Below, one piece after another: positions 1 through 64,000 of a stretch of DNA of 64,000 nt. Below the pieces are notes generated by a model. It saw only the letters and a list, made by a program, of their open reading frames with translations, did not search any database and had not been told where the DNA came from. Both the position numbers and the translations under genes were made by a program. Origin of the DNA: Rudaea sp. 3F27F6 (lineage in GTDB: Bacteria; Pseudomonadota; Gammaproteobacteria; Xanthomonadales; Rhodanobacteraceae); contig NZ_SCNG01000001.1 of assembly GCF_005503555.1 (NCBI RefSeq), forward strand, positions 1,612,001 through 1,676,000. Reading direction: 5' to 3'. The stretch's first letter is position 1; each line of letters begins with the position of its first letter.

Positions 1-2
1 AC

Positions 3-107
3 ACGCAGGCCGCGCGCTCGGTGCTCGACCGCCAGCGCTGGCGCTACGACGAGCAACGTAAGCGCTGGTTGCTGGTCACGGGCTTGCCGGACATTACTCA
101 GCACTAA
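3..107 (+). CDS. 3' end of an unidentified protein (partial)
   Basis: An open frame enters from the left edge and ends at TAA (105-107), giving about 34 residues rich in Arg and Trp and ending in LPDITQH. It ends 19 bases before the next ATG, so the two genes may be cotranscribed. The tail is too short to assign to a family, and its start lies outside the window. Confidence 0.6.
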   Translation, partial: TQAARSVLDRQRWRYDEQRKRWLLVTGLPDITQH

Positions 108-126
108 AAAGTTGCGGGCAGCATCG

Positions 127-2940
127 ATGCACGCTATTCCACCCCGGACGTTCGCGCGCACGGCCTGCTTGGGACTGTTGTTCGCTTTCGCCTCCCAAAC
201 TGTGCCGGCTTCTGCGCCCTCGCCCGTTGCCGTACCGAGCATGCGATATGCCTTGGCCGAACCAGCGACGACCTACACCCTGCGCGCGCAGGCAGTGGAC
301 CGCGACGCAGAACTCGCCGCCGATCTCAAGCGCCCGCGCTCTCTGGCACCGCGCTACGCAGTCACGCGCGCGATCCAGGCACGTCATGTCCACAATCAGA
401 CGCTAGGCGGTGAGTGGCGCGAACTCGGTGACGGAATGGCGCTGTGGCGTGTTCCAGTCGCAGCCGACAACGCGACAAGCCTCGCCTTCAGCTTCAGCCG
501 TTTCTTTCTGCCGCCCGGCGCACAGATGTATCTGCGCAACAATTCGCAGACGCTGGGGCCGTACACCGATGCCGACAACCCACGCTCGCTCCAATTCGCC
601 ACGCCGCTGATCCGCGGCGACCACGCGGTGATCGAGGTACTGGTACCAAGATCGATGAAATCCGCGCTCGACCTCGAGCTGGCTGCGGTGCACGCAGGCT
701 ACCGCGATATCCTGACTCCGGATTCGCTGCGCAATCCGGAGTTCGCCAGCGGCGCGTGCAACGTCGATACGATTTGCCCACAGGGCGATCCCTGGCGCCG
801 TGAAATCAATGCCGTCGCCGTGCTGATTTCCGCTTCTACATACTGCAGCGGACAACTCGTCAACAACACGCTCAACGACCGCGCCCCGCTGCTTGCCACT
901 GCCGCGCATTGCTTCGACACGCAATGGGCGGCGTCGAATCTCGTGGTCTATTGGAAGTACGAAAGCCCCGTCTGCCGCGAACCGGGCAGCGATGCGAGCG
1001 GCCAGCCCGTGCCCACAGACAATGCCATCGCGCAGACCGGGGGAGCCCAACTGCTCGGTACGCATGTGGAGTCCGACTTCACCCTGCTGAAATTGAATAC
1101 TCAGCCGCCCGCGAATGCAAATGTCTATTTCAACGGCTGGGACCGAACCGAGTCGACCTTCGGCGGCGCCGTGGTGATCCATCATCCACGTTCCGACGCA
1201 AAGCGCATCAGCATTGCCGCTGGGCTCGTCACGCTGAACAACGATACGCATACCGGGCAGGGCATCTACCACTGGCGTGTGGATCACTACAGCCAGGGCA
1301 CGACCGAACCCGGCTCGTCCGGATCGGGGCTGCTTGACGGCAACCACCGCCTGCGCGGGGTGCTTTCCAACGGCGCGACTGCTTGCAACGTCCCTCAGGG
1401 CGACGCGAATTTCGGCCGCCTGAGTACCGCTTGGCAAGGCGGCGGCACGGCAGCGACGCGCGTTGCCGAATGGCTCGATCCCGCAGGCAGCGGCGCGACG
1501 CAGATCGACGGCCTCGCCGGCTGCACCCTGCCGGGCACGACTCTGGACTTGAGCGCCAATTCGATCGGTGCCGGCGACAAAATCACGTTGACGGCAGGGA
1601 CGAGCGGCGGCGCTGCTCCTTACACTTATGCTTTCGACGTCGACGGAGACGGCCTGCCGGACAGTACCGATCCCAGCCAGGCAAGCATTTCGGCGGTCTA
1701 TCCCACAGGCTGGTCCGGCAACGTCAGCGTGAAGGTGGTCGATAGCGCCGGCTGTGTCGGCACGGCGTCGCGCGCTTTGATCGTGCAGGCTCCGCATGTT
1801 GCGCTCGCGGCCGCGCCTCCGGCTCCACAGGCCCTCTGCGGTACATCACCAGGGACGATCAATCCGGGACAACGTTGGCGCACGCAAGTGAATTTGGTCA
1901 ATAACAGCACCGTCGCCTCGCAAGCCGGCTACGCCGTGTTTGCGCAAGATGCTGCGACGTTGAATCAGAGCAAGCTCACTGTGGAAACTCCGGCCGTCGC
2001 CGTGCCCGCACTCGCATCGGGACAAACGGTCACGATCGATCTCGACTACGCAGTCGACGCGCAAAATGTCTGTGGCGCTCCGATCAAGATCAACTTGGTC
2101 GGCACTACGGACGGCCGCAGCTTCACGCCCTCTTCGGCCTCCGTCGTCGATACGAAGGTAAGCGTCAACTGCCAGGCCATCACCACTTGCCCGGCACAAA
2201 CGACGCCATTGAAGCTCGACTCGGGCAGTTACTACGACACGCTGCGCGGTGGCAACGGCATCAGCGTGACGAACATCCTGCAAAGTGGTGCCGATCCCGT
2301 AGTTTTCGGAGTCTGGTTCACTGGCGATGCGGCTCGCCAGCCGACCTGGTACACCACGCAGGCCGCGCTGCATGCCAATCAGGTCAACTCGCCCGTGTAC
2401 CGCGGACGACTCACCGCGCCGAGCAACTGGCCGATCACCACGAGCATCGTCGGCGGTGCGCAGCTCACCCTCATCGATTCCAACAAATTCATCTACAGCT
2501 GGAGCTTGGACGGCAAGGCGGGCGGTGGATTGTTCACGCCGCTCACGCTGCAGCCGTCGAAGGTCCGTCTCTGGTACAACTCGAAAGAAAGCGGCTGGGG
2601 ATCTTACGACCAGCTCGCGCAGATCAACGGACCCGCGGCGCAGCCGCTGATGTTCAACGCTGTCTATTTGTACGATGCATCGGGCGCACCACGCTGGCTC
2701 GTCGGAGTGAATCCGGCCTACGCGGACGGTGCGCCGATCAACGCGATCGCCTCGCGGCCGACCTGTCCGGGCTGCGTCTGGCTCGATCCGAATGCGGGCA
2801 AACAGGATGCCGGCAGCCTGTTCTATACGATCGACGGCAGCAACGCGCAGATTTCCACGAATCTGTCCCTGCCAAGCGCAGTCGGAGGCACCTGGATACG
2901 CAGTCAACTGCCGCTGAGTCCGCTCTATCTTTCGCCTTGA
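127..2940 (+). CDS. secreted trypsin-like serine protease with PKD-like and C-terminal WYDP-type domains
   Basis: A 937-aa exported endopeptidase resembling lysyl endopeptidases. The ATG at 127 is preferred over an in-frame TTG at 112 and gives an N-terminal signal peptide ending near 'VPAS'. The S1 catalytic triad is visible: His in TAAHC (about residue 261), Asp in DFTLLK (about 317) and Ser in GSSGSG (about 400). A PKD-like beta segment with DVDGDG follows (about 495-540), then an Ig-like stretch. The last 250 residues ('SGSYYDTLRGGNGIS' onward) resemble the tail of the hydrolase at 20899-22971. It probably acts outside the cell or in the periplasm in protein degradation. The family is clear but the substrate (Lys-X bonds) is only inferred. 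Confidence 0.88.
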   Translation: MHAIPPRTFARTACLGLLFAFASQTVPASAPSPVAVPSMRYALAEPATTYTLRAQAVDRDAELAADLKRPRSLAPRYAVTRAIQARHVHNQTLGGEWRELGDGMALWRVPVAADNATSLAFSFSRFFLPPGAQMYLRNNSQTLGPYTDADNPRSLQFATPLIRGDHAVIEVLVPRSMKSALDLELAAVHAGYRDILTPDSLRNPEFASGACNVDTICPQGDPWRREINAVAVLISASTYCSGQLVNNTLNDRAPLLATAAHCFDTQWAASNLVVYWKYESPVCREPGSDASGQPVPTDNAIAQTGGAQLLGTHVESDFTLLKLNTQPPANANVYFNGWDRTESTFGGAVVIHHPRSDAKRISIAAGLVTLNNDTHTGQGIYHWRVDHYSQGTTEPGSSGSGLLDGNHRLRGVLSNGATACNVPQGDANFGRLSTAWQGGGTAATRVAEWLDPAGSGATQIDGLAGCTLPGTTLDLSANSIGAGDKITLTAGTSGGAAPYTYAFDVDGDGLPDSTDPSQASISAVYPTGWSGNVSVKVVDSAGCVGTASRALIVQAPHVALAAAPPAPQALCGTSPGTINPGQRWRTQVNLVNNSTVASQAGYAVFAQDAATLNQSKLTVETPAVAVPALASGQTVTIDLDYAVDAQNVCGAPIKINLVGTTDGRSFTPSSASVVDTKVSVNCQAITTCPAQTTPLKLDSGSYYDTLRGGNGISVTNILQSGADPVVFGVWFTGDAARQPTWYTTQAALHANQVNSPVYRGRLTAPSNWPITTSIVGGAQLTLIDSNKFIYSWSLDGKAGGGLFTPLTLQPSKVRLWYNSKESGWGSYDQLAQINGPAAQPLMFNAVYLYDASGAPRWLVGVNPAYADGAPINAIASRPTCPGCVWLDPNAGKQDAGSLFYTIDGSNAQISTNLSLPSAVGGTWIRSQLPLSPLYLSP

Positions 2941-3016
2941 CTTGGCTTGACGGCGCGCTCTGACGGATAATCCGCGCCCGCCTGCTCTTCTTCGGCGCGC
3001 GCCGCGCCAGATACCC

Positions 3017-3457
3017 ATGTCCGATATCCTTCACCGCTTGCCGGAATTCATCGGCAATCATCTCGTCCTCGTGACCTTGTTTCTGGTCGTGCTCGTCAGT
3101 CTGATCGGCAACGAGATCTCGCGCTTCTTCCGCGGCTACCGCGAGCTGACACCCGCCGCGCTGACCCAGCTCATCAATCGCGAGAGCCCGCTGGTCGTGG
3201 ACCTGTCCGCGCCGGGCGATTTCGAGAAAGCGCACATCCCGGGCGCGCGCAACGTGCAATTGAGCCAGTTCGATCCCGAGAACAAGGACCTGGCGCCAGT
3301 GAAAGACCGGCCGGTCGCGGTCTACTGCCGCGCGGGCACGACCTCGGCGCAGGCAGCGGCAAAGCTGGTCAAGGCCGGTTTCAAGCAGGTGTTCTGGCTC
3401 GGCGGCGGTCTGGCCGCGTGGCGCGAGGCCAATCTGCCGGTCGCCAAGGGACGCTGA
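3017..3457 (+). CDS. membrane-anchored rhodanese-like sulfurtransferase
   Basis: 146 aa. One hydrophobic segment (about residues 15-33) precedes a single rhodanese domain with the active-site loop YCRAGTTS, whose Cys (about residue 103) would carry the persulfide. The layout matches YibN/GlpE-type proteins, which transfer sulfur in the cytoplasm or at the inner membrane. It lies about 220 bp upstream of secB, an order common in gammaproteobacteria (yibN-grxC-secB-gpsA); the glutaredoxin gene is missing here. The ATG at 3017 has no strong Shine-Dalgarno. The specific sulfur acceptor cannot be read from the sequence. Confidence 0.88.
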   Translation: MSDILHRLPEFIGNHLVLVTLFLVVLVSLIGNEISRFFRGYRELTPAALTQLINRESPLVVDLSAPGDFEKAHIPGARNVQLSQFDPENKDLAPVKDRPVAVYCRAGTTSAQAAAKLVKAGFKQVFWLGGGLAAWREANLPVAKGR

Positions 3458-3674
3458 TCGCAGTCTGCGTGGATGCGCGCGGGCCGCGTGCATGGGATAA
3501 TCTTCGGCCTTTTAGCCGACCGTCGCGGCCCTCGCCGGCTGCAGCGATCGAAAAACAGCCGTCGCCGGCTACGCCTTAATTAAATATTTCGTTGCGATCA
3601 TTCTTGATTGCAAAGATCAAAAACCGGCCTTCGCTGGCCGTACTTTTCAATTCTTAGTTCCTGGAGCGATCGAA

Positions 3675-4157
3675 ATGACTGACAACATCCCCGCCAACGG
3701 TGCCGCCGAAAACTCCGCGCAGCTGCAGCTGCAGAAGGTCTACGTCAAGGACGCCTCGTTCGAAGTGCCGTCCGCACCGCAGATTTTCCAGGAGCAGGGC
3801 CAGCCGCAGGTGCAGCTCAATCTTGAGCACAAGGTGGGCACGCTGGGCCAGGACGTCTACGAAGTCGTGCTTACGGTCACCGTGACCTGCAAGCTCGAAG
3901 AGAAGACCGCCTATCTCGCCGAAGTCCAGCAGGCCGGCGTGTTCGGCATCATCGGCTTCGATCAGCCGTCGCGCGACGCCGTGCTGGCGACTTACTGCCC
4001 GAACGTGCTGTTCCCCTACGCGCGCCAGGTGATTTCCGACCTGGTCCAGAACGGCGGCTTCCCCCCGTTCCTGCTGCAGCCGATCAATTTCGATGCGCTC
4101 TACGCCGAGCAGCAGCGCCGCCAGGCCGAAAGCCAGGGCCTTTCCGGCAACGCGTAA
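3675..4157 (+). CDS. secB: protein-export chaperone SecB
   Basis: 160 aa, the usual SecB length. SecB is a cytosolic homotetramer that holds preproteins unfolded and passes them to SecA at the Sec translocon. Visible family features are KVYVKDASFEVPSAP near the N-terminus, the central EKTAYLAEVQQAGVFGI stretch, and the C-terminal PYARQVISDLVQNGGFPPFLLQPINFDALY, here split as PYARQVISDLVQNGGFPPFL and its continuation. The start ATG follows a GGAGCGATCGAA leader. It sits directly upstream of gpsA, a conserved pairing in proteobacteria. The tail after 'LYAEQQRR' is short and polar, as in other SecBs. Confidence 0.97.
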   Translation: MTDNIPANGAAENSAQLQLQKVYVKDASFEVPSAPQIFQEQGQPQVQLNLEHKVGTLGQDVYEVVLTVTVTCKLEEKTAYLAEVQQAGVFGIIGFDQPSRDAVLATYCPNVLFPYARQVISDLVQNGGFPPFLLQPINFDALYAEQQRRQAESQGLSGNA

Positions 4158-4262
4158 GCTCGCCTTGCGCCGGTCGCTGTGCGTGACAATCCAGGAGCGG
4201 CCATTTGTGGCCGCCTCGCGAGTCGTCGTTGCGCTCATCCATGATCGCGATCGCCGTTCTCA

Positions 4263-5273
4263 ATGAGCGATAACAAACCCAGCGTCGCGGTGCTCGGAGC
4301 GGGCTCGTGGGGTACGGCGCTCGCCGCCGTGCTCGCGCGCAACGGAATCGCGACGACCTTGTGGGGCCGCGACGCGCAGGCGCTCGCCGAGATGCGTGAG
4401 ACTCGGCGCAACGCGCGCTATCTGCCGGAAATGGATCTACCGGCGACGTTGAACTACGAAGCCGATCTCGCCGCCGCCGTGCGCGGTGCGAAGGTCCTGC
4501 TGATCGTCACGCCGAGCCACGCCTTTGCCGATCTGATTGAGCACATCGCCGCCGACGTCGCGCCCGATGCCGGCGTGGCGTGGGCGACCAAGGGCTTCGA
4601 TCCGGCCTCGGGCCGCTTCCTGCACGAGATCGTCGCCGAACGCCTGCCCGGCGTGCCCGCGGCGATTGTCACCGGCCCGTCGTTCGCACGCGAAGTCGCG
4701 CTAGGGCTGCCTACCGCGGTGACTGTGCATTCGGCCGACGAAGCCTTCGCCCAGACCGTCGCGCAGCTTCTGCACTCGACGCATTTCCGCGCCTACACCG
4801 GCGCCGACGTGATCGGCGCCGAGCTTGGCGGTGCGATGAAAAACGTGCTCGCCGTGGCGACCGGCGTCGCCGACGGCATGCAGCTCGGCCTCAATGCGCG
4901 CGCCGGCATGATCACGCGCGGCCTCAACGAAATGCTGCGTCTCGGCGCGGCGATCGGCGCACGCGCGGAAACGCTGATGGGCCTCGCCGGTCTCGGCGAT
5001 CTCGTACTGACCTGCACCGGCGATCTGTCGCGCAACCGCCGCCTCGGCCTCGCGCTCGGGCGCGGCACGAGCCTGAAGGACGCCGTTGCGCAGATCGGCC
5101 AGGTCGTCGAAAGCATCGAGACCGTCGACACGGTGATGCGCCTCGCCGATCAACATGACGTCGAATTGCCGATCTCGCGCGGCGTGCAGCGCGTGCTGCA
5201 CGAGGAAATCACGCCGGCCGAGGGTTTGCGTGAGTTGCTCGCGCGCGAGCGTAAGCCTGAATATCCGTCGTAG
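4263..5273 (+). CDS. gpsA: NAD(P)H-dependent glycerol-3-phosphate dehydrogenase
   Basis: 336 aa. It reduces dihydroxyacetone phosphate to sn-glycerol 3-phosphate, the backbone for phospholipid synthesis, in the cytoplasm. The N-terminal Rossmann motif [10 protein letters not shown] (about residues 11-20) binds the cofactor. [23 protein letters not shown] and [17 protein letters not shown] are the conserved catalytic and substrate-binding segments, and [14 protein letters not shown] the C-terminal signature. It lies 105 bp downstream of secB on the same strand. Length and motifs are complete, with no sign of damage. Confidence 0.97.
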
Positions 5274-5281
5274 GAAAAGCA

Positions 5282-5400
5282 GAGCGTTTGCCACGGATTT
5301 ACGCGGATAACACGGATAGAGCGAAAAGCAAAAATTCGGCTTTATCCGCTTTGATCCGTGCTCCTTGCTTCTTATCCGTGTAAATCCGCGGCAAACGCTT
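5282..5400. repeat. palindromic intergenic repeat, CACGGAT family (copy 1)
   Basis: A long imperfect inverted repeat lying between the convergent genes gpsA and trmL. The left arm starts AGCGTTTGCCACGGATTTA and the right arm is its near-complement ending AATCCGCGGCAAACGCT. Internal CACGGATA units occur in both arms. Related copies are at 13704-14130 and 28131-28283. It would fold as one long hairpin and may double as a bidirectional terminator. Confidence 0.85.
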
Positions 5401-5422
5401 TACCCGACGACCAAGCGCATTC

Positions 5423-5887
5423 TCACGCGCCACCAGCAAAACCTTGCTGGCGCCAGGCTTCGTAGACCACCACGGCAACCGCATTCGACAGATTAAGGCT
5501 GCGATTGTCCGGGCGCATCGGCAGGCGCAAGGTCTGCTGCTCCGGCAGCGAATCGAGCAGCGGCTGCGGCAGGCCGCGCGTTTCCGGGCCGAACACGACC
5601 GCATCGTTGCCGTCGAATTTCACATTCGTATACAGCGTGCGTCCGCGCGTGGACAGCGCGAACAGGCGACCCGGACGGATCTTCGCGACGAACGCGTCGA
5701 GATCGTCGTGCACGGCGACCGCGGCGAATTCGTGATAATCGAGGCCGGCGCGGCGCAGCTTGGCATCGTCGAGCTCGAAACCGAGCGGGCGGATCAGATG
5801 CAGGCGCGCGCCGGAGTTCGCGCAGAGGCGGATCACATTGCCGGTGTTCGGCGGAATCTCGGGCTGGTACAGAACGACATGCAGCAT
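5423..5887 (-). CDS. trmL: tRNA (cytidine(34)-2'-O)-methyltransferase
   Basis: 154 aa, a SPOUT-class methyltransferase that 2'-O-methylates the wobble base of tRNA-Leu using S-adenosylmethionine. The start MLHVVLYQPEIPPNTGNVIR and the C-terminal knot motifs VFGPETRGLP, LRLPM and RSLNLSNAVAVVVYE are diagnostic. The frame is open for another 104 codons upstream, but the ATG at 5887 gives the canonical TrmL N-terminus and length. It is convergent with gpsA across the palindromic repeat. Confidence 0.95.
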   Translation of the reverse strand: MLHVVLYQPEIPPNTGNVIRLCANSGARLHLIRPLGFELDDAKLRRAGLDYHEFAAVAVHDDLDAFVAKIRPGRLFALSTRGRTLYTNVKFDGNDAVVFGPETRGLPQPLLDSLPEQQTLRLPMRPDNRSLNLSNAVAVVVYEAWRQQGFAGGA

Positions 5888-5993
5888 GCCGCGATTATTT
5901 CCTGCCGCCGCGGTCGGCGACAAGCACAACACCTCGTGCCCGGCAGATGAAGGCCTGTCGTCGAGACCGGCGGCCGTGCGACGAGTCGCACGG

Positions 5994-6260
5994 TCAGCGC
6001 ATCGCGAACTGCGGCGACACTTCCTTCGGGCCGAGCGTGATCGGCTCGCCGACGGTGACGCGCGCCTTGCCCTGCGCCTGCGAGTAGACGACGCTGTCGT
6101 CGACGTCGCCCGGCGAAGCGGTGACCGTGATCGTACCGAGCACCTGGATTTCCTGCGGCGCGCCGACGGCGACGGTCGGACGCGAGGCGGCATATGCACT
6201 GACGGCCGCGCAGAACGCGACGGCTATAAGACCGCGACTGATGTGGGTGGAAAGATTCAT
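5994..6260 (-). CDS. small exported protein, unknown function (paralogue A)
   Basis: 88 aa. The ATG at 6260 follows a good ribosome binding site (AAGGAG, 8 bp away) and starts a clear signal peptide (basic N-terminus, hydrophobic core, cleavage near 'AYA'). The mature part contains ARVTVGEPITL, which resembles ARVHVGNPVMV in the small exported protein at 6601-6855; the two look like diverged paralogues. The frame is open upstream, but the RBS and signal peptide fix this start. No family recognised. It is probably periplasmic or surface-located. Confidence 0.7.
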   Translation of the reverse strand: MNLSTHISRGLIAVAFCAAVSAYAASRPTVAVGAPQEIQVLGTITVTASPGDVDDSVVYSQAQGKARVTVGEPITLGPKEVSPQFAMR

Positions 6261-6522
6261 GACTTGCTCCTTCGTATACTTTGAGAAAAGTGGCATTTGT
6301 GCAAAAAGCAAAGCCTGTGCCAACGAGAGTGGATTTGCGTTTTGTTCGAAGGATTCGATGCACAACCAAGGCTTTGGGTTGCATGAATTTCGTCGATCGT
6401 GACTTCCGGCCTAGGTGGACGCGCTCTGAGCGGCCGTCACGCGTGACTTGTGGCACGGGTACGCGACTGTCCGCGGACAGTTTGTGTCCGCACGCACCTC
6501 AGCGCATGACAAAACGATGACG

Positions 6523-6558
6523 TAAAAAAACTCGGCGAGCGCTAGGCTCGCCGAGTTT
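6523..6558 (-). terminator. intrinsic terminator of the 6601-6855 gene
   Basis: Perfect 13-bp arms AAACTCGGCGAGC (6528-6540) and GCTCGCCGAGTTT (6546-6558) with a 5-nt loop. Read on the minus strand the stem is followed by a run of seven T. It lies 43 bp past the stop of the minus-strand small gene. Confidence 0.9.
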
Positions 6559-6600
6559 CCATAACCGATCCGTCGTGCCGGAGTGCCGGCAGGCGGACAA

Positions 6601-6855
6601 TCAGCGCGAAGCGCGCGCGATGTCTTCGGCGGTCGGGTTCGCGTCGACCATGACCGGGTTTCCGACGTGCACGCGCGCGGTCTTCACCGATTCGGCGTCG
6701 AACGCAGCCGGGGCGGCGATCTCGATGCGCGTTTGCACGACGTCCGCGCCTGCCGACTTGTTGACCGTCTCGGCCTTGGTCAGGGCGGTGAAGCCGATCG
6801 CGGCGAACAGCGCCAGCGCGGCAACGGTACATTTGATTTGAGTAGCAAAGTTCAT
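6601..6855 (-). CDS. small exported protein, unknown function (paralogue B)
   Basis: 84 aa. It starts at ATG 6855 after a strong AGAAAGGAGAAAG ribosome binding site. Residues 1-28 form a signal peptide ending near 'TKAET'. The mature part is short and polar, with ARVHVGNPVMVDANPTAEDIA at its end, resembling the 88-aa exported protein at 5994-6260. A strong terminator follows, so it is transcribed alone. No known family is recognised. Confidence 0.72.
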   Translation of the reverse strand: MNFATQIKCTVAALALFAAIGFTALTKAETVNKSAGADVVQTRIEIAAPAAFDAESVKTARVHVGNPVMVDANPTAEDIARASR

Positions 6856-7104
6856 GTCTTTCTCCTTTCTCTTTCTTCGTTCGTAGGCAGTGATGCACGG
6901 CTTGCCTGCAGCGCGGCGAATAACCGGCCCATGGCGTCGCTAAGCGCCGTCCGGTTCCGGGGTGGTCAGGTCAACCGCCGTCGGCGGATTCGCGATCGCG
7001 CTTGGATTTATCCGGCTGCGGAGGCACTGCGGCGTCCGCGGTGAGGTATGCAAGGCGATCAGCGCAGGCAAGCTCGTTTGTTGCAGTGCATCATACGCAC
7101 CGAT

Positions 7105-7148
7105 CCCTGAACAAATACCTAACTTATCGGTATAGTATTAATTCAGGG
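7105..7148. promoter_or_regulatory. AT-rich promoter region with nested inverted repeats upstream of the M16 genes
   Basis: The 443-bp gap 6856-7298 has no gene. Its right half is AT-rich. It contains CCCTGAA (7105-7111) matched by TTCAGGG (7142-7148), and inside that ATACC-N9-GGTAT (7116-7134) overlapping TATAGTATT, which could be a -10 element. The symmetry suggests an operator for the divergent small gene or for the M16 operon. The regulator is unknown. Confidence 0.35.
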
Positions 7149-7298
7149 AATATTCGATTGAAAATCAATCATTTAAATTAAATCTCCATCGATGCCGGGC
7201 GACGAATTGCTTCTTGCAGGGAACCCTGACTTTCGGCCATTGCTCCGGTCGCGTGAGCTCAGCTAGGCTCAGCCGCTTTGGCCGAACTGGAGGAAATG

Positions 7299-10229
7299 AT
7301 GCCCGCCGCGACACTGCCCACGAACCCTGCTCCGACCTTGTCCCGCCAATTCCGATCCAGTCTGTTCAGATCGGTCGCCCTGGCCCTGGCCGTCGCTGCG
7401 AGCGGTTACGCCAGCGCGTCGCAGGCCGAAGAGGCAAAACCCGTGAAAACCACGCCGGCGGCGAGCCCCATGATCGACATTCCGTTCACCAAGTTTCAGC
7501 TCGAAAACGGCCTGACCGTCGTCGTGCACGAAGACCACAAGGCACCCGTCGTCGCCGTGTCGGTCTGGTATCACGTCGGCTCGGCCGACGAACCGGCCGG
7601 CAAGACCGGCTTCGCCCATCTGTTCGAGCACCTGATGTTCTCCGGCTCGGAGAACCACAAGGGCACGTACTTCGCCCCATTCGAGAAAGCCGGCGCGACC
7701 GGCATGAACGGCACCACCTGGTTCGACCGCACGAACTATTTCGAGACCGTGCCGACCACCGCGCTCGACATGGCGCTGTGGATGGAATCCGACCGCATGG
7801 GCCATCTGCTCGCGGCGATCGGCAAGCCCGAGCTCGACACGCAGCGCGGCGTCGTCCAGAACGAAAAGCGCCAGGGCGAAAACCGTCCCTATGGCCGCGT
7901 CGACGAAAACATCCTGCTCAACGCGTTCCCGGCGAATCATCCGTATCAGCACGACACGATCGGCTCGATGGCCGATCTCGACGCCGCCTCGATCGATGAC
8001 GTGAAGAAGTGGTTCCGCGACTACTACGGCGCGGCCAACACGACCATCGTGCTCGCCGGTGACATCACCCCGGCGGTGGCGAAAGAAAAGGTACAGAAAT
8101 ACTTCGGCGACATCCCCGCCGGCCCGCCGGTCGCGCGCCAGCAGCCGTGGGTGGCGGAGCGCAGCGGCGCCACGCGCGGCACGCAGTCCGATCATGTCGC
8201 GCAGACGCGCATCTACCGCGAATGGAACGTGCCGCAGCTCGGCGCGCCCGACAATCCTCTGCTCGATCTCGCCGCTTATGTGCTCGGCGGTGGCAAGACC
8301 TCGCGCCTGTATCAGCGCCTCGTCTACAAGGACAAGCTCGTCGACGACGTTTCCGTCGAGGTGCAGACTTTCGCCCTGGTCAGCCAGTTCGTGCTCCAGG
8401 CTGACGTGAAGAAGGGTGTCGATCCGGCCCAGGTCGAAGCGGCGATCGCCGACGAATGGGCGAAGTTCCTCAAGGACGGCCCGACCGCCGACGAACTCGC
8501 ACGCGCGCAGACCTCGGTGAGCGCGGGCTTCATCCGCGGCCTCGAGGAAGTGGGCGGTTTCCGCGGCAAGGCGGTGATCCTGGCGCAAAGCCAGGTCTAT
8601 CTCGGCGATCCGGCCGCGTACAAGAAAGATCTCGAACGCAGCGCCGCGGCCACGCCGGCATCGGTTCTCGAAGCCGCGCGCAAATGGATCGCGAAAGGTG
8701 ATTACACCCTGACCGTCGTGCCGGCCAAGGCAGGCGCCGACCTCGCCGCCGAGGACAAGCAGGTGAAGGGCCTGCCCGCGCGCGACGGCAAGCCGGCGTC
8801 GAAGATGCCGGCCGAGAAGAAATACACCACAGCGAAGAGCGACGTCGACCGCGCCAAGGGCGTGCCCGAAGTCAGCCAGTTCCCGGAACTGAGCTTCCCG
8901 AACGTGCAACGCGGCAAGCTCAAGAACGGCATCGAAGTCGTGCTCGCCGAGCGCCACACGATTCCGGTCACGCAAATCCAGATGCAGTTCAATGCCGGCT
9001 ACGCCGCCGACCACGGCAACAAACTCGGCACCGCGAGCTTCGTCAGCGCGATGCTCGATGAAGGCACCAAGACGCTCGATTCGGTCGAGATCGCCAAGCG
9101 CCGCGACGGCCTCGGCGCGATCATCCGCTCGGGCACCGGCCTCGACACCTCGAACGTCAGCCTCAACGCGCTCAACGCGAACCTCGCGCCGTCGATCGAT
9201 CTGTTCGCCGATGTCGTGCGCAATCCCGCGTTCCGCGACGCCGACATCGAGCGCATCCGCGCGCAGTGGCTCGCCGGCATCGAGCAGGAGAAGACGCAGC
9301 CGCAAGGCATGGCCCTGCGCACGCTGCCGCCGCTGCTGTACGGCGCGAACCACGCCTACGGCATTCCGTTCACCGGCTCGGGCACGGAGAGTGCAATCAA
9401 GTCGCTCGCCGCGACCGACCTCGCCGCGTTCCATCAGGCTTGGTACCGTCCGGACAACGTCAAAATCCTGATCGCCGGCGACACCACGCTTGCGGCGATC
9501 GTGCCGCTGCTCGACAAGGCGTTCGGCGACTGGAGTGCGCCGGCAAAGCCGGTTCCGACCAAGAACATCGCCCACGTCGATGCGCAAAAGAAGCCGCGCG
9601 TATTCCTGATCGACCGCAAGGATTCGCCGCAATCGCTGATCCTGGCCGGCTCGCTCGCCGACCCGACCACCGCGCCGGACTATCTGCCGATGCAGACGGC
9701 GAACTCGGTGTTCGGCGGCACCTTCACCTCGCGCTTCAATATGAATCTGCGTGAGGACAAGCGCTGGTCCTACGGCGCGCGCAGCCAGTTGCAGGACGCG
9801 CTCGGCCAGCGCCCCCTCGTGCTGCAAGCGCCGGTGCAGACCGACAAGACCGCCGAGTCGGTCACCGAGACGCTCAAGGAAGTGCGCAGCATCGCCGACA
9901 AGAACCCGCCGACCCAGGCCGAGATCGACAAGATCAAGGCACAGCGCGTGCGCGCACTGCCGGGCAGCTACGAAACGACCGGCGCCGTGCTCGGCGCGCT
10001 CGCCTCGAACCAGCTCTACGGCCGTCCGGACGACTACGTGTCGACGTTGAAACAGAAGATCGAGGCGCAGACGCAGGCGCAGGTCGACACGGCGGCGAAG
10101 CAGTTGTTCGTGCCCGACGTGCTGACCTGGGTCATCGTCGGCGATCTGTCCAAGATCGAGAAGCCGGTGCGCGATCTCGCCATCGGCGACACCAAGGTGA
10201 TCGACGCCGACGGTAAAGTCGTACGCTGA
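7299..10229 (+). CDS. periplasmic M16 family zinc metalloprotease (copy 1)
   Basis: 976 aa, a double-domain pitrilysin/insulinase-type peptidase that degrades peptides in the periplasm. A signal peptide ends near 'ASQAEE'. The first half carries the zinc motif HLFEH (HxxEH) and the downstream zinc ligand Glu in VVQNEKRQ. The second half repeats the fold without HxxEH, as in inactive M16 halves that form the closing clamshell. ATG 7299 sits 5 bp after GGAGG; ATG 7296 and TTG 7278 are alternatives. It is followed by a terminator and a close paralogue at 10305-13163. Confidence 0.92.
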   Translation: MPAATLPTNPAPTLSRQFRSSLFRSVALALAVAASGYASASQAEEAKPVKTTPAASPMIDIPFTKFQLENGLTVVVHEDHKAPVVAVSVWYHVGSADEPAGKTGFAHLFEHLMFSGSENHKGTYFAPFEKAGATGMNGTTWFDRTNYFETVPTTALDMALWMESDRMGHLLAAIGKPELDTQRGVVQNEKRQGENRPYGRVDENILLNAFPANHPYQHDTIGSMADLDAASIDDVKKWFRDYYGAANTTIVLAGDITPAVAKEKVQKYFGDIPAGPPVARQQPWVAERSGATRGTQSDHVAQTRIYREWNVPQLGAPDNPLLDLAAYVLGGGKTSRLYQRLVYKDKLVDDVSVEVQTFALVSQFVLQADVKKGVDPAQVEAAIADEWAKFLKDGPTADELARAQTSVSAGFIRGLEEVGGFRGKAVILAQSQVYLGDPAAYKKDLERSAAATPASVLEAARKWIAKGDYTLTVVPAKAGADLAAEDKQVKGLPARDGKPASKMPAEKKYTTAKSDVDRAKGVPEVSQFPELSFPNVQRGKLKNGIEVVLAERHTIPVTQIQMQFNAGYAADHGNKLGTASFVSAMLDEGTKTLDSVEIAKRRDGLGAIIRSGTGLDTSNVSLNALNANLAPSIDLFADVVRNPAFRDADIERIRAQWLAGIEQEKTQPQGMALRTLPPLLYGANHAYGIPFTGSGTESAIKSLAATDLAAFHQAWYRPDNVKILIAGDTTLAAIVPLLDKAFGDWSAPAKPVPTKNIAHVDAQKKPRVFLIDRKDSPQSLILAGSLADPTTAPDYLPMQTANSVFGGTFTSRFNMNLREDKRWSYGARSQLQDALGQRPLVLQAPVQTDKTAESVTETLKEVRSIADKNPPTQAEIDKIKAQRVRALPGSYETTGAVLGALASNQLYGRPDDYVSTLKQKIEAQTQAQVDTAAKQLFVPDVLTWVIVGDLSKIEKPVRDLAIGDTKVIDADGKVVR

Positions 10230-10244
10230 TCGAAACGCTCCTCC

Positions 10245-10275
10245 ACATCGCCCCGCTCAGCGGGGCGATGTTTTA
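10245..10275 (+). terminator. intrinsic terminator between the two M16 genes
   Basis: 12-bp arms ACATCGCCCCGC and GCGGGGCGATGT with a 3-nt loop, followed by TTT. It lies 15 bp after the stop of the first M16 gene, so the second gene may have its own promoter or depend on read-through. Confidence 0.8.
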
Positions 10276-10304
10276 TCCGCCACAGATAAATCAAGGAAAT
10301 CGCC

Positions 10305-13163
10305 GTGCGCTCGATGAAGCTCTGGTTCAAGCCCGTTGCCCTCGCCTGCGCACTGGCCGCGGCGCCTGCGCTCGCCGATACGCCCGCGAGCGCGCCGGCG
10401 AGGACCGATACGGTCGACATCAAGTATGAGAAATTCCAGCTCGACAACGGCCTCACCGTCGTCGTGCATGAGGATCACAAAGCGCCGATCGTCGCGGTGT
10501 CGGTCTGGTATCACATCGGCTCGGCGGACGAACCACGCGGCAAGACGGGCTTCGCCCATCTGTTCGAGCATTTGATGTTTTCCTATATCGGCGGATCGCA
10601 GGAAGGATTCTTCAAACCGTTCGAGCTGGTCGGCACGACCGACCAGAACGGCACGACCGATTTCGACCGCACCAACTATTTCGAGACCGTGCCGACCACC
10701 GCGCTCGACATGGCGCTGTGGATGGAATCCGACCGCATGGGCCGTCTGCTCGACACGCTCGGGCAGAAACAGATCGACACGCAGCGCGGCGTGGTCCAGA
10801 ACGAGAAGCGCCAGGACGAGAACCAGCCCTACGGCCGCGTCTGGGAGAACCTCGGTGCGAACGCGTTCCCGGCCAATCACCCCTATCACCACTCGGTGAT
10901 CGGCTCGATGAAGGATCTCGACGCCGCATCGTTGCCCGACGTGAAGCAATGGTTCCACGATCACTACGGCGCGGCGAACACCACCCTCGTGCTCGCCGGC
11001 GACATCACGCCCGCCCAGGCCAGAGACAAGGTCGCGAAATACTTCGGCGACATTCCGGCCGGCCCGCCGGTCGCGCGGGAACAAACGTGGATCGCACCCG
11101 CCGACGTTTCCCGGCGCGAGGTCATGCTCGACCAAGTGGCGCAAGACCGCATCTACCGTATCTGGAACATTCCCCAGCGCGGCGACGCCGAAGCGCCGTT
11201 GCTCGACCTCGCCGCCGGCGTATTGGGCGGCGGCAAGACCTCGCGCCTGTACGAACGCCTGGTCTACAAAGACAAGCTCGCTGACGCTGCCAGCGCATTC
11301 ACCTACAACCTCTCGCTCGCCGGCGTGTTCGGCCTGCAGGTCGATGTGAAGAAAGGCGTCGATCCGGCCAAGGTCGAAGCCGCCATCGCCGACGAATGGG
11401 CGAAGTTTCTCAAAGACGGACCGACCCAGGACGAGATCGACCGTGCGCGCGTGCAAACCCATGCGCGCTTCGTGCGCGCGATCGAGAAAGTCGGCGGCTT
11501 CGAGGGCAAGGCCGTGGTGCTTGCCGAAGGTCAGGTCTATCGCAACGATCCGGGCGCGTACAAGACCGATTTCGCCCACCTCGATGCGGCCACCCCGGCC
11601 AGCGTCCTCGCCACGGCGAAAAAGTGGCTCGGCAAGGGCGACTACACCCTGACCGTCAAGCCGGGCACGCCCGACCCGAACAAGGACGAAGCGGAAATCG
11701 CCGGCCGCGCCGCACTCGACGGCAAACCGGCGCCCGTGCTGCCCGCGCCGCGCGAGTACAAGACCGCGAAGAGCGACGTCGACCGCAGCAAGGGCGCGCC
11801 CGCGGTGACGAACTTCCCCGATCTCAACTTCCCTAAGCTGCAGCGCGGCAAGCTCAAAAACGGCATCGAAGTCGTGCTCGCCGAGCGTCACGCGATTCCG
11901 ACCGTACAGGTCAAAGTGTTGTTCGACTCCGGATACGCCGCTGACCAGGGACGCAAGCTCGGCACCGCGAGTTTCACCACGGCGATGCTCGACGAAGGCA
12001 CGAAGACGCTCGACTCGCTCGCGATCGCACGCAAGCGCGAAGCGCTCGGCGCCGACCTCGGCGGCGCATGCGATCTCGATACCTGCGTGATCGGCCTCGA
12101 CGCGCTCAAGTCGCAGCTCGATCCTTCGCTCGCGCTGTGGAGCGACGTGCTGCGCAATCCGGCGTTCCGCGCCGACGACATGGCGCGCGTGCGTGGCCAG
12201 TGGCTCGCCAATATCGCCCAGGAGAAATCCGATCCGACCAGCCTCGCCCTGCGCACCTTGCCGCCGCTGATCTACGGCAAAGGCCATGCCTACGCCGTAC
12301 CGCTGACCGGCAGCGGCACGGAAGCCTCGATCAAATCGCTGACCGACAAAGACCTGCACGCCTTCGTCGCCGACTGGTTCCGGCCGGACAACGCCAGAAT
12401 CGTCGTCGCCGGCGACACGACTCTCGATGAGGTCATTACCAAGCTCAATGCCGCGATCGGCGACTGGACCGTACCGAAGTCTGCGCTGCCGAAGAAGAAT
12501 CTGCCGATCTCGCTCGCGCAGACGAAACCGCGCGTATACCTGATGGACCGCCCCGGCTCGCAGCAGTCGACGATCATCGCCGGCCTCGTCGCGCCGTCGA
12601 CGATGGCGCAGAACGATACCGAGATAGCGACCATGACCGACGCCTTCGGCGGCGTGTTCACCTCGCGCCTCAATCTGAATCTGCGCGAGGACAAACACTG
12701 GAGCTACGGCGCTTTCGCTTTCTCGCGCAATGCGGTCGGCCAGCGTCCGTTCGCGCTCTACGCGCCGGTGCAGACCGACAAGACTGCCGAGTCGATGCAG
12801 GAAATGCTGACCGAGGCGCAGGGCCTGGTCGGCGACAAGCCGCTGACCTCCGCCGAAATCGCCAAGGTGAAGGTGAGCAGCGCGCGCGCGTTGCCGGGCG
12901 ACTACGAGAGCACGCAGAACGTGCTGCGCGCCATGCAGCGCATCGTCGTCTATCACCGCCCCGACGACTACGTGCAGAACACCAAGCAGCGCATCGAAAG
13001 CCAAAAGGACGCCGACGTGCAGGCCGCGGCGAAGCAAGTCGTACAGCCGAACGCCCTGACCTGGGTCGTGGTCGGCGATCGCAAGCTGATCGAGAAATCG
13101 ATCCGCGAGCTGAAGATCGCCGATGTGCAGATACTCGATGCGGACGGCAACGTAGTAAAGTAG
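10305..13163 (+). CDS. periplasmic M16 family zinc metalloprotease (copy 2)
   Basis: 952 aa, a paralogue of the 7299-10229 gene along its whole length. It has a signal peptide (cleavage near 'ALADT'), the zinc motif HLFEH in the first half with Glu in VVQNEKRQ, and a second half lacking the motif. The GTG at 10305 is preferred because AAGGAAAT lies 7 bp upstream; ATG 10314 is the alternative. Some blocks are identical at DNA level to copy 1 (70 bp at 10674-10743), which points to recent duplication or gene conversion. It probably has overlapping peptide specificity; tandem M16 pairs can act as heterodimers. Confidence 0.92.
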   Translation: MRSMKLWFKPVALACALAAAPALADTPASAPARTDTVDIKYEKFQLDNGLTVVVHEDHKAPIVAVSVWYHIGSADEPRGKTGFAHLFEHLMFSYIGGSQEGFFKPFELVGTTDQNGTTDFDRTNYFETVPTTALDMALWMESDRMGRLLDTLGQKQIDTQRGVVQNEKRQDENQPYGRVWENLGANAFPANHPYHHSVIGSMKDLDAASLPDVKQWFHDHYGAANTTLVLAGDITPAQARDKVAKYFGDIPAGPPVAREQTWIAPADVSRREVMLDQVAQDRIYRIWNIPQRGDAEAPLLDLAAGVLGGGKTSRLYERLVYKDKLADAASAFTYNLSLAGVFGLQVDVKKGVDPAKVEAAIADEWAKFLKDGPTQDEIDRARVQTHARFVRAIEKVGGFEGKAVVLAEGQVYRNDPGAYKTDFAHLDAATPASVLATAKKWLGKGDYTLTVKPGTPDPNKDEAEIAGRAALDGKPAPVLPAPREYKTAKSDVDRSKGAPAVTNFPDLNFPKLQRGKLKNGIEVVLAERHAIPTVQVKVLFDSGYAADQGRKLGTASFTTAMLDEGTKTLDSLAIARKREALGADLGGACDLDTCVIGLDALKSQLDPSLALWSDVLRNPAFRADDMARVRGQWLANIAQEKSDPTSLALRTLPPLIYGKGHAYAVPLTGSGTEASIKSLTDKDLHAFVADWFRPDNARIVVAGDTTLDEVITKLNAAIGDWTVPKSALPKKNLPISLAQTKPRVYLMDRPGSQQSTIIAGLVAPSTMAQNDTEIATMTDAFGGVFTSRLNLNLREDKHWSYGAFAFSRNAVGQRPFALYAPVQTDKTAESMQEMLTEAQGLVGDKPLTSAEIAKVKVSSARALPGDYESTQNVLRAMQRIVVYHRPDDYVQNTKQRIESQKDADVQAAAKQVVQPNALTWVVVGDRKLIEKSIRELKIADVQILDADGNVVK

Positions 13164-13190
13164 CGAAAACTCGTCGCAACGCCACGCAGA

Positions 13191-13222
13191 CGATGGCCGG
13201 CCGGTGCCGGCCATCGCCGTTT
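13191..13222 (+). terminator. hairpin after the second M16 gene
   Basis: 10-bp arms CGATGGCCGG and CCGGCCATCG with a 6-nt loop, followed by CCGTTT. It is strong in GC but has only a short T run, so termination is likely but not certain. Confidence 0.55.
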
Positions 13223-13246
13223 CTGCGGCGGCGAATCCGGAGCATC

Positions 13247-13660
13247 ATGAAAAACGCCGCATTCTCTATTTCTATACTTTCCCTCGCCCTGCTGCCCGCC
13301 GCCTGCACCTGGGTCGAGCCGACCGTGAGCGGCAACGCGGTGCGCGTCGCCTACGACGGCAAGGTCGCCGGTTGCCGCGACGCGGGCACGGTCGCGGTCA
13401 CCGTCGCCGACAAGATCGCCTTCTACCATCGCAACGAATACAAGGTCGCCGACGAACTCGAAACGATGGCGCGCAATGAAGCGGCCAGCCTTCCCGCCGA
13501 CACGATCGTGCCGCGCACCGAGGCGAAGGACGGCTCGCAGCGCTTCCAGGCCTATGTCTGCGGCAGAACCCAACTGCACCAGCGCAGCGATACGCAGCCG
13601 GCCGCGCAACCCGGCACGGCGCAGGACGGCGTGCAGACTTTTCCGGTCAAGGAACACTGA
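13247..13660 (+). CDS. DUF4156 family lipoprotein
   Basis: 137 aa. ATG 13247 starts a lipoprotein signal ending in the lipobox LPAAC, so Cys 20 or so is the lipidated residue and the protein is membrane-anchored in the periplasm. The mature region (VRVAYDGKVAGCRDAG, then a C-terminal YVC) matches the DUF4156 pattern of small enterobacterial-type lipoproteins, with two Cys that may form a disulfide. Function unknown. An in-frame upstream ATG (13193) lies inside the preceding hairpin and is rejected. Confidence 0.78.
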   Translation: MKNAAFSISILSLALLPAACTWVEPTVSGNAVRVAYDGKVAGCRDAGTVAVTVADKIAFYHRNEYKVADELETMARNEAASLPADTIVPRTEAKDGSQRFQAYVCGRTQLHQRSDTQPAAQPGTAQDGVQTFPVKEH

Positions 13661-13703
13661 GGCTTATCGGTCGCGGCTCACGTTATCTGTGCCTTGTCCG
13701 TGA

Positions 13704-14130
13704 AGAAAAGCGTTTACCACGGATCAACACGGATAAGAGCCGATAGACGCGGATAGAGCAAATCATTCGATGGCTCTGTCCGCGTCCATGCTGTGGAACG
13801 CTCTTGAGTAAGGAGCACTGAGGCTCGCCACCCTGCTTCGACTTATCACCAAGTCCGCGAAGAAAAGCGTTTACCACGGATCAACACGGATAAAGAGCCG
13901 ATGGACACGGATAGAGCAAAGCATTCGATGGCTCTGTTCGCGCCCATGCTGTGGAACGCTCTTGAGTAAGGAGCACCGGGCTCGCCACCCTGCTTCAACT
14001 TATCACCAAGTCCGCGAAGAAAAGCGTTTGCCACGGATCAACACGGATAAAGAGCCGATAGACACGGATAGAGCAGTCCAATAATTTGCTCTATCCGCGC
14101 CCATCCGCTCTTATCCGTGGCCAAGGCTTT
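13704..14130. repeat. 157-bp-period tandem array of the CACGGAT repeat (copies 2-4)
   Basis: Units starting AGAAAAGCGTTTACCACGG begin at 13704, 13861 and 14018, an exact 157-bp period. The first two are full length and near-identical; the third is truncated and closes with the inverted arm CTCTTATCCGTGGCCAAGGC. Each unit contains 'CACGGATCAACACGGATAA' and the sequence GTGGAACGCTCTTGAGTAAGG. The array fills the gap between the DUF4156 gene and ureD. Confidence 0.9.
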
Positions 14131-14234
14131 TGATTTTCAACCCAGCACAAAGCCGCGATTGACGCCGCTGCGCATTCCCGCAATGATGCAGTGCAGCGAG
14201 CGCCGTCCGCTCGCCCGTGAGGAATCGCACTGCG

Positions 14235-15104
14235 ATGCTGCCGGCCGAGCCCGCGCCAGTCCCCGTCGCCGCGCATCAGCGCGTGGACGGCGCGACGCGG
14301 ATCGAGTTTCGCGCCGACGGCGCGGCAACGCGCTTGACCGATCTCTACCAGCGCGCGCCCTGCCGCGCCCTGTTTCCCGACACCGATAGCGGCGAACCCG
14401 CCCAGGCCGTGTTGCTGACCACGAGCGGCGGCCTGACCGGCGGCGATCGTCTGCGAACGAACTTCAGCGTCGGCGCGCAGGCCCGGGCGACGCTGACTTC
14501 GCAGGCCGCGGAAAAAATCTACCGTGCACTGCCCGGCGCCGGGCCCGCACACATCGATGCGCAGGTCGCGGTTGCGGCCGGCGGCTATGCCGAATATCTC
14601 GCCCAGGAGACGATCCTGTTCGATGGCGCGCGCTTGCGCCGCTGCTTCGACGCCGACCTCGCGCCCGGCGCGCAACTGCTCGCGGTGGAAAGCCTCGTGT
14701 TCGGCCGCGCCGCGATGGGCGAGCGCTACGTGCGGGGCCTTGTCCACGACGCCTGGCGCATTCGTCGCGATGGGCGTCTGATTTTCGCCGACGCACTGCA
14801 TCTGGACGGCGACGTCGCGGCGCTACGCACAGCGCCATTCGGCTTCGGCAACGCGACCGCCTGCGCCACGCTGATCTATTCCGCCGACGACGCGCCCGCA
14901 TTGCTCGAACCGGTGCGCGCGCAGATCGCCGCCGGCGACGACCTGCCGATCGCCCAGGCAACGACGCGCGAACACGTGCTGATCGTGCGCGTGCTCGCCG
15001 TCGATGCCGCGGCGGTGAGGCGCGCCGTGGTCCGCACCGCCGGCGCGATTCGCCGCCTCGCAGCGGGCCTGCCCGAACGATTGCCGAAAGTCTGGCATTG
15101 CTGA
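14235..15104 (+). CDS. ureD: urease accessory protein UreD
   Basis: 289 aa, part of the UreDFG complex that delivers nickel to apo-urease. The family segments [35 protein letters not shown] and GRAAMGE are present. ATG 14235 is chosen with GAGGA 11 bp upstream; a GTG at 14217 is also possible. It opens the urease operon right after the tandem repeat array. Length is normal for the family. Confidence 0.93.
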
Positions 15105-15118
15105 AAAACGGAACGACT

Positions 15119-15496
15119 ATGACCCACCGCACCGCACCCGACTCCATCAATCTCGCCGAAAAGCTCGCCCGGTTTTCCGAACACTGGTCGCCGCGCGTCG
15201 TCGCCGAAATGAACGATTACCAGTTCAAGCTCGTCAAGTTGCGCGGCGAGTTCGTCTGGCATGAGCACAAGGACACCGACGAAGTGTTTTTCGTGATCAA
15301 AGGCCAGATGCAGGTCGGCTTCCGCGACCGCGACGTGACGATCGGCGAGGGCGAATTGTTCGTCGTGCCGCGCGGCGTCGAGCACATCACGCGCGCATCG
15401 GACGAATGTCACGCCTTGATCATCGAACCGCGTGGTGTCGTCAACACGGGCGAGGCCGGCGGGGATCTCACAGCGCAGAACGACCGCTGGATCTGA
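15119..15496 (+). CDS. cupin-domain protein
   Basis: 125 aa single-domain cupin. The metal-binding motif is visible as [16 protein letters not shown] (cupin motif 1) and [10 protein letters not shown] (motif 2). ATG 15119 lies 14 bp after the ureD stop, so it is translated within the urease operon. Such small cupins bind a metal or small ligand; the ligand is unknown. Its place between ureD and ureA suggests a role linked to nickel or nitrogen metabolism, but this is inference from position only. Confidence 0.8.
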
Positions 15497-15570
15497 AATC
15501 TTGTCTGAAAGCGCGGGCACGACGCCCGCTTTTTGATTTTCGCGAGCAAGGAGGCGAACAAAGGAAACCG

Positions 15571-15873
15571 ATGAACCTGACTCCGCGCGAAAAAGACAAA
15601 CTGCTGGTGGCGATGGCCGCGATCGTCGCGCGCAAACGGCTCGAGCGCGGAGTGAAACTGAACCACCCGGAGGCGATCGCGCTGATCACCGACGCGGTCG
15701 TCGAAGGCGCGCGCGACGGACGCAGCGTTGCCGAGCTGATGCAGGCCGGTGCGAATGTGCTGACGCGCTCTCAGGTGATGGAGGGCATCGCCGAAATGAT
15801 CCACGAAATTCAAGTCGAGGCGACGTTTCCCGACGGCAGCAAACTCGTAACCGTGCACCGGCCGATACGTTGA
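15571..15873 (+). CDS. ureA: urease subunit gamma
   Basis: 100 aa, the standard UreA length. [33 protein letters not shown] and [15 protein letters not shown] are canonical. It forms the (UreABC)3 holoenzyme that hydrolyses urea to ammonia and carbamate in the cytoplasm. The ATG at 15571 follows AAGGAAACCG; the longer open frame upstream is rejected. ureB starts 12 bp after its stop. Confidence 0.97.
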
Positions 15874-15884
15874 GGCAGAGACCG

Positions 15885-16201
15885 ATGATCCCCGGCGAAA
15901 TCCTGGCACTCGAAGGCGACATCGAACTCAACGCGGGACGCGACAGCGTGACCTTGACCGTGGCCAACGGCGGCGACCGGCCGATCCAGGTCGGCAGCCA
16001 CTATCATTTTTTCGAGACCAATCCAGCGCTGCAGTTCGATCGCGACCGCGCGCGTGGTATGCGCCTCGATATCCCGGCCGGCACGGCGATCCGCTTCGAA
16101 CCGGGGCAAAGCCGCGAAGTGCGGCTCGTCGCTTACGCAGGCGCGCGCATCGTCACCGGCTTTCGCGGCGAGATCATGGGCGAATTGGAGACGCCGACGA
16201 A

Positions 16202-16205
<4 letters not shown>
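15885..16205 (+). CDS. ureB: urease subunit beta
   Basis: 106 aa. It begins with the typical MIPGEI and contains [31 protein letters not shown] and the C-terminal GFRG. UreB is the second small structural subunit of urease. ATG 15885 is chosen over an in-frame TTG at 15870 since UreB proteins start at MIPGE. The stop overlaps the ureC start (ATGA), a sign of translational coupling. Confidence 0.97.
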
Positions 16206-17914
<1,709 letters not shown>

Positions 17915-17936
17915 ACACGAATCGCCTAGAACGAAC

Positions 17937-18443
17937 ATGACCGATTTGTTTGCCCGCGATGTTCTTGCAGCCGGCGCCTGGGACGCGGCGCACGCGCACG
18001 ACCGCATCACACTCGATTACGAGGGCCGCCACCGCCGCCGCTATCGCTACGTTGCCGACGGTGGCCTCGATTTCATCCTCGACCTCAAGCAGACCACGCT
18101 GCTGCATAACGACGACGGTCTGCGCCTCGAAGACGGTCGCATCGTGCTCGTGCAGGCCGCACCCGAGGCCCTTGTCGCGGTGACCGCCGACAGCGTCGAT
18201 GCGCTGATCAAGCTCGCCTGGCATATCGGCAATCGCCATCTGCCCGCGCAGCTTTCGGCCGATCGCATCTTGATTCGTGACGATGCGGTGATCGTCGATA
18301 TGCTGCTCGGCCTCGGCGCGAGCGTCGAAAAGATCATTGCGCCGTTCACGCCGGAACGCGGCGCCTACGCGCACGCGCATGGCGACCATCAGGCGGCGTC
18401 GCATCCATTTGTGTTTGCTCCGGGGCAAGCGCATGGGCACTGA
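17937..18443 (+). CDS. ureE: urease accessory protein UreE, nickel metallochaperone
   Basis: 168 aa. UreE binds nickel and hands it to UreG. The N-terminal peptide-binding domain (LTLDYEGR-like start, here ITLDYEGRHRRR) is followed by the metal-binding domain with AWHIGNRHLP. The C-terminus is His-rich (HAHGDHQ...AHGH), a moderate version of the UreE His tail that binds extra nickel. It lies 22 bp after ureC and its end overlaps the ureF frame by 11 bp. Confidence 0.94.
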   Translation: MTDLFARDVLAAGAWDAAHAHDRITLDYEGRHRRRYRYVADGGLDFILDLKQTTLLHNDDGLRLEDGRIVLVQAAPEALVAVTADSVDALIKLAWHIGNRHLPAQLSADRILIRDDAVIVDMLLGLGASVEKIIAPFTPERGAYAHAHGDHQAASHPFVFAPGQAHGH

Positions 18444-19212
18444 AAAACTCTTGACGTCATTCCCGCGAAAGCGTGAATCCAGTGCCTTGGCTTCTACAAA
18501 AGAAGAGTCGCTGGATTCCCGCTTTCGCGGGAATGACGAGCAGAAAGCGCTCTATCGCCTGCTCGTGTGGACCTCGCCGAGCTACCCCACCGGCGCCTTC
18601 AGCTACAGCCATGGTCTCGAATGGGCGGTCGAGGCGGGCGACATGAACGATGTTGCCAGCTTGATCGACTACATCGAGGCCGTGCTCGCTCGCGGCGGAG
18701 GTTGGATCGATGCGGTGCTGTTCGCGCACGCCTACGAATGCGCGCACGACGCGGCGGCCTTCGACGAAATCGCCGATCTTGCGGCCGCGTTTCGCGGCAG
18801 CGCCGAGACCGCGCTGGAAAGTCATCAGCAAGGCGCGGCGTTTCTTTCCGTCACGCGCAAGGCATGGCCGCATACACTGCTCGACGCTTTCGCCGAACGG
18901 CGCGGCGACCTCCCCGTGGCGCACAGCGTCGCGATGGCGCTTGCCTGTGCTGCGCACGACATTCCGCGCGCAGCCGCGCTCTCCGCTTGGCTGCATTCGA
19001 CCGCTGCAAACCTCGTCTCCGCCGGCGTGCGCTTGATTCCACTCGGCCAAACCGACGGTCAGATCGCGACTGCGCGCCTCGCGCCACGCATTGCCGCGAT
19101 CAGCGCCAACGCCTTCCAAACACCGCTCGACGAACTCGGCACTGCAGCGCCATTGCTCGAACTTTACTCGATCCGCCATGAGACCCAGTACACGAGATTG
19201 TTTAGGAGTTGA
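18433..19212 (+). CDS. ureF: urease accessory protein UreF with repeat-encoded N-terminal extension
   Basis: 259 aa as read from ATG 18433, which overlaps the ureE stop. The UreF fold starts only at about residue 36 with ALYRLLVWTSPSYPTGAFSY and GLEWAVE, and continues with ESHQQGAAF and the C-terminal helices. UreF works in the UreDFG complex as a gate on UreG GTPase. Residues 8-35 or so (SFPRKRESS...SRFRGNDE) are the translation of an inserted palindromic repeat, replacing the usual short N-terminus. There is no ATG between the repeat and the conserved domain, so the extension is probably translated. Confidence 0.9.
   Translation: MGTEKLLTSFPRKRESSALASTKEESLDSRFRGNDEQKALYRLLVWTSPSYPTGAFSYSHGLEWAVEAGDMNDVASLIDYIEAVLARGGGWIDAVLFAHAYECAHDAAAFDEIADLAAAFRGSAETALESHQQGAAFLSVTRKAWPHTLLDAFAERRGDLPVAHSVAMALACAAHDIPRAAALSAWLHSTAANLVSAGVRLIPLGQTDGQIATARLAPRIAAISANAFQTPLDELGTAAPLLELYSIRHETQYTRLFRS
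18455..18538. repeat. palindromic repeat (FPRKRES/SRFRGND type) inside ureF
   Basis: 84-bp inverted repeat. The left arm CGTCATTCCCGCGAAAGCG and the right arm CGCTTTCGCGGGAATGACG are almost perfect complements, separated by about 45 bp. This matches a widespread mobile palindrome whose in-frame reading is FPRKRES...SRFRGND. It is inserted in frame at the 5' end of ureF. No second copy was noticed in the window. Confidence 0.9.
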
Positions 19213-19232
19213 TTGCTCTTAGGAAAATGACA

Positions 19233-19610
19233 ATGACCCACGAGGAAATCGAATATTGGGCTCACGCCTACATCCAAGCCCAAATAGATCCCAAGCGTCT
19301 GCAGGCGGGGTACCCCTTGTGGTGGGCAATTGAGCGATTCATGCCAGTGGTCAGCAAAGTAGACACAGAAGATTGTTGGTTGTGCATCCTCGAAATCCTT
19401 AGGCTGAGTCCATCGGAAGAAGTTTTGGCTGTTTTGGCTGCAGGCCCCCTAGAAGATCTCATTGACGATCATGGCCCAGTCTTCATCGATCGGGTCGAAA
19501 CCGAGTCCCGAAGAAGTCCAGCCTTTCGTCACTTGTTGGGCGGGGTCTGGAAAAGTAGCACCCCCGAGATTTGGGCGCGCGTAGAAAAAGCGCAGGGAGC
19601 GTTGTGGTAA
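19233..19610 (+). CDS. DUF6869-like protein inserted in the urease operon
   Basis: 125 aa. It starts at ATG 19233, 8 bp after AGGA (ATG 19227 is an alternative). The pattern WAHAYIQAQID...PLWWAIERF, LAAGPLEDLIDDHG, RSPAFRHLLGGVWKS and a C-terminal WARV matches the small DUF6869 family of unknown function. Base and codon use are visibly more AT-rich than in the urease genes, suggesting later insertion between ureF and ureG. No catalytic motif is seen. Confidence 0.7.
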   Translation: MTHEEIEYWAHAYIQAQIDPKRLQAGYPLWWAIERFMPVVSKVDTEDCWLCILEILRLSPSEEVLAVLAAGPLEDLIDDHGPVFIDRVETESRRSPAFRHLLGGVWKSSTPEIWARVEKAQGALW

Positions 19611-19651
19611 GAGAATGGCTAAACCTTCAATTTTTTCCAAAAGAAATTTAA

Positions 19652-20305
19652 ATGATCGAGAATTTATCTACTCAATCTGGCCCACTGCGCGTCGGCATCG
19701 GCGGCCCCGTCGGCTCGGGCAAGACTGCGCTGACCGAGCGCTTGTGCAAGTTGCTGCGCGACGCTTACAACGTCGCCGCGATTACCAACGACATCTACAC
19801 GAAAGAGGACGCCGAATTCCTCACACGCGCCGGCGCGCTTGCGCCCGAGCGCATCGCCGGCGTCGAGACCGGCGGCTGCCCGCATACGGCGATCCGCGAG
19901 GACGCGAGCATCAACCTCGCTGCGGTGGCCGCGATGAACAAGAAATTTCCCGGCCTCGAAATCGTCTTTATCGAATCGGGCGGCGACAATCTCGCGGCGA
20001 CGTTCTCGCCCGAACTCGCCGACCTGACGATCTACGTGATCGATGTCTCGGCAGGCGACAAGATTCCGCGCAAGGGCGGCCCCGGCATCACGCGCTCGGA
20101 CTTGCTCGTCATCAACAAGATCGACCTCGCGCCGCTCGTCGGCGCCTCGCTCGAGGTGATGGACCGCGACGCGCGCAAGATGCGCGGCGCGCGCCCGTTC
20201 GTATTCAGCAATCTCAAAGTCCACCACGGCCTCGACGCGATCGCGCGCTTTATCGTCGAGACCGGCGGCCTGCCTTCCCGCCCTCTGCCGGAGCTCGCGC
20301 AATGA
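19652..20305 (+). CDS. ureG: urease accessory GTPase UreG
   Basis: 217 aa SIMIBI-class GTPase that powers nickel insertion into urease. Walker A is [10 protein letters not shown] (about residues 15-24). The CPH-type metal motif is in [13 protein letters not shown], and NKIDLAP is the guanine-specificity motif. UreG dimerises around nickel received from UreE and acts with UreDF. ATG 19652 gives MIENLSTQ before the conserved core. Its stop overlaps the ureJ start. Confidence 0.97.
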
Positions 20306-20895
20306 AAAAAGCCATGTCTTGTGTACTTGCCATCGCCCTTGCCGGCCTCACCGCGAACGTCTACGCGCATCCCGGTCACGGCGTTTCCGGCGGCTTGCTC
20401 GCCGGCTTCGTGCATCCGCTGTCGGGCGCCGATCACCTGCTTGCGATGGTCGCGGTCGGCATCTGGGCCGCGCAGCTCGGCGGCCGCGCCTTGTGGGCCG
20501 TTCCGCTCGCCTTCGTTTCGGTCATGGGACTCGGCGCGGCGGCGGCGATGACGGGGCACGTCGGCATTGCCGCCGGTGCGATCGAATCGGGCGTCGCCGC
20601 CTCGCTGTTCGCGCTCGGTCTGCTGGTGTTCCGCGCGCAGCGCCTGCCCTTACCCGTGGCGATGGCCCTGGTCGGCGCGTTCGCCTGGTTTCACGGCGCG
20701 GCACATGGCGGCGAACTGCCGCTGGCTGCCGATCCGCTGCGCTATGCGCTCGGCTTTCTCAGCGCGACCGCGCTGCTGCACGGCGCAGGCGTCGCGTTCG
20801 GCACATGGGCACAACGGCATGAGCCGTCGCTCGGCCGCGCCGGCGGGGCGATGACGGCGATCGTCGGCGGCAGCCTGTTGATCGTTTCGATCTAG
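20302..20895 (+). CDS. ureJ: HupE/UreJ family protein, probable nickel permease
   Basis: 197 aa. A cleavable signal peptide (ending 'VYAH') leaves the conserved motif HPGHG...[20 protein letters not shown], split here as HPGHGVSGG and [18 protein letters not shown], whose His and Asp bind metal. Five or six membrane segments follow, with FHGAAHGGE in the middle. HupE/UreJ proteins are inner-membrane nickel (or cobalt) transporters tied to hydrogenase or urease. ATG 20302 overlaps the ureG stop, so it is the last gene of the operon. Confidence 0.9.
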
Positions 20896-20898
20896 CGT

Positions 20899-22971
20899 TC
20901 AAGACGGACAGGCCGCGATGCCCGCAGGCACGGTCAGACGGCGCAGCGCAAACGTCTGCACGCCGCCGCCGTTGCGCGCGGTGAGCGTCGCGGTGCCGCT
21001 CGCGCAGCCGAGCTGCATGGTCACGTCGTAGTTGACCGGCTTGGCGATCTTGGTCGCGTCGAAACCGCTGCCGAACTGCGTGCCGCTCGGCTCGGACAGC
21101 GCCGCGCTGTAGCCGCCCTGACCGTCGGTCGTCGCGCTGCCGACCAGCCACGACTGCGTGCCGTCGGTGTTCTGCTGGAAGTACATCACCTGCAGAGTGT
21201 TGGCGTTCGTGCGTTCGAGCAGAAACCCGTTGCCGGTCGTCGCCGGGTCGTACCAGGCGCCGCTGACCTGGGAGAACGTCGTCGCCGACGAGCCGCAGCC
21301 GAGGCCGTCGAGTTCAGCAAGCTTCACGAGTGGCACTTCCATCGAACCCCAGTTGGCCGGGCCGTCCCAACGCATACCGCCGCTGCCGCAATTGTCGAAG
21401 CTCAGCGCGATGCGGCCCCAGTGCTGCGAATTCACCTTGCCCTGCGCGTCGCGCGTCGGCAGCAGCACATCGGCGAATTCGATGCCGTTGCCGACGACGT
21501 CGCCGACGCCGAGCAGCCATGCCTGCCTGCCCGTGCCGCCGGCCGGCGGATAAGTGAAGTAAGTGACCATCGCCTTGGCGCCCGGCAGGATTTCCAGTTC
21601 GATGCCTTCGCCGCTGCGCGCCGGGTCGTACCACATGCCGCTCCAGCGTGCGTCGACGTTCGGCGCGGTCGACGCGGGGCGCGGCGCGACCTGGCTGTCG
21701 AAGCTCGGCGGCACGATGCTCGCATCGACGCGGCACGGCCCGGCGCTGCCGCCCGACACGGCGTTCTGGCAGGCGCCCTGGATGCCGGCAATCGTCGGCT
21801 GCGCGCCGCCGGCGATCCATGCACGCAACGCTTCCCACGCGCCAACGCCTTCGGCCGTGGTGAAACCGCAATGAGTCGGCGTCGCCTCGTTGACGATCGC
21901 GCTGGTGAGCTGCACCGCGGGCAGGTTGGCGCGCAATACCGACTGGTTCGCCGGGATCACGAGCTGGTCCTGGCTGGTCTGCAGCGAGATCACCTTGGTC
22001 GACGGATCGACGCGGCCGCGGAAATCCGAAGCCCAGCGCAGGTACAACTGGGCGAAGCGATCGGCATCGATGCGCGCGATGCCGGCATTGATCGCCGGAT
22101 CGGAATAAACCACGCCGGTCGTCGTGAACGGATTGAGGCCGCCGAGTTTGTCCGGCGCGCGCACCAGATCGGACAGACCGTAGGTCGCGTAGCCCATATC
22201 GGTAAGGAAGAACTTGTCGCTGGTGATGTGAGCGAAGTCCTTCATCTGGTTCAAGCGGCGCACCATCGCGTCGTTCTGCAGCACGGGCGGCAGGTTCACG
22301 CCGGTGCAGACGTTGACCGGCAGCAGGGTTCGCACGAGTTCGGCCTGGTCTTCGAGATCGGAAAGATCGCTCGGAATGTCGCTAAGGTTGTACGCCCAGG
22401 TCAGCGGCGCTTTGCCCTTGGGCAATTGTCCGGCGCTGTTGACGTCCTTGCAGACGACGTCATAGGCGAGGCGCGCGTCGATGCCGAAATCCCAGACCCG
22501 CGAGCCGGCCGCGGGCGGACACAGCGAGAGCACGCCGGGCACGGGCGCGAAGCGCACATCCTCCGCGAGCTTGAGCGAGATCAGGCCACCGAGCGAGCCG
22601 CCCCACGGAATGATCGTGCCGGGCGCGCCGACCTGCTGTTTGAACGCGTCGAGCAACTGCGCGTTGTCGTCGGGCGCATTGAACAGCGCCCACGAGCGCT
22701 GGCTGTAGCTCGTTGCGGCGACGGCATAGCCTTCGCTGAGCTGCAGCGCGGCCAACGGGCCGAGGTCCGGGTTCGGCGCCGGCGGATCGAATGACAGACC
22801 ATGCTGGAACAGCACCAGCGGTCCGCCGGGCTGCCAGCCGTCGGGCACTTGGATCTGGTAGTACGCGCCCGAGGCGGTTTGCCCGCTCAGGGTCTGCACG
22901 GCCGTCGCCGCGTCGACACAAATGAAGAGACCGGCGATCGTTGCGAGTCCCGCTGCGAAATAATGGCGCAT
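20899..22971 (-). CDS. secreted alpha/beta hydrolase with C-terminal WYDP repeats
   Basis: 690 aa. A signal peptide (about 24 residues) precedes an alpha/beta-hydrolase-like domain with FQHGLS (oxyanion region) and the nucleophile elbow GGSLGG (Ser at about 126). The late segment THCGF could supply the catalytic His. The C-terminal 250 residues hold two related units beginning MWYDPARSGEGIELE and AWYDPATTGNGFLLE, each with conserved Trp and Cys. These units resemble the tail of the secreted protease at 127-2940 and are common on exported proteins of Xanthomonadales. Substrate unknown. It is convergent with ureJ with a 3-bp gap. Confidence 0.78.
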   Translation of the reverse strand: MRHYFAAGLATIAGLFICVDAATAVQTLSGQTASGAYYQIQVPDGWQPGGPLVLFQHGLSFDPPAPNPDLGPLAALQLSEGYAVAATSYSQRSWALFNAPDDNAQLLDAFKQQVGAPGTIIPWGGSLGGLISLKLAEDVRFAPVPGVLSLCPPAAGSRVWDFGIDARLAYDVVCKDVNSAGQLPKGKAPLTWAYNLSDIPSDLSDLEDQAELVRTLLPVNVCTGVNLPPVLQNDAMVRRLNQMKDFAHITSDKFFLTDMGYATYGLSDLVRAPDKLGGLNPFTTTGVVYSDPAINAGIARIDADRFAQLYLRWASDFRGRVDPSTKVISLQTSQDQLVIPANQSVLRANLPAVQLTSAIVNEATPTHCGFTTAEGVGAWEALRAWIAGGAQPTIAGIQGACQNAVSGGSAGPCRVDASIVPPSFDSQVAPRPASTAPNVDARWSGMWYDPARSGEGIELEILPGAKAMVTYFTYPPAGGTGRQAWLLGVGDVVGNGIEFADVLLPTRDAQGKVNSQHWGRIALSFDNCGSGGMRWDGPANWGSMEVPLVKLAELDGLGCGSSATTFSQVSGAWYDPATTGNGFLLERTNANTLQVMYFQQNTDGTQSWLVGSATTDGQGGYSAALSEPSGTQFGSGFDATKIAKPVNYDVTMQLGCASGTATLTARNGGGVQTFALRRLTVPAGIAACPS

Positions 22972-23162
22972 AACTTCCGCCCCTCTACCCTGTAGTCCGT
23001 CGCAGAATGATCTGCCTCGCAGTCTGAAACGCGGGTTAATCTTTCGCGTTTACCCGTTCATCGTTGTTAGCATCCGTTTCCGGCACAGCAAACGCGACAG
23101 ATTCCGCTGCGCCAGGTCCGCAAGATCGTCGCGCACAACTGCATCCGATTCGAGGAGGCGAG

Positions 23163-24152
23163 ATGAAGGTATTGGTGACCGGCGGCGGAGGCTTCCTCGG
23201 CGGCGCGATCTGCACGCAACTCGCCTCGGCGGGCCATGCGGTCCGCGCGTTCAACCGCTCGCCGAGTATCACAGCCAACAATATTGAATGGTTCAAGGGC
23301 GACATCGTCGATCGCGATGCGCTGCTCGCGGCCGCCGAAGACGTCGATGCGATCGTGCACAGCGCCGGCAAGGTCGGTGCCTGGGGCGCGCCTGCCGAAT
23401 ACCACGCGATCAACGTGCACGGCACCGAGAACGTGCTCGCCGCCTGCGTGCGCCACGGCATCCGCAAGCTCGTGTTCACGTCGAGTCCGAGCGTCGTCCA
23501 GCGCGGCCGCGACATCGAAGGCGCCGACGAGTCGCTGCCCTACCCCACGCATTTCGCTTCGGTCTATGCGCAGACCAAGGCGCTCGCCGAACAGCGCGTG
23601 CTCGCCGCGAACGGCGCGCAGCTCGCGACCGTCGCGCTGCGGCCGCATTTCATCTGGGGACCGGGCGATCCGAATCTACTGCCGCGCGTGCTCGCACGCG
23701 CCCGCGCGGGACGCCTGCGCCTGATCGGCCAGGTCAACAAGCGCGTCGATATCGTTTATGTCGACGACGCGGCGCGCGCGCACGTCCTTGCACTCGACAA
23801 ACTCGATGTCGGCTCGCCGGTCGCCGGCAAGTGCTACTTCATCAGCCAGGACGATCCGATCACCCACGTTCGTCTGTTCAATGCGTGGCTCGAAGCGGCC
23901 GGACTGCCGAGCGAAACGCGGCGCATTCCGGTATGGCTTGCGCAGTTTCTCGCCGCGACCCTCGAAGACGCGTACCGCGCGGCCGGCGCAAGCAGCGAGC
24001 CGCCGCTGACCCGCTTCATCGTCGAGGAATTCTCCACCGCGCACTGGTTTGATATCGGCGCGGCCAAGCGCGACCTCGGCTACGCACCGCAGGTCGACTT
24101 CGCAGAAGGCATGCGCCGGCTGCGGCGGCACTTGGCCGCGAACCCCGGCTGA
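23163..24152 (+). CDS. NAD(P)-dependent epimerase/3-beta-HSD family reductase, OleD-like
   Basis: 329 aa short-chain dehydrogenase of the extended type. The dinucleotide motif TGGGGFLGGAI (residues 6-16) and active-site YAQTK (Tyr about 134, Lys about 138) are present. RPHFIWGPGD, NKRVDIVYVDDAA and C-terminal EPPLTRFIVEE resemble OleD, which reduces 2-alkyl-3-oxoacids in long-chain olefin synthesis in Stenotrophomonas and Xanthomonas. The oleA, oleB and oleC partners are not in the window, so this role is a guess from similarity. ATG 23163 follows GAGGAGG. Confidence 0.8.
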   Translation: MKVLVTGGGGFLGGAICTQLASAGHAVRAFNRSPSITANNIEWFKGDIVDRDALLAAAEDVDAIVHSAGKVGAWGAPAEYHAINVHGTENVLAACVRHGIRKLVFTSSPSVVQRGRDIEGADESLPYPTHFASVYAQTKALAEQRVLAANGAQLATVALRPHFIWGPGDPNLLPRVLARARAGRLRLIGQVNKRVDIVYVDDAARAHVLALDKLDVGSPVAGKCYFISQDDPITHVRLFNAWLEAAGLPSETRRIPVWLAQFLAATLEDAYRAAGASSEPPLTRFIVEEFSTAHWFDIGAAKRDLGYAPQVDFAEGMRRLRRHLAANPG

Positions 24153-24215
24153 GCGCCGCGAAAAGCCTCGCGGCGCCGGGCTACAATAGCGCTCCGTCCT
24201 TCGATCCGCTTCGCG

Positions 24216-24860
24216 ATGTCCGATCCGCGCACGCCCAATCCGATCCTGCAGCGCCTGGGCGCCGCGCTCGAATTCGCCCTCAATCGCGCACTCGCGCTCG
24301 ACGCCGAGACAGCGCAGCGCATGAGTGCGCTCGAAGGCAAACGCATCGGCGTCGATCTGCGCTGCAGCGGTCTTGCACTGGCGATCTCAGTCACCGACGG
24401 CAAGCTCAAGGTCGGCCCGCACTGGGACAAGGCGAGCGATCTCAGCCTGCGCGCGGCGCCGGCGAGCCTGCTCGCCTTCGCCCTGCGCCGCGGCGACGAC
24501 GACGCGGCACCGCCCGGCAAGGTCGAGATTTCCGGCGACGCCGATCTTGCCCGGCGCATGGAGAAACTGGTCCGCGGTTTTCGCCCCGACATCGAAGAGG
24601 CGTTCGCGCGGACGTTCGGCGACGTTCTCGGCGTACCGCTCGCGCGCACCATGTTGCGCGCCTTCGCCTATACGCGCGAGTCCGCGCAGGCGGCGGCGCA
24701 GGACACGGCCGAATTCCTGCGCGAAGAAAGCCGTGATCTCATCGCCCCCGCGGAGATGGAAACGTTCCTCGACGGCGTCGATGCGCTGCGCGAGCGCGCC
24801 GACCGCCTCGAAGCGCGGGTGAAGCGCCTCGCCGCACAGCGCGGCAAGGACGCCGCATGA
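24216..24860 (+). CDS. ubiJ: ubiquinone biosynthesis accessory factor UbiJ
   Basis: 214 aa. An N-terminal SCP2-like lipid-binding domain ([12 protein letters not shown]...[17 protein letters not shown] in pieces) is followed by helices ending in a Glu/Arg-rich coiled coil ([17 protein letters not shown]). UbiJ binds ubiquinone intermediates and scaffolds the soluble Ubi complex together with UbiK. Immediate overlap with ubiB (ATGA) supports the call; ubiE, often the neighbour, is absent here. Confidence 0.88.
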
Positions 24861-26521
24861 CAACGCTCGGCCAACTGCCGCGCCTCGCCGGCATCCTCGC
24901 CACGATCGCCCGCTACCGTCTCGACGAAATCGTCGACGGCTTCCAGCCGCCACGCGCGCTGCGCCTGCTGCGCGTCGTGCTGCCGAAACCGCCGGCCGAG
25001 ATCGCCGGTCTGCCGCGCGGAGCGCGGTTGCGCGCCGCGCTCGTCGATGCGGGCCCGATCTTCGTCAAGTTCGGCCAGATCCTGTCGACGCGCCGCGACC
25101 TGCTGCCAGCCGACGTCGCCGACGAGCTGAGCGTGCTACAGGACAAGGTACCGCCGTTCCCAGGCGAACAGGCGCGCGCCGCGGTCGAGACTGCGCTCGG
25201 CGCACCGGTGGCTTCGGTCTATGCGAACTTTGATACGACGCCGCTCGCCTCGGCGTCGATCGCGCAGGTGCACGCGGCGCGCCTGCTCACTGGCGAAGAA
25301 GTCGTGGTCAAGGTGCTGCGCCCCGGCATCCATGCGCGCATCCGCGCCGACATCGCCCTGTTGCGCGCGCTCGGTGAACTCGCCCAGCGCTGGCATCCGG
25401 CGGCGGACAAAATCCGCCCGCGCGACATCGTCGCCGAGATCGAGAACACGCTGGAAAACGAACTCGACCTGCAACGCGAGGCGGCGAACGGCTCGCTGCT
25501 GCGGCGCAATTTTTCCGCGGGCGACGACGTCTACGTGCCGAAGGTGTACTGGGATCAGACCAAGGAATCGATGCTGACGCTGGAGCGCGTGCACGGCATC
25601 GCCGTCGACGACCTCGCCGCGCTCGACCACGCCGGCATCGATCGCATCGCACTCGCCGAAAAGGGCGTGCGCCTGTTCTACACCCAGGTGTTCCGCGACA
25701 ATTTTTTCCATGCCGACGCGCACCCGGGCAATATCTGGGTCGATCCGGCGCGACGCGAGAATCCGCGCTTCATCGCGCTCGACTTCGGCATCGTCGGCTC
25801 GCTGCCCGATGAAGATCAGTTCTGGCTCGCCGAGAACTTCATGGCGCTGTTCGACCGCGACTACCGGCGCATAGCCGAGCTGCACATCGCCGCCGGCTGG
25901 ATTCCGAAGACCGCGCGCATCGACGAACTCGAAGCCGCGGTGCGCACGGTGTGCGAGCCGTACTTCACCCGGCCGCTCTCGCAGATCTCGCTCGGCGACG
26001 TCGTGGCGAAGTTGTTTTCCGTCGCGCGCCGCTACCAGCTCACCGTGCAGCCGCAGCTGATCCTGCTGCAGAAGACCTTGCTCAATATCGAAGGCGTCGG
26101 TCGCCTGCTGCATCCGCAGATCGACATCTGGGCGGTCGCGCGGCCCGTGCTCGCCGAAATCCTGCGCAAGCGCTACGGCGTGCGCCACGCGCTCAAGCAG
26201 GTGCGCAAGCGCCTGCCCGAATGGCTGGCGGTCGCGCCGCAACTGCCCGAACTCGTTCACGCCAGCCTGCAGCGCGCCGCGAACGGCGAACTCGACCGCG
26301 ACAGCCAGCTCGCCCTACGCGAGCAGACCGAGCGTCTTGCGCGCGCGCAGCGGCACCAGCTCGCCGTGCTACCGCTCGCCGCGGCCTCGCTGATCTGCGC
26401 CGCCCTGCTCTACGCCTTCGATGCGCACGGTGCGCAATGGGCGCACGTGCCCGTCTCGGCGTGGCTTGCGCTCGCAGTCAGTGCCGCCGCGTTCTTCGTC
26501 GCCTGGCGGCGCGCGCGTTGA
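24857..26521 (+). CDS. ubiB: UbiB, ABC1/COQ8-type atypical kinase-like ATPase
   Basis: 554 aa inner-membrane protein required for ubiquinone biosynthesis. The family-specific KxGQ motif appears as [16 protein letters not shown], with the Ala-rich loop ASASIAQVH, the catalytic [11 protein letters not shown] and [14 protein letters not shown] (metal-binding DFG). Two C-terminal transmembrane helices anchor it (from about residue 500). It likely uses ATP to extract or present polyprenyl intermediates. Start and length are standard; it overlaps ubiJ by 4 bp. Confidence 0.96.
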
Positions 26522-27228
26522 CCGCACCGATCGAAATCATTTTCGAGGATGCCGACCTGCTCGCCGCGAACAAACCGGCGGGCCTGCTCGTTCATCGCAG
26601 CAAAATCGCGATCGACGAGAACGATTTCCTCCTCGAACGCCTGAAGGCGCAGGCCGGCACGAATCTGTTCCTCGCTCATCGGCTCGACCGCGCGACGTCC
26701 GGCGTGCTCTTGCTGGCCAAGTCGCGCGAAGTCGCCGGCGAGCTCGGTCGCCTGTTCATGGCGCGCGAGGTGACTAAAAAATATCTCGCCGTCGTGCGCG
26801 GCTGGCCGGCGGCCGAAGGCGTGATCGACTATCCACTGCCCGGCGTGCGCGAACGCGGCCCGCGCAAACCCGCGATGACGCGCTGGCGCACGCTCGCGAC
26901 CACGACCGTGCCGATCGAGATGGGACGATATCCCGAGCAGCGTTACGCGCTCGTCGAAGCCGCGCCCGAAACCGGGCGCTACCGGCAAATCCGCAAGCAC
27001 TTCCACCACGTCTCGCATCACATCGTCGGCGACACCAGCCACGGCCGCGGCGATCACAACCGCCTCTGGCGCATCCACTTCAGCATGCACCGCATGCTGC
27101 TGCATGCGTGGCGCTTGGAGTTTGCACATCCGCTGTCGGGAATATCGCTGACGCTCACCGCTGCGCCCGACGAAATCTGGCAGCGCGTGCTCGAACGCTT
27201 CGCATGGCTCGGCGCCGTCGAAACTTGA
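26518..27228 (+). CDS. truC: RluA-family pseudouridine synthase, TruC-like
   Basis: 236 aa. The catalytic motif [16 protein letters not shown] contains the invariant Asp of HRLDRx[14 protein letters not shown] is the N-terminal family motif and [30 protein letters not shown] the C-terminal ones typical of TruC, which makes pseudouridine 65 in tRNA-Ile and tRNA-Asp. The best start is TTG 26518 overlapping the ubiB stop; no suitable ATG exists near the conserved N-terminus. The unusual start implies coupling to ubiB translation. Confidence 0.88.
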
Positions 27229-27250
27229 AGCGCATTGCGCGAACGTAGCG

Positions 27251-27280
27251 ATTTCCGCGGTTCTCACGAGCCGCGGAAAT
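27251..27280. terminator. hairpin between convergent truC and the DUF2277 gene
   Basis: Perfect 10-bp arms ATTTCCGCGG and CCGCGGAAAT with a 10-nt loop. There is no T run on either side, so it may act as a weak bidirectional terminator. Confidence 0.5.
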
Positions 27281-27293
27281 AATGAGCGGCGCT

Positions 27294-27569
27294 TCAGCGC
27301 GGCAGCGCGAACCGCAGCTTGTTGCGCTCTCGGGCGCGCTCCGCTTCGGTCTCGCGATTGCGCGGATCGGCCGTGGTCACGAGCGAATCGACCAGAGCGC
27401 GCGCGATCGCGGTGACGTCCTCGACCGCACGATCGAAGACGGCCTGGTTGGCCTTGGACGGCGCGTTGAAGCCGCTGAGCTTGCGCACGAACTGCAGCGC
27501 TGCGTCGTGCACTTCGGCGTCGGTCGCCGGCGGGTCGAAATTGAACAGCGTCTTGATGTTCCGGCACAT
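27294..27569 (-). CDS. DUF2277 family protein
   Basis: 91 aa. MCRNIKTLFNFDPPAT at the N-terminus and QFVRKLSGFNAPSKANQAVFDRAV in the middle (here QFVRKLSGFNAPSKAN) are the family signature. It is a small cytosolic protein of unknown function that is widespread in bacteria. The ATG at 27569 is fixed by the conserved MCRNIK start. It is divergent from yajQ with a 66-bp shared promoter region. Confidence 0.9.
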   Translation of the reverse strand: MCRNIKTLFNFDPPATDAEVHDAALQFVRKLSGFNAPSKANQAVFDRAVEDVTAIARALVDSLVTTADPRNRETEAERARERNKLRFALPR

Positions 27570-27635
27570 GGCACACCTTTTTCGCGGACGTTTCGTGCTT
27601 GCTAGAATGCCAGAAACCCCGGACCGCACAGAACC

Positions 27636-28118
27636 ATGCCTTCGTTCGATATCGTTTCCAAACTCGACCTGCACGAATTGACCAACGCGGTCGACCAGGC
27701 CAATCGCGAACTCGCCAACCGCTTCGACTTCAAGGGCAGCGGTGCGGTCTACGAGCGCGAGGACACGGTCGTCACGATGAAGGCGCAGGCCGAATTCCAG
27801 TTGAAGCAGATGCTCGACATTCTCAAGCAGCGCCTCACGAGCCGGCAGATCGATATCCGCTGCATGGAGATCGACGATCCGGAGACGAATCTCGCAAGCT
27901 CCAAGCAGAAGGTGACGCTCAAGCAAGGCATCGATCAGCCGCTGGCGAAGGAGATCATCAAAAAGATCAAAGACGCCAAGGTCAAAGTCGAAGCGCAGAT
28001 CCAGGGCGACAAATTGCGCGTCAGCGGCAAGAAGCGCGACGATCTGCAGATGGCGATCGCACTCGTGCGCGCGGCCGATCTGAAGATGCCGCTGCAGTAC
28101 GAGAACTTCCGCGATTAA
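27636..28118 (+). CDS. yajQ: YajQ family nucleotide-binding protein
   Basis: 160 aa, full length. MPSFDIVSKLDLHELTNAVD, NRFDFKGSGA and the C-terminal LQYENFRD are diagnostic of the UPF0234/YajQ family. In Xanthomonas a YajQ homologue binds cyclic di-GMP and partners a LysR regulator; this is family knowledge, not visible here. It is cytosolic and transcribed alone. Confidence 0.95.
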   Translation: MPSFDIVSKLDLHELTNAVDQANRELANRFDFKGSGAVYEREDTVVTMKAQAEFQLKQMLDILKQRLTSRQIDIRCMEIDDPETNLASSKQKVTLKQGIDQPLAKEIIKKIKDAKVKVEAQIQGDKLRVSGKKRDDLQMAIALVRAADLKMPLQYENFRD

Positions 28119-28130
28119 GAGCTAAGAGAA

Positions 28131-28283
28131 GTTGGCCACGGATTAACGCGGAAGGACATGGATAAAAGCTGCTGGACCGAGGGGATTCGTGACGCGGCAT
28201 GCGCAGGAGCTCAGTTGCGCCAACCCCGGCGTTGTCTTTCGCTCTTATCCGTGTCCTTCCGTGTTGATCCGTGTCGAAAAACG
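28131..28283. repeat. CACGGAT-family palindromic repeat (copy 5, diverged)
   Basis: The left arm GGCCACGGATTAACGCGGAAG and the right arm CTTCCGTGTTGATCCGTGTC lie about 100 bp apart between yajQ and the ankyrin gene. The spacer is unrelated to those of the other copies. It is the most diverged member of the family in this window. Confidence 0.75.
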
Positions 28284-28285
28284 CC

Positions 28286-31200
28286 CTAGCGCTGCGCAGC
28301 CGGCTGACCCGGCAGCGGCATCGCACCCGGCAAACGCACGGTCAATTCGGCAGCGACGTCGATAAAGCCGAGCAGATCCGCGACTTCACGCGGCGTGCGC
28401 CCCATCGAATCGGCCGCTTCCGGATCGGCGCGCGCGGCGAGCAGTGCGCGTGCGGGCAGGATCAAGCCATGCATCGCGCAGGCATGCAGCGGCGAGACAC
28501 CGCGATCGTCCTGCAGGTTGACGTCGGCACGGCCGACGAGGAACAGCGAGAGCAGCGACTGCAGATGCTGCTGATCGCCGACGCTGCGCGGTTCGGCGCG
28601 CGCGCCGAGCAGGATGTGCAGGGCGCTGTCGCCGCGATCGTCGCAGGCGTCGAGTTCGGCGCCCTTGCCGACCAGTAGTTCCAGCGTCTGCCGTGCGCGT
28701 GCGGTGTCGCGGTGGGCGAAGGCGAACTGGGCCGCGGCATGCAGCGGCCGCGTGCCGTGCTCGTCCTGCGCATTGGCGTCAGCGCCACGCGCAAGCAGGG
28801 CCGCGACGATGTCGGGATAGCCCAGGGCTGCGGCGATCATTAGCACGGTACCGCCGCCCGGCATGCGCTGATCGACAGTCACGCCGCGCTCGAGCAAGGC
28901 TTCGACCACGTTCTGACGGCGCGCGCTGACCGCCGCGGACAACGGCGTCGCGCCGCTCACAGTGGTCTGCGCGACATCGGCGCCGCGTTCCAGCAGCAGC
29001 TTGACGATATCGGCGCGACCCGCGCCGGCGGCGCGCATCAGGGCGCTGGCGCCCTTTGCATCGTGCGCATCGACGGGGAAACCGAGATCGATGAGCTTCG
29101 CCACCGCGGCCGCGTCGCCGAGCTGCGCGGCCGCAGGCAGGTCGGCCGCACGCAGCGCGCGCTTGGGCAACTTCCACTCGGCCCAATCGAACCAGGCGCG
29201 CAGACTGGACTGCGGCGAACCGAGTGCGAGGCCAAGCGGTGTTTCGCCGTTGGCCGCGGCGAGTTCCGGATCGGCGCCGGCGCGGATCAGCGCGCGTGTC
29301 GTGGCATCGGCAAGCGAGGCGGGCAAGGCGAAGGCGGCGAACAGCGGCGAACGCCCGTGGCGATCGCGCAGGTTCGGGTCGACGCCGCGCGCGAGCAGGG
29401 CCTGCGCCACGCTCGCGCTGCCACCGGCGACGGCGCGCGCGAGCGGCGTTTGCCGGTTCGCGTCCGCGGCGAAGATGTCCGCGCCGCGCTCGATCATGGT
29501 GAGGGCGAGTGCTTCGAGTTCTTCGCGTCGTTCGGGATAGCGCGCAATCGCGTCGAACAGGGGGTCGAGCATGCCGACGCCGGTGACCTGCGCGCCCGCA
29601 TCGACGAGCTCGCGCAGCGCGGCCAAACTGGTCGGCAACTGCACCAGCAGCGCGCCAGCCAAGGACAGGCCGCCGGGCAGACATGCGTTCGGATCGAGAC
29701 CGTGGTCGATCAGCCACGCTCGCGCAGCGGGATCGCCATGCGCGGCAAGATCGAAGAACAACTGCGCGCGCTGCGCCATCGGCCAACCGCGCTGTGCCTC
29801 GGCGAAGCTGTCGGCAATCTGCCAGTGGCCGAAGCGCAGCGCATCGAGCAGGTGCGCGGGCGAATCCTCGCGCGCCGACGCCGCAGGCGCCGAAGAAGTG
29901 TCGACGTTGGCGGGCAAGACGTAGCCGGGATCGAGCAGGGCGACGATGCTCCAGCGGCCCGCCGCGGCGGCGAAATCGACCGCGCGCCTGCCGTCTGCCG
30001 TCGCCGTGTCGCGTGATGCGCCGAGCGCGAGCAGGCGATCGACGAAGGCGTCGTCGGCATTGATCGACTCGGCCGCGAACATCAGCGCGGTGCGCCCGGT
30101 ATGGTCCGCCTGTTCGAGCACCGGCGCGTTCGCGCCGAGCACGTCGAGCGCCTCGTCGGCACCGGCAATCGCGGCTTCCATCAAGGCGGTGACGCCGAGC
30201 GCGTCGGTCGCGCCGATCGCCGCACCGGCCTTGAGCAGGACCGTGGCGATATGCGCATTGTCGTGCTGCGCGGCGACCGCGAGAGCGGCGCGGCCGTGGC
30301 CGTCGGTGGCATCGACGCGCGCGCCGCGCTTGAGCAACAGCTTGACCGTGTCCGTGTTGTCGTCCGGCGCAGCGGCGGCGGCGATAAGGGCAGGCAAAGC
30401 CGCTTCGATTTCGACGTCGGCGCGGCGTTCAAGCAGGAAACGCGCGAGATCGCCGCGGCCCAACGCGCAGGCGATCGCGAGCGGCGTATAGCCCTCGCGA
30501 TTGACCGCATCGATCGGCGCCGACGCATCGCAAAGCAGCGCGGCGACGGTCGGTTCGGCCGCGCGCACGGCGAAGTGCAGCGGCGTGTTGCCGTCGGCAT
30601 CGACACAATGCGGATCGGCACCGTTGGTCAGCAGGGTGATCACGACATCGGGCCGGCCCTGGTAGCTGTCGCGCGTCGCCGCGATCAGCGGCGCCAGGCC
30701 CGCGTGCATGCGGTTGATGTCGGCGCCCTTGGCGATCAATGCGCGCAATAGAGCGAGATCCTGAGCGACGCAGGCGAGGACGATGACCGAACGCTGGTCG
30801 CGATCGCCGGGCGCCGGCACGAAGTTCGGATCGGCGCCTTGAGCGAGCGCGCCGAGCGCGGCCTTGCCCTGGCAGCCGCGCGCATGCCGCAGCAAGGCGG
30901 CGTCGAGCTCGGCCTGATCTATTGGCGCGGGCGGCGGAGCCGACGCCTCGGCGGGAGCAGAAACGGCCTCAGGCTCCGCCCAGGTCGGCTCGCGCTTCTG
31001 CACCGCGTCGCGGCGTCCACGGGTGCGGCGCATCAGATCGCGCTGGGCGAGCAAAGCACCGAAGCTCGCGCGGACAATGAGCCAGTGCGCGAGCGGCGCG
31101 CACACCAACGCATAGACGGCGAGCGCGATCAGACGCGTAGTTTCGTCCAGCTCGATGCCGATTTCGGCGATCGCGAATGCGCCGAAGGTCAGCACGAACA

Positions 31201-31729
31201 AGGACAGCGAGACGACCAGCCCTTGCGGGAAGAACAGGTCTTCGCGCCCGGTGAGGCGGTGGGCCAGATCGACGCTGCGCTCGATCGTTGCGGGCATGCC
31301 GCCCGGTTTGCGCGCCGGGAACAAGTCATCGAACAGCGGCGCGAGCCCGAACGCCGGCCACGCGCGCCACGGCGCGAGCAGTAGCACGAACACGGCGGCC
31401 GACAGCAGCAATGCCGCGGCCAGAGAGGCGCTGCCGAGGATCAGGCGCGAAGGAAAGAACGCGACGAGGGCGAAGACCGCCGCATACGCCGCCAGCAGAA
31501 CGAAGTACGCGACGGCGCCCGGTGCGAGTTTCGATGCGAACGACGTCTTGCGTCCCCGATGCAGCGCATGCGTGACCGCCGCCATGGTCAGCGCATTGCC
31601 GACGATCAGGGCCAGCGCGATCGCGGGATGACGAACGAAAGCGGCGAGCGAAAAGACGGCCAGCGCCGGCAGGAAACAGGCAAGATCGAAAAAGAAGTTT
31701 TGCGGGCGCCCTGGCCGGGGTTTCGACAT
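28286..31729 (-). CDS. large membrane-anchored ankyrin-repeat protein
   Basis: 1147 aa. About five or six hydrophobic segments in the first 230 residues (for example LACFLPALAVFSLAAFV, VAYFVLLAAYAAVFALVAFF in parts) are followed by a short Pro/Glu-rich linker. Then come roughly twenty ankyrin repeats (pattern DADGNTPLHFAV, DGHGRAALAVAA, DEHGTRPLHAAA) reaching the C-terminus. ATG 31729 is preferred over an upstream GTG. Ankyrin arrays mediate protein binding, presumably on the cytoplasmic face. No enzymatic domain is seen. The partner is unknown. Confidence 0.85.
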   Translation of the reverse strand: MSKPRPGRPQNFFFDLACFLPALAVFSLAAFVRHPAIALALIVGNALTMAAVTHALHRGRKTSFASKLAPGAVAYFVLLAAYAAVFALVAFFPSRLILGSASLAAALLLSAAVFVLLLAPWRAWPAFGLAPLFDDLFPARKPGGMPATIERSVDLAHRLTGREDLFFPQGLVVSLSLFVLTFGAFAIAEIGIELDETTRLIALAVYALVCAPLAHWLIVRASFGALLAQRDLMRRTRGRRDAVQKREPTWAEPEAVSAPAEASAPPPAPIDQAELDAALLRHARGCQGKAALGALAQGADPNFVPAPGDRDQRSVIVLACVAQDLALLRALIAKGADINRMHAGLAPLIAATRDSYQGRPDVVITLLTNGADPHCVDADGNTPLHFAVRAAEPTVAALLCDASAPIDAVNREGYTPLAIACALGRGDLARFLLERRADVEIEAALPALIAAAAAPDDNTDTVKLLLKRGARVDATDGHGRAALAVAAQHDNAHIATVLLKAGAAIGATDALGVTALMEAAIAGADEALDVLGANAPVLEQADHTGRTALMFAAESINADDAFVDRLLALGASRDTATADGRRAVDFAAAAGRWSIVALLDPGYVLPANVDTSSAPAASAREDSPAHLLDALRFGHWQIADSFAEAQRGWPMAQRAQLFFDLAAHGDPAARAWLIDHGLDPNACLPGGLSLAGALLVQLPTSLAALRELVDAGAQVTGVGMLDPLFDAIARYPERREELEALALTMIERGADIFAADANRQTPLARAVAGGSASVAQALLARGVDPNLRDRHGRSPLFAAFALPASLADATTRALIRAGADPELAAANGETPLGLALGSPQSSLRAWFDWAEWKLPKRALRAADLPAAAQLGDAAAVAKLIDLGFPVDAHDAKGASALMRAAGAGRADIVKLLLERGADVAQTTVSGATPLSAAVSARRQNVVEALLERGVTVDQRMPGGGTVLMIAAALGYPDIVAALLARGADANAQDEHGTRPLHAAAQFAFAHRDTARARQTLELLVGKGAELDACDDRGDSALHILLGARAEPRSVGDQQHLQSLLSLFLVGRADVNLQDDRGVSPLHACAMHGLILPARALLAARADPEAADSMGRTPREVADLLGFIDVAAELTVRLPGAMPLPGQPAAQR

Positions 31730-31896
31730 TACCGTTGCGGTCTGCGATTGAGGAAAACGGCGCGAGTATACCGGCAAACCCGGCACCGTCTGTTAGCCGC
31801 GCGTGAGATTCGTCGCGCCGACACTTTGGCCGCAGATCGTTGCAGAATACCGGCTCAATCCCGGATCGAACCCGATCGCTCCCGCCAGGACTCCCG

Positions 31897-33204
31897 ATGA
31901 TCCTCCGCCACCTCGCCTTGATCCTCGCCGCCTCGTTCGCAGGCGCCGTTCCGCTCGCCGCGCAGGAAGCCGCAAAAACCAAATTCGACGCGCCCGCGCC
32001 GACGCCGCCGTTCACCGATTTTCGCTACGAGGCGCCGGGCACCACACGCAAGATCACCCCGGCCGATCTGCCGGTGCCGTACGCGACGCAATCGGTCGGC
32101 AACGGCCCGCGCATGGTGCCGCGACCCGCGAATGCGTGGCCGAAGGCACCGCCGGGATTCAAGGTCGAGCTGTTCGCGAACGACCTGAAGAATCCGCGCC
32201 AGATTCGCCGCGCACCGAACGGCGATATTTTCGTTGCCGAGACTGCCGCGGGACGCGTCCGCGTGCTGCGCGGGATCGGCGCGGACGGCAAGCCAAAGCA
32301 GACGGAAATCTTCGCGACCGATCTGAATGCGCCTTTCGGCATCGCCTTCTATCCGCCGGGCACCGATCCGCAATGGATCTACATCGGCAACACCGATGCC
32401 GTCGTGCGTCTGCCTTATCGCAACGGCGACCTCAAGGCGCGCGGCAAGCCCGAGAAGCTCGCCGACCTGCCGACCGGCGGCCATTCGACGCGCGACGTCG
32501 TGTTCTCGGCGGACGGCAAGCGCATGTTCGTCGCGGTCGGTTCGCGCTCCAACGTCGACGATCCGGACACCACGCCAGAGGAAAAGCTGCGCGCGAATAT
32601 ATTGGTATACAAGCCCGACGGCAGCGAGCGAAAAGTATTCGCCTGGGGCATCCGCAATCCGGTCGGTCTGGCCATAGACCCACAATCGGGCGACTTGTGG
32701 ACCTCGGTCAACGAGCGAGACATGCTCGGCGACAACCTCGTGCCCGACTACATCACCCGCGTGCAGGAGGGCGGTTTCTACGGCTGGCCGTGGTGGTACA
32801 TCGGCGCAAACCAGGACCCGCGCCTCGCCGGCAAGCGCGCCGACCTCAAGGACAAGGTCATCGTGCCCGACGTGCTTCTGCAGCCACACAATGCCTCGCT
32901 CGGCCTGGCCTTCTACGACGGCAAGCAGTTTCCATCCGAATACGCAGGCGACGTCTTCGCCGCCGAGCACGGCTCGTGGAACAAGGCCGCACGCGCCGGC
33001 TACGAAGTGATCCGCGTACCGCGCCACGGCACTGCGAAGGCAAGCGGCGAGTATCAGGATTTCCTCACCGGCTTCGTCCTCGACGACGGCACGGTCTGGG
33101 GCCGCCCGGTCGGCGTCGCCGTCGCCACCGACGGCTCGCTGCTCGTCACCGACGACGGTTCGGGCTCGATCTGGCGCGTGAGCTACGCCAAGGCGAAAGA
33201 CTAG
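31897..33204 (+). CDS. PQQ-dependent sugar dehydrogenase (sorbosone dehydrogenase type)
   Basis: 435 aa. A signal peptide ends near 'PLAAQE', so it acts in the periplasm. The six-bladed beta-propeller of the GSDH/sorbosone dehydrogenase family is marked by GFKVELFANDLKNPRQIRRAP, GGHSTRDVVFSADGKRMFVAVGS, WGIRNPVGLA and EGGFYGWPWWYIG (shown in short pieces). It would oxidise a sugar or aldose with PQQ as cofactor; the substrate is not predictable. ATG 31897 follows AGGA. No PQQ biosynthesis gene is in the window. Confidence 0.85.
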   Translation: MILRHLALILAASFAGAVPLAAQEAAKTKFDAPAPTPPFTDFRYEAPGTTRKITPADLPVPYATQSVGNGPRMVPRPANAWPKAPPGFKVELFANDLKNPRQIRRAPNGDIFVAETAAGRVRVLRGIGADGKPKQTEIFATDLNAPFGIAFYPPGTDPQWIYIGNTDAVVRLPYRNGDLKARGKPEKLADLPTGGHSTRDVVFSADGKRMFVAVGSRSNVDDPDTTPEEKLRANILVYKPDGSERKVFAWGIRNPVGLAIDPQSGDLWTSVNERDMLGDNLVPDYITRVQEGGFYGWPWWYIGANQDPRLAGKRADLKDKVIVPDVLLQPHNASLGLAFYDGKQFPSEYAGDVFAAEHGSWNKAARAGYEVIRVPRHGTAKASGEYQDFLTGFVLDDGTVWGRPVGVAVATDGSLLVTDDGSGSIWRVSYAKAKD

Positions 33205-33304
33205 GCGGCGCGGACAAGGAATTTCGCGATCGGGATTTTGAGACCCGCCTTGAAGTCGCAAGACTAGGCACGCACGAGCACTTCGCCTAACATGCTCGCC
33301 GTCC

Positions 33305-33629
33305 GGGCCTATAGCTCAACGGTTAGAGCAGAGGACTCATCGAAAGGTGCCGCCGCGCGGAAACGCGCGGACGGGAACGGGATGAATTCAGGGAAACCGC
33401 AGCGGTTCGGCCGGCGGCAATCCTGAGCCAAGCCGGCGGTGCACCGCCGGAAGGTGCAGAGACTACCTGAGGGCTGCAAGTGCCCTTCATAACAGGCTTA
33501 GAGCGTCCCGCACCCCACCAGCTTCGAGTCGCCTCGAAGCTGCGGGTGAAGAGATAGTCCGCGCCGAACGGAAACGTTCGGAACACGCGAATCCTTTGGT
33601 TCTAGGTTCGAATCCTAGTGGGCCCACCA
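33305..33629 (+). tRNA. tRNA-Ile (CAU anticodon, lysidine type) interrupted by a group I intron
   Basis: The exons are 33305-33340 and 33590-33629. Joined, they form a full cloverleaf: acceptor GGGCCTA/TGGGCCC, D-stem GCTC/GAGC, anticodon stem GAGGA/TCCTT with loop CTCATAA (anticodon CAT), T-stem CTAGG/CCTAG with loop TTCGAAT, and encoded CCA end. The 8-nt D-loop and TTTGG after the anticodon stem resemble tRNA-Ile2, read by TilS-made lysidine, rather than elongator tRNA-Met, though tRNA-Met is not excluded. It lies at the left edge of the accessory region. Confidence 0.9.
33341..33589 (+). ncRNA. ORF-less group I intron (IC3-like) in the tRNA-Ile anticodon loop
   Basis: 249 nt inserted between anticodon position 36 (T) and A37. 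The last exon base is T (for the U-G pair with GGTG as internal guide) and the last intron base is G (omega-G). Core elements can be traced: P element AATTCAGGGAAACC (33385-33398), Q AATCCTGAGCC (33419-33429, pairing TCAGG/CCTGA as P4), R GGTGCAGAGACTA (33453-33465) and S GAAGAGATAGTCC (33548-33560), with GACTA/TAGTC as P7. The size and core strongly resemble the Azoarcus tRNA-Ile intron. No homing endonuclease is encoded. Confidence 0.9.
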
Positions 33630-33665
33630 AATAAGCTTCACCCAAGACTTTTGTGGGTGAAAGCA

Positions 33666-33692
33666 TAGTTTGGCCGTTTTGGCCAAACTATC
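33666..33692. repeat. short perfect inverted repeat after the tRNA
   Basis: ATAGTTTGGCC (33666-33676) and GGCCAAACTAT (33682-33692) around GTTTT. A third partial copy, CATAGTTTGGCC, follows at 33707. It could terminate the tRNA transcript or mark an element edge; neither is shown. Confidence 0.55.
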
Positions 33693-33786
33693 CTTGCAAT
33701 GCAAGCATAGTTTGGCCACGGATCGATCCAGAAAGGTTAGGCTCCAATCCACCGCCCGCTTCAGCGCGGCATAGGCAACAAAGCCG

Positions 33787-34215
33787 TCAGGTCACCTCCT
33801 CAAGGCGCGCCGCAGCCTCGCGCTTGCCCATCTTCCGCAGCGCGGCGATGGCAGGCAACTGGGAGCGCCGTGGCGTAGATCGTTTCGTCTCCCACGCATA
33901 GACCGATTGCCCACTGACCCCGAGCAACTTCGCGGTCTGCTCCGCCGAAAGGCCGAGCTTCTTTCTCAGAGTCTTGAACCCATCCGCGCGGAAGCGCAGC
34001 GCGGTATCGGGTTCGGCGGCGACCGTAGCGGTCTTCTTCAGCTGCTTATTCTGGGCTTTGGTTGTGCGCTCCAGGGCAACAACTTGGCGCTTGAGCGTCG
34101 CAATGTCACGGCGGTAGCTCGCGGCCGCCTTGTGTAGGGCGGTGGTGTGCTGCTTAATTTCACGTCGCGCCAGACGACTGATTTCCTGTTTAAGAATGTA
34201 GCCAATATTGGGCAT
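33787..34215 (-). CDS. coiled-coil protein with C-terminal XRE-type helix-turn-helix
   Basis: 142 aa. The first two thirds are a charged helix with Lys/Arg and heptad-like spacing (ASYRRDIATLKRQVVALERT). The C-terminal third is an HTH: GFKTLRKKLGLSAEQTAKLLGVSGQSVYAWE, cited here as LRKKLGLSAEQTAKLLGVSG followed by QSVYAWE. It is likely a DNA-binding regulator acting as a dimer through the coil. It is the first gene of the island after the tRNA, on the opposite strand. The target is unknown. Confidence 0.8.
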   Translation of the reverse strand: MPNIGYILKQEISRLARREIKQHTTALHKAAASYRRDIATLKRQVVALERTTKAQNKQLKKTATVAAEPDTALRFRADGFKTLRKKLGLSAEQTAKLLGVSGQSVYAWETKRSTPRRSQLPAIAALRKMGKREAAARLEEVT

Positions 34216-34395
34216 AAGCGCTCACGATCAGGAATGTCACTATCAGTATAAAAGAACCCGCCAATCGACAGAGTGCTTAAATTCCTAGCATCTATGCGAC
34301 ACCCGATCGAATGCATCGCACGATCGATCCGTGACGACCAGTTCGCCACCCAGCATGATCAGCCGCGACTCTGCGTCGACTGGCGGAAACCGACC

Positions 34396-34566
34396 GATTC
34401 TGTTGAAAAACTCGGCCACCAAATTTTTCAGCGAAAAAGTTGGGCCTTGAGAAGCGCTCTTGAACGAAATTTACGCGCTCAACCTGACGTAGAAGCCTTC
34501 TCATGGCCCCCACTTTTCGTTACGAATCTGCCTTTCCGGAAGACCACCGAGTTTTTCAACAGAATC
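34396..34566. mobile_element. 171-bp MITE with terminal inverted repeats and 4-bp target duplication
   Basis: The left end GATTCTGTTGAAAAACTCGG (34396-34415) and the right end, whose complement reads GATTCTGTTGAAAAACTCGG (34547-34566), are perfect 20-bp inverted repeats. Both ends are flanked by GACC (34392-34395 and 34567-34570), which looks like a target-site duplication. The interior has no transposase. The termini resemble those of several IS families; the driving transposase is not in the window. The rest of 34216-34845 has no credible gene. Confidence 0.85.
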
Positions 34567-34845
34567 GACCCAAAGCGGACATTCGGTGTCTCAGAAACTA
34601 TGGCCGTCCATTCCGTCTAAAACCTCCGCGCCCATCCGAGTCAATCAGTAAGAGTAACCCCCGCTTCCGATTGTGCGAGCGCGTGGGCAACGTAGTTGAA
34701 TCCAAGATCTAAAGTGGACCGCTGCTGGCTAGTGAGCCGAAGTTTGAATAGTGTGACCACAAAGGGCCACGATAAGTGGTGCCATCCGGCTGGCTTTGGA
34801 ACGATAGTCTCATCCTGTGAGCCTCGATCGACTAGGATCCTTGCA

Positions 34846-36306
34846 ATGCGCTTCGATTACGCCACCATAGAAATGCTGCGCCAGCACCATCCGGCGTGGC
34901 GGCTATTGCGCGCCGACCACGCGGCGCTTCTGGCCAGTTTTCTGCACCGAATTTTCGTGGCACCAAACATGCGTAATATCGCCCAGGCCGATCTGGTGGA
35001 AGCCCTCGAGGATGAGCTGTTCGATCTACGTGAGCAGCTAGGCAACGACGCGTTCCCGAAGACGGCCCTGCAGTATCTCGACGATTGGGCGGCCAATGAC
35101 AAGGGCTGGTTGCGCAAGTTCTACGGACCCGGTTCGGATGAACCGCAGTTCGATCTGACTCCCCCCGCCGAAAAGGCGATCCTCTGGCTCGGCACGTTGG
35201 GCGAACGCGGCTTCGTCGGTACCGAATCGCGCCTACTGACCCTGTTCGAACTGCTGCGACAGATCAGCGAGGGCACCCAGACCGATCCGGCGGCGCGGGT
35301 AGCGGAACTGCAGCGGCGTCGCGCCGAGATCGACACTGAGATCAGTCAAGTACTGGGTGGATCTCCACCGCTGCTGGACGATACGGCGGTGCGCGATCGC
35401 TTCCAGCAGTTCCTGCAGCTGGCACGTGAGCTGCTGGGCGATTTTCGCGAAGTCGAGCACAACTTCCGCGAGCTCGACCGGCGGGTCCGCGAGCGCATCG
35501 CGCTCTGGGAAGGTGGCAAGGGCGCGCTTCTGGAAGATGTCATGGGCGAACGTGATGCCATCGCCGAGTCCGATCAGGGACGCAGCTTCCGTGCGTTCTG
35601 GGACTTCCTCATGTCCAGCCGCCGACAGGAAGAGCTGTCCGAGTTGCTGGAACGAGTCCTGACCCTGCCGGCGGTGAACGAACAGCAGCCGGACACGCGG
35701 TTGCGGCGCGTGCACTACGACTGGCTGGAAGCCGGCGAACACACACAACGCACCGTCGCCGAACTCAGTCGTCAGTTGCGCCGCTTTCTCGATGACCAAG
35801 CCTGGCTGGAGAACCGCCGCATCATGGACCTGCTGCATTCAATCGAGGCCCATGCCCTGGCACTGCGTGATGGGCCGCCTGCCGACGTGACCATGCACAT
35901 CGACGGCACCGCTGCCTCGATTGAACTGCCGATGGAGCGGCCGCTGTACACGGCCGCCCTGCAACCCAAGATCGTGGACGTGGTGCTGAAAGCCGACGGC
36001 GCGGACGTGGACGATGCCGCGCTGTATGCGCAGGTCTTCGTGGACAAGGCCCGGCTGGTCCGCCACATCCGCCATGCGTTGCACGGGCGCAGCCAGATCA
36101 CGCTGGCCGAACTGGTCCGGATGCAGCCTATGCAGCAAGGCCTAGCCGAGCTGGTCGCCTATCTGCAACTGGCCGACGATGGCTTTCGGAGCACAGTCGA
36201 CGAGCACGTGCACGACCCGGTGGCCTGGGAAGGCCTGGATGCCGGGGGCCGCCCCTATCATCGCCAGGCCCGCCTGCTGCGGGTGATCTTTCTGGGGGCC
36301 GCATGA
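34846..36306 (+). CDS. jetA: Wadjet type I JetA (DUF3375, kleisin-like subunit)
   Basis: 486 aa. It starts MRFDYATIEMLRQHHPAWRLLRADHAALLASFL (first 20 residues typical of DUF3375) and continues with long helical, Gln/Arg/Glu-rich segments. In Wadjet/MksF-type complexes this protein is the kleisin that links the SMC-like dimers. ATG 34846 follows TAGGATCC; an in-frame upstream start is rejected. The next three genes overlap in order jetB-jetC-jetD, so the operon is intact. It acts against plasmids by topology sensing and cleavage. Confidence 0.92.
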   Translation: MRFDYATIEMLRQHHPAWRLLRADHAALLASFLHRIFVAPNMRNIAQADLVEALEDELFDLREQLGNDAFPKTALQYLDDWAANDKGWLRKFYGPGSDEPQFDLTPPAEKAILWLGTLGERGFVGTESRLLTLFELLRQISEGTQTDPAARVAELQRRRAEIDTEISQVLGGSPPLLDDTAVRDRFQQFLQLARELLGDFREVEHNFRELDRRVRERIALWEGGKGALLEDVMGERDAIAESDQGRSFRAFWDFLMSSRRQEELSELLERVLTLPAVNEQQPDTRLRRVHYDWLEAGEHTQRTVAELSRQLRRFLDDQAWLENRRIMDLLHSIEAHALALRDGPPADVTMHIDGTAASIELPMERPLYTAALQPKIVDVVLKADGADVDDAALYAQVFVDKARLVRHIRHALHGRSQITLAELVRMQPMQQGLAELVAYLQLADDGFRSTVDEHVHDPVAWEGLDAGGRPYHRQARLLRVIFLGAA

Positions 36307-36950
36307 TGATGGACAACTCGTCCGCCTCGCTTGCCGGCGATGACTTGCCCGTGCTGGCGGTGAAGCTGCTCAAGGGTGTGCTCTACCAGGAATCCGATCC
36401 GCAGCTATGGGGTAGCCTGCTCGGATTGCAGTCGCAGGTACGCGACTACCTCTCAGTGCTGGGGCTGGAGCTAATTCTGGACGAAGCCGAAGGCTACGCC
36501 TTCTTGCGGTCACGACGTGCCCCCGAGGCCGACAATGGCATTGCCGACCCGATTCCAAGACTGGTGGCACGCCGGCAGCTGTCGTTTCCCGTCAGCCTGC
36601 TGCTCGCCTTGCTGCGCCGCAAGCTGGCCGAAGCCGATGCTAGTGGCGGCGATACCCGGCTCGTGCTCACACTTGAGGAAATCGTTGAGATGGTGCGGGT
36701 ATTTCTGCCCCCCTCGAGCAACGAAGCGCGGGTACTCGACCAGCTCGAAATCCATCTGGGCAAAATCGCGGACCTTGGCTTCTTGCGCCGCATGAAGCCA
36801 GCTGCGGGACAGGGCGGGTCGCAACCTGCGTTGTATGAGGTACGCCGCATCCTCAAGGCATTCGTGGATGCGCAGTGGTTGGCGGACTTCGATGCGCGCC
36901 TGGCGGCGTATCGGGCGCAAATAGGGGGGGGCGAGGATGAACCGGGTTGA
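36303..36950 (+). CDS. jetB: Wadjet type I JetB (DUF4194, KITE-like subunit)
   Basis: 215 aa. It starts by overlapping the jetA stop (ATGATGATGG; any of three ATGs may be used). The winged-helix-like sequence LAVKLLKGVLYQESDPQLW, followed by RDYLSVLGLELILDEAEGYAFL (quoted in two parts), matches DUF4194. JetB bridges the kleisin and the SMC-like ATPase. Its end overlaps jetC by 14 bp. Size and position match type I Wadjet loci. Confidence 0.92.
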   Translation: MMMDNSSASLAGDDLPVLAVKLLKGVLYQESDPQLWGSLLGLQSQVRDYLSVLGLELILDEAEGYAFLRSRRAPEADNGIADPIPRLVARRQLSFPVSLLLALLRRKLAEADASGGDTRLVLTLEEIVEMVRVFLPPSSNEARVLDQLEIHLGKIADLGFLRRMKPAAGQGGSQPALYEVRRILKAFVDAQWLADFDARLAAYRAQIGGGEDEPG

Positions 36951-39900
36951 AGAGCTAGCGTACGACGACGTTGCGCATCTCGCGCCAAGCGAGGCCGAGC
37001 ACACCGAGGGCTCCCTAGCCGGTTTCCGACTTCAGCGTCTGGAAGTATTCAATTGGGGCACCTTCGACCAACGCGTATGGACACTGACGCTGGATGGGCG
37101 CAACACGCTGCTGACCGGCGACATCGGCTCCGGCAAGTCCACGCTGGTCGACGCGGTGACCACCCTGCTGGTACCAGCCCAGCGCATCGCCTACAACAAG
37201 GCCGCGGGTGCCGACAGCAAGGAGCGCTCGCTGCGCTCCTACGTGTTGGGCCACTACAAGTCCGAGCGTAGCGAGATCACTGGCACCGCCAAGCCGGTGG
37301 CACTGCGCGACCACAACAGCTATTCGGTCATCCTCGGCGTGTTCCACAACACCGGCTACAACCAGACGGTCACCCTGGCACAAGTCTTCTGGATGAAGGA
37401 CGGAGTGGGGCAGCCGGCACGGTTCTTTGTCGGCGCCGAGCGGGACTTGTCGATCGCCCACGACTTCTCGGGCTTCGGCAGCGAGATCGCCAAGCTGCGG
37501 CGTAAACTGCGCGGCCTGGGCGCCGAGGTCGAGGACAACTTTCCACCCTACGGCGCGTGGTTCAAGCGCCGCTTCGGCATCGACAACGAACAGGCATTGG
37601 AACTGTTCCACCAGACCGTGTCGATGAAGTCGGTCGGCAACCTGACCGACTTCGTACGCGGGCACATGCTCGAGCCCTCGGACGTCGGAGCACGCATCCA
37701 GGCGCTAATCGGACATTTCGACGACCTCAACCGTGCGCATGAGGCGGTGCTCAAGGCCAAGCGGCAGGTAGAGCTACTGACCCCGCTGGTGAGTGACGGC
37801 GAGCGCCTGAACGGCCTGCTGGCCGAAACCGAAGATCTGCGCGCCAATCGCGATGCGCTTCACGCGTACTTCGCCGGGCTCAAACACGACCTGCTCGAAC
37901 GCCGCCTGGCCCTGCTGGCCCAAGACCATGCAAGGCACAGCGCCCAATTGCAACGGCTGGAAGAAAGCCTCAGCCTCCGCCGCACGGACGAAATCGAACT
38001 CCGACGGGCGATCCATGACAACGGTGGTGACCGGCTCGAACATCTGGATGCGCAGATCCGGAAAACCGGCGACGACCTCACCCGCCGTCGCCAGCGCGCA
38101 GAGCAATACACCGCCCTCCTGCGCGAGATCGAACAGCCGCCCGCCACCGATGCCGGTGAGTTCCAGGCACAGCGCCAGCAGTTGGGCGGGTGGATCGAGG
38201 CAGCTCGCAACCAGGAAGCGGATCTGGACAACGACCGTACCGAACTGGCAGTACAGGTACGCGACGGCCGTGAAGCACACGCACGCCTGACCGAAGAGAT
38301 CGAAAGTCTCAGGCAGCGCCGCTCCAAGGTGCCGGACGACCAGATCAAGCTTCGGCGCATCCTGTGCGCCGCGTTGGATCTGGATGAGGAAACGCTGCCC
38401 TTCGCCGGCGAGCTAATCCGGGTGCGGGAGGATGAGCAGGCATGGGAAGGCGCGGCCGAGCGCCTACTGCGTGGCTTCGGCCTGTCGCTGCTCGTACCCG
38501 ATGCGTACTACGCGCGCGTGGCCGACTGGGTCGATCGCACCCATCTGCGCGGTCGCCTGGTGTACTACCGGGTACGAGAGCGCAAACAGGGCGATCTGCC
38601 GTCGCCACATCCGCATGCGCTGGTCCGCAAGCTGGAGATCCATCAGGAGACGCGCTTCTACGACTGGCTGGAGCAGGAGTTGTACCGCCGGTTCGACATC
38701 GCCTGCTGCGAGACGCCCGAGCAATTCCGGCGGGAAGTCCGCGCCGTCACTCGCACCGGACAGGTCAAGATGCCAGGCGAACGGCACGAGAAGGACGACC
38801 GGCATCGGCTGGACGATCGTGGTCGCTATGTATTGGGCTGGAGCAACGCCGACAAGATCCGAACTCTCGAGGAGGAGCGCGGGGAGCTAGAGCGTACGGT
38901 GGCAGAGGTCGCCAGCAGGCTCACCATCCTGCAGAAAAAGCAAGAAGATCTGAAAGCGCGCCAGACGACGCTGGGCAAACTGGAGGTGTACGACGACTGG
39001 CGTGAACTCGACTGGCGCGGCCTGGCCGTGGAGCTGGCCCGGCTTGAAGACGAAAAGCAGGCGCTGGCGCAGTCCTCAGACCAGTTACAACGACTCAGCG
39101 AGCAACTGAAGGCGCTGCAAGCACAGATCGCAAGCGACGAACGCGAACGGAGCGAGCACGAAGGCAAGTTGGGCGGTGTTGTGCAGAAGCAGGATGATGC
39201 GCATGCCCTGCAGCAGCAAACCAGGCAGATCCTGGACGCTCCCGATGGCGCTGTACACGCCGCACGATTCCAGGTGTTAGCCGAACTGCGGGAAGCCGCG
39301 CTAGGCGAACACCAGCTCAGCGTGGAATCGTGCGACAACCGCGAGAGCGACTTCCGCCGGTGGCTGCAGGACAAGCTCGACGCTGAGGACAAGCGGATCG
39401 TCCGGCTGCGCGAGAAGATCGTCAACGCGATGGGCGACTTCCGGCGCGAGTACCCGTTAGATACCGCCGAGTTCGACGCCAGCATCGAAGCCCTCGATGA
39501 ATACGGCAAGATGCTGCAGGCCTTGCAGGCCGACGACCTGCCCCGGTTCGAGGCGCGATTCAAGGAACTGCTCAACGAGAACACCATTCGCGAGATCGCC
39601 AACTTCCAGTCGCAACTGTCCCGCGAGCGAGAGACCATCAAGGACCGCATCGACCGCATCAATGGCTCGCTAGTGCAGATCGACTACAACCCAGGGCGCT
39701 ACATCCTGCTGGAGCCGCAAGCCAGTCAGGATGCGGACATCCGCGACTTCCAGTCCGACCTGCGAAGCTGCACCGACGACGTGGTGGGCGCCAACCAGGA
39801 TGCCCAGTACTCGGAGGCCAAGTTCCTGCAGGTCAAGGCCATCATTGATCGCTTTCGCGGACGCGAGGGCCTTTCGGAGCAGGACCGGCGCTGGACCGCC

Positions 39901-40341
39901 AAAGTCACCGACGTGCGCAACTGGTTCCTGTTCGGCGCCAGCGAGCGCTGGCACGAGGACGACACCGAGCACGAGCACTACTCCGATTCCGGCGGCAAAT
40001 CCGGCGGCCAGAAGGAGAAGCTGGCCTACACCATCCTCGCCGCCAGCCTGGCCTATCAGTTCGGGCTGGAATGGGGCGAGGCGCGTTCGCGCACCTTTCG
40101 GTTCGTGGTGATCGACGAGGCTTTCGGGCGCGGCTCCGACGAGTCGGCACAGTACGGTTTGACCCTGTTCGCCAAGCTCAACCTCCAACTGCTGATCGTC
40201 ACTCCATTGCAGAAGATCCACGTGATCGAGCCGTTCGTGTCCAGTGTCGGCTTCGTCCACAATGAAGCCGGGCGCGCTTCGAAGCTGCGCAATCTTTCCA
40301 TAGCTGAGTACCGTGCCGAGAAGGCGCGGGTCGCTGGATGA
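36937..40341 (+). CDS. jetC: Wadjet type I JetC (SMC/MukB-like ATPase)
   Basis: 1134 aa. Walker A is GDIGSGKST (residues 61-69). Two long coiled-coil arms rich in Gln, Arg and Glu (about 260-470 and 630-900) flank a hinge-like globular part. The C-terminal head has the ABC signature SGGKSGGQKEK (about 1018) and Walker B RFVVIDEAFG (about 1055). It forms dimers that extrude DNA loops in an ATP-driven way and present small circular DNA to JetD. All ATPase motifs are intact. Confidence 0.95.
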   Translation: MNRVEELAYDDVAHLAPSEAEHTEGSLAGFRLQRLEVFNWGTFDQRVWTLTLDGRNTLLTGDIGSGKSTLVDAVTTLLVPAQRIAYNKAAGADSKERSLRSYVLGHYKSERSEITGTAKPVALRDHNSYSVILGVFHNTGYNQTVTLAQVFWMKDGVGQPARFFVGAERDLSIAHDFSGFGSEIAKLRRKLRGLGAEVEDNFPPYGAWFKRRFGIDNEQALELFHQTVSMKSVGNLTDFVRGHMLEPSDVGARIQALIGHFDDLNRAHEAVLKAKRQVELLTPLVSDGERLNGLLAETEDLRANRDALHAYFAGLKHDLLERRLALLAQDHARHSAQLQRLEESLSLRRTDEIELRRAIHDNGGDRLEHLDAQIRKTGDDLTRRRQRAEQYTALLREIEQPPATDAGEFQAQRQQLGGWIEAARNQEADLDNDRTELAVQVRDGREAHARLTEEIESLRQRRSKVPDDQIKLRRILCAALDLDEETLPFAGELIRVREDEQAWEGAAERLLRGFGLSLLVPDAYYARVADWVDRTHLRGRLVYYRVRERKQGDLPSPHPHALVRKLEIHQETRFYDWLEQELYRRFDIACCETPEQFRREVRAVTRTGQVKMPGERHEKDDRHRLDDRGRYVLGWSNADKIRTLEEERGELERTVAEVASRLTILQKKQEDLKARQTTLGKLEVYDDWRELDWRGLAVELARLEDEKQALAQSSDQLQRLSEQLKALQAQIASDERERSEHEGKLGGVVQKQDDAHALQQQTRQILDAPDGAVHAARFQVLAELREAALGEHQLSVESCDNRESDFRRWLQDKLDAEDKRIVRLREKIVNAMGDFRREYPLDTAEFDASIEALDEYGKMLQALQADDLPRFEARFKELLNENTIREIANFQSQLSRERETIKDRIDRINGSLVQIDYNPGRYILLEPQASQDADIRDFQSDLRSCTDDVVGANQDAQYSEAKFLQVKAIIDRFRGREGLSEQDRRWTAKVTDVRNWFLFGASERWHEDDTEHEHYSDSGGKSGGQKEKLAYTILAASLAYQFGLEWGEARSRTFRFVVIDEAFGRGSDESAQYGLTLFAKLNLQLLIVTPLQKIHVIEPFVSSVGFVHNEAGRASKLRNLSIAEYRAEKARVAG

Positions 40342-41513
40342 GCTGGACACGGCCGGCGGACCTGGTGGCACAGGTTGGCAAGGCTTGGGACAGCGGCGCG
40401 CTGCTGGCACCCTTGGCCGGCGGCGAATCGCCGTTCCCGATGCGGTTAAGGCTGCGCGGCCCCACCTCGGCCGACCTGATCGATCGTTTCGACGAGGTGC
40501 GGGTCTGGGTGACCGAGCTGCAGGCACTGCGGCACATCCGCATGCAGACGCGCCAGTTCCGGCACCGCGTGCGCGGCAACACCATCCTGCCCGACGAAGC
40601 TTGGGTCGATACGCTGGACAATGCGCTCTCGCTGATCGACCGCAAAGATAAGGCCGCCGCCTTCGAGGCCCAGGTTCAGCAGACCCGCGACCGTCAGCCC
40701 AGTTTGCTCGGCTGGCTGCACAAATGGCCGTTGCGGGCGTTGGCCCTGGACGCGGACTGGTGCCGCTTGCTGGACGTCGTCGCCTGGATGCAGGCGCACC
40801 CACGTCCCGGCATCTACCTGCGCCAGGTCGACATTCCCGGTGTGCACAGCAAATTCATCGAACGCCATCGCGGCGTGCTGATTGAGCTGTTCGATACCGC
40901 CCTTCCGGAGAGCGTCATCGATACCGTGGCAGGCGGCGTCAGTGGCTTCCAGCGCCGCTACGGTTTTGCTGCCAAGCCCGAGCGCGTGCGCTTTCGGGTG
41001 CTCGACTCGGCGCTTTCACTGCTGCCTGGCGTAACCGGGGGCGATGTCACGCTGGACGTGAACAGCTTCCGCGCGCTGCGCTGCAACGCCACGCGCGTGT
41101 TCATCACCGAGAACGAAACCAACTTCCTCGCCTTTCCTTCAGTGACTGGCAGCCTGGTGCTGTTCGGCGCCGGCTATGGTTTCGATGCGCTAGACGGAAC
41201 CGACTGGCTCCGGCAATGCCAGCTGTACTACTGGGGCGACATCGATACCCACGGCTTCGCCATCCTTGATCAGCTACGCGCCCGCTTTCCCCAAGTGCAG
41301 GGTTTCCTGATGGATCGGGCTACGCTGATGGCATTCGAGCCGTTCTGGGGTCGAGAGGAACATCAACTGACACGCGACTTGCCGCGGCTGCGCGACGAGG
41401 AGTACAGCCTGTACGACGATCTGCGCGATCAACGCATTCGTGACAATTTGCGGCTGGAGCAGGAGTTCATCGGTTTCGACCGCGTGCATGGCGCACTGGT
41501 GGCATTATGTTGA
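40338..41513 (+). CDS. jetD: Wadjet type I JetD (DUF3322/DUF2220, TOPRIM nuclease)
   Basis: 391 aa. An N-terminal DUF3322-like part precedes a TOPRIM-type catalytic region. TENETNFLAF (about residues 255-264) supplies the Glu and YYWGDIDTHGF (about 297-307) the DxD metal ligands. JetD is the endonuclease that cuts plasmid DNA held by the JetABC complex. It starts at ATG 40338, overlapping the jetC stop, and closes the operon. No damage is seen, so the system looks functional. Confidence 0.94.
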   Translation: MSWTRPADLVAQVGKAWDSGALLAPLAGGESPFPMRLRLRGPTSADLIDRFDEVRVWVTELQALRHIRMQTRQFRHRVRGNTILPDEAWVDTLDNALSLIDRKDKAAAFEAQVQQTRDRQPSLLGWLHKWPLRALALDADWCRLLDVVAWMQAHPRPGIYLRQVDIPGVHSKFIERHRGVLIELFDTALPESVIDTVAGGVSGFQRRYGFAAKPERVRFRVLDSALSLLPGVTGGDVTLDVNSFRALRCNATRVFITENETNFLAFPSVTGSLVLFGAGYGFDALDGTDWLRQCQLYYWGDIDTHGFAILDQLRARFPQVQGFLMDRATLMAFEPFWGREEHQLTRDLPRLRDEEYSLYDDLRDQRIRDNLRLEQEFIGFDRVHGALVALC

Positions 41514-42179
41514 AACGACTCCGGGCCAAAATTGCTTGTTTTGAGATTGGCTTGGCTGTCGTCCGGAAGATGCTTGGGGCATTAATCGTCTTCGATTCAG
41601 ACGCTGTTAGTACGAGATGAGAGCACCGGACTTGCGTGTCGCAGCTACCACCGTCCGATAGTATTTTCCAATCCGTCCGTAATCAGATCCAGTGTGAAGT
41701 CAAATTTGAACTGGCTGTCGCAGTAATCAAAATGTTCTACGGAATGGACAAACTAACTAGAAGCGGCACTGTACAAGCGTCAATGAGCGTCTGCTCTTGA
41801 TCAGAAGCGACTCGTACGGACAGTCAGTCGTCGCAGAAATAAAGACCGAAAACATTTCACTTAGCACCCTCGCGTCTCCTTGCGGGAATAAAGGTTAATC
41901 CCCCTCCGGTGTAGGAGCGGGTTCAACTGCGCCGTCGAACCAATTGTTCAGCATTGTCAACGAGGCGTCGGAAAGCTCTTGGGTAAGAGCAGAGCCAAGC
42001 GCGTTGTCGGACGTGAACAGCACACATAGAACAGATTGCGGTACCTCTCAAACGCCTCCCTCTTATCAGCCGGAACTCCCTCAGCTGACCAAAGTTATAT
42101 CTGTTTGCATACCTGTAAATACTTGAGAAAGACAGCCTCTGCCCAAAAGAGATCTAGGATGAATCCGGGAGCTTAGGTC
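41514..42179. other. 666-bp stretch without a recognisable gene
   Basis: It follows jetD and is AT-richer than the operon. All frames are broken by stops and no ORF has a convincing start or composition. No tRNA, terminator hairpin or long repeat was seen. It may be remnant DNA between two island modules. Confidence 0.5.
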
Positions 42180-42374
42180 ATGCAAACAAGCATTGCGCGG
42201 GTTGAGAAGAACGGTGAGCTAGTTCTCCTTATTAATGGAACGAAATGGGCCATCAGCTCATTCGATGCGTTTTACACCAGGATGTGGCTCGTGGGAGACA
42301 AGATCGAAACCTCGATGTCGTCACTCACGAACGTCAGCCGCCAGAACAAGAAAGTATCTGCTAGGCAGGTTTGA
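42180..42374 (+). CDS. small hypothetical protein
   Basis: 64 aa, MQTSIARVEKNGELVLLING at the start, then a mixed polar sequence with KWAISSFDAF. An AGG lies 5 bp before the ATG, a weak ribosome binding site. Composition is protein-like but no family is recognised and it may be spurious. It lies in a poorly coding stretch between the Wadjet operon and the GNAT pseudogene. Confidence 0.35.
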   Translation: MQTSIARVEKNGELVLLINGTKWAISSFDAFYTRMWLVGDKIETSMSSLTNVSRQNKKVSARQV

Positions 42375-42501
42375 AAAACCTTGGTGGTACGGAAGCCGGC
42401 CAGTCATCGTCTTCCTAGGTGGTCCGGCATGGCCAAATTATGCTTTCAAAATTGATTTTCTCGCTTTCGCAACGAGTTAGCTCTTATCGAGCGGTTGGAC
42501 G

Positions 42502-43004
42502 TCACGAGCGTACAAAAAGCCGAAGTTCTGGGTCGTTGATTTTCGAAGGATATGGCGTGCCTGCTTGGCGGAAGCCAGCACGAAAGAGAGAAGCGTGCAT
42601 GCGCGTATTGTCGACGCGACACGTTGCGTATATCGCCGTCCCTTTTAGACGCGACAGTAGCTCTTGCACAAGGCTGCTGGCCAATCGATGGCCCCGAGCG
42701 GATGGATGTACATAGACCCACCCGAGTTCAAACTCAAAATTGCTTGCGTTTAGCTCAGGGCGCGCCTTGGCAAGACCTTGCCTCGATGCGAAGCGTATGG
42801 GCGCTTGATAGCCCCAACGCCCACCAGCAAGCTATCCGACTTCACGAAGGCTAGGAACCGCGCGGCTTCAACGAGAGCCGGAAGGGTGCGGTGATCGACC
42901 TCACCGCCTTTGCGCACGAGCGCCTGGAATGCAGCAAGCTCTGCTGCACTGCAGATGCTTGGTTCCGATATTTGGATGGTGAAGGCGTCGCTATGTTCGT
43001 TCAT
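42502..43004 (-). pseudogene. GNAT family acetyltransferase pseudogene (two frameshifts)
   Basis: Three minus-strand frames join into one GNAT-like protein of about 168 aa. MNEHSDAFTIQISEP...VGVGAIKRPYASHRGKV runs to about 42773. A second frame gives AKARPELNASNFEFELGWVY up to about 42697. The third gives RGHRLASSLVQELLSRLKG...GFRQAGTPYPS to the stop at 42502. Two single-base deletions explain the breaks, and in-frame stops follow the first. RGHRLASSL fits the acetyl-CoA loop of GNAT enzymes. Sequencing error is possible but two sites in one gene favour decay. Confidence 0.75.
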
Positions 43005-43064
43005 GACGCCGAACCCTTGCCGCCTGACCTCAGGACGCTTTCGGACGACTTCATTCAAGAATAG

Positions 43065-43922
43065 CTATTCGTCCTTAGGCTTCCAAACCTTCTCGCCCTT
43101 TGGCAGAACCAATAGCGACATGACGGCGTCGTATTCATTCGACGTAATTTTCATCTCCCGCAAGGAAAAGTCAGCGGGAGCGTGGGGAAACCACTTGCGG
43201 GCAGCAATCTCCACACCGGTACGCTCGTGCGACACACCCATGTCGGCGGCCAATGTGTCGTTTGGAATAGCGATAGTCTGGTTGCGGGTTTTGAAAAATG
43301 CTCCGCTCTTAAGCGCAGGCCCGCTGGAGAAAGCCCAATTCATATAGCCGTCTCTGTGCACAACGAGGATGGCATGATGTTCTGTGTGCTTCAACCAACG
43401 AAGGGTTGTGGCTGTCAGCGAAACCCCATATCGGGCCGCGCATGCACCGAGGCAATCGAAATCGGCCGATCCATTCATCTGACCACGAAAGTCATCGAGA
43501 GGCATGAGTAGCGTCGAGGCGAACGAATCCGCTTGAGCCTCTATCGTTGCGTCGTCGGTTTCCAAGTTGATCAGATCCCCCTCTGTGCAACTGAAAGAGT
43601 CTCTTTGGTGACGATGCAGTAGGTAGTGCCCAAGTTCATGGGCCTGCGTGAAGCGAATTCGCCCTTCTGATTTCAGGTTGCTGTTATAGAGCAGCAGCCA
43701 ATCTCGCCTTCCCTCACTAGGGATCAGTGCTCCCTCAAAATTCTTGATGCTCTCTGCCTGAACTTTCGTTATTGGATCGCTCCAATGAAACTGATTCGCG
43801 GCGTCTTTGGCGAGCGCGACAATATCGATGGGGAAGCGTGGTGTCCCGTGATACTCGGCAAACAGATTAAGGATACGAGTGAATCGATAGGCGGCTTTTG
43901 ATGCCGTCAACTCGTCGGCCAT
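43065..43922 (-). CDS. ImmA/IrrE family metallopeptidase
   Basis: 285 aa. The zinc motif HELGHYLLH (HExxH) sits near residue 95, with LLYNSNLKSEGRIRFTQA before it, typical of the ImmA/IrrE M78 peptidases. EAQADSFASTLLMP, following it, is the usual third-ligand region. These proteases cut XRE-type repressors to switch on stress or mobile-element genes. ATG 43922 overlaps the TAA of the XRE gene upstream, so both come from one mRNA. Confidence 0.92.
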   Translation of the reverse strand: MADELTASKAAYRFTRILNLFAEYHGTPRFPIDIVALAKDAANQFHWSDPITKVQAESIKNFEGALIPSEGRRDWLLLYNSNLKSEGRIRFTQAHELGHYLLHRHQRDSFSCTEGDLINLETDDATIEAQADSFASTLLMPLDDFRGQMNGSADFDCLGACAARYGVSLTATTLRWLKHTEHHAILVVHRDGYMNWAFSSGPALKSGAFFKTRNQTIAIPNDTLAADMGVSHERTGVEIAARKWFPHAPADFSLREMKITSNEYDAVMSLLVLPKGEKVWKPKDE

Positions 43923-44245
43923 TACGGCAACTTCCTGAAGGACTCCACGATCTTACGAATGCGTTCTCGATCATCGCGATCGAGATTCTTGAAGTTCCGA
44001 AAGAAGGCTTCGTTTAGATGCTCTTCTTCTGGAGGCGTCGAGTCTTCTTCCAAGAAATAGGACACAGGCGCACCAAGGATTCTCGCTAGTGCATCGAGTT
44101 TCTCCGCAGATGGGCGAGGAGATTCTCTGTTTTCAAGTTCCCATAGATAGCTCTTGCTCATGCCGGCGGCAGCCGCCAGCGCATCTAGGGTCAACCGCTT
44201 TTCCTTTCGTAGCGTCCTTATCTTATCGCCGAGTTTGGTGCTCAT
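43922..44245 (-). CDS. XRE family transcriptional repressor
   Basis: 107 aa. A standard HTH fills the N-terminal half: GDKIRTLRKEKRLTLDALAA followed by AAGMSKSYLWELENRE. The rest is acidic and helical (EEEHLNEAFFRNFKN) and is the probable target of the adjacent ImmA/IrrE peptidase. No Shine-Dalgarno precedes ATG 44245. Repeated CCGAAC motifs upstream are candidate operator sites, so autoregulation is likely. Confidence 0.92.
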   Translation of the reverse strand: MSTKLGDKIRTLRKEKRLTLDALAAAAGMSKSYLWELENRESPRPSAEKLDALARILGAPVSYFLEEDSTPPEEEHLNEAFFRNFKNLDRDDRERIRKIVESFRKLP

Positions 44246-44292
44246 GGGAGGGGGCGGTTGGTTCTGAGCATAAGTATGGGAATACTACTACA

Positions 44293-44409
44293 CCGAACCT
44301 GAAGTTTGACAAGTCCGAACAAGGCTGGGAGAATCTCTGCGTTCGGTACGCCGAACGAAATTTGCTAACAAGATGTGAAAAAACTAGCACTCGATGCAAA
44401 AGAGTGCTA
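44293..44409. promoter_or_regulatory. candidate operators upstream of the XRE gene
   Basis: CCGAAC occurs at 44293-44298 and 44315-44320, and the palindrome GTTCGGTACGCCGAAC at 44341-44356. Further upstream lies an 8-bp inverted repeat TAGCACTC/GAGTGCTA (44385-44409). The spacing just ahead of a repressor start suggests autoregulatory binding sites; binding is not shown. Confidence 0.5.
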
Positions 44410-44426
44410 ATCTATCCAGCAAAGCA

Positions 44427-44545
44427 AAAGGGCCCAGCCTGTGGCTGAGCCCTAGATGTAGTGATTCACGCTCTTTTACAACCTAAATCTTGTGGTCGAT
44501 CTGGTAAATCGACCGTAGAACAGAAAATCACACTTGCATGATACC
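44427..44545 (-). ncRNA. candidate structured small RNA with intrinsic terminator
   Basis: Read on the minus strand, a possible -10 (TATCAT, near 44552) is followed by a hairpin GGTCGAT/ATCGACC (44490-44510). It ends in GGGCTCAGCC-ACA-GGCTGGGCCC followed by TTTT (44425-44453). No ORF explains this terminator on this strand. It may instead be the end of a longer leftward transcript from the transposon genes. Weak evidence. Confidence 0.3.
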
Positions 44546-44683
44546 TAGCATCGTGTGGTCTTCCGGTGAGAGCGGCTGCCCGCTAAGACAGGTTGGAGAG
44601 TATAGATTTGCTCGCCGAAACTGTCAATAAGTCGCCTTCCCGAAGTTCTTGGTTGGGTATCACCAACACGAGGAACCTCGGCC

Positions 44684-44839
44684 ATGTCTACGACAACGCC
44701 GGCAATTCCCCCTCGTCCAGGCTACAGGCTGGTTTTCAGTCCTGTGATTACCCTGCGGAACGGCAAGAAGCTCCTTGCCGCTTCCTACGGTAAGAAAGCA
44801 TGGGCGTTCTGGGTGCCTGAAAACTTCCAAAAGAAGTGA
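44684..44839 (+). CDS. 51-aa hypothetical protein
   Basis: ATG 44684 follows CGAGGAACC. The product starts MSTTTPAIPPRPGYRLVFSP, continues VITLRNGKKLLAASYGKKAW and ends FWVPENFQKK. A basic, Tyr/Trp-containing small protein, probably the first gene of a two-gene unit with the 56-aa protein at 44942-45112. No family assigned. The Pro-rich start and strong RBS favour a real gene. Confidence 0.6.
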   Translation: MSTTTPAIPPRPGYRLVFSPVITLRNGKKLLAASYGKKAWAFWVPENFQKK

Positions 44840-44941
44840 TCGGGCTGGCGGCTGGACAGCAGTGATGCTGTCCAGCCGTTGGAAGAACCACATTGGCTGC
44901 GGTTCCATTACAACCCACTCATCAAAAGGAGGAAGCTACAA

Positions 44942-45112
44942 ATGGCAACAAATCCACCGAAAGGGGATGGGCACCGAAACGGTGCCGTCCGCGAAAGGTC
45001 TCAGACACAAACTCCGTCTGGACATTATGTGAAACGCGACACCAGCACCGGACGCTTTATGGATGTCAAACACGACACCAAGCCCTTCAAGGGCGTACGT
45101 AAAGAAAAGTAG
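44942..45112 (+). CDS. 56-aa conserved small protein (PPKGDGHRNGAV type)
   Basis: ATG 44942 lies 9 bp after a strong AAAGGAGGAAG. The product contains NPPKGDGHRNGAVRERSQ, HYVKRDTSTGRFMDVKHDT and the end PFKGVRKEK. This pattern is seen in a widespread small hypothetical family found in many bacterial islands. It is hydrophilic with no catalytic motif. A strong terminator follows, closing the two-gene unit with the 51-aa gene. Confidence 0.78.
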   Translation: MATNPPKGDGHRNGAVRERSQTQTPSGHYVKRDTSTGRFMDVKHDTKPFKGVRKEK

Positions 45113-45126
45113 CTGCAATATGTAAC

Positions 45127-45156
45127 GAGGGGGCCGTAAGGCCCCCTCTTTTTTTT
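45127..45156 (+). terminator. intrinsic terminator after the 56-aa gene
   Basis: Arms GAGGGGGCC (45127-45135) and GGCCCCCTC (45140-45148) around GTAA, followed by eight T. A very strong rho-independent terminator. Confidence 0.93.
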
Positions 45157-45335
45157 GCTGCCAACGCCCTTACAGCTAAGCGTTTGCACTGCCGGAGCGG
45201 CGACTCGATCTCAACTGGATTGCCAGGACGTTATCGATTGACAACGCTCACAATGTTGAAGCCGGCACAGGCACTGCAGCGAAAAGCTCTCGTAGAGCAA
45301 CACTGGAAAGCCATTCTCTACACTCATTCGACACC

Positions 45336-46628
45336 TCACATGGCGATGTTGGTCGTCGAACTTTCTGTCTGGCGCTTAATTTCCTCCCTTAACAAGTTCT
45401 TCGGCAATCCAGTTCTAGCTCTCACAGAGGAGAGAAGTGCCTTTTTGCTGAAGGGGCGATCTTCGACCTGGCTCCAACGAGCGATGGTCTTACGGACATT
45501 CGAACGGCACTGCGTCGAAGTAGATGCCCGTCTCCGTCGCCTGCTCAGCTGATAGGTCTGGATTATCTCGCTCGACTGCTTGGGTAGGTGATATCGCAGC
45601 GCCCCCGCAGAGACACCGAGCTTCCTAGCTACCTCGGTCAGGGAAAGCGCTTCACTGGCCGTCTCGATAATGCGGGTGGCCTCGTTAGCTAGTACCTGAA
45701 TACTCCTGATTCGACGGCGTCTTTGAGGCGCGATGACATCCGGAAGCGCCTCTTTCATCCCCCTGAGGATAGATTTGTTCGTCCCTTGCAATCGCCCAAG
45801 AAGAAGGTCGACCAGCGGAACGTTCAGCCAAAAGGCAATTCGCAAAGCGGAAATCAGTGTCAACGGTTCGGTTGGATCCGCGAACCGAACGCACGCGTCA
45901 CGCGGCAATATGTAGAGCACTTCTTCGCTGCAGTCTTCCCATGGCTCATCGAGAAGGCGCCGCAGCACGTCGCTCACGCCGTGCTGTGGAAAGCGAATGC
46001 CTGGATGAGTGGCTATGTACCCAACTACAGACCGAATATTCTCTGCGTAGAAGTCCCGACTGATATCGCTCAAGGTTGTTTTGTCTAAACGCGCTTTGCA
46101 ATGAATGCACTCCGCTAGGCTCCTGCGAGCCAAATATCCGTCCTGGATTCTTCCGCAGGAACCACAGTGATCGTGAAGACAGACCCCGTGGACCTCGCAA
46201 GTCTCGACAGTGAGAACTTGCCAGGCCAGCTCAAAGTACGGCTCGCCGCAATTCCTCATCTGTTCGGATAGGCAAGCAGGGCACCAACGAAGGCATGAGG
46301 AAAATGCTTTCATTGGACGACAGAGAGCACTGCCCAGTGCAAGAAATGTCGTCTGTTCTATATCGGGAACAGGAACAGAGAGGCCGGAGGCCAGCGACTC
46401 CAAGATCAACTGCGTCGTGTCGTTGGGTCGGATCAGTGTCGAGATGCGGGACTGAAGAATTCCAGCTCGTCGTGGAGCATCGGGCCAACAGTAACGTTCG
46501 ACGATGGATGAAAGGAATTTGCCGGACGTGATTGCGTGCACGCGGGCAAGCCGAAGCAAGTAGGAGCTCAGTGCTTCGACGTGAGAAGTACCTGCACCGC
46601 GAATGGGGAGAGGCAACAGCCAGCTCAT
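45336..46628 (-). CDS. tniQ: TniQ/TnsD-like target-selection protein
   Basis: 430 aa. The N-terminal TniQ domain shows SHVEALSSYLLRLARVH and the zinc-finger Cys/His set: WCPACL, CEVHGVCLHDHCGSCG and CIHCKARL. The C-terminus has a helix-turn-helix (LSLTEVARKLGVSAGALRYH), as in TnsD-type proteins that read a specific DNA site. TniQ recruits TnsC to the target. ATG 46628 lies 2 bp after the tnsC stop, in one operon. Length is between short CAST TniQ and full TnsD. Confidence 0.9.
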   Translation of the reverse strand: MSWLLPLPIRGAGTSHVEALSSYLLRLARVHAITSGKFLSSIVERYCWPDAPRRAGILQSRISTLIRPNDTTQLILESLASGLSVPVPDIEQTTFLALGSALCRPMKAFSSCLRWCPACLSEQMRNCGEPYFELAWQVLTVETCEVHGVCLHDHCGSCGRIQDGYLARRSLAECIHCKARLDKTTLSDISRDFYAENIRSVVGYIATHPGIRFPQHGVSDVLRRLLDEPWEDCSEEVLYILPRDACVRFADPTEPLTLISALRIAFWLNVPLVDLLLGRLQGTNKSILRGMKEALPDVIAPQRRRRIRSIQVLANEATRIIETASEALSLTEVARKLGVSAGALRYHLPKQSSEIIQTYQLSRRRRRASTSTQCRSNVRKTIARWSQVEDRPFSKKALLSSVRARTGLPKNLLREEIKRQTESSTTNIAM

Positions 46629-46630
46629 AG

Positions 46631-47695
46631 TCAGCCCCTCCCTTTGAGCCTAAATCGCTGCGTTGCCCGCTGGAAGGGTTTTCGCTTGCGCGGTTTTGTG
46701 TTGACTTGGGAGACGTGAGTGGCTCTGCTGCTTGCTTCCTTATGTTGTTCGCCGACTTGAATCGAGTGTTCACCACGGAGAATCTCAGCGGCGATCTCTT
46801 GTTCTTGGCATGCTGGAAGGCATGTAGCTCGGAGCGCGTCTTCGTTGAGAACCTCTAGTCTCCGCGAACGGGCGAAGCCGAGCGCTGCCCTCAACCACAT
46901 CGACAAATGGCCAGCGCAGCCAAAGGTATGCTCGAAGAGATACCGATTCCATGTTCGAAGCGATTGTCCCTCCTCAAATCGGAGTAGCCCGCTCCACACC
47001 TTAAGAATCTGTTCGAAGGCGATGATGTCTTCTCGGTTTTCTATTCGGTAGCGAGGGAATTCGACAGGTCGTTGCCGACCAAGCAGGTGAGGTGCCTGTG
47101 CGATCATGTCCAGAAGCTGATACGAACCAACCAGGCACAAGACCACACCCGTTTTATTCGCCAGGCATTTCCAAGAGTCAAGGACGGCAATCGCGTTTCC
47201 CTTGTTCCGAGCCACATAGGCGACATGATGTGCCTCATCGATGACGACAAAACGTGTTTTCAGCAAACGAAGAGCGTGCTCAAAGGCATCTCGTAACATC
47301 CCTTCTGAGGTTCGGCTGATCTTGGCATCGAGACGTTCCCGCCAGGGGTCACTTTCGTGGGCAACACCGTAGAAAGGGTGCTGAATCGCCTCACACGCCG
47401 CGCGCATGAATGATTTCGTCGAGAACGTTCCTTGTGTGCTTGCGTTCTCGGCCTCGATCAACACGTAAGGGCGCCTATTGCTGAATTCTGATGGACGTCC
47501 AACAGCGGCATTTACTGCTTCCACGATTGCCCTGCTTTTTCCGACGCGGCTTGGACCGACCACCACAACGAGCTCGCCGTTCTGAGCGACAGCCAAAGCG
47601 TTGAACACATCTCCTACAGTTTGCTCATAACTTCGATGGGAAATGCGTTCAGCCTTGATTCGTTTCACCGCTTCGCGAATCCAATCGCCACTCAT
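46631..47695 (-). CDS. tnsC: TnsC/TniB-like AAA+ transposition regulator
   Basis: 354 aa AAA+ ATPase. Walker A is VVGPSRVGKSRAIVEA, Walker B FVVIDEAHHVAY. TnsC polymerises on target DNA and links TniQ/TnsD to the TnsAB transposase. The ATG at 47695 has GGGAGGT 6 bp upstream and overlaps the tnsAB stop by 4 bp (ATGA). A TTG-started extension is rejected. The ATPase motifs are intact, so it should be functional. Confidence 0.92.
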   Translation of the reverse strand: MSGDWIREAVKRIKAERISHRSYEQTVGDVFNALAVAQNGELVVVVGPSRVGKSRAIVEAVNAAVGRPSEFSNRRPYVLIEAENASTQGTFSTKSFMRAACEAIQHPFYGVAHESDPWRERLDAKISRTSEGMLRDAFEHALRLLKTRFVVIDEAHHVAYVARNKGNAIAVLDSWKCLANKTGVVLCLVGSYQLLDMIAQAPHLLGRQRPVEFPRYRIENREDIIAFEQILKVWSGLLRFEEGQSLRTWNRYLFEHTFGCAGHLSMWLRAALGFARSRRLEVLNEDALRATCLPACQEQEIAAEILRGEHSIQVGEQHKEASSRATHVSQVNTKPRKRKPFQRATQRFRLKGRG

Positions 47696-50058
47696 AGGAC
47701 CTCCCAAGAAGTCGCGTTCGGAGACTCCACGTCCAAGTCGCGAAGGGACGCGAATGGGTCTATTGCGACCTCGTCTTTCTTGTCCGGCACGCTTATCATC
47801 GCTTCTTTCGCTTTAAGACGTTCGTCTGCTTTACGCACCTCACCCACCAAAGCGATGTCGGCCTTGTCTTTCGCTTCCTTGCGCGCTTCGCTGCACGTGA
47901 GACTGACAATCGAATCGCAAAACGCAATGATCGGATCCTTCGCTTGCGCGAGGTCATGACCTGAAGAAAAGCACGGATGCCACTGATCACCAATACGCGC
48001 ATAAACAGTGGTTTGATCTTCTGGATCTCTCCTAACCTCAAGCTTCTTTCTTGCCGAAGATCGAGCAAGTACCGGTGACCAATACCACTTCTTCGGATCG
48101 CCGATAAGCAATCCTCGAGCGGGATCGAAGCTAACCTTCGCTTCCTCAATGGCAGATGCGATTCGAAAGGTGTCGTCGAACGGAATTTCGTGCCCGGAAA
48201 AGGGGAATCGACCCAATCCTTCCTTGAAAAGCACCCTCGGGGCACAAGGCCCGGAATTTGGAATGATGTCTTCTCTCCAATCGGAGAACTGCCCGATTTC
48301 CTGATAGAGGTCAGAAAGCCACATCTCTGCGTGGGCAGATGCCTTGTGACTACTGGATACCGATCTAGATTCTTGGTGAACCGCCGTATTGCCAGGCCTG
48401 AGATTGAGCCACTGGGTTTTGAAGTCTCCGAACAATCGCTCGGCTTCCGATCCATATCTCGGATGAGATGACGGTCGCAGGATGAGAGCAACCGCACAGT
48501 GTGCGAGCAACGCAGCAAAATAGACCGAACGGAATTCCGACCCGCGATCGACGACGATGCCTTCGGGAAGGCGGCCATGCCGGCGCAAGCACGAGCGCAG
48601 AACCATGGCGCATGCAGTTCGGCTCGGCGATCGAAAGCTCAGCCAATACCCTAGCAAAACACCCGTCGCACAGTCTCTGAGAATCGTCAGCCACGGCTTG
48701 GCCGTGTAGACCTTCTTTTCTTCAACGAGCACTGCACAGTAGACATCGCAAAGATAATGATCGCAGGATGCACGTTCAAAGGGACGCGTGGCGGGAAGTA
48801 CGCGATCCTCAACATTCGTTGGACTTTCGACGGCATTTCCAGCTCTGATACCGCCTCGCGATTGAGCACCCTCATGAGTATGGCGCGAGATAATCGCTTT
48901 CAGCGTCGGACGTGATACCGGGGCTTGCCCAGGATGTTGCTTAGCCGCGTGCGTTTTATACAGACGCAGACAACTCGCGCGAGTTCGACGGCAAACATCT
49001 CCCCATTGTTCGCGAATAAATCGCTCCGCCTCCTCCAAAATGTCCGGCGGGCGTTTCCCGTTACGGTTACCGGACAGATAAGTTTTTGGCGTGACCGCCG
49101 CAAGGGCAGATTTGCCGCTTGCCGTCGCTTCCTCGATCGCCTTTCGATATCGCCGAATGCTTCTGCCTTTTTCGTTGGCTTCGAGGCGAGAAAGTATGTC
49201 AACGCCACGCCGCACTTGGAGAAAAGGTGGAACATGTTCTACGTTGGCAGAGCCTATATTTCCTTTGGTCGGAGCGACGGCTGCGAGAACGCGGGGCGAA
49301 CGAGACACCCAACAAGAATCGGGCTGGGACAACAACATCGTGTCGAGCAAAGTGTGAATTTGTCCGTCATCGACCATCAGAATGATCGGAGTGAGGTCCG
49401 TCATTTTGAGTTGCTGTGCTAACTCGGACACGCGGAGCACCGCATTCCGATCGAGCACTCGCAAAATTTCTGACCGAAGCGCGACGTCGTGTAAGTCTGC
49501 CTTTGCTTTCGCTTGCAGAAGAAGCTGCAGGTTTGCTACCCGAATCTTCGGAAGATCGTGGGAGCCGACGACTTCGTGGACCAGACCCAGTTTGGCAAAA
49601 GCGCTTTCGGCGGCCAGATCTCGAAATCGATCGCCCTCCCGACACCAATCGGTGGGATACGACTCCGTCTTTTCCACCAGCGCGTCATAGGGCTTGACCT
49701 GGGCAACCGTAGGAGTCGTGCATCTGAGGACGAGAAAGTCAGGGTAGTACGCTCGAACACCTCGACGGCCCTTGCGATCAGTACGCACGCAATCGACCAT
49801 GGGCGGCTGCTCATAGTAGGCAAGCACATCGGGGTCGTACTCGAGCAAGCTTGCATATGCAAATTCGCCCGTTCGGCTTTCCGTGGCAATGGAGGTACCC
49901 ATCTTTCGCGATGGGTACTCGCATACCACCGAACGATACGTTGTCGTTCCGACATCGCGTGATGGCCCTTGGGAGGCAGCGCGGATATAGTCGCGAGCAC
50001 GTTCGGATAGATCGTGCTTTTTCAAATAGTCGTCGAGGTCTTTCGTTGAAAAAGACAT
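47692..50058 (-). CDS. tnsAB: fused TnsA-TnsB transposase
   Basis: 788 aa from ATG 50058 (GAGGAG 8 bp upstream; a GTG at 50121 is possible). The N-terminal part is a TnsA-type endonuclease: Glu 65 before ASLLEYDPDV, YYPDF with Asp 107, and QVK at 120-122, matching the E-D-QxK site of TnsA. A winged-helix linker follows. The rest is a Mu/TnsB-type DDE integrase: Asp 433 in CDHY, Asp 504 in VVDRGSEF and Glu 540 in AERLFG. TnsA makes the 5' cuts and TnsB the 3' cuts and joins, giving cut-and-paste movement. Confidence 0.92.
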   Translation of the reverse strand: MSFSTKDLDDYLKKHDLSERARDYIRAASQGPSRDVGTTTYRSVVCEYPSRKMGTSIATESRTGEFAYASLLEYDPDVLAYYEQPPMVDCVRTDRKGRRGVRAYYPDFLVLRCTTPTVAQVKPYDALVEKTESYPTDWCREGDRFRDLAAESAFAKLGLVHEVVGSHDLPKIRVANLQLLLQAKAKADLHDVALRSEILRVLDRNAVLRVSELAQQLKMTDLTPIILMVDDGQIHTLLDTMLLSQPDSCWVSRSPRVLAAVAPTKGNIGSANVEHVPPFLQVRRGVDILSRLEANEKGRSIRRYRKAIEEATASGKSALAAVTPKTYLSGNRNGKRPPDILEEAERFIREQWGDVCRRTRASCLRLYKTHAAKQHPGQAPVSRPTLKAIISRHTHEGAQSRGGIRAGNAVESPTNVEDRVLPATRPFERASCDHYLCDVYCAVLVEEKKVYTAKPWLTILRDCATGVLLGYWLSFRSPSRTACAMVLRSCLRRHGRLPEGIVVDRGSEFRSVYFAALLAHCAVALILRPSSHPRYGSEAERLFGDFKTQWLNLRPGNTAVHQESRSVSSSHKASAHAEMWLSDLYQEIGQFSDWREDIIPNSGPCAPRVLFKEGLGRFPFSGHEIPFDDTFRIASAIEEAKVSFDPARGLLIGDPKKWYWSPVLARSSARKKLEVRRDPEDQTTVYARIGDQWHPCFSSGHDLAQAKDPIIAFCDSIVSLTCSEARKEAKDKADIALVGEVRKADERLKAKEAMISVPDKKDEVAIDPFASLRDLDVESPNATSWEVL

Positions 50059-50203
50059 AAGTCTGCTCCTCGCGTCGGCTTTGCCGACGCGTTCGATGAG
50101 ATTTGCGGGGCAAGCCGTCACCCTCCCTGGGAAGGGCTTGCAATCGAAGGATTAGGGGAGCAGAATCGAATGAACTAGCAACTTATCAAAGCTAGCGATC
50201 CAA

Positions 50204-50231
50204 CAAATCCCGGCTGCCAGGCCGGGATTTG
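50204..50231 (-). terminator. hairpin between the small HTH gene and tnsAB
   Basis: 11-bp arms CAAATCCCGGC and GCCGGGATTTG with a 6-nt loop. On the minus strand it ends in TTTG rather than a long T run, so it is a probable but weak terminator, which would separate the HTH gene from the transposase operon. Confidence 0.5.
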
Positions 50232-50350
50232 CGTTTCTGCGCCCGACGAAGGCGCTAAGTCATATTCGTACCTCCTGTTGCGCGAGCGTTCGGCATAGCC
50301 GGATCACATAACAAGCGATCTGATTTGATTTCGGTCAGGTCGTTGATCGT

Positions 50351-50578
50351 TCATGTACGCGACATCGAGCAACGAATCCACTGGGCAAGATCCACCGTTC
50401 GCACATACCTGCCGCGTCGGTGCGGCAACGTAAGCGGTTCGATCGGCATAGTCCCGCGTGCAGCGGCTTTACGCGCAGCGTCGAGACTGCTGAAAGACAA
50501 GCGTCGCCAAACCGCTGAGATGGGCGCAAATGGCCCGTACTCATCAAAAAGTTCACGTTCCAAATCCAAGTCGGTCAT
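50351..50578 (-). CDS. small HTH-like DNA-binding protein
   Basis: 75 aa. MTDLDLERELFDEYGPFAPI is followed by SAVWRRLSFSSLDAARKAAA and LPHRRGRYVRTVDLAQWI. The helix-turn-helix-like core with a final HRRGRYVRT wing resembles small regulators found beside mobile elements. It lies upstream of tnsAB on the same strand, separated by 292 bp and a hairpin. It may control the transposon genes. No firm family name. Confidence 0.65.
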   Translation of the reverse strand: MTDLDLERELFDEYGPFAPISAVWRRLSFSSLDAARKAAARGTMPIEPLTLPHRRGRYVRTVDLAQWIRCSMSRT

Positions 50579-51021
50579 GTGAAGTCCGCGCGCTCACGTT
50601 TCCGCGAGTGTGCGCGCGTGTCCAGACATGCGCAAGCCAAAATTAATCGCAAGTCATTGTTTTTATTTCATATAATGGCATTGAAGTGGTGTTTACAATG
50701 AAACTACACTGCAATAACAATGAAATTCACTTCCTGATGTTCCGATGTCATCTCCCGCACAAGCGGATCGCGCATGCGCTCAGCGTGTCCAAGGGTGTCT
50801 CGGTCAGGAAATACGCGATGCACGCGCACCTCGGCGGCTTGAGCGGCAGCTCGCCAAGGAATGGCGCGCTTAGGAAGAGCGTCGACGCAAGCAACAGGAC
50901 GTCCATAGGGCGCCCACTTGGACGTCCGCTTCCTGCCAGAAGTAGACTCTTATTGAAAGTAGGAAGCGGCCTCATCGGGTGATGAGAGGATTCGGTTCGG
51001 ACTCGGTTCCAACTTCATTAC
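50579..51021. other. AT-rich intergenic region with ACAATGA repeats
   Basis: 443 bp without a credible gene; an apparent 75-aa minus ORF has no RBS or protein-like sequence. ACAATGAAA occurs twice directly (50695-50703, 50717-50725) and TCATTGT once inverted (50654-50660). Short repeats of this kind occur at TnsB-binding ends of Tn7-like elements (Tn7 sites contain ACAATAAA). The region may therefore hold the right end of the transposon, but spacing and boundary are unproven. Confidence 0.4.
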
Positions 51022-52272
51022 TCAGACTTTCAATGAACGATTCACACGTAGGCGACGCTCTTCCGCTTCTTTCTCTATTCTGAGTTTTTCCAGGCGTTCG
51101 CGGCGCTTATTGTCTGCCTCTCGCTCCAACCTAGCCCTATAAACTTCCGTCGCTCGTGGTAGCCATTGCTTGAAATGGTCAATCACAGGTTGCGCGGCGT
51201 GCTCCTGGCATCGTACAGAAGCTTTCGCACCTGAAAACGAAAACCGCTGGGGGTCAACACCCAAAACCGAAGAGTAATTTCCCATGTTATGAAGCGCGAG
51301 CACCCAGCCCTGAGAAACCGATCTATCTAGAGTCAGTGTAAGCTGATCGTTGTCCCATTCGGCACCAACGAGTTTCGGAGGTTCAAACGCCAAAGGGTCA
51401 TCGATTGCGCCTTCTGGAATGACTGTGTTGGTGATTCTGTCAATCTTTTGGATAGTTATGGCTTCAGCCTTGAATTTTTCGATCGAGGCTTTCAGCACGG
51501 CAATGCTTTCTGGGCGATCCGCCGGGTTCTGCCGCATCATTGAGCTGACGATATCGTCCAGAAATGCGTAATCTGCTGCGACGCTCCCTATTTGCTTGAA
51601 CCCCGTGCCGTGAGGCACATCGCCGGTGAAGAGTTCATTCAACATGAGGCCAAGGGCGTAGATGTCGGCCGGTGGACCAACGATTTTTCCTCTGCTGCGT
51701 TGCTCAGGAGCAGCATATTGAAAGTTGGCCAAGCGCTGGTTGGCCTGAGTTTCAACGAGTGTTATGAGCAACTCGTCGGTGAAGGCAGCAACCCCAAAAT
51801 CAGCAATAGCGACTAAGTTTTTCTGCCTGTCAACCAGAATGTTCTCGGGTTTCAAATCGCGATGAACGACACCACTTAGGTGAGCAGCTTCCACGCCATT
51901 CAAGAGTTGACTGAAGAGCCTAAAGACGGCATCTGGCGCGAGGCCCGCTCCAATGCAAGCACGGAGGTTTTCCGTGTATCGAGGCATGACGTAGAAAGGT
52001 TGAGACGTATTGCTGCCGTTGGGGACATGGAGACCATGATCTAGCACCCTAACGATGTTGCTGTGCTTCGCTTGCGACAAAAAAGCAATTTCGTTCTGGA
52101 ACCGCTTTCTCTTGTCTCGTGAGATTCGTTCTCCCGACAGCAGCTTTACCGCAATCGGACTGTCGTCGGGGTCAGTCCCACCGTATACCGTTCCCGCGCC
52201 GCCTTGACCCAATATCTCCGTGGCGGTGTATGTCCCAAAGCTGGTTTCAAAAGAAATAGGCTTCTTGAGCAC
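51022..52272 (-). CDS. Ser/Thr protein kinase with a C-terminal unknown domain
   Basis: 416 aa. The Hanks-type kinase domain is complete: GQGGAGTVY (Gly loop), AVKLL (ATP Lys), HRDLKPEN (catalytic loop), ADFGVA (DFG) and APEQ. The C-terminal part (about 280-416) is not a PASTA or other known sensor and ends in an Arg/Glu-rich helix. No membrane segment is seen, so the kinase is cytosolic. GTG 52272 follows GAGGA. The AAA-TOPRIM gene ends 273 bp upstream on the same strand. Role unknown; defence kinases are one possibility. Confidence 0.85.
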   Translation of the reverse strand: MLKKPISFETSFGTYTATEILGQGGAGTVYGGTDPDDSPIAVKLLSGERISRDKRKRFQNEIAFLSQAKHSNIVRVLDHGLHVPNGSNTSQPFYVMPRYTENLRACIGAGLAPDAVFRLFSQLLNGVEAAHLSGVVHRDLKPENILVDRQKNLVAIADFGVAAFTDELLITLVETQANQRLANFQYAAPEQRSRGKIVGPPADIYALGLMLNELFTGDVPHGTGFKQIGSVAADYAFLDDIVSSMMRQNPADRPESIAVLKASIEKFKAEAITIQKIDRITNTVIPEGAIDDPLAFEPPKLVGAEWDNDQLTLTLDRSVSQGWVLALHNMGNYSSVLGVDPQRFSFSGAKASVRCQEHAAQPVIDHFKQWLPRATEVYRARLEREADNKRRERLEKLRIEKEAEERRLRVNRSLKV

Positions 52273-52545
52273 AACAAAATCCTCGAAATCGGCGTAGTGA
52301 CGGTGTTTTCCTGGACTACTTAAGGAAGAGCGTGCGCTCGTAGCTCGTCCAGGATGACGACGTGTTCAAAGGGCGCCGAGCTGCGGTGATTGATTGCGAT
52401 ACGCCTGATCAAAAGGACACGAAGATAGATGCCTCTAAGCGGATCTGGGGCGCCGGACCCCAATGCACTAGCCACGTCCTACCCCTCCCGGAAACGCATG
52501 CCGGGAGTGACAAAACTCCACTTAGGCAAACGATACGCGTGCTCT

Positions 52546-54087
52546 TCAATGGGGCCCTAGCTTCCCCTCTATGTCATCAAGCAGTGGTTGTACAGCAGCT
52601 TGAGCTAGGCAATGTTGCGCCCACACGGAGCATGCCGCTCTCCACAAGTCATCGCCACCCATAACGACTGCTTCGGCTGCATGGTTCACCCAGTCGTGAT
52701 GATCAGGCAATGTAGCCGCCTGTGTCATGGCATCTACTAGCGACGCATGCGTTCGGTTGGTTCTTGCCGCCAGCCCAACATACTGCACGACCGCGAGCGC
52801 GGCAAAAACGACGCGCTCCGGTGCATCTTGCCCTGGCAGCAAATGCACACCTGCGGTTTGTGCTTGATCGCCGTCGAGAACAACTATAGTAGGCCTAGGG
52901 AATCGATTCCCTGCCACCATCTGCCCGAGAGCCTGGCCAACGTTTGCCGCGCCGAATGCTGTTATCTGAACTCGCCTTGAGTGTTCTGGGGAGAATCTGA
53001 ATAACAATTCCTCTACCAAAATTGCTGCACGTCGATCTTCGACGTATATGTCCAGTTCCGGGTGCTGAAAATCATCCATGAAAGTCATCGCATATTCGGC
53101 GCTCACACCCACCATCGGCGTTCGCGGGGCACCGGCCGTACCCCCAATGTACAAACGTGCTTCTGGAGGTAGTTCTTCCAAGACGTACGGTGAATGCGTC
53201 GTAAGCAGTATTTGCAAATGTCGTTGCCGAGCGATAGTTGCAAAGTCGCGAATTATTCGTCGTTGAGCCCTCGGGTGCAAAGACGTTTCGAGTTCGTCTA
53301 CTAGCACCAATCCATTGTCAAGAAAGTCTTGGGCGAGCAAGTCTGCAATAGCATTTTCGCCGGCTCCTTGGTGAAAACCGGAATATTGCACCCCCGAGGC
53401 GGATAGCACGGGAACACGTCGCGAGGGATCAAGGTTTGTAGTCGCATGCCGTGCCGCATCGTACTGCTTTCCCAAGATCGTTGATGCGCGAGCCCGTTGG
53501 GCATCGTCAAATTGCACTGCATTCGTCTCGAGCGCATTTGGTTTTGCAATCGCCTTGTATCCGACCCTTGCGTATATTGGCTGGGTTCGTCGCAAGTCTA
53601 GATATGTGATTGGACGTATCCGACGTTGCGGATTGCCAAGCCAGCGCGTGGTAGGTTTCCGAACAGACCTTTCAAAAGTCTCAGTACCTTGGCGACAAAA
53701 ACCCCGAATGGTTACTCCGTCTATGGATTCCCACGTCGTCGACGGAAAAAAATCCGATGCGAAAAAACCCGTGCGCCCTTGCGGAGGTCGGTAGTAGCTA
53801 GCAGCGGCCTGAAGAACGGTACTCTTTCCAGTCCCGTTTTCTCCAACGATCGCTACAATTGGAAACTGAAAGTCGAGTCTTTGACCGGTCCAGCCGCGAA
53901 CGCCGGTAATTTCCATCCAATCAAGGAATTGGGGCCAATTATTGCGATTTTGAATCCATCGATTGCTTAGCAAGCGAAGTTCTTGGCTTAGCATCTTGGC
54001 GCCGCTCGATATGGTGTGCGTGATGGAATAGCTCTGAACGTCATGGGTGTGGCAGTCAGGCAAAAAAAGGTAGCAGTCCGTTCGCAT
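52546..54087 (-). CDS. OLD-like AAA ATPase with C-terminal TOPRIM domain
   Basis: 513 aa. The N-terminal ABC/AAA_21-like ATPase has Walker A GENGTGKST and, later, LVDELETSLHPRAQ (Walker B) and LLTTHSPYVLEELPPEARLY (D-loop/His switch) in two pieces. The C-terminal third has TOPRIM features: YVEDRRAA (Glu-Asp) and VLDGDQA (DxD). This is the layout of OLD-family nucleases such as GajA, but no UvrD-like partner gene follows. ATG 54087 overlaps the end of the 78-aa gene; Met at 53994 is an alternative start. It probably acts in phage or plasmid defence. Confidence 0.85.
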   Translation of the reverse strand: MRTDCYLFLPDCHTHDVQSYSITHTISSGAKMLSQELRLLSNRWIQNRNNWPQFLDWMEITGVRGWTGQRLDFQFPIVAIVGENGTGKSTVLQAAASYYRPPQGRTGFFASDFFPSTTWESIDGVTIRGFCRQGTETFERSVRKPTTRWLGNPQRRIRPITYLDLRRTQPIYARVGYKAIAKPNALETNAVQFDDAQRARASTILGKQYDAARHATTNLDPSRRVPVLSASGVQYSGFHQGAGENAIADLLAQDFLDNGLVLVDELETSLHPRAQRRIIRDFATIARQRHLQILLTTHSPYVLEELPPEARLYIGGTAGAPRTPMVGVSAEYAMTFMDDFQHPELDIYVEDRRAAILVEELLFRFSPEHSRRVQITAFGAANVGQALGQMVAGNRFPRPTIVVLDGDQAQTAGVHLLPGQDAPERVVFAALAVVQYVGLAARTNRTHASLVDAMTQAATLPDHHDWVNHAAEAVVMGGDDLWRAACSVWAQHCLAQAAVQPLLDDIEGKLGPH

Positions 54088-54292
54088 TCCGTTTGGGTAC
54101 TGGCAAATTTTTGCTCTGTAGCCAACTGAGCAAAAATTCTTCCCTATGTGGTGCCCATCCTTCCGGACTGGCGTTGATGTGAACAGTGCATATGGTCATC
54201 TGATAAGTCGGCAACCAACGCCCTTCCCAAACACCATGCCCCATGTTCAATCGCTTCTTGCAATCTGGCAAATCGCAAATCGCCTCGCTCAT
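54056..54292 (-). CDS. small hypothetical protein with paired Cys
   Basis: 78 aa from ATG 54292 (AGGA 8 bp upstream); a longer open frame is rejected. It starts MSEAICDLPDCKKRLNMGHG and includes CTVH, so a Cys-rich metal-binding fold is possible. The C-terminus (LSWLQSKNLPVPKRN) is basic. Its 3' end overlaps the putative start of the AAA-TOPRIM gene by 32 bp, suggesting co-transcription. No known family. Confidence 0.65.
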   Translation of the reverse strand: MSEAICDLPDCKKRLNMGHGVWEGRWLPTYQMTICTVHINASPEGWAPHREEFLLSWLQSKNLPVPKRNANGLLPFFA

Positions 54293-54336
54293 TATCGCTT
54301 CCTTTTGATCAGGCGTACGTAACGCATTTGCTTCGC

Positions 54337-54630
54337 CTATTCGCCGGGAGAATACTCTGCCGCCCCGGTAACACGATTGACGCTCACCCAAAAAAAGCAG
54401 CCCGGCGGAACGGGGCCTGGGGCACATTCAAAGTAGAACGTCCATTCCTTGCCGTCTTCACTGAGTTCCCGTGGAAACGAGCCGAGCTTGTAGTGCTTAA
54501 GGTCAATTCCATTGGCTTTGGCGGCCTTCTCAGCGATAGTCAGCGCATCTTTGCGCGACAGCTTGTCATCGGCGAACACCGACGAAGAGAACGCCATGCC
54601 AATGAACAAACAGATCAGGGCGTAACGCAT
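54337..54630 (-). CDS. small exported protein
   Basis: 97 aa. A clear signal peptide (MRYALICLFIGMAFSSSVFA) is followed by a mature part with DALTIAEKAAKANGID and WVSVNRVTGAAEY, which fits a small PepSY-like fold though this is not certain. It starts directly after an attC-like sequence, so it may be an ancient cassette gene. The next gene lies 44 bp downstream on the same strand. Confidence 0.65.
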   Translation of the reverse strand: MRYALICLFIGMAFSSSVFADDKLSRKDALTIAEKAAKANGIDLKHYKLGSFPRELSEDGKEWTFYFECAPGPVPPGCFFWVSVNRVTGAAEYSPGE

Positions 54631-54701
54631 GCTTAGCGCCGAGCTGAGCGGCCACCACCGCGAGGATTCACAGCTTACCCGATCCGTTCAGTTTAACGAC
54701 C
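54631..54701 (-). repeat. degenerate attC-like sequence
   Basis: On the plus strand TTAGCGCCGAGCTGAGCGG, then CCGCGAGG, resembles the left half of the attC sites at 62.1-63.6 kb (CTAACGCTGAGCTAAGCGG). The matching right end reads CCGTTCAGTTTAACG. Core GTTAG/CTAAC sequences are damaged. It precedes a small exported-protein gene, as expected for a cassette boundary. The remaining stretch to 55055 has no gene. Confidence 0.4.
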
Positions 54702-55055
54702 ATTTCCCGGCATCCAATCGACCGCTCGGAGTGCCTCCAAGTGACCGAAGGCGGGTATCGAAAGTGGGGTATTTGATCTGGCCACAGATGGTACTCTCTG
54801 ACAACCATCGGGGCATCAAGGGCAATATCAGTCGATAGCAACTGATATTTATTCCCAATAGCTGATTGCAGGAGCCGGCATCCGATGTTGACAACCAGAC
54901 GCTGATATCAAGAATCGGCGCTGGTGATCAAGCTGGCCGGTACGGGCAGTACGAGCCCGCGCAAGTTGCGGGAGGAAGTAGTGAATTGGTCCCGGGGAAC
55001 GACCGCCACGTTGGAATCCGTCCAAGGCTTTCAATATTTCGTCCAGCAATTCGCA

Positions 55056-56369
55056 TCATTCGATGCCGGTAGCCACAGGAAGTGATGCCAGCGCTTCCGC
55101 CATATTGTCGATTGACATTCGACAGGCGTCGATCACGACGTCATCGACGCCGGCATCCGCGGCGATCTTTGGCAACCGTCCCACCGTCTGTGCGAACACG
55201 TGCAGCTCGCCGGCAAGGAGGAGCTTTTCTTTCTCCGGCACGTCGAGCGCCTCGAGAATGTGCGTCCAATCGTGCAAGCGCCGCCCGGATCGGTCGCGCC
55301 AGTGCACCGAGCGCGCGATCATCTCCGGATCGCGAAACATCGGCGCGAAGTCAAACACCGGCGTCAACTGCACGCGCCCGTCGGGTAGCACCTGCACGGC
55401 CGTGTTCCTCGCGTGATTGTCGGTGTTGCGCAGCGCCAGGTTCAGCACATCGCGCTTCAGGTATTCGACCGTCTCAGCAAAGGGATCATCGACGTGCGTG
55501 CGCAGCGCACACAGCAGCATGCCGTGATCAATCGGGCGACCGAATCCGCGCAGTCCTGCGAGGCTGGCCAAGCTCTCCTGATGCAGTCGCAGCACGCCGT
55601 GGGGTGTGACCTGACGGTCAAAGCGGCGCACGAACAACTTGTCGCCGTGGTGTTGGTGTTCATCGATCGTGCGTAACCCGCAAGCCGCGGCCACACGGAG
55701 GTAGGCTGCCTCGTTGCGCAGTACAAGCTTATCGTCCTCTGACGAGCCGCGCGGCAGTTTGACGAGCCAGTGCGTCCGAGCATGCCTATCCTCGAGCGCT
55801 CCATCGGCGTACCAACCGCCATCGTACGCCTGGGTCAACAGGAGTTTGGGAGCCACCCCCTGTACCCCAGTCGTGCCGGCGGCGAGCCACTCATCAACAT
55901 CGAGGCGCTCCAGCAAGCCTTCGTCATTCCGGAACATCTCATCAAGATCGAATCCACGCCTCGCGTCCACAGGCCTGGATTTCCTTGCCACCTGAGCCTG
56001 GTAGTAGTCGACGGCCTGATCAACACGAAGCCGACCGATCGGGTTGAGTGCGCCGTTCAGCACAAAGGGCATCACCAGGCCGTCATGATCGCGCAACCCC
56101 AGTTGAGCGACCAGACGTTGACGCCCCGGGCCCTGCGGCACGAGATCATAAAGAACCGGGGGGACGCGACGGTACGAATCAGTTTCGTACGAATCGCCGT
56201 CAAGTCTCGTCTCGAAACCCACTGGCAGGCCGAGACCGATCGGCTCGGGATGGTCGCCAAACACGTACTCGGGCAGGTATTCGACCCGGCAAGCCTCATC
56301 ACCGAGGAACACGATCTCTGCGGCAGGCTGCCAGGTACCATGACGATGGATTTCGATGCGCGCCGTCAT
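55056..56369 (-). CDS. hipA: HipA-type serine/threonine kinase toxin
   Basis: 437 aa, full length. The N-terminal HipA_N-like part and C-terminal kinase part are present; VAPKLLL and LRNEAAYLRVAAACGLRT precede the catalytic NTDNHARN and VFDFAP metal-binding segments. HipA kinases phosphorylate aminoacyl-tRNA synthetases and slow growth. The gene is preceded by a 78-aa MbcA/ParS-type domain protein instead of a canonical HipB. ATG 56369 has no strong RBS. Confidence 0.9.
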   Translation of the reverse strand: MTARIEIHRHGTWQPAAEIVFLGDEACRVEYLPEYVFGDHPEPIGLGLPVGFETRLDGDSYETDSYRRVPPVLYDLVPQGPGRQRLVAQLGLRDHDGLVMPFVLNGALNPIGRLRVDQAVDYYQAQVARKSRPVDARRGFDLDEMFRNDEGLLERLDVDEWLAAGTTGVQGVAPKLLLTQAYDGGWYADGALEDRHARTHWLVKLPRGSSEDDKLVLRNEAAYLRVAAACGLRTIDEHQHHGDKLFVRRFDRQVTPHGVLRLHQESLASLAGLRGFGRPIDHGMLLCALRTHVDDPFAETVEYLKRDVLNLALRNTDNHARNTAVQVLPDGRVQLTPVFDFAPMFRDPEMIARSVHWRDRSGRRLHDWTHILEALDVPEKEKLLLAGELHVFAQTVGRLPKIAADAGVDDVVIDACRMSIDNMAEALASLPVATGIE

Positions 56370-56461
56370 GCCGGAAGTCTAGACTGTTGAGCGGAGTTGA
56401 TCATGCAATCGCGATCGACTACATCTCCCAACTGAGATGTCGATGCCCACATCAACCGCAC

Positions 56462-56698
56462 TCACACGTAAGCGCCGCTCTCCATCGTCTCCAACAAACG
56501 CCGCACGATGGCGCGCCCTTCTACAGATGCCATCAGCTCTTTGGGAGTGCGGCCGCCCAGGGGACACTGCGGCGTTGCTAGCCACTGCGTGACCCAGCGT
56601 GATGCATCAAAACCTGGGCCTCGGCCGCTGGGAATCATGCCCTCAACCATCTTGGTCAAGTCGGCAGCGAACTTCGCCCTCGAAACTTGTTTGGACAT
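56462..56698 (-). CDS. MbcA/ParS/Xre-type toxin-binding domain protein (DUF2384), without HTH
   Basis: 78 aa. The fold of the C-terminal toxin-binding domain is clear: RWVTQWLATPQCPLGGRTPK, ELMASVEGRAIVRRLLETME and the end SGAYV. Usual antitoxins have an N-terminal Xre HTH plus this domain; here only the domain is present. ATG 56698 follows TAGGAA. It is 92 bp upstream of hipA and may act as its antitoxin, although the usual partner of this domain is a RES toxin. Confidence 0.85.
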   Translation of the reverse strand: MSKQVSRAKFAADLTKMVEGMIPSGRGPGFDASRWVTQWLATPQCPLGGRTPKELMASVEGRAIVRRLLETMESGAYV

Positions 56699-56749
56699 AC
56701 TTCATTCCTACCAGCGTGGCGCCCCTTAAGCATCGTCACCTTAGCCTTT

Positions 56750-57322
56750 CTACGGTGTACCTAGATTCACATTCACCACCGGAGGGGCGAAAACATGCTC
56801 GCAACGATGGCAAAAGAACGATCGATCCCACTGCGTCTTTTTCTCGACCCAGACCGTACGGTTGTATTCACGGTTCGCTGCGCTTATGCCCGCCATTCTT
56901 TTGAACAGAAAACAGGTTCCCGCGCAAAGAGCGGCGATAGTGGCCCACTTGCCGGTAGCCCCGCCCAACGCATAGCCGATGCCGATTGGAATCACCGACA
57001 GAAGCAGGCCGAGCGGAATCAGGAGGACCAGAAATAGCAGGAGATTTTCCGGCTTTCGGGCCGGCGCCGACAAACGGCGAGCCAGTCCAGACTGCGTCGT
57101 CGATGCATGGTTTGTATCAGCCTGTCGCTGGATGGTCACGCGGCCGTAGCTGTGTACCGAGGAGAGCCCCCTCGGCCCCATCGCTACCCCCATACCCGAG
57201 GTCGTGCCGGTAGAGAGCGAACGGGTCCGAGCACGTCCATGTACATGCTCGGTGCCGCTCGCGACGATTGCGGACAGCTTTTGCGTGTTTTCGCTGTGGC
57301 ATTGCGGGCAGCTTAGATTCAT
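56750..57322 (-). CDS. zinc-ribbon membrane protein
   Basis: 190 aa. An N-terminal CPQCHSENTQKL and a late FCHRCEHVF form a split zinc ribbon. Between them a hydrophobic stretch (LLLFLVLLIPLGLLLSVIPI) and a second one (ATIAALCAGTCFLF) span the membrane. ATG 57322 is chosen with GGGA 8 bp upstream; an upstream ATG (57328) and longer frame are less likely. Function unknown. Confidence 0.65.
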   Translation of the reverse strand: MNLSCPQCHSENTQKLSAIVASGTEHVHGRARTRSLSTGTTSGMGVAMGPRGLSSVHSYGRVTIQRQADTNHASTTQSGLARRLSAPARKPENLLLFLVLLIPLGLLLSVIPIGIGYALGGATGKWATIAALCAGTCFLFKRMAGISAANREYNRTVWVEKKTQWDRSFFCHRCEHVFAPPVVNVNLGTP

Positions 57323-57555
57323 CGCCATCGTCCCAATAGCCGCACTCGATCTTCGATCCGATAGACGCCGCTTGCTCAGAAGCGCCGGAGCAGCTGATTT
57401 CTCTAGCGTCAGCGTGGCGTATTCCGCATTGCTCTTCGCGTCTCGTATTGGTACGGGGTCGCGAACGCATACCTCGAGCATAAGTCGTTTTACACGTTAA
57501 ATGCAAATTTCACGTTGATAGGCACAGCCACGTACGGTCCCGAACCAGAGGCCGT

Positions 57556-57897
57556 ATGAAGCGAACATCCATTTACTCCACCGAGCATGCCCAGCTCATC
57601 GACATCCTGCGCGAGTGGCGGCTCGAGGTCGGCTTGTCGCAAAGCGAGGTGGCAAAGCGCCTGAAGCGTCCCCAGACTTACGTCTCCGCCATCGAAGTTG
57701 GGCGCCAAAGCGTAACGGTGTTCCAACTGCGCGATTTGTGTCGGGTCTATGGTCGCACGCTAGCGCAATTTGTGGCGGAGCTGGAAAAGCGGCTTGAAAC
57801 GATCGATCAGCGACCGCGAACTGTCCGCCCCAAACGATCCGATGCTGGCAAGGCAAAGCGGACGCCACAGACGAGTCGTCGCGCGGATCGCTCCTAA
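57556..57897 (+). CDS. XRE family transcriptional regulator
   Basis: 113 aa. HTH in LREWRLEVGLSQSEVAKRLK followed by RPQTYVSAIEVGRQSV, then FQLRDLCRVYGRTLAQFV. The C-terminus is a basic tail (Arg, Lys, Pro), likely for DNA contact. It is on the opposite strand from its neighbours and has no obvious partner. It could be the missing HTH component for the MbcA-type protein at 56462-56698, but nothing links them beyond proximity. Confidence 0.85.
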   Translation: MKRTSIYSTEHAQLIDILREWRLEVGLSQSEVAKRLKRPQTYVSAIEVGRQSVTVFQLRDLCRVYGRTLAQFVAELEKRLETIDQRPRTVRPKRSDAGKAKRTPQTSRRADRS

Positions 57898-57997
57898 CCT
57901 ACATAGGCACCATCCTTGCCGGCAAAGGACAGAGGCACTTGTATGATATGACACTGCCTACAGCTCAATAGCAAAGCGGATCCTTTTCATCTTTACA

Positions 57998-59041
57998 TCA
58001 AGTGAGCTTGGCTTGTTTCAGTTCCACGCATTTCTCAAGATAGCTATCCGAGAACGCCTGAAGATTTGAGCGACGTATTGATTGCTCCACCCCGGAATCT
58101 TCACTAGTGCGGCGAAGCAGATAACGAGCAAGCACCTCGCCAAGGTGTGTATGAAGCCGCCCCTCCGGCCTCAACTCCCAAACTCCATTGGCTCGCCCAT
58201 CCGGCATCACCACCACGGTACTGCACCGAACTTCACCTAAGAAGTCCTGCAACAAATAGTCGCGAGTTGCAATGTAAGGGAACACGAACGTGTCTCCGTC
58301 ACCGCCAGGAAAAATGGCCACTGCTGGTAACATCACGTCGTGTCCAAGATTGAGCACCTTCTTCTTTTGCTCGTCAAGACGGGACATCAGCTTGGTGTCT
58401 TTCTGAACTTTGCTGACCGACTTGCTACGAAAGAGGGTTGGCTGTTCCTTAGTCAGGAACAACAATGCTGCGAGATAGAAAGGCAGTTGCAAAAATGGCA
58501 GATCTACTGCTTGGATCAACTCACTCAACCACTTCAGTTTGGATTCTGCGCTGCCAGACTGGTGATAGATGTACAGAATGGCTGGGAGATAGCCCGACAA
58601 TAGCTCTACGTTTTGTGCAATGACAAATTTCCCATCCTCCAGCAACCTATCAAAGGTCTTGGCATTGCGCGAAGCCTCCCACGAACCAAAACGCTGTCCC
58701 AGCAGTTCGGCGAATTTGTGAAGCGCTTGACTGGCCCCATCGAACCCCCGCCGCTGTTCGAGCATGGCCATCACCGGATTTAACTCCAAGGGTGTAGAGC
58801 GCAGCAGGTTCTCTAGGAAGTCGGTATTGCCCGGACGCCGACTTTCGATGATGTCGGTCAGCACATTGTTATCGAGCACCAGCGAGTGTAATACCCTCGT
58901 GCCTACTGGTACCGCTCCCCTTTGGTGAAGTATCGGCCGGATATGTAGCGCGTCGGTATCACCAGGTGGTGATGTCACCGCCTTCCCATCCACTACCCAA
59001 ATCTCGCCAACTAACGGCTCCACCACGTCAAATGTCTTCAT
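57998..59041 (-). CDS. hypothetical protein, PIN-like start
   Basis: 347 aa from ATG 59041 (AGGAG 7 bp upstream; an open frame to 59146 is rejected). The sequence near residue 55 (LVLDNNVLTDIIESRRPG) looks like the first strand of a PIN-type nuclease (normally LDTNVL), but other acidic positions cannot be identified with confidence. The rest is helical with no known domain. It may be a nuclease-like defence gene; low certainty. Confidence 0.6.
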   Translation of the reverse strand: MKTFDVVEPLVGEIWVVDGKAVTSPPGDTDALHIRPILHQRGAVPVGTRVLHSLVLDNNVLTDIIESRRPGNTDFLENLLRSTPLELNPVMAMLEQRRGFDGASQALHKFAELLGQRFGSWEASRNAKTFDRLLEDGKFVIAQNVELLSGYLPAILYIYHQSGSAESKLKWLSELIQAVDLPFLQLPFYLAALLFLTKEQPTLFRSKSVSKVQKDTKLMSRLDEQKKKVLNLGHDVMLPAVAIFPGGDGDTFVFPYIATRDYLLQDFLGEVRCSTVVVMPDGRANGVWELRPEGRLHTHLGEVLARYLLRRTSEDSGVEQSIRRSNLQAFSDSYLEKCVELKQAKLT

Positions 59042-59166
59042 CGATATCTCCTGCGAGCTAAGGCTTTTCGCTCTATCGGATGCAACACTGCGGTGTGATG
59101 GCGACTGTCGGTGCAGAGTCCCTGCCCAAGGCTGCGTGCCTCGCATTCGGCTTCCGGCATATCTTG

Positions 59167-59673
59167 CTATGGTCGCAGAGGCTCCGCCTCGAATTCGTAC
59201 CGCTCGTAATGCGGCTTGAGTTTGTAGACCCGCAATGGCAGTGGGCGTCGATCAACCAAGGCGAGTAGTCGATTGCGATTTTCGGCTGAAATTCTGTATC
59301 CAAGGATCAATTCTTGCAGCGCCTCTACCGGAAACTCGAAGTGTCCGGCTGGCACTCCACTACGCACCAGCCTAACTTCGTCCTCACGCTGCCAATGCAC
59401 CGACTTAGACAGCAATGCGTCGCGCACGAATTGGTCAGCGGCTCCACGATTGCGCTTTGTGTCGAGAGACAGGTCGATTTTCGGACGATCGAGTACATAG
59501 TCAACTTCGATCGGGATCGCGTGTTCCGACCAGCCATCCTCGAACCTGAAACCTAAGCAATAGTCAGTGTGGTTTTCACCGTAGTGCGCCCACATCGGCA
59601 CATCCTGCCATGTGCGGTTGAAACAACACACACTGGAGTTGTCGATGTAATCCAGCGAGACAATTTTCTGCAT
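59167..59673 (-). CDS. DUF2971 family protein, short at the N-terminus
   Basis: 168 aa. VCCFNRTWQDVPMWAHYGEN and CLGFRFE are the DUF2971 core motifs (CFS...MWxHYxxxHxGxCxGF). Known members are about 250 aa; the N-terminal 80-100 residues are missing, so it is either truncated or a short form. ATG 59673 lies 11 bp after the stop of the 682-aa gene. Function unknown, but DUF2971 genes are common in defence-rich regions. Confidence 0.75.
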   Translation of the reverse strand: MQKIVSLDYIDNSSVCCFNRTWQDVPMWAHYGENHTDYCLGFRFEDGWSEHAIPIEVDYVLDRPKIDLSLDTKRNRGAADQFVRDALLSKSVHWQREDEVRLVRSGVPAGHFEFPVEALQELILGYRISAENRNRLLALVDRRPLPLRVYKLKPHYERYEFEAEPLRP

Positions 59674-59684
59674 TGGATTTAGGG

Positions 59685-61733
59685 CTATTTGTCACTCGTT
59701 GAGTTCACAGTATTCCCAGAAAGTCTCGCCGCAACTTCGTCCGCATCTACTTCGACGGTACGGGTTACGTGAAGGACCTCACAAGGGCTTGAATCTCCCG
59801 GAGGAAGCCATATCGGGACTCGACGCCATTTCAGCGCTCTCCAGAGATGACGGATTTGTGGAAGATCAAAAAAATACTCCCTTGCAGCTTTAGGTGCATC
59901 ATCGATTGTTTCGTAGATTAGCCTCGATGACATGGCTTTCCAATTTTCATAGCCAGATGAGATGAAATCTGTTTCCAACAAGTTCCGCACAAAAGGAATC
60001 AGCAAAATCTCGTCCAGAACAGGAACGTCAGATACAACGATGCCAGCGTGAATCGCATGATTGAGAACAACGAATGGGATGGCTTCAAAATTCGCTGAAA
60101 TTTTGATGCCGGAATCGCTGAGCTGAGCCCTGAAAGATTCTCGATTTCGATTGACGGATGCTATCTTGCGCTGAATTTGAGAAACCGCCTTTAGGACGAG
60201 GGAACGATGCCGAGACCACATTTCTCGGCTAGTTGGACGCACGGTGCATTTGGCTTCACCCAATAACACTAGATTTCCGACTACGATAACCAGATCGATT
60301 TCTTCTTTTTCCTCGTTCTTCGGCGCAAAAACAAAGGACTCTCTGACAACCTGTGCTACTGGAGGTGTTGATGCACTGGCTGCTGTCAAGCAGTTTTCCC
60401 GAACATAGGCTTCGAACGTATTTCCCCTAGGAGAAAGGTCAAACCCTAGTTGTTGAAGCCAACGGTCAACGCTTCTTGAGAGATTGCCGTGTAAGCACGC
60501 TGCGAATACCGGGGTCAGCCGATCCGTCGAGATCGGTACAAAGGGCTGCGTCCACAATTCTTGATCTGGTTTGGCGCGATAAGTGAAGAATTCGACAAGC
60601 GCCTGTGCATCCGCCTTCGAGAAGCCAAGCCCTCTACGAAGCAGGGAAATCAAAGCGTCGCGTTTAACAATGCGCAAATAATCCCCCAGCCGCCCCCCTG
60701 CATCTTTCATCTCTAGGCCGGGAGACATCTTATCGTGAGAAGACGATATTGATTCCCACAAGCATCGCATGGCGCTTGCTATTAAATTCCACGCCGCGAT
60801 GACCATTATGAGCGTCAGACCAGAACCGTTTGGCGCTGAACTGGTTTCCAGCGTAGCGTAGTAAATAGGGACAGCGGTAAGAGTCTCGGCGATTTCGACA
60901 ACCCGATACCGGTCAGCCATATCAGGTTTGCCCAATACAAAATGCAGGCGCTTCCCTTGCCGCCGCAACTCGACCACTTCTGGCTGCTGGATTACGAATT
61001 GTGAGATACGCTCACGGCGGTCTTTTGTGCTCCGAGTAGCTTTAAGATGGCCACCGAGAATAAGCATCGAGTCACGATATGACGAGAGCGCTTCCCGATC
61101 CACCCACTCCAAGTGGTTTGGTGAAATAGTAGCTGAAGCTTCCCCGTTTGCTTCGTTCGTCAAGCCAAAATCATTCCACACTATATCGTCCCAGCGATCC
61201 TCGAGAGAGGCAAAGGACACGCCTATATTCAACGCAATGGCAAGTTCTGAGAAGTCGACATTTCCCGCTGCCTTGGGACCCTTCCTGCGGCTAGGTTCGC
61301 GCAATAACATAGCTATCGGAATTTGAGCAGAGTCGATCGTGGATTGGATAATCTCATCGGGCGAGAATTCGCCACCTCCCGAAAGCTCCAACTTCAATCC
61401 GGCAAACTCATCCACGGTAGTAAAAGGTTGATTAGGTGTTCGCCGCAGTATTCTCTGCTTGGCTGATTCTCCGGTGACCAGTGTTTCCCTGTTACACAAA
61501 GCAATTAACCCGCGCAACCTTGCCTCGACGGAAGCCGGGTGATCTCCAATAATGGTCACCGCACTTCGGATCCAGCTTAACTTTTCGTCGAACCACACGC
61601 CGGCTGTAGCTAGAGCTCGGTCTTCGTTAGAGATCTGAGTGGATTGCGCTAGATTTCGCCATCGCGTCTTATCAAAACCACGTCTGGTCGGTGAAACGAC
61701 CCTTCCTTTCCTTACATCATCCAATAGAGACAC
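59685..61733 (-). CDS. putative PD-(D/E)XK nuclease, 682 aa, unknown family
   Basis: GTG 61733 with AAGGAA 8 bp upstream. The C-terminal half contains EEIDLVIVVGNLVLLGEAKC, a D-x(n)-ExK arrangement typical of restriction-endonuclease-like folds, with a basic helix after it (SRHRSLVLKAVSQIQRKIAS). The N-terminal 400 residues match nothing I know. It is coupled to the DUF2971 gene downstream. The GC content and codons are those of the accessory region. Likely a nuclease in a defence context; the substrate is unknown. Confidence 0.6.
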   Translation of the reverse strand: MSLLDDVRKGRVVSPTRRGFDKTRWRNLAQSTQISNEDRALATAGVWFDEKLSWIRSAVTIIGDHPASVEARLRGLIALCNRETLVTGESAKQRILRRTPNQPFTTVDEFAGLKLELSGGGEFSPDEIIQSTIDSAQIPIAMLLREPSRRKGPKAAGNVDFSELAIALNIGVSFASLEDRWDDIVWNDFGLTNEANGEASATISPNHLEWVDREALSSYRDSMLILGGHLKATRSTKDRRERISQFVIQQPEVVELRRQGKRLHFVLGKPDMADRYRVVEIAETLTAVPIYYATLETSSAPNGSGLTLIMVIAAWNLIASAMRCLWESISSSHDKMSPGLEMKDAGGRLGDYLRIVKRDALISLLRRGLGFSKADAQALVEFFTYRAKPDQELWTQPFVPISTDRLTPVFAACLHGNLSRSVDRWLQQLGFDLSPRGNTFEAYVRENCLTAASASTPPVAQVVRESFVFAPKNEEKEEIDLVIVVGNLVLLGEAKCTVRPTSREMWSRHRSLVLKAVSQIQRKIASVNRNRESFRAQLSDSGIKISANFEAIPFVVLNHAIHAGIVVSDVPVLDEILLIPFVRNLLETDFISSGYENWKAMSSRLIYETIDDAPKAAREYFFDLPQIRHLWRALKWRRVPIWLPPGDSSPCEVLHVTRTVEVDADEVAARLSGNTVNSTSDK

Positions 61734-61770
61734 GAGAAATTCCTTGTGAATGTCTTATTCGCCACGGAAG

Positions 61771-61806
61771 TGACACCGGCCGTCCGTTTGAGCGAATAGT
61801 TAGGTA
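61771..61806 (-). repeat. truncated attC site (half)
   Basis: Only the part GTCCGTTTGAGCGAATAGTTAGG (written here in two parts, GTCCGTTTGAGC and GAATAGTTAGG) of an attC site remains, after the stop of the zinc-ribbon cassette gene. The partner CTAACGC...AAGCGG half is missing and the DNA changes to the nuclease gene. This marks the left edge of the cassette array. Confidence 0.75.
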
Positions 61807-61823
61807 CCAGTGATGCCACTGGC

Positions 61824-62096
61824 CTATTTGTAGCGACGGCGCGCGTCTTTGAGTACTGCGTCACTGACAAAGCCTTTGCCGCACGCACCGCAGAAGTAGC
61901 CATCAACGAATTGTGACATGGGCTCGCTTCGAACGGCCTCTGGTTTGAGATCATCGACTCTCAGATCTGCGAAGTATGCAAGTCGTGGGTCTACGCCCGG
62001 TCTTTGTACCCAAGCCTCGTCAATAAGTAGCAGCTTTGGTTGAATAGACGCGGTGCTGCCACAAAGCGGACATGGCTCGAAGGTGACTTGCGGCAT
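61824..62096 (-). CDS. integron cassette gene: zinc-ribbon protein
   Basis: 90 aa. PCPLCGST at the start and FCGACGKGF near the end form two CxxC knuckles of a zinc ribbon. The middle has DPRLAYFADLRVDDLKPEAV. ATG 62096 lies 9 bp from the attC core, as usual for cassettes that lack long leaders. Function unknown; it may bind a partner or nucleic acid. Its attC downstream is truncated. Confidence 0.75.
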   Translation of the reverse strand: MPQVTFEPCPLCGSTASIQPKLLLIDEAWVQRPGVDPRLAYFADLRVDDLKPEAVRSEPMSQFVDGYFCGACGKGFVSDAVLKDARRRYK

Positions 62097-62104
62097 CGGG
62101 TGTG

Positions 62105-62196
62105 GCGCCTAACGCTGAGCTAAGCGGCCGCTGCCGCGAGGAGTGTCAGGATACCGCAAGCCGTCACGGCGGTCCGCTTGAGGAATAGTTAGGTGC
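62105..62196 (-). repeat. attC recombination site 1
   Basis: GCGCCTAACGC (62105 onward) and AATAGTTAGGTGC (to 62196) are the outer core sequences. The inner AGCTAAGCGGCCGC and GTCCGCTTGAGG arms can pair on the bottom strand. About 92 bp. The orientation shows that genes in the array read leftward (minus strand). Confidence 0.92.
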
Positions 62197-62596
62197 ACGC
62201 CTCGGCTTCTGACCACCAGCGTAGGTTTGAAACCTTGCCGCTCCCAAGTAGCAGCGCCTCAAGTGCAGAGGCAAGCTCTGTGACCTTTGCTGTGGCGTCG
62301 ATTTTGCGAAACAACCTACGGACGAACGGCTTTGATGGCTCGATGAAACAGAGGAAGCCGTCTTGGAACTCCTCGTAGTTACCGCAGCCGACCCACAAGG
62401 GAAATTCGGAATTGGCTAACTCAACCCGCCAGCACCAGTCTTCGGGGTCAACTGCGGTTACCGAGAACCCGTAAGCAGGCAAGTGTTGTGCAACGTAGTC
62501 AGCCAGCTTTTTGCCAAAACGCCCTGGATTTATCTGCTCACCCTCGCCCGGCTCGGCAGGGAATTCCGAAGAAGCAAACTCAACGTGAGTTCTCAC
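62189..62596 (-). CDS. integron cassette gene: hypothetical protein
   Basis: 135 aa starting at GTG 62596, just after the attC core. The C-terminal stop lies inside attC site 1. It contains VDPEDWCWRVELANSEFPLW and GCGNYEEFQDGFLCFIEPS, conserved-looking Trp/Cys-containing segments. No family is recognised. Cassette proteins of this kind are usually small, soluble and unannotated. Confidence 0.72.
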   Translation of the reverse strand: MRTHVEFASSEFPAEPGEGEQINPGRFGKKLADYVAQHLPAYGFSVTAVDPEDWCWRVELANSEFPLWVGCGNYEEFQDGFLCFIEPSKPFVRRLFRKIDATAKVTELASALEALLLGSGKVSNLRWWSEAEACT

Positions 62597-62602
62597 GGAT
62601 AA

Positions 62603-62696
62603 GCACCTAACGCTCGAGCTAAGCGGCCCCTGCCGCGAGGGGTGTCAGGATACCGCAACCTGTCGCAGCGGTCCGCTTAAGCGAATAGTTAGGTGC
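62603..62696 (-). repeat. attC recombination site 2
   Basis: GCACCTAACGCTCGAGCTAAG and GTCCGCTTAAGCGAATAGTTA followed by GGTGC form a near-symmetric 94-bp attC with full core sites. It differs from site 1 mainly in the middle. Confidence 0.92.
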
Positions 62697-63111
62697 AGCC
62701 CTCATCAGCAACTAGCGTATGCAGATACTGGATACATGCGCGACAAATGACTGCCCTGCTCGATGCAAGCATTCCGCCTTCGACCTGATTGCTTGACTTG
62801 CCACAAAAAGAACAACTGATCGGAACTCCATCAGAAGCGCCAGTGCTCGGATCGTAACGGTGAAGCGTTGGCACCGTTGGCGAGACGTGCTCGACCAGAC
62901 GCACTGAGACGACGTCTCCAAGTTGAAGGGGAGCAGAAAGCCAAGCCGCTTCCGCGTTGGGCTCGCCTTGAATTTCAACGGAACCCGACACAACGAGAAC
63001 AGTTTCGTCCAGCTGCGGAGCCGTAAATACTCGCGCCTCAATACTCTCAGCGTTTGGCACTCCAGCCACACTTTTCAGCTCGCCATTTAGCGAAATTTCA
63101 AGAGAAAGCAC
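62689..63111 (-). CDS. integron cassette gene: protein with ClpX-type zinc finger
   Basis: 140 aa from GTG 63111, with AGGAG 6 bp upstream; the longer open frame runs through attC site 3 and is rejected. The C-terminal half has CSFCGKSSNQV, then GGMLASSRAVICRACIQYLH: a C4 zinc finger of the kind at the N-terminus of ClpX. The N-terminal half is beta-rich with no known domain. It may bind a Clp protease adaptor or substrate; that is a guess. Confidence 0.78.
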   Translation of the reverse strand: MLSLEISLNGELKSVAGVPNAESIEARVFTAPQLDETVLVVSGSVEIQGEPNAEAAWLSAPLQLGDVVSVRLVEHVSPTVPTLHRYDPSTGASDGVPISCSFCGKSSNQVEGGMLASSRAVICRACIQYLHTLVADEGCT

Positions 63112-63125
63112 AGGATCTCCTGTTG

Positions 63126-63216
63126 CACCTAACGCTTGAGGCAAGCGGCCGCTACCACGATGAGTGCCAGGTTGGCGTGCAACATCGCAGCAGTCCACTT
63201 GACTGATAGTTAGGTG
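63126..63216 (-). repeat. attC recombination site 3
   Basis: CACCTAACGCTTGAGGCAAGC and GTCCACTTGACTGATAGTTAG with GTG following form the outer arms of a 91-bp attC. It lies between the ClpX-finger cassette and the TonB-like cassette. Confidence 0.9.
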
Positions 63217-63581
63217 TCATCGAGCGGCATGGGATCTGCCAAGTGAACGCCGACGTAGGTAGTTATGGAACCAGCAACAGGTTTCCCTTTGTCTTCAATC
63301 GGCTTGAACGTCCAAGTAAGTACCGTGTCCACCATTGACTGCATTTCTTTCTGGGTCATCTGCATTTTGGGCTCTGTTCGCAACGCCTTGACGCTCTTCG
63401 GCAAACCCTTCTCATCGAGATATACCGTGCAGTAAATCCTGAAATACGTCGTCGATCTTTTGGGTACAGGAGGCGACACGCGCACCTGAGGGTTCGATGC
63501 ATCAAATCTGGCTTCGCCAGGTATCGCGACGACCAACGCGACCAAGCCGAGAAAGCTCATCAAGAATGTCGCTCTCAACAT
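63210..63581 (-). CDS. integron cassette gene: secreted TonB-C-like protein
   Basis: 123 aa from ATG 63581, 5 bp after the attC core. A signal peptide ends near 'GEA'. The mature part has YFRIYCTVYLDEKGLPKSVK and TVLTWTFKPIEDKGKPV, the usual pattern of the TonB C-terminal fold (protein with KxG..V.WRF..). It could bind an outer-membrane partner. Stop lies inside attC site 3. Confidence 0.72.
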   Translation of the reverse strand: MLRATFLMSFLGLVALVVAIPGEARFDASNPQVRVSPPVPKRSTTYFRIYCTVYLDEKGLPKSVKALRTEPKMQMTQKEMQSMVDTVLTWTFKPIEDKGKPVAGSITTYVGVHLADPMPLDDT

Positions 63582-63586
63582 TTGGG

Positions 63587-63678
63587 CACCTAACGCTTGA
63601 CCTAAGGGGCTGCCGCCGCGATGCATTGCAGTCTAGCGCAGACCGACATCGGCAATCCGCTTGAGTGATAGCTTGGCG
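63587..63678 (-). repeat. attC recombination site 4 (one degenerate core)
   Basis: GCACCTAACGCTTGACCTAAG is a good core, but the other end reads ATAGCTTGGCGTC instead of ATAGTTAGGTGTC, so this site may recombine poorly. About 92 bp, between the TonB-like cassette and the next gene. Confidence 0.85.
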
Positions 63679-64000
63679 TCATACTTCGGACCGATGCCAG
63701 TGGTCGTGTAGCTGGCGCAAAAAGTCGTCGTTCAGCTCGTAGCGGCTCGCTGAGCCGATGACGGAATCGTAGCTGCAAGCGGGACAGCAGGCCTTTGTGC
63801 CGCGAAATGGAGACGAATCATTGCGCAATGCGCCTGGGTGCTTCGGAAGCCCTTGAACAGCTTCGCCGCGGCGCAGCGAGTGCGAGCTGATGTCATACTC
63901 GCAAGGCAATGTGGCGGAGGTTGCGCTGGCGTATCGAGACAGTGGCGAAGCGTTTGCCGCGGAAGGGTTTGAGCTGATACCCGGTGTTCTATCAGAGCAC
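63679..64000 (-). CDS. integron cassette gene, 5' end outside the window
   Basis: The frame is open from the stop at 63679 to the window edge (106 codons). The C-terminal part includes GTKACCPACSYDSVIG, a CC..C set that may bind zinc, and LRQLHDHWHRSEV at the end. A TTG at 63909 could be a start but the frame continues upstream without a stop, so the true start may be beyond the window. No family is recognised. Confidence 0.5.
   Translation of the reverse strand, partial: CSDRTPGISSNPSAANASPLSRYASATSATLPCEYDISSHSLRRGEAVQGLPKHPGALRNDSSPFRGTKACCPACSYDSVIGSASRYELNDDFLRQLHDHWHRSEV

Follow-up and report, generated by a model that had tools for sequence, protein, structure and literature searches.

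A P7.1-bearing group I intron in the only tRNA-Ile(CAU) gene detected in Rudaea sp. 3F27F6

A split tRNA gene and its insert

The stretch of Rudaea sp. 3F27F6 DNA analysed here (the window, 64,000 nucleotides) carries at 33305-33629, on the plus strand, a tRNA-Ile(CAU) gene whose two exons are separated, directly behind the anticodon, by a group I intron of 249 nt. The letters of the window run GGGCC...GACTCAT (33305-33340), then the insert, then AATCC...ACCA (33590-33629). When the two flanking pieces are joined they give a tRNA of 76 nt with a CAU anticodon and an encoded CCA, and ARAGORN draws a full cloverleaf from it, wobble pairs included, while in the unspliced window ARAGORN detects no tRNA. 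The insertion lies in the anticodon loop, between tRNA positions 36 and 37. The insert (33341-33589) starts after U33340 and has G33589 as its last base, as the sequence-only reading had it. The features of the locus are listed in Table 1.

ARAGORN labels the joined exons tRNA-Met(cat), as it does the other CAU tRNAs shown to it. The isoleucine identity was assigned by exclusion and by likeness to the intronless genes of relatives: the exons form a CAU cloverleaf which is distinct from the tRNA-Met genes, and tilS is present in the genome, which together point to a tRNA-Ile2(CAU). The two other CAU genes of the genome are Met-like, in agreement with the earlier assignment to isoleucine.

The insert itself is matched by the Rfam group I intron model (Intron_gpI, RF00028) at 33329-33581, over model positions 1-253 of 253, with a score of 66.6 bits against a cut-off of 50 bits (E 1.1e-14). 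The group I intron proposed earlier, for which a covariance-model score had been named as the check, is upheld by this score. At an E threshold of 0.001 the genome (5.70 Mb) yields no other group I match. The 322 nt at 33308-33629 fold better than 100 out of 100 shuffled versions (z -4.38), and a chance fold is ruled out by the RF00028 score, this shuffle test and the covariation described below. No homing endonuclease frame was seen in the 249-nt intron among the listed frames of at least 80 aa, the sole overlying one being antisense (87 aa).

Table 1. Exons, intron and intron helices at the tRNA-Ile(CAU) locus, in window positions, with the support for each; counts refer to the 67 aligned homologues.
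Feature	Position	Strand	Support
5' exon of tRNA-Ile(CAU), acceptor stem to C34-A35-U36	33305..33340	+	joined fold; empty sites
Group I intron, 249 nt, ORF-less	33341..33589	+	RF00028 66.6 bits; empty sites; covariation
P1, exon CAU + intron C with internal guide GGUG, GAAA loop	33338..33349	+	4 pairs, invariant in 67/67
P2 hairpin, GAAA loop	33350..33374	+	double changes in 10/10 pairs; 89.6% of cells paired
P3, 5' strand	33378..33384	+	partner 33504-33510; 6/7 pairs invariant
P4 (33387-33392/33422-33427)	33387..33427	+	5/6 pairs invariant
P5, enclosed by P4	33397-33417	+	double changes in 4/7 pairs; 83.6% of cells paired
P6/P6a	33428..33454	+	P6 2/2 pairs invariant; P6a double changes in 6/7
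P7, 5' strand	33461..33465	+	partner 33555-33559; invariant in 67/67; both strands in selecting pattern
P7.1, irregular hairpin between P7 and P3	33466..33496	+	67/67 homologues
P3, 3' strand	33504..33510	+	partner 33378-33384; covariation count
P8	33511..33548	+	double changes in 6/9 pairs
P7, 3' strand	33555..33559	+	partner 33461-33465
P9.0 (33561-33563/33586-33588)	33561..33588	+	double changes in 2/3 pairs
P9, GAAA loop, enclosed by P9.0	33564-33581	+	double changes in 6/7 pairs
Terminal omega-G, 3' splice site	33589..33589	+	67/67 homologues, but G in selecting pattern
3' exon of tRNA-Ile(CAU), A37 to encoded CCA	33590..33629	+	joined fold; empty sites

Fold of the intron and its support

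The intron has the core helices P3 to P8, including the P3/P7 pseudoknot, by which a group I intron is recognised. P7 is the guanosine-binding helix. The U-1.G wobble pair in P1 marks the 5' splice site. The joint between P7 and P3 is occupied by an irregular hairpin, P7.1, with a lower stem CCUG/CAGG and an upper stem AGGGC/GCCCU, of which two of the five upper pairs show double changes.

Covariation was counted over 67 distinct tRNA-Ile introns of 232-280 nt, chosen by a pattern search of loci and then aligned. The pattern asked for at least 60 nt between the P7 strands and for the motif GCAGAGACTA, and it also constrained portions of the splice sites and P7, so that part of the invariance is built in. 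The structure has 96.1% of its cells paired over the 67 homologues, double changes in 36 of 76 pairs and a covariation score of 0.309, compared to 0.047-0.065 when the partners are slid by 1-3 columns; having been written from the intron of the window, the structure is favoured over its slid versions. None of 500 shuffles reached any of the five measures. Covariation is seen in P2, P5, P6a, P8, P9, P9.0 and the upper stem of P7.1, while P1, P4, P6, P7, the lower stem of P7.1 and the greater part of P3 show scarcely any change and are supported by conservation. RNAalifold, unaided, finds most of the same helices; P7 is missing, being part of a pseudoknot and beyond what the program can draw.

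The splice sites need to be read with the selecting pattern in mind. The U.G pair in P1 and the terminal G are common to all 67 homologues; of these letters, the exon T and the final G were set by the pattern, and the G of the guide was left free. The pairs of P1 are invariant, and P1 is therefore without covariation support. The sequence GGACTCAT before the splice site is likewise common to 67/67 and is part of the pattern that chose them. Because the pattern included omega-G, empty sites are the better evidence for the 3' boundary.

Such sites were sought in relatives. A DNA search of 60 of these gave some match in 42, from which 30 loci (L002-L031) were compared. The intron lies between both exons in six (L002-L007, the window's own included) and is present in L009 with a more divergent 5' exon. 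Among the 22 loci without an intron match (L010-L031), 21 have the exact empty site, with ...GACTCAT running directly into AATCC...; the 22nd, L022, consists of the 3' half only. In the genus, RF00028 matches in 5 of 16 genomes, that of the window among them, and four others (G002, G003, G005 and G011; loci L190, L193, L194 and L195) have an intronless tRNA-Ile(CAU). The remaining locus, L008 (in G058), holds a decayed intron-bearing copy of tRNA-Ile, with the 3' exon missing and both guide and P7 changed, upstream of an intact intronless tRNA-Ile. The arrangement illustrates the loss of an intron through replacement.

Copy number and the probable need for splicing

The tRNA covariance model finds 48 tRNA genes above cut-off in the genome, and ARAGORN reports a tRNA at all 48. 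Two have a CAU anticodon, an initiator-like and an elongator-like tRNA-Met, and among the 48 of this draft assembly there is neither an intact tRNA-Ile(CAU) nor a UAU anticodon; the earlier reading had made the need for splicing conditional on the split gene being the only copy. Searching the genome for an exact, intact tRNA-Ile(CAU) anticodon arm gave two places, neither of them a tRNA; the tRNA model, this pattern and ARAGORN thus gave no second copy in the assembly. The assembly is in 16 contigs and is listed as 100% complete; an intact copy could have escaped assembly. Lysidine synthase TilS is encoded (163.4 bits, cut-off 93.6), and AUA codons occur in all five neighbouring genes counted, at 1-2 per gene. 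Since no other tRNA-Ile(CAU) or UAU tRNA is detected, tilS is present and AUA is used, splicing is probably essential in Rudaea sp. 3F27F6. Some tRNA genes of the same genome look odd, among them a second tRNA-Ile(GAU)-like and a tRNA-Val(AAC)-like gene.

We conclude, with a probability of about 0.93, that the insert is a functional, ORF-less group I intron, predicted to be self-splicing and of a lineage marked by P7.1, in the only tRNA-Ile(CAU) gene detected. In the pre-tRNA, the intron core would fold, and the internal guide GGUG would hold the U of the CAU anticodon in P1. An external guanosine bound in P7 would attack after the anticodon U, and the freed 5' exon would then attack after omega-G, releasing the joined tRNA. 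TilS would turn C34 into lysidine, after which the tRNA could read AUA. The route to a tRNA that is probably essential would run through a ribozyme, which hides the tRNA from ARAGORN, a standard finder.

A degenerate intron that no longer splices, in a tRNA pseudogene, with AUA read by another tRNA missing from the draft, is very improbable. Decay of this kind does happen, as the copy in L008 beside an intact intronless tRNA-Ile illustrates, and a genome in 16 contigs leaves some room for a missing gene. However, the core helices and splice-site features of the Rudaea intron are intact and agree with 66 homologues, its exons form an intact tRNA, and the set of 48 tRNA genes offers no substitute. 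Still harder to credit is removal of the insert by a protein tRNA endonuclease, as in archaeal and eukaryotic tRNA introns, rather than by a ribozyme. No bacterium is known to have tRNA-splicing endonucleases of the archaeal/eukaryotic type, and the full-length group I covariance match, together with a covarying group I fold, speaks against it, although the intron does adjoin the anticodon, near the canonical position of such introns as given in PMC4090602.

Distribution, lineage and viral relatives

Bacterial tRNA introns of this class had been described as rare in the sequence-only reading. This does not hold in the order, where RF00028 matches in 50 of 398 sampled genomes and tRNA-Ile(CAU) is the host of 42 of the 50 matches (41 via the exons, and L109), the others being in five tRNA-Leu, two tmRNA-like and one tRNA-Arg-like gene (exons by eye). 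Across the order they are a frequent feature and no oddity. The authors of tRNAscan-SE 2.0 have reported group I introns from the tRNA-Ile2 genes of Acidovorax and Burkholderia, and give a reason why tRNA finders miss tRNA-Ile2 (PMC8450103). The Rudaea intron shares with these the tRNA and the group I class, a likeness drawn from that article's description only. The kind is already known, and the Rudaea intron is another member.

Across the class there are 70 matches in 56 of 369 genomes, of which 50 matches were inspected; the remaining 20 include the window's own. The hosts of the 50 are 23 tRNA-Ile with the hairpin, 12 tRNA-Leu, four tRNA-Thr, two tRNA-Arg, one tRNA-Lys, one tmRNA-like, six others that are perhaps rRNA and one hairpin-less tRNA-Ile (L166). 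Host labels in both order and class were assigned by eye. L166 (G444) is a hairpin-less group I intron which seemingly lies before, not after, the anticodon of tRNA-Ile(CAU). In the phylum, 25 of 299 genomes have matches. No match to the intron was found on plasmids.

The hairpin occupies a joint of 34-72 nt, in two parts, in all 67 introns of the aligned set (65 by pattern, two by eye), a count that is partly built in because the selecting pattern shuts out hairpin-less introns such as L210; L164, a tRNA-Ile intron with a hairpin by eye, was missed by the pattern and stands outside the 67. When introns of the order are chosen by their exons only, CCTG opens the joint that follows P7 in 41/41. 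The tRNA-Ile intron L207 has a hairpin with other letters. All four tRNA-Thr introns and the tRNA-Lys intron inspected have a hairpin at the P7-P3 joint; none is seen in those tRNA-Leu introns in which the joint was inspected, nor in L210.

L210 (G911) is a tRNA-Ile(CAU) interrupted at the same site as in Rudaea, between the anticodon and A37. Over 149 positions its core shares 73% of letters with the Azoarcus core as used here, and L210 serves as a stand-in for the Azoarcus type. Subgroup IC3, to which the Azoarcus type belongs, has no hairpin between P7 and P3. The Rudaea intron was not placed in IC3, having the hairpin at 33466-33496 that L210 and the tRNA-Leu introns, used as comparison, lack. 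The earlier comparison with Azoarcus thus stands for the tRNA, the group I class and, in L210, the site, but not for the structure: besides the extra hairpin, the letters of P3 and P4 differ, and in trees L210 groups with tRNA-Leu and tRNA-Arg introns. The Azoarcus tRNA-Ile(CAU) intron is mentioned in PMC3984707.

Subgroup IA2 was also considered. According to PMC3428280, the Pf-WMP3 DNA polymerase intron was assigned to IA2 by a P7.1 and a P7.2 linked by G-U-A. IA2 introns and the Rudaea intron both have helices between P7 and P3, and a T4 intron (45652-45883, L288) has two hairpins linked by GUA (by eye), whereas the Rudaea intron has one irregular hairpin, and the assignment was rejected. 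Covariance models for group I subgroups exist (PMC11835236).

Trees were built with the P7-P3 joint cut out, leaving 141-144 columns. The first, of 101 rows, splits two lineages at 100/99: on one side (20 rows) are tRNA-Leu, tRNA-Arg and hairpin-less tRNA-Ile introns, and on the other (81 rows) are the tRNA-Ile introns with the hairpin, tRNA-Thr introns, viral introns and L202, which carries the tree label Lys and is on re-inspection more like tRNA-Arg(UCU). L207 lies on a long branch among the tRNA-Ile rows. The viral rows number 45, after removal of three tRNA-Ile contigs, of rows without a clear P7 end and of identical rows. Adding the Azoarcus core (second set, 23 viral rows) gave the split at 100/100, with Azoarcus and L210 paired at 100/89. 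A third set (18 viral rows), which omits nine long-branch viral rows, L166, L202 and L207, all chosen after the first tree, gave 99/99; the bootstraps of the second and third sets had not settled. Many forks are open in these trees and several long branches meet, L210 among them. They contain 26 of the 53 non-Ile introns; one further row was dropped as misread, and among the 26 lost are every tmRNA-like and every rRNA-like row, together with L145 from tRNA-Lys.

It is unlikely that the Rudaea intron is an IC3 intron of the Azoarcus type, inherited at the same site, which has merely gained a hairpin; this alternative concerns the lineage only. The insertion site is that of L210, the motif AGAGACTA is common to both, and the AU test does not reject a tree with all tRNA-Ile introns in one clade (second set, p 0.101, log-likelihood 52 lower; third set, p 0.163, 22 lower). 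Against this, even with the hairpin left out, L210 and the Azoarcus core fall with the tRNA-Leu and tRNA-Arg introns and the Rudaea intron falls with tRNA-Thr and viral introns in all three splits, and P3 and P4 differ as well. On these alignments the two-lineage reading is favoured, though unproven. The P7.1 lineage would span tRNA-Ile(CAU), tRNA-Thr and tRNA-Lys genes of the class as well as viral contigs and phage genes, and would be distinct from an Azoarcus-type lineage able to occupy the same tRNA site. In the literature searched, mostly without subscription journals, no statement of a P7.1 lineage in tRNA-Ile genes was found, which does not prove its absence.

The viral relatives come mainly from a scan of IMG/VR, which gave 55 contigs with related introns. 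The scan required a joint of 20-50 nt, and the prevalence of the hairpin in phages is thus biased. Three contigs (L228, L229 and L231) begin inside a tRNA-Ile intron; of these, L228 and L229 were scanned, and both have a tyrosine integrase soon after the tRNA 3' exon, which looks like prophage integration at the tRNA-Ile gene. The other 52 have no tRNA-Ile exon motif near the core, and some are tmRNA introns, judged from the flanks by eye. The ends of the joint are complementary in all 52, with lower P7.1 stems that have changed in a compensatory manner, for example CTGG/CCAG, GCGG/CCGC and ATGG/CCAT. Contig L227 contains an HNH-domain frame (E 3.5e-6) that borders directly on P3 and continues across the core; downstream of it comes a phage capsid frame. 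At 232-280 nt, the tRNA-Ile introns are too short for such a frame.

Among named phages, ten records matched, none covering 80% of the query, and six Acinetobacter phage matches consist of the 5' tRNA half only. The terL intron of Vibrio phage 11895-B1 (NC_020843) has core letters 78.5% identical to the Rudaea intron over 28% of the query, and the same lower P7.1 stem CCTG/CAGG. It differs in lying in a protein gene and in having a further hairpin in the same joint. The record NC_020843, 126 kb long, contains five RF00028 matches.

The site in tRNA-Ile(CAU) may have been invaded independently by the Azoarcus type and by a P7.1 lineage shared with phage genes, the latter possibly moving between phages and tRNA genes with the help of prophages integrated at the intron-bearing gene. 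We regard this as a tentative proposal, with slightly less than an even chance of being correct. The shared core links tRNA introns of the class to phage introns, and suggests a testable route for the spread of ORF-less tRNA introns.

Around the Rudaea gene itself, no second copy of the tRNA 3' end that could serve as an attachment site was found in the window within three mismatches. A promoter scan of 33180-33760 gave no sigma-70-like site, and the two terminator-like sites in the same interval lie on the minus strand. Related inverted arms surround TGGCCAAACTAT at 33658-33718, shortly past the 3' end of the tRNA gene; these are not seen in the 90 nt compared from the flank of R. cellulosilytica, whose strain DSM 22992 has the same intron. 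About 1 kb after the tRNA gene, at 34696-41510 (+), there is a full set of Wadjet genes, JetA, JetB, JetC and JetD (PADLOC, Pfam). Elsewhere in the window, the Rfam family 5_ureB_sRNA matches at 16355-16643 (-) with 126.6 bits. The match is antisense to the urease alpha-subunit gene at 16202-17911, and therefore most likely stems from conservation of the coding sequence, not from a regulatory RNA.
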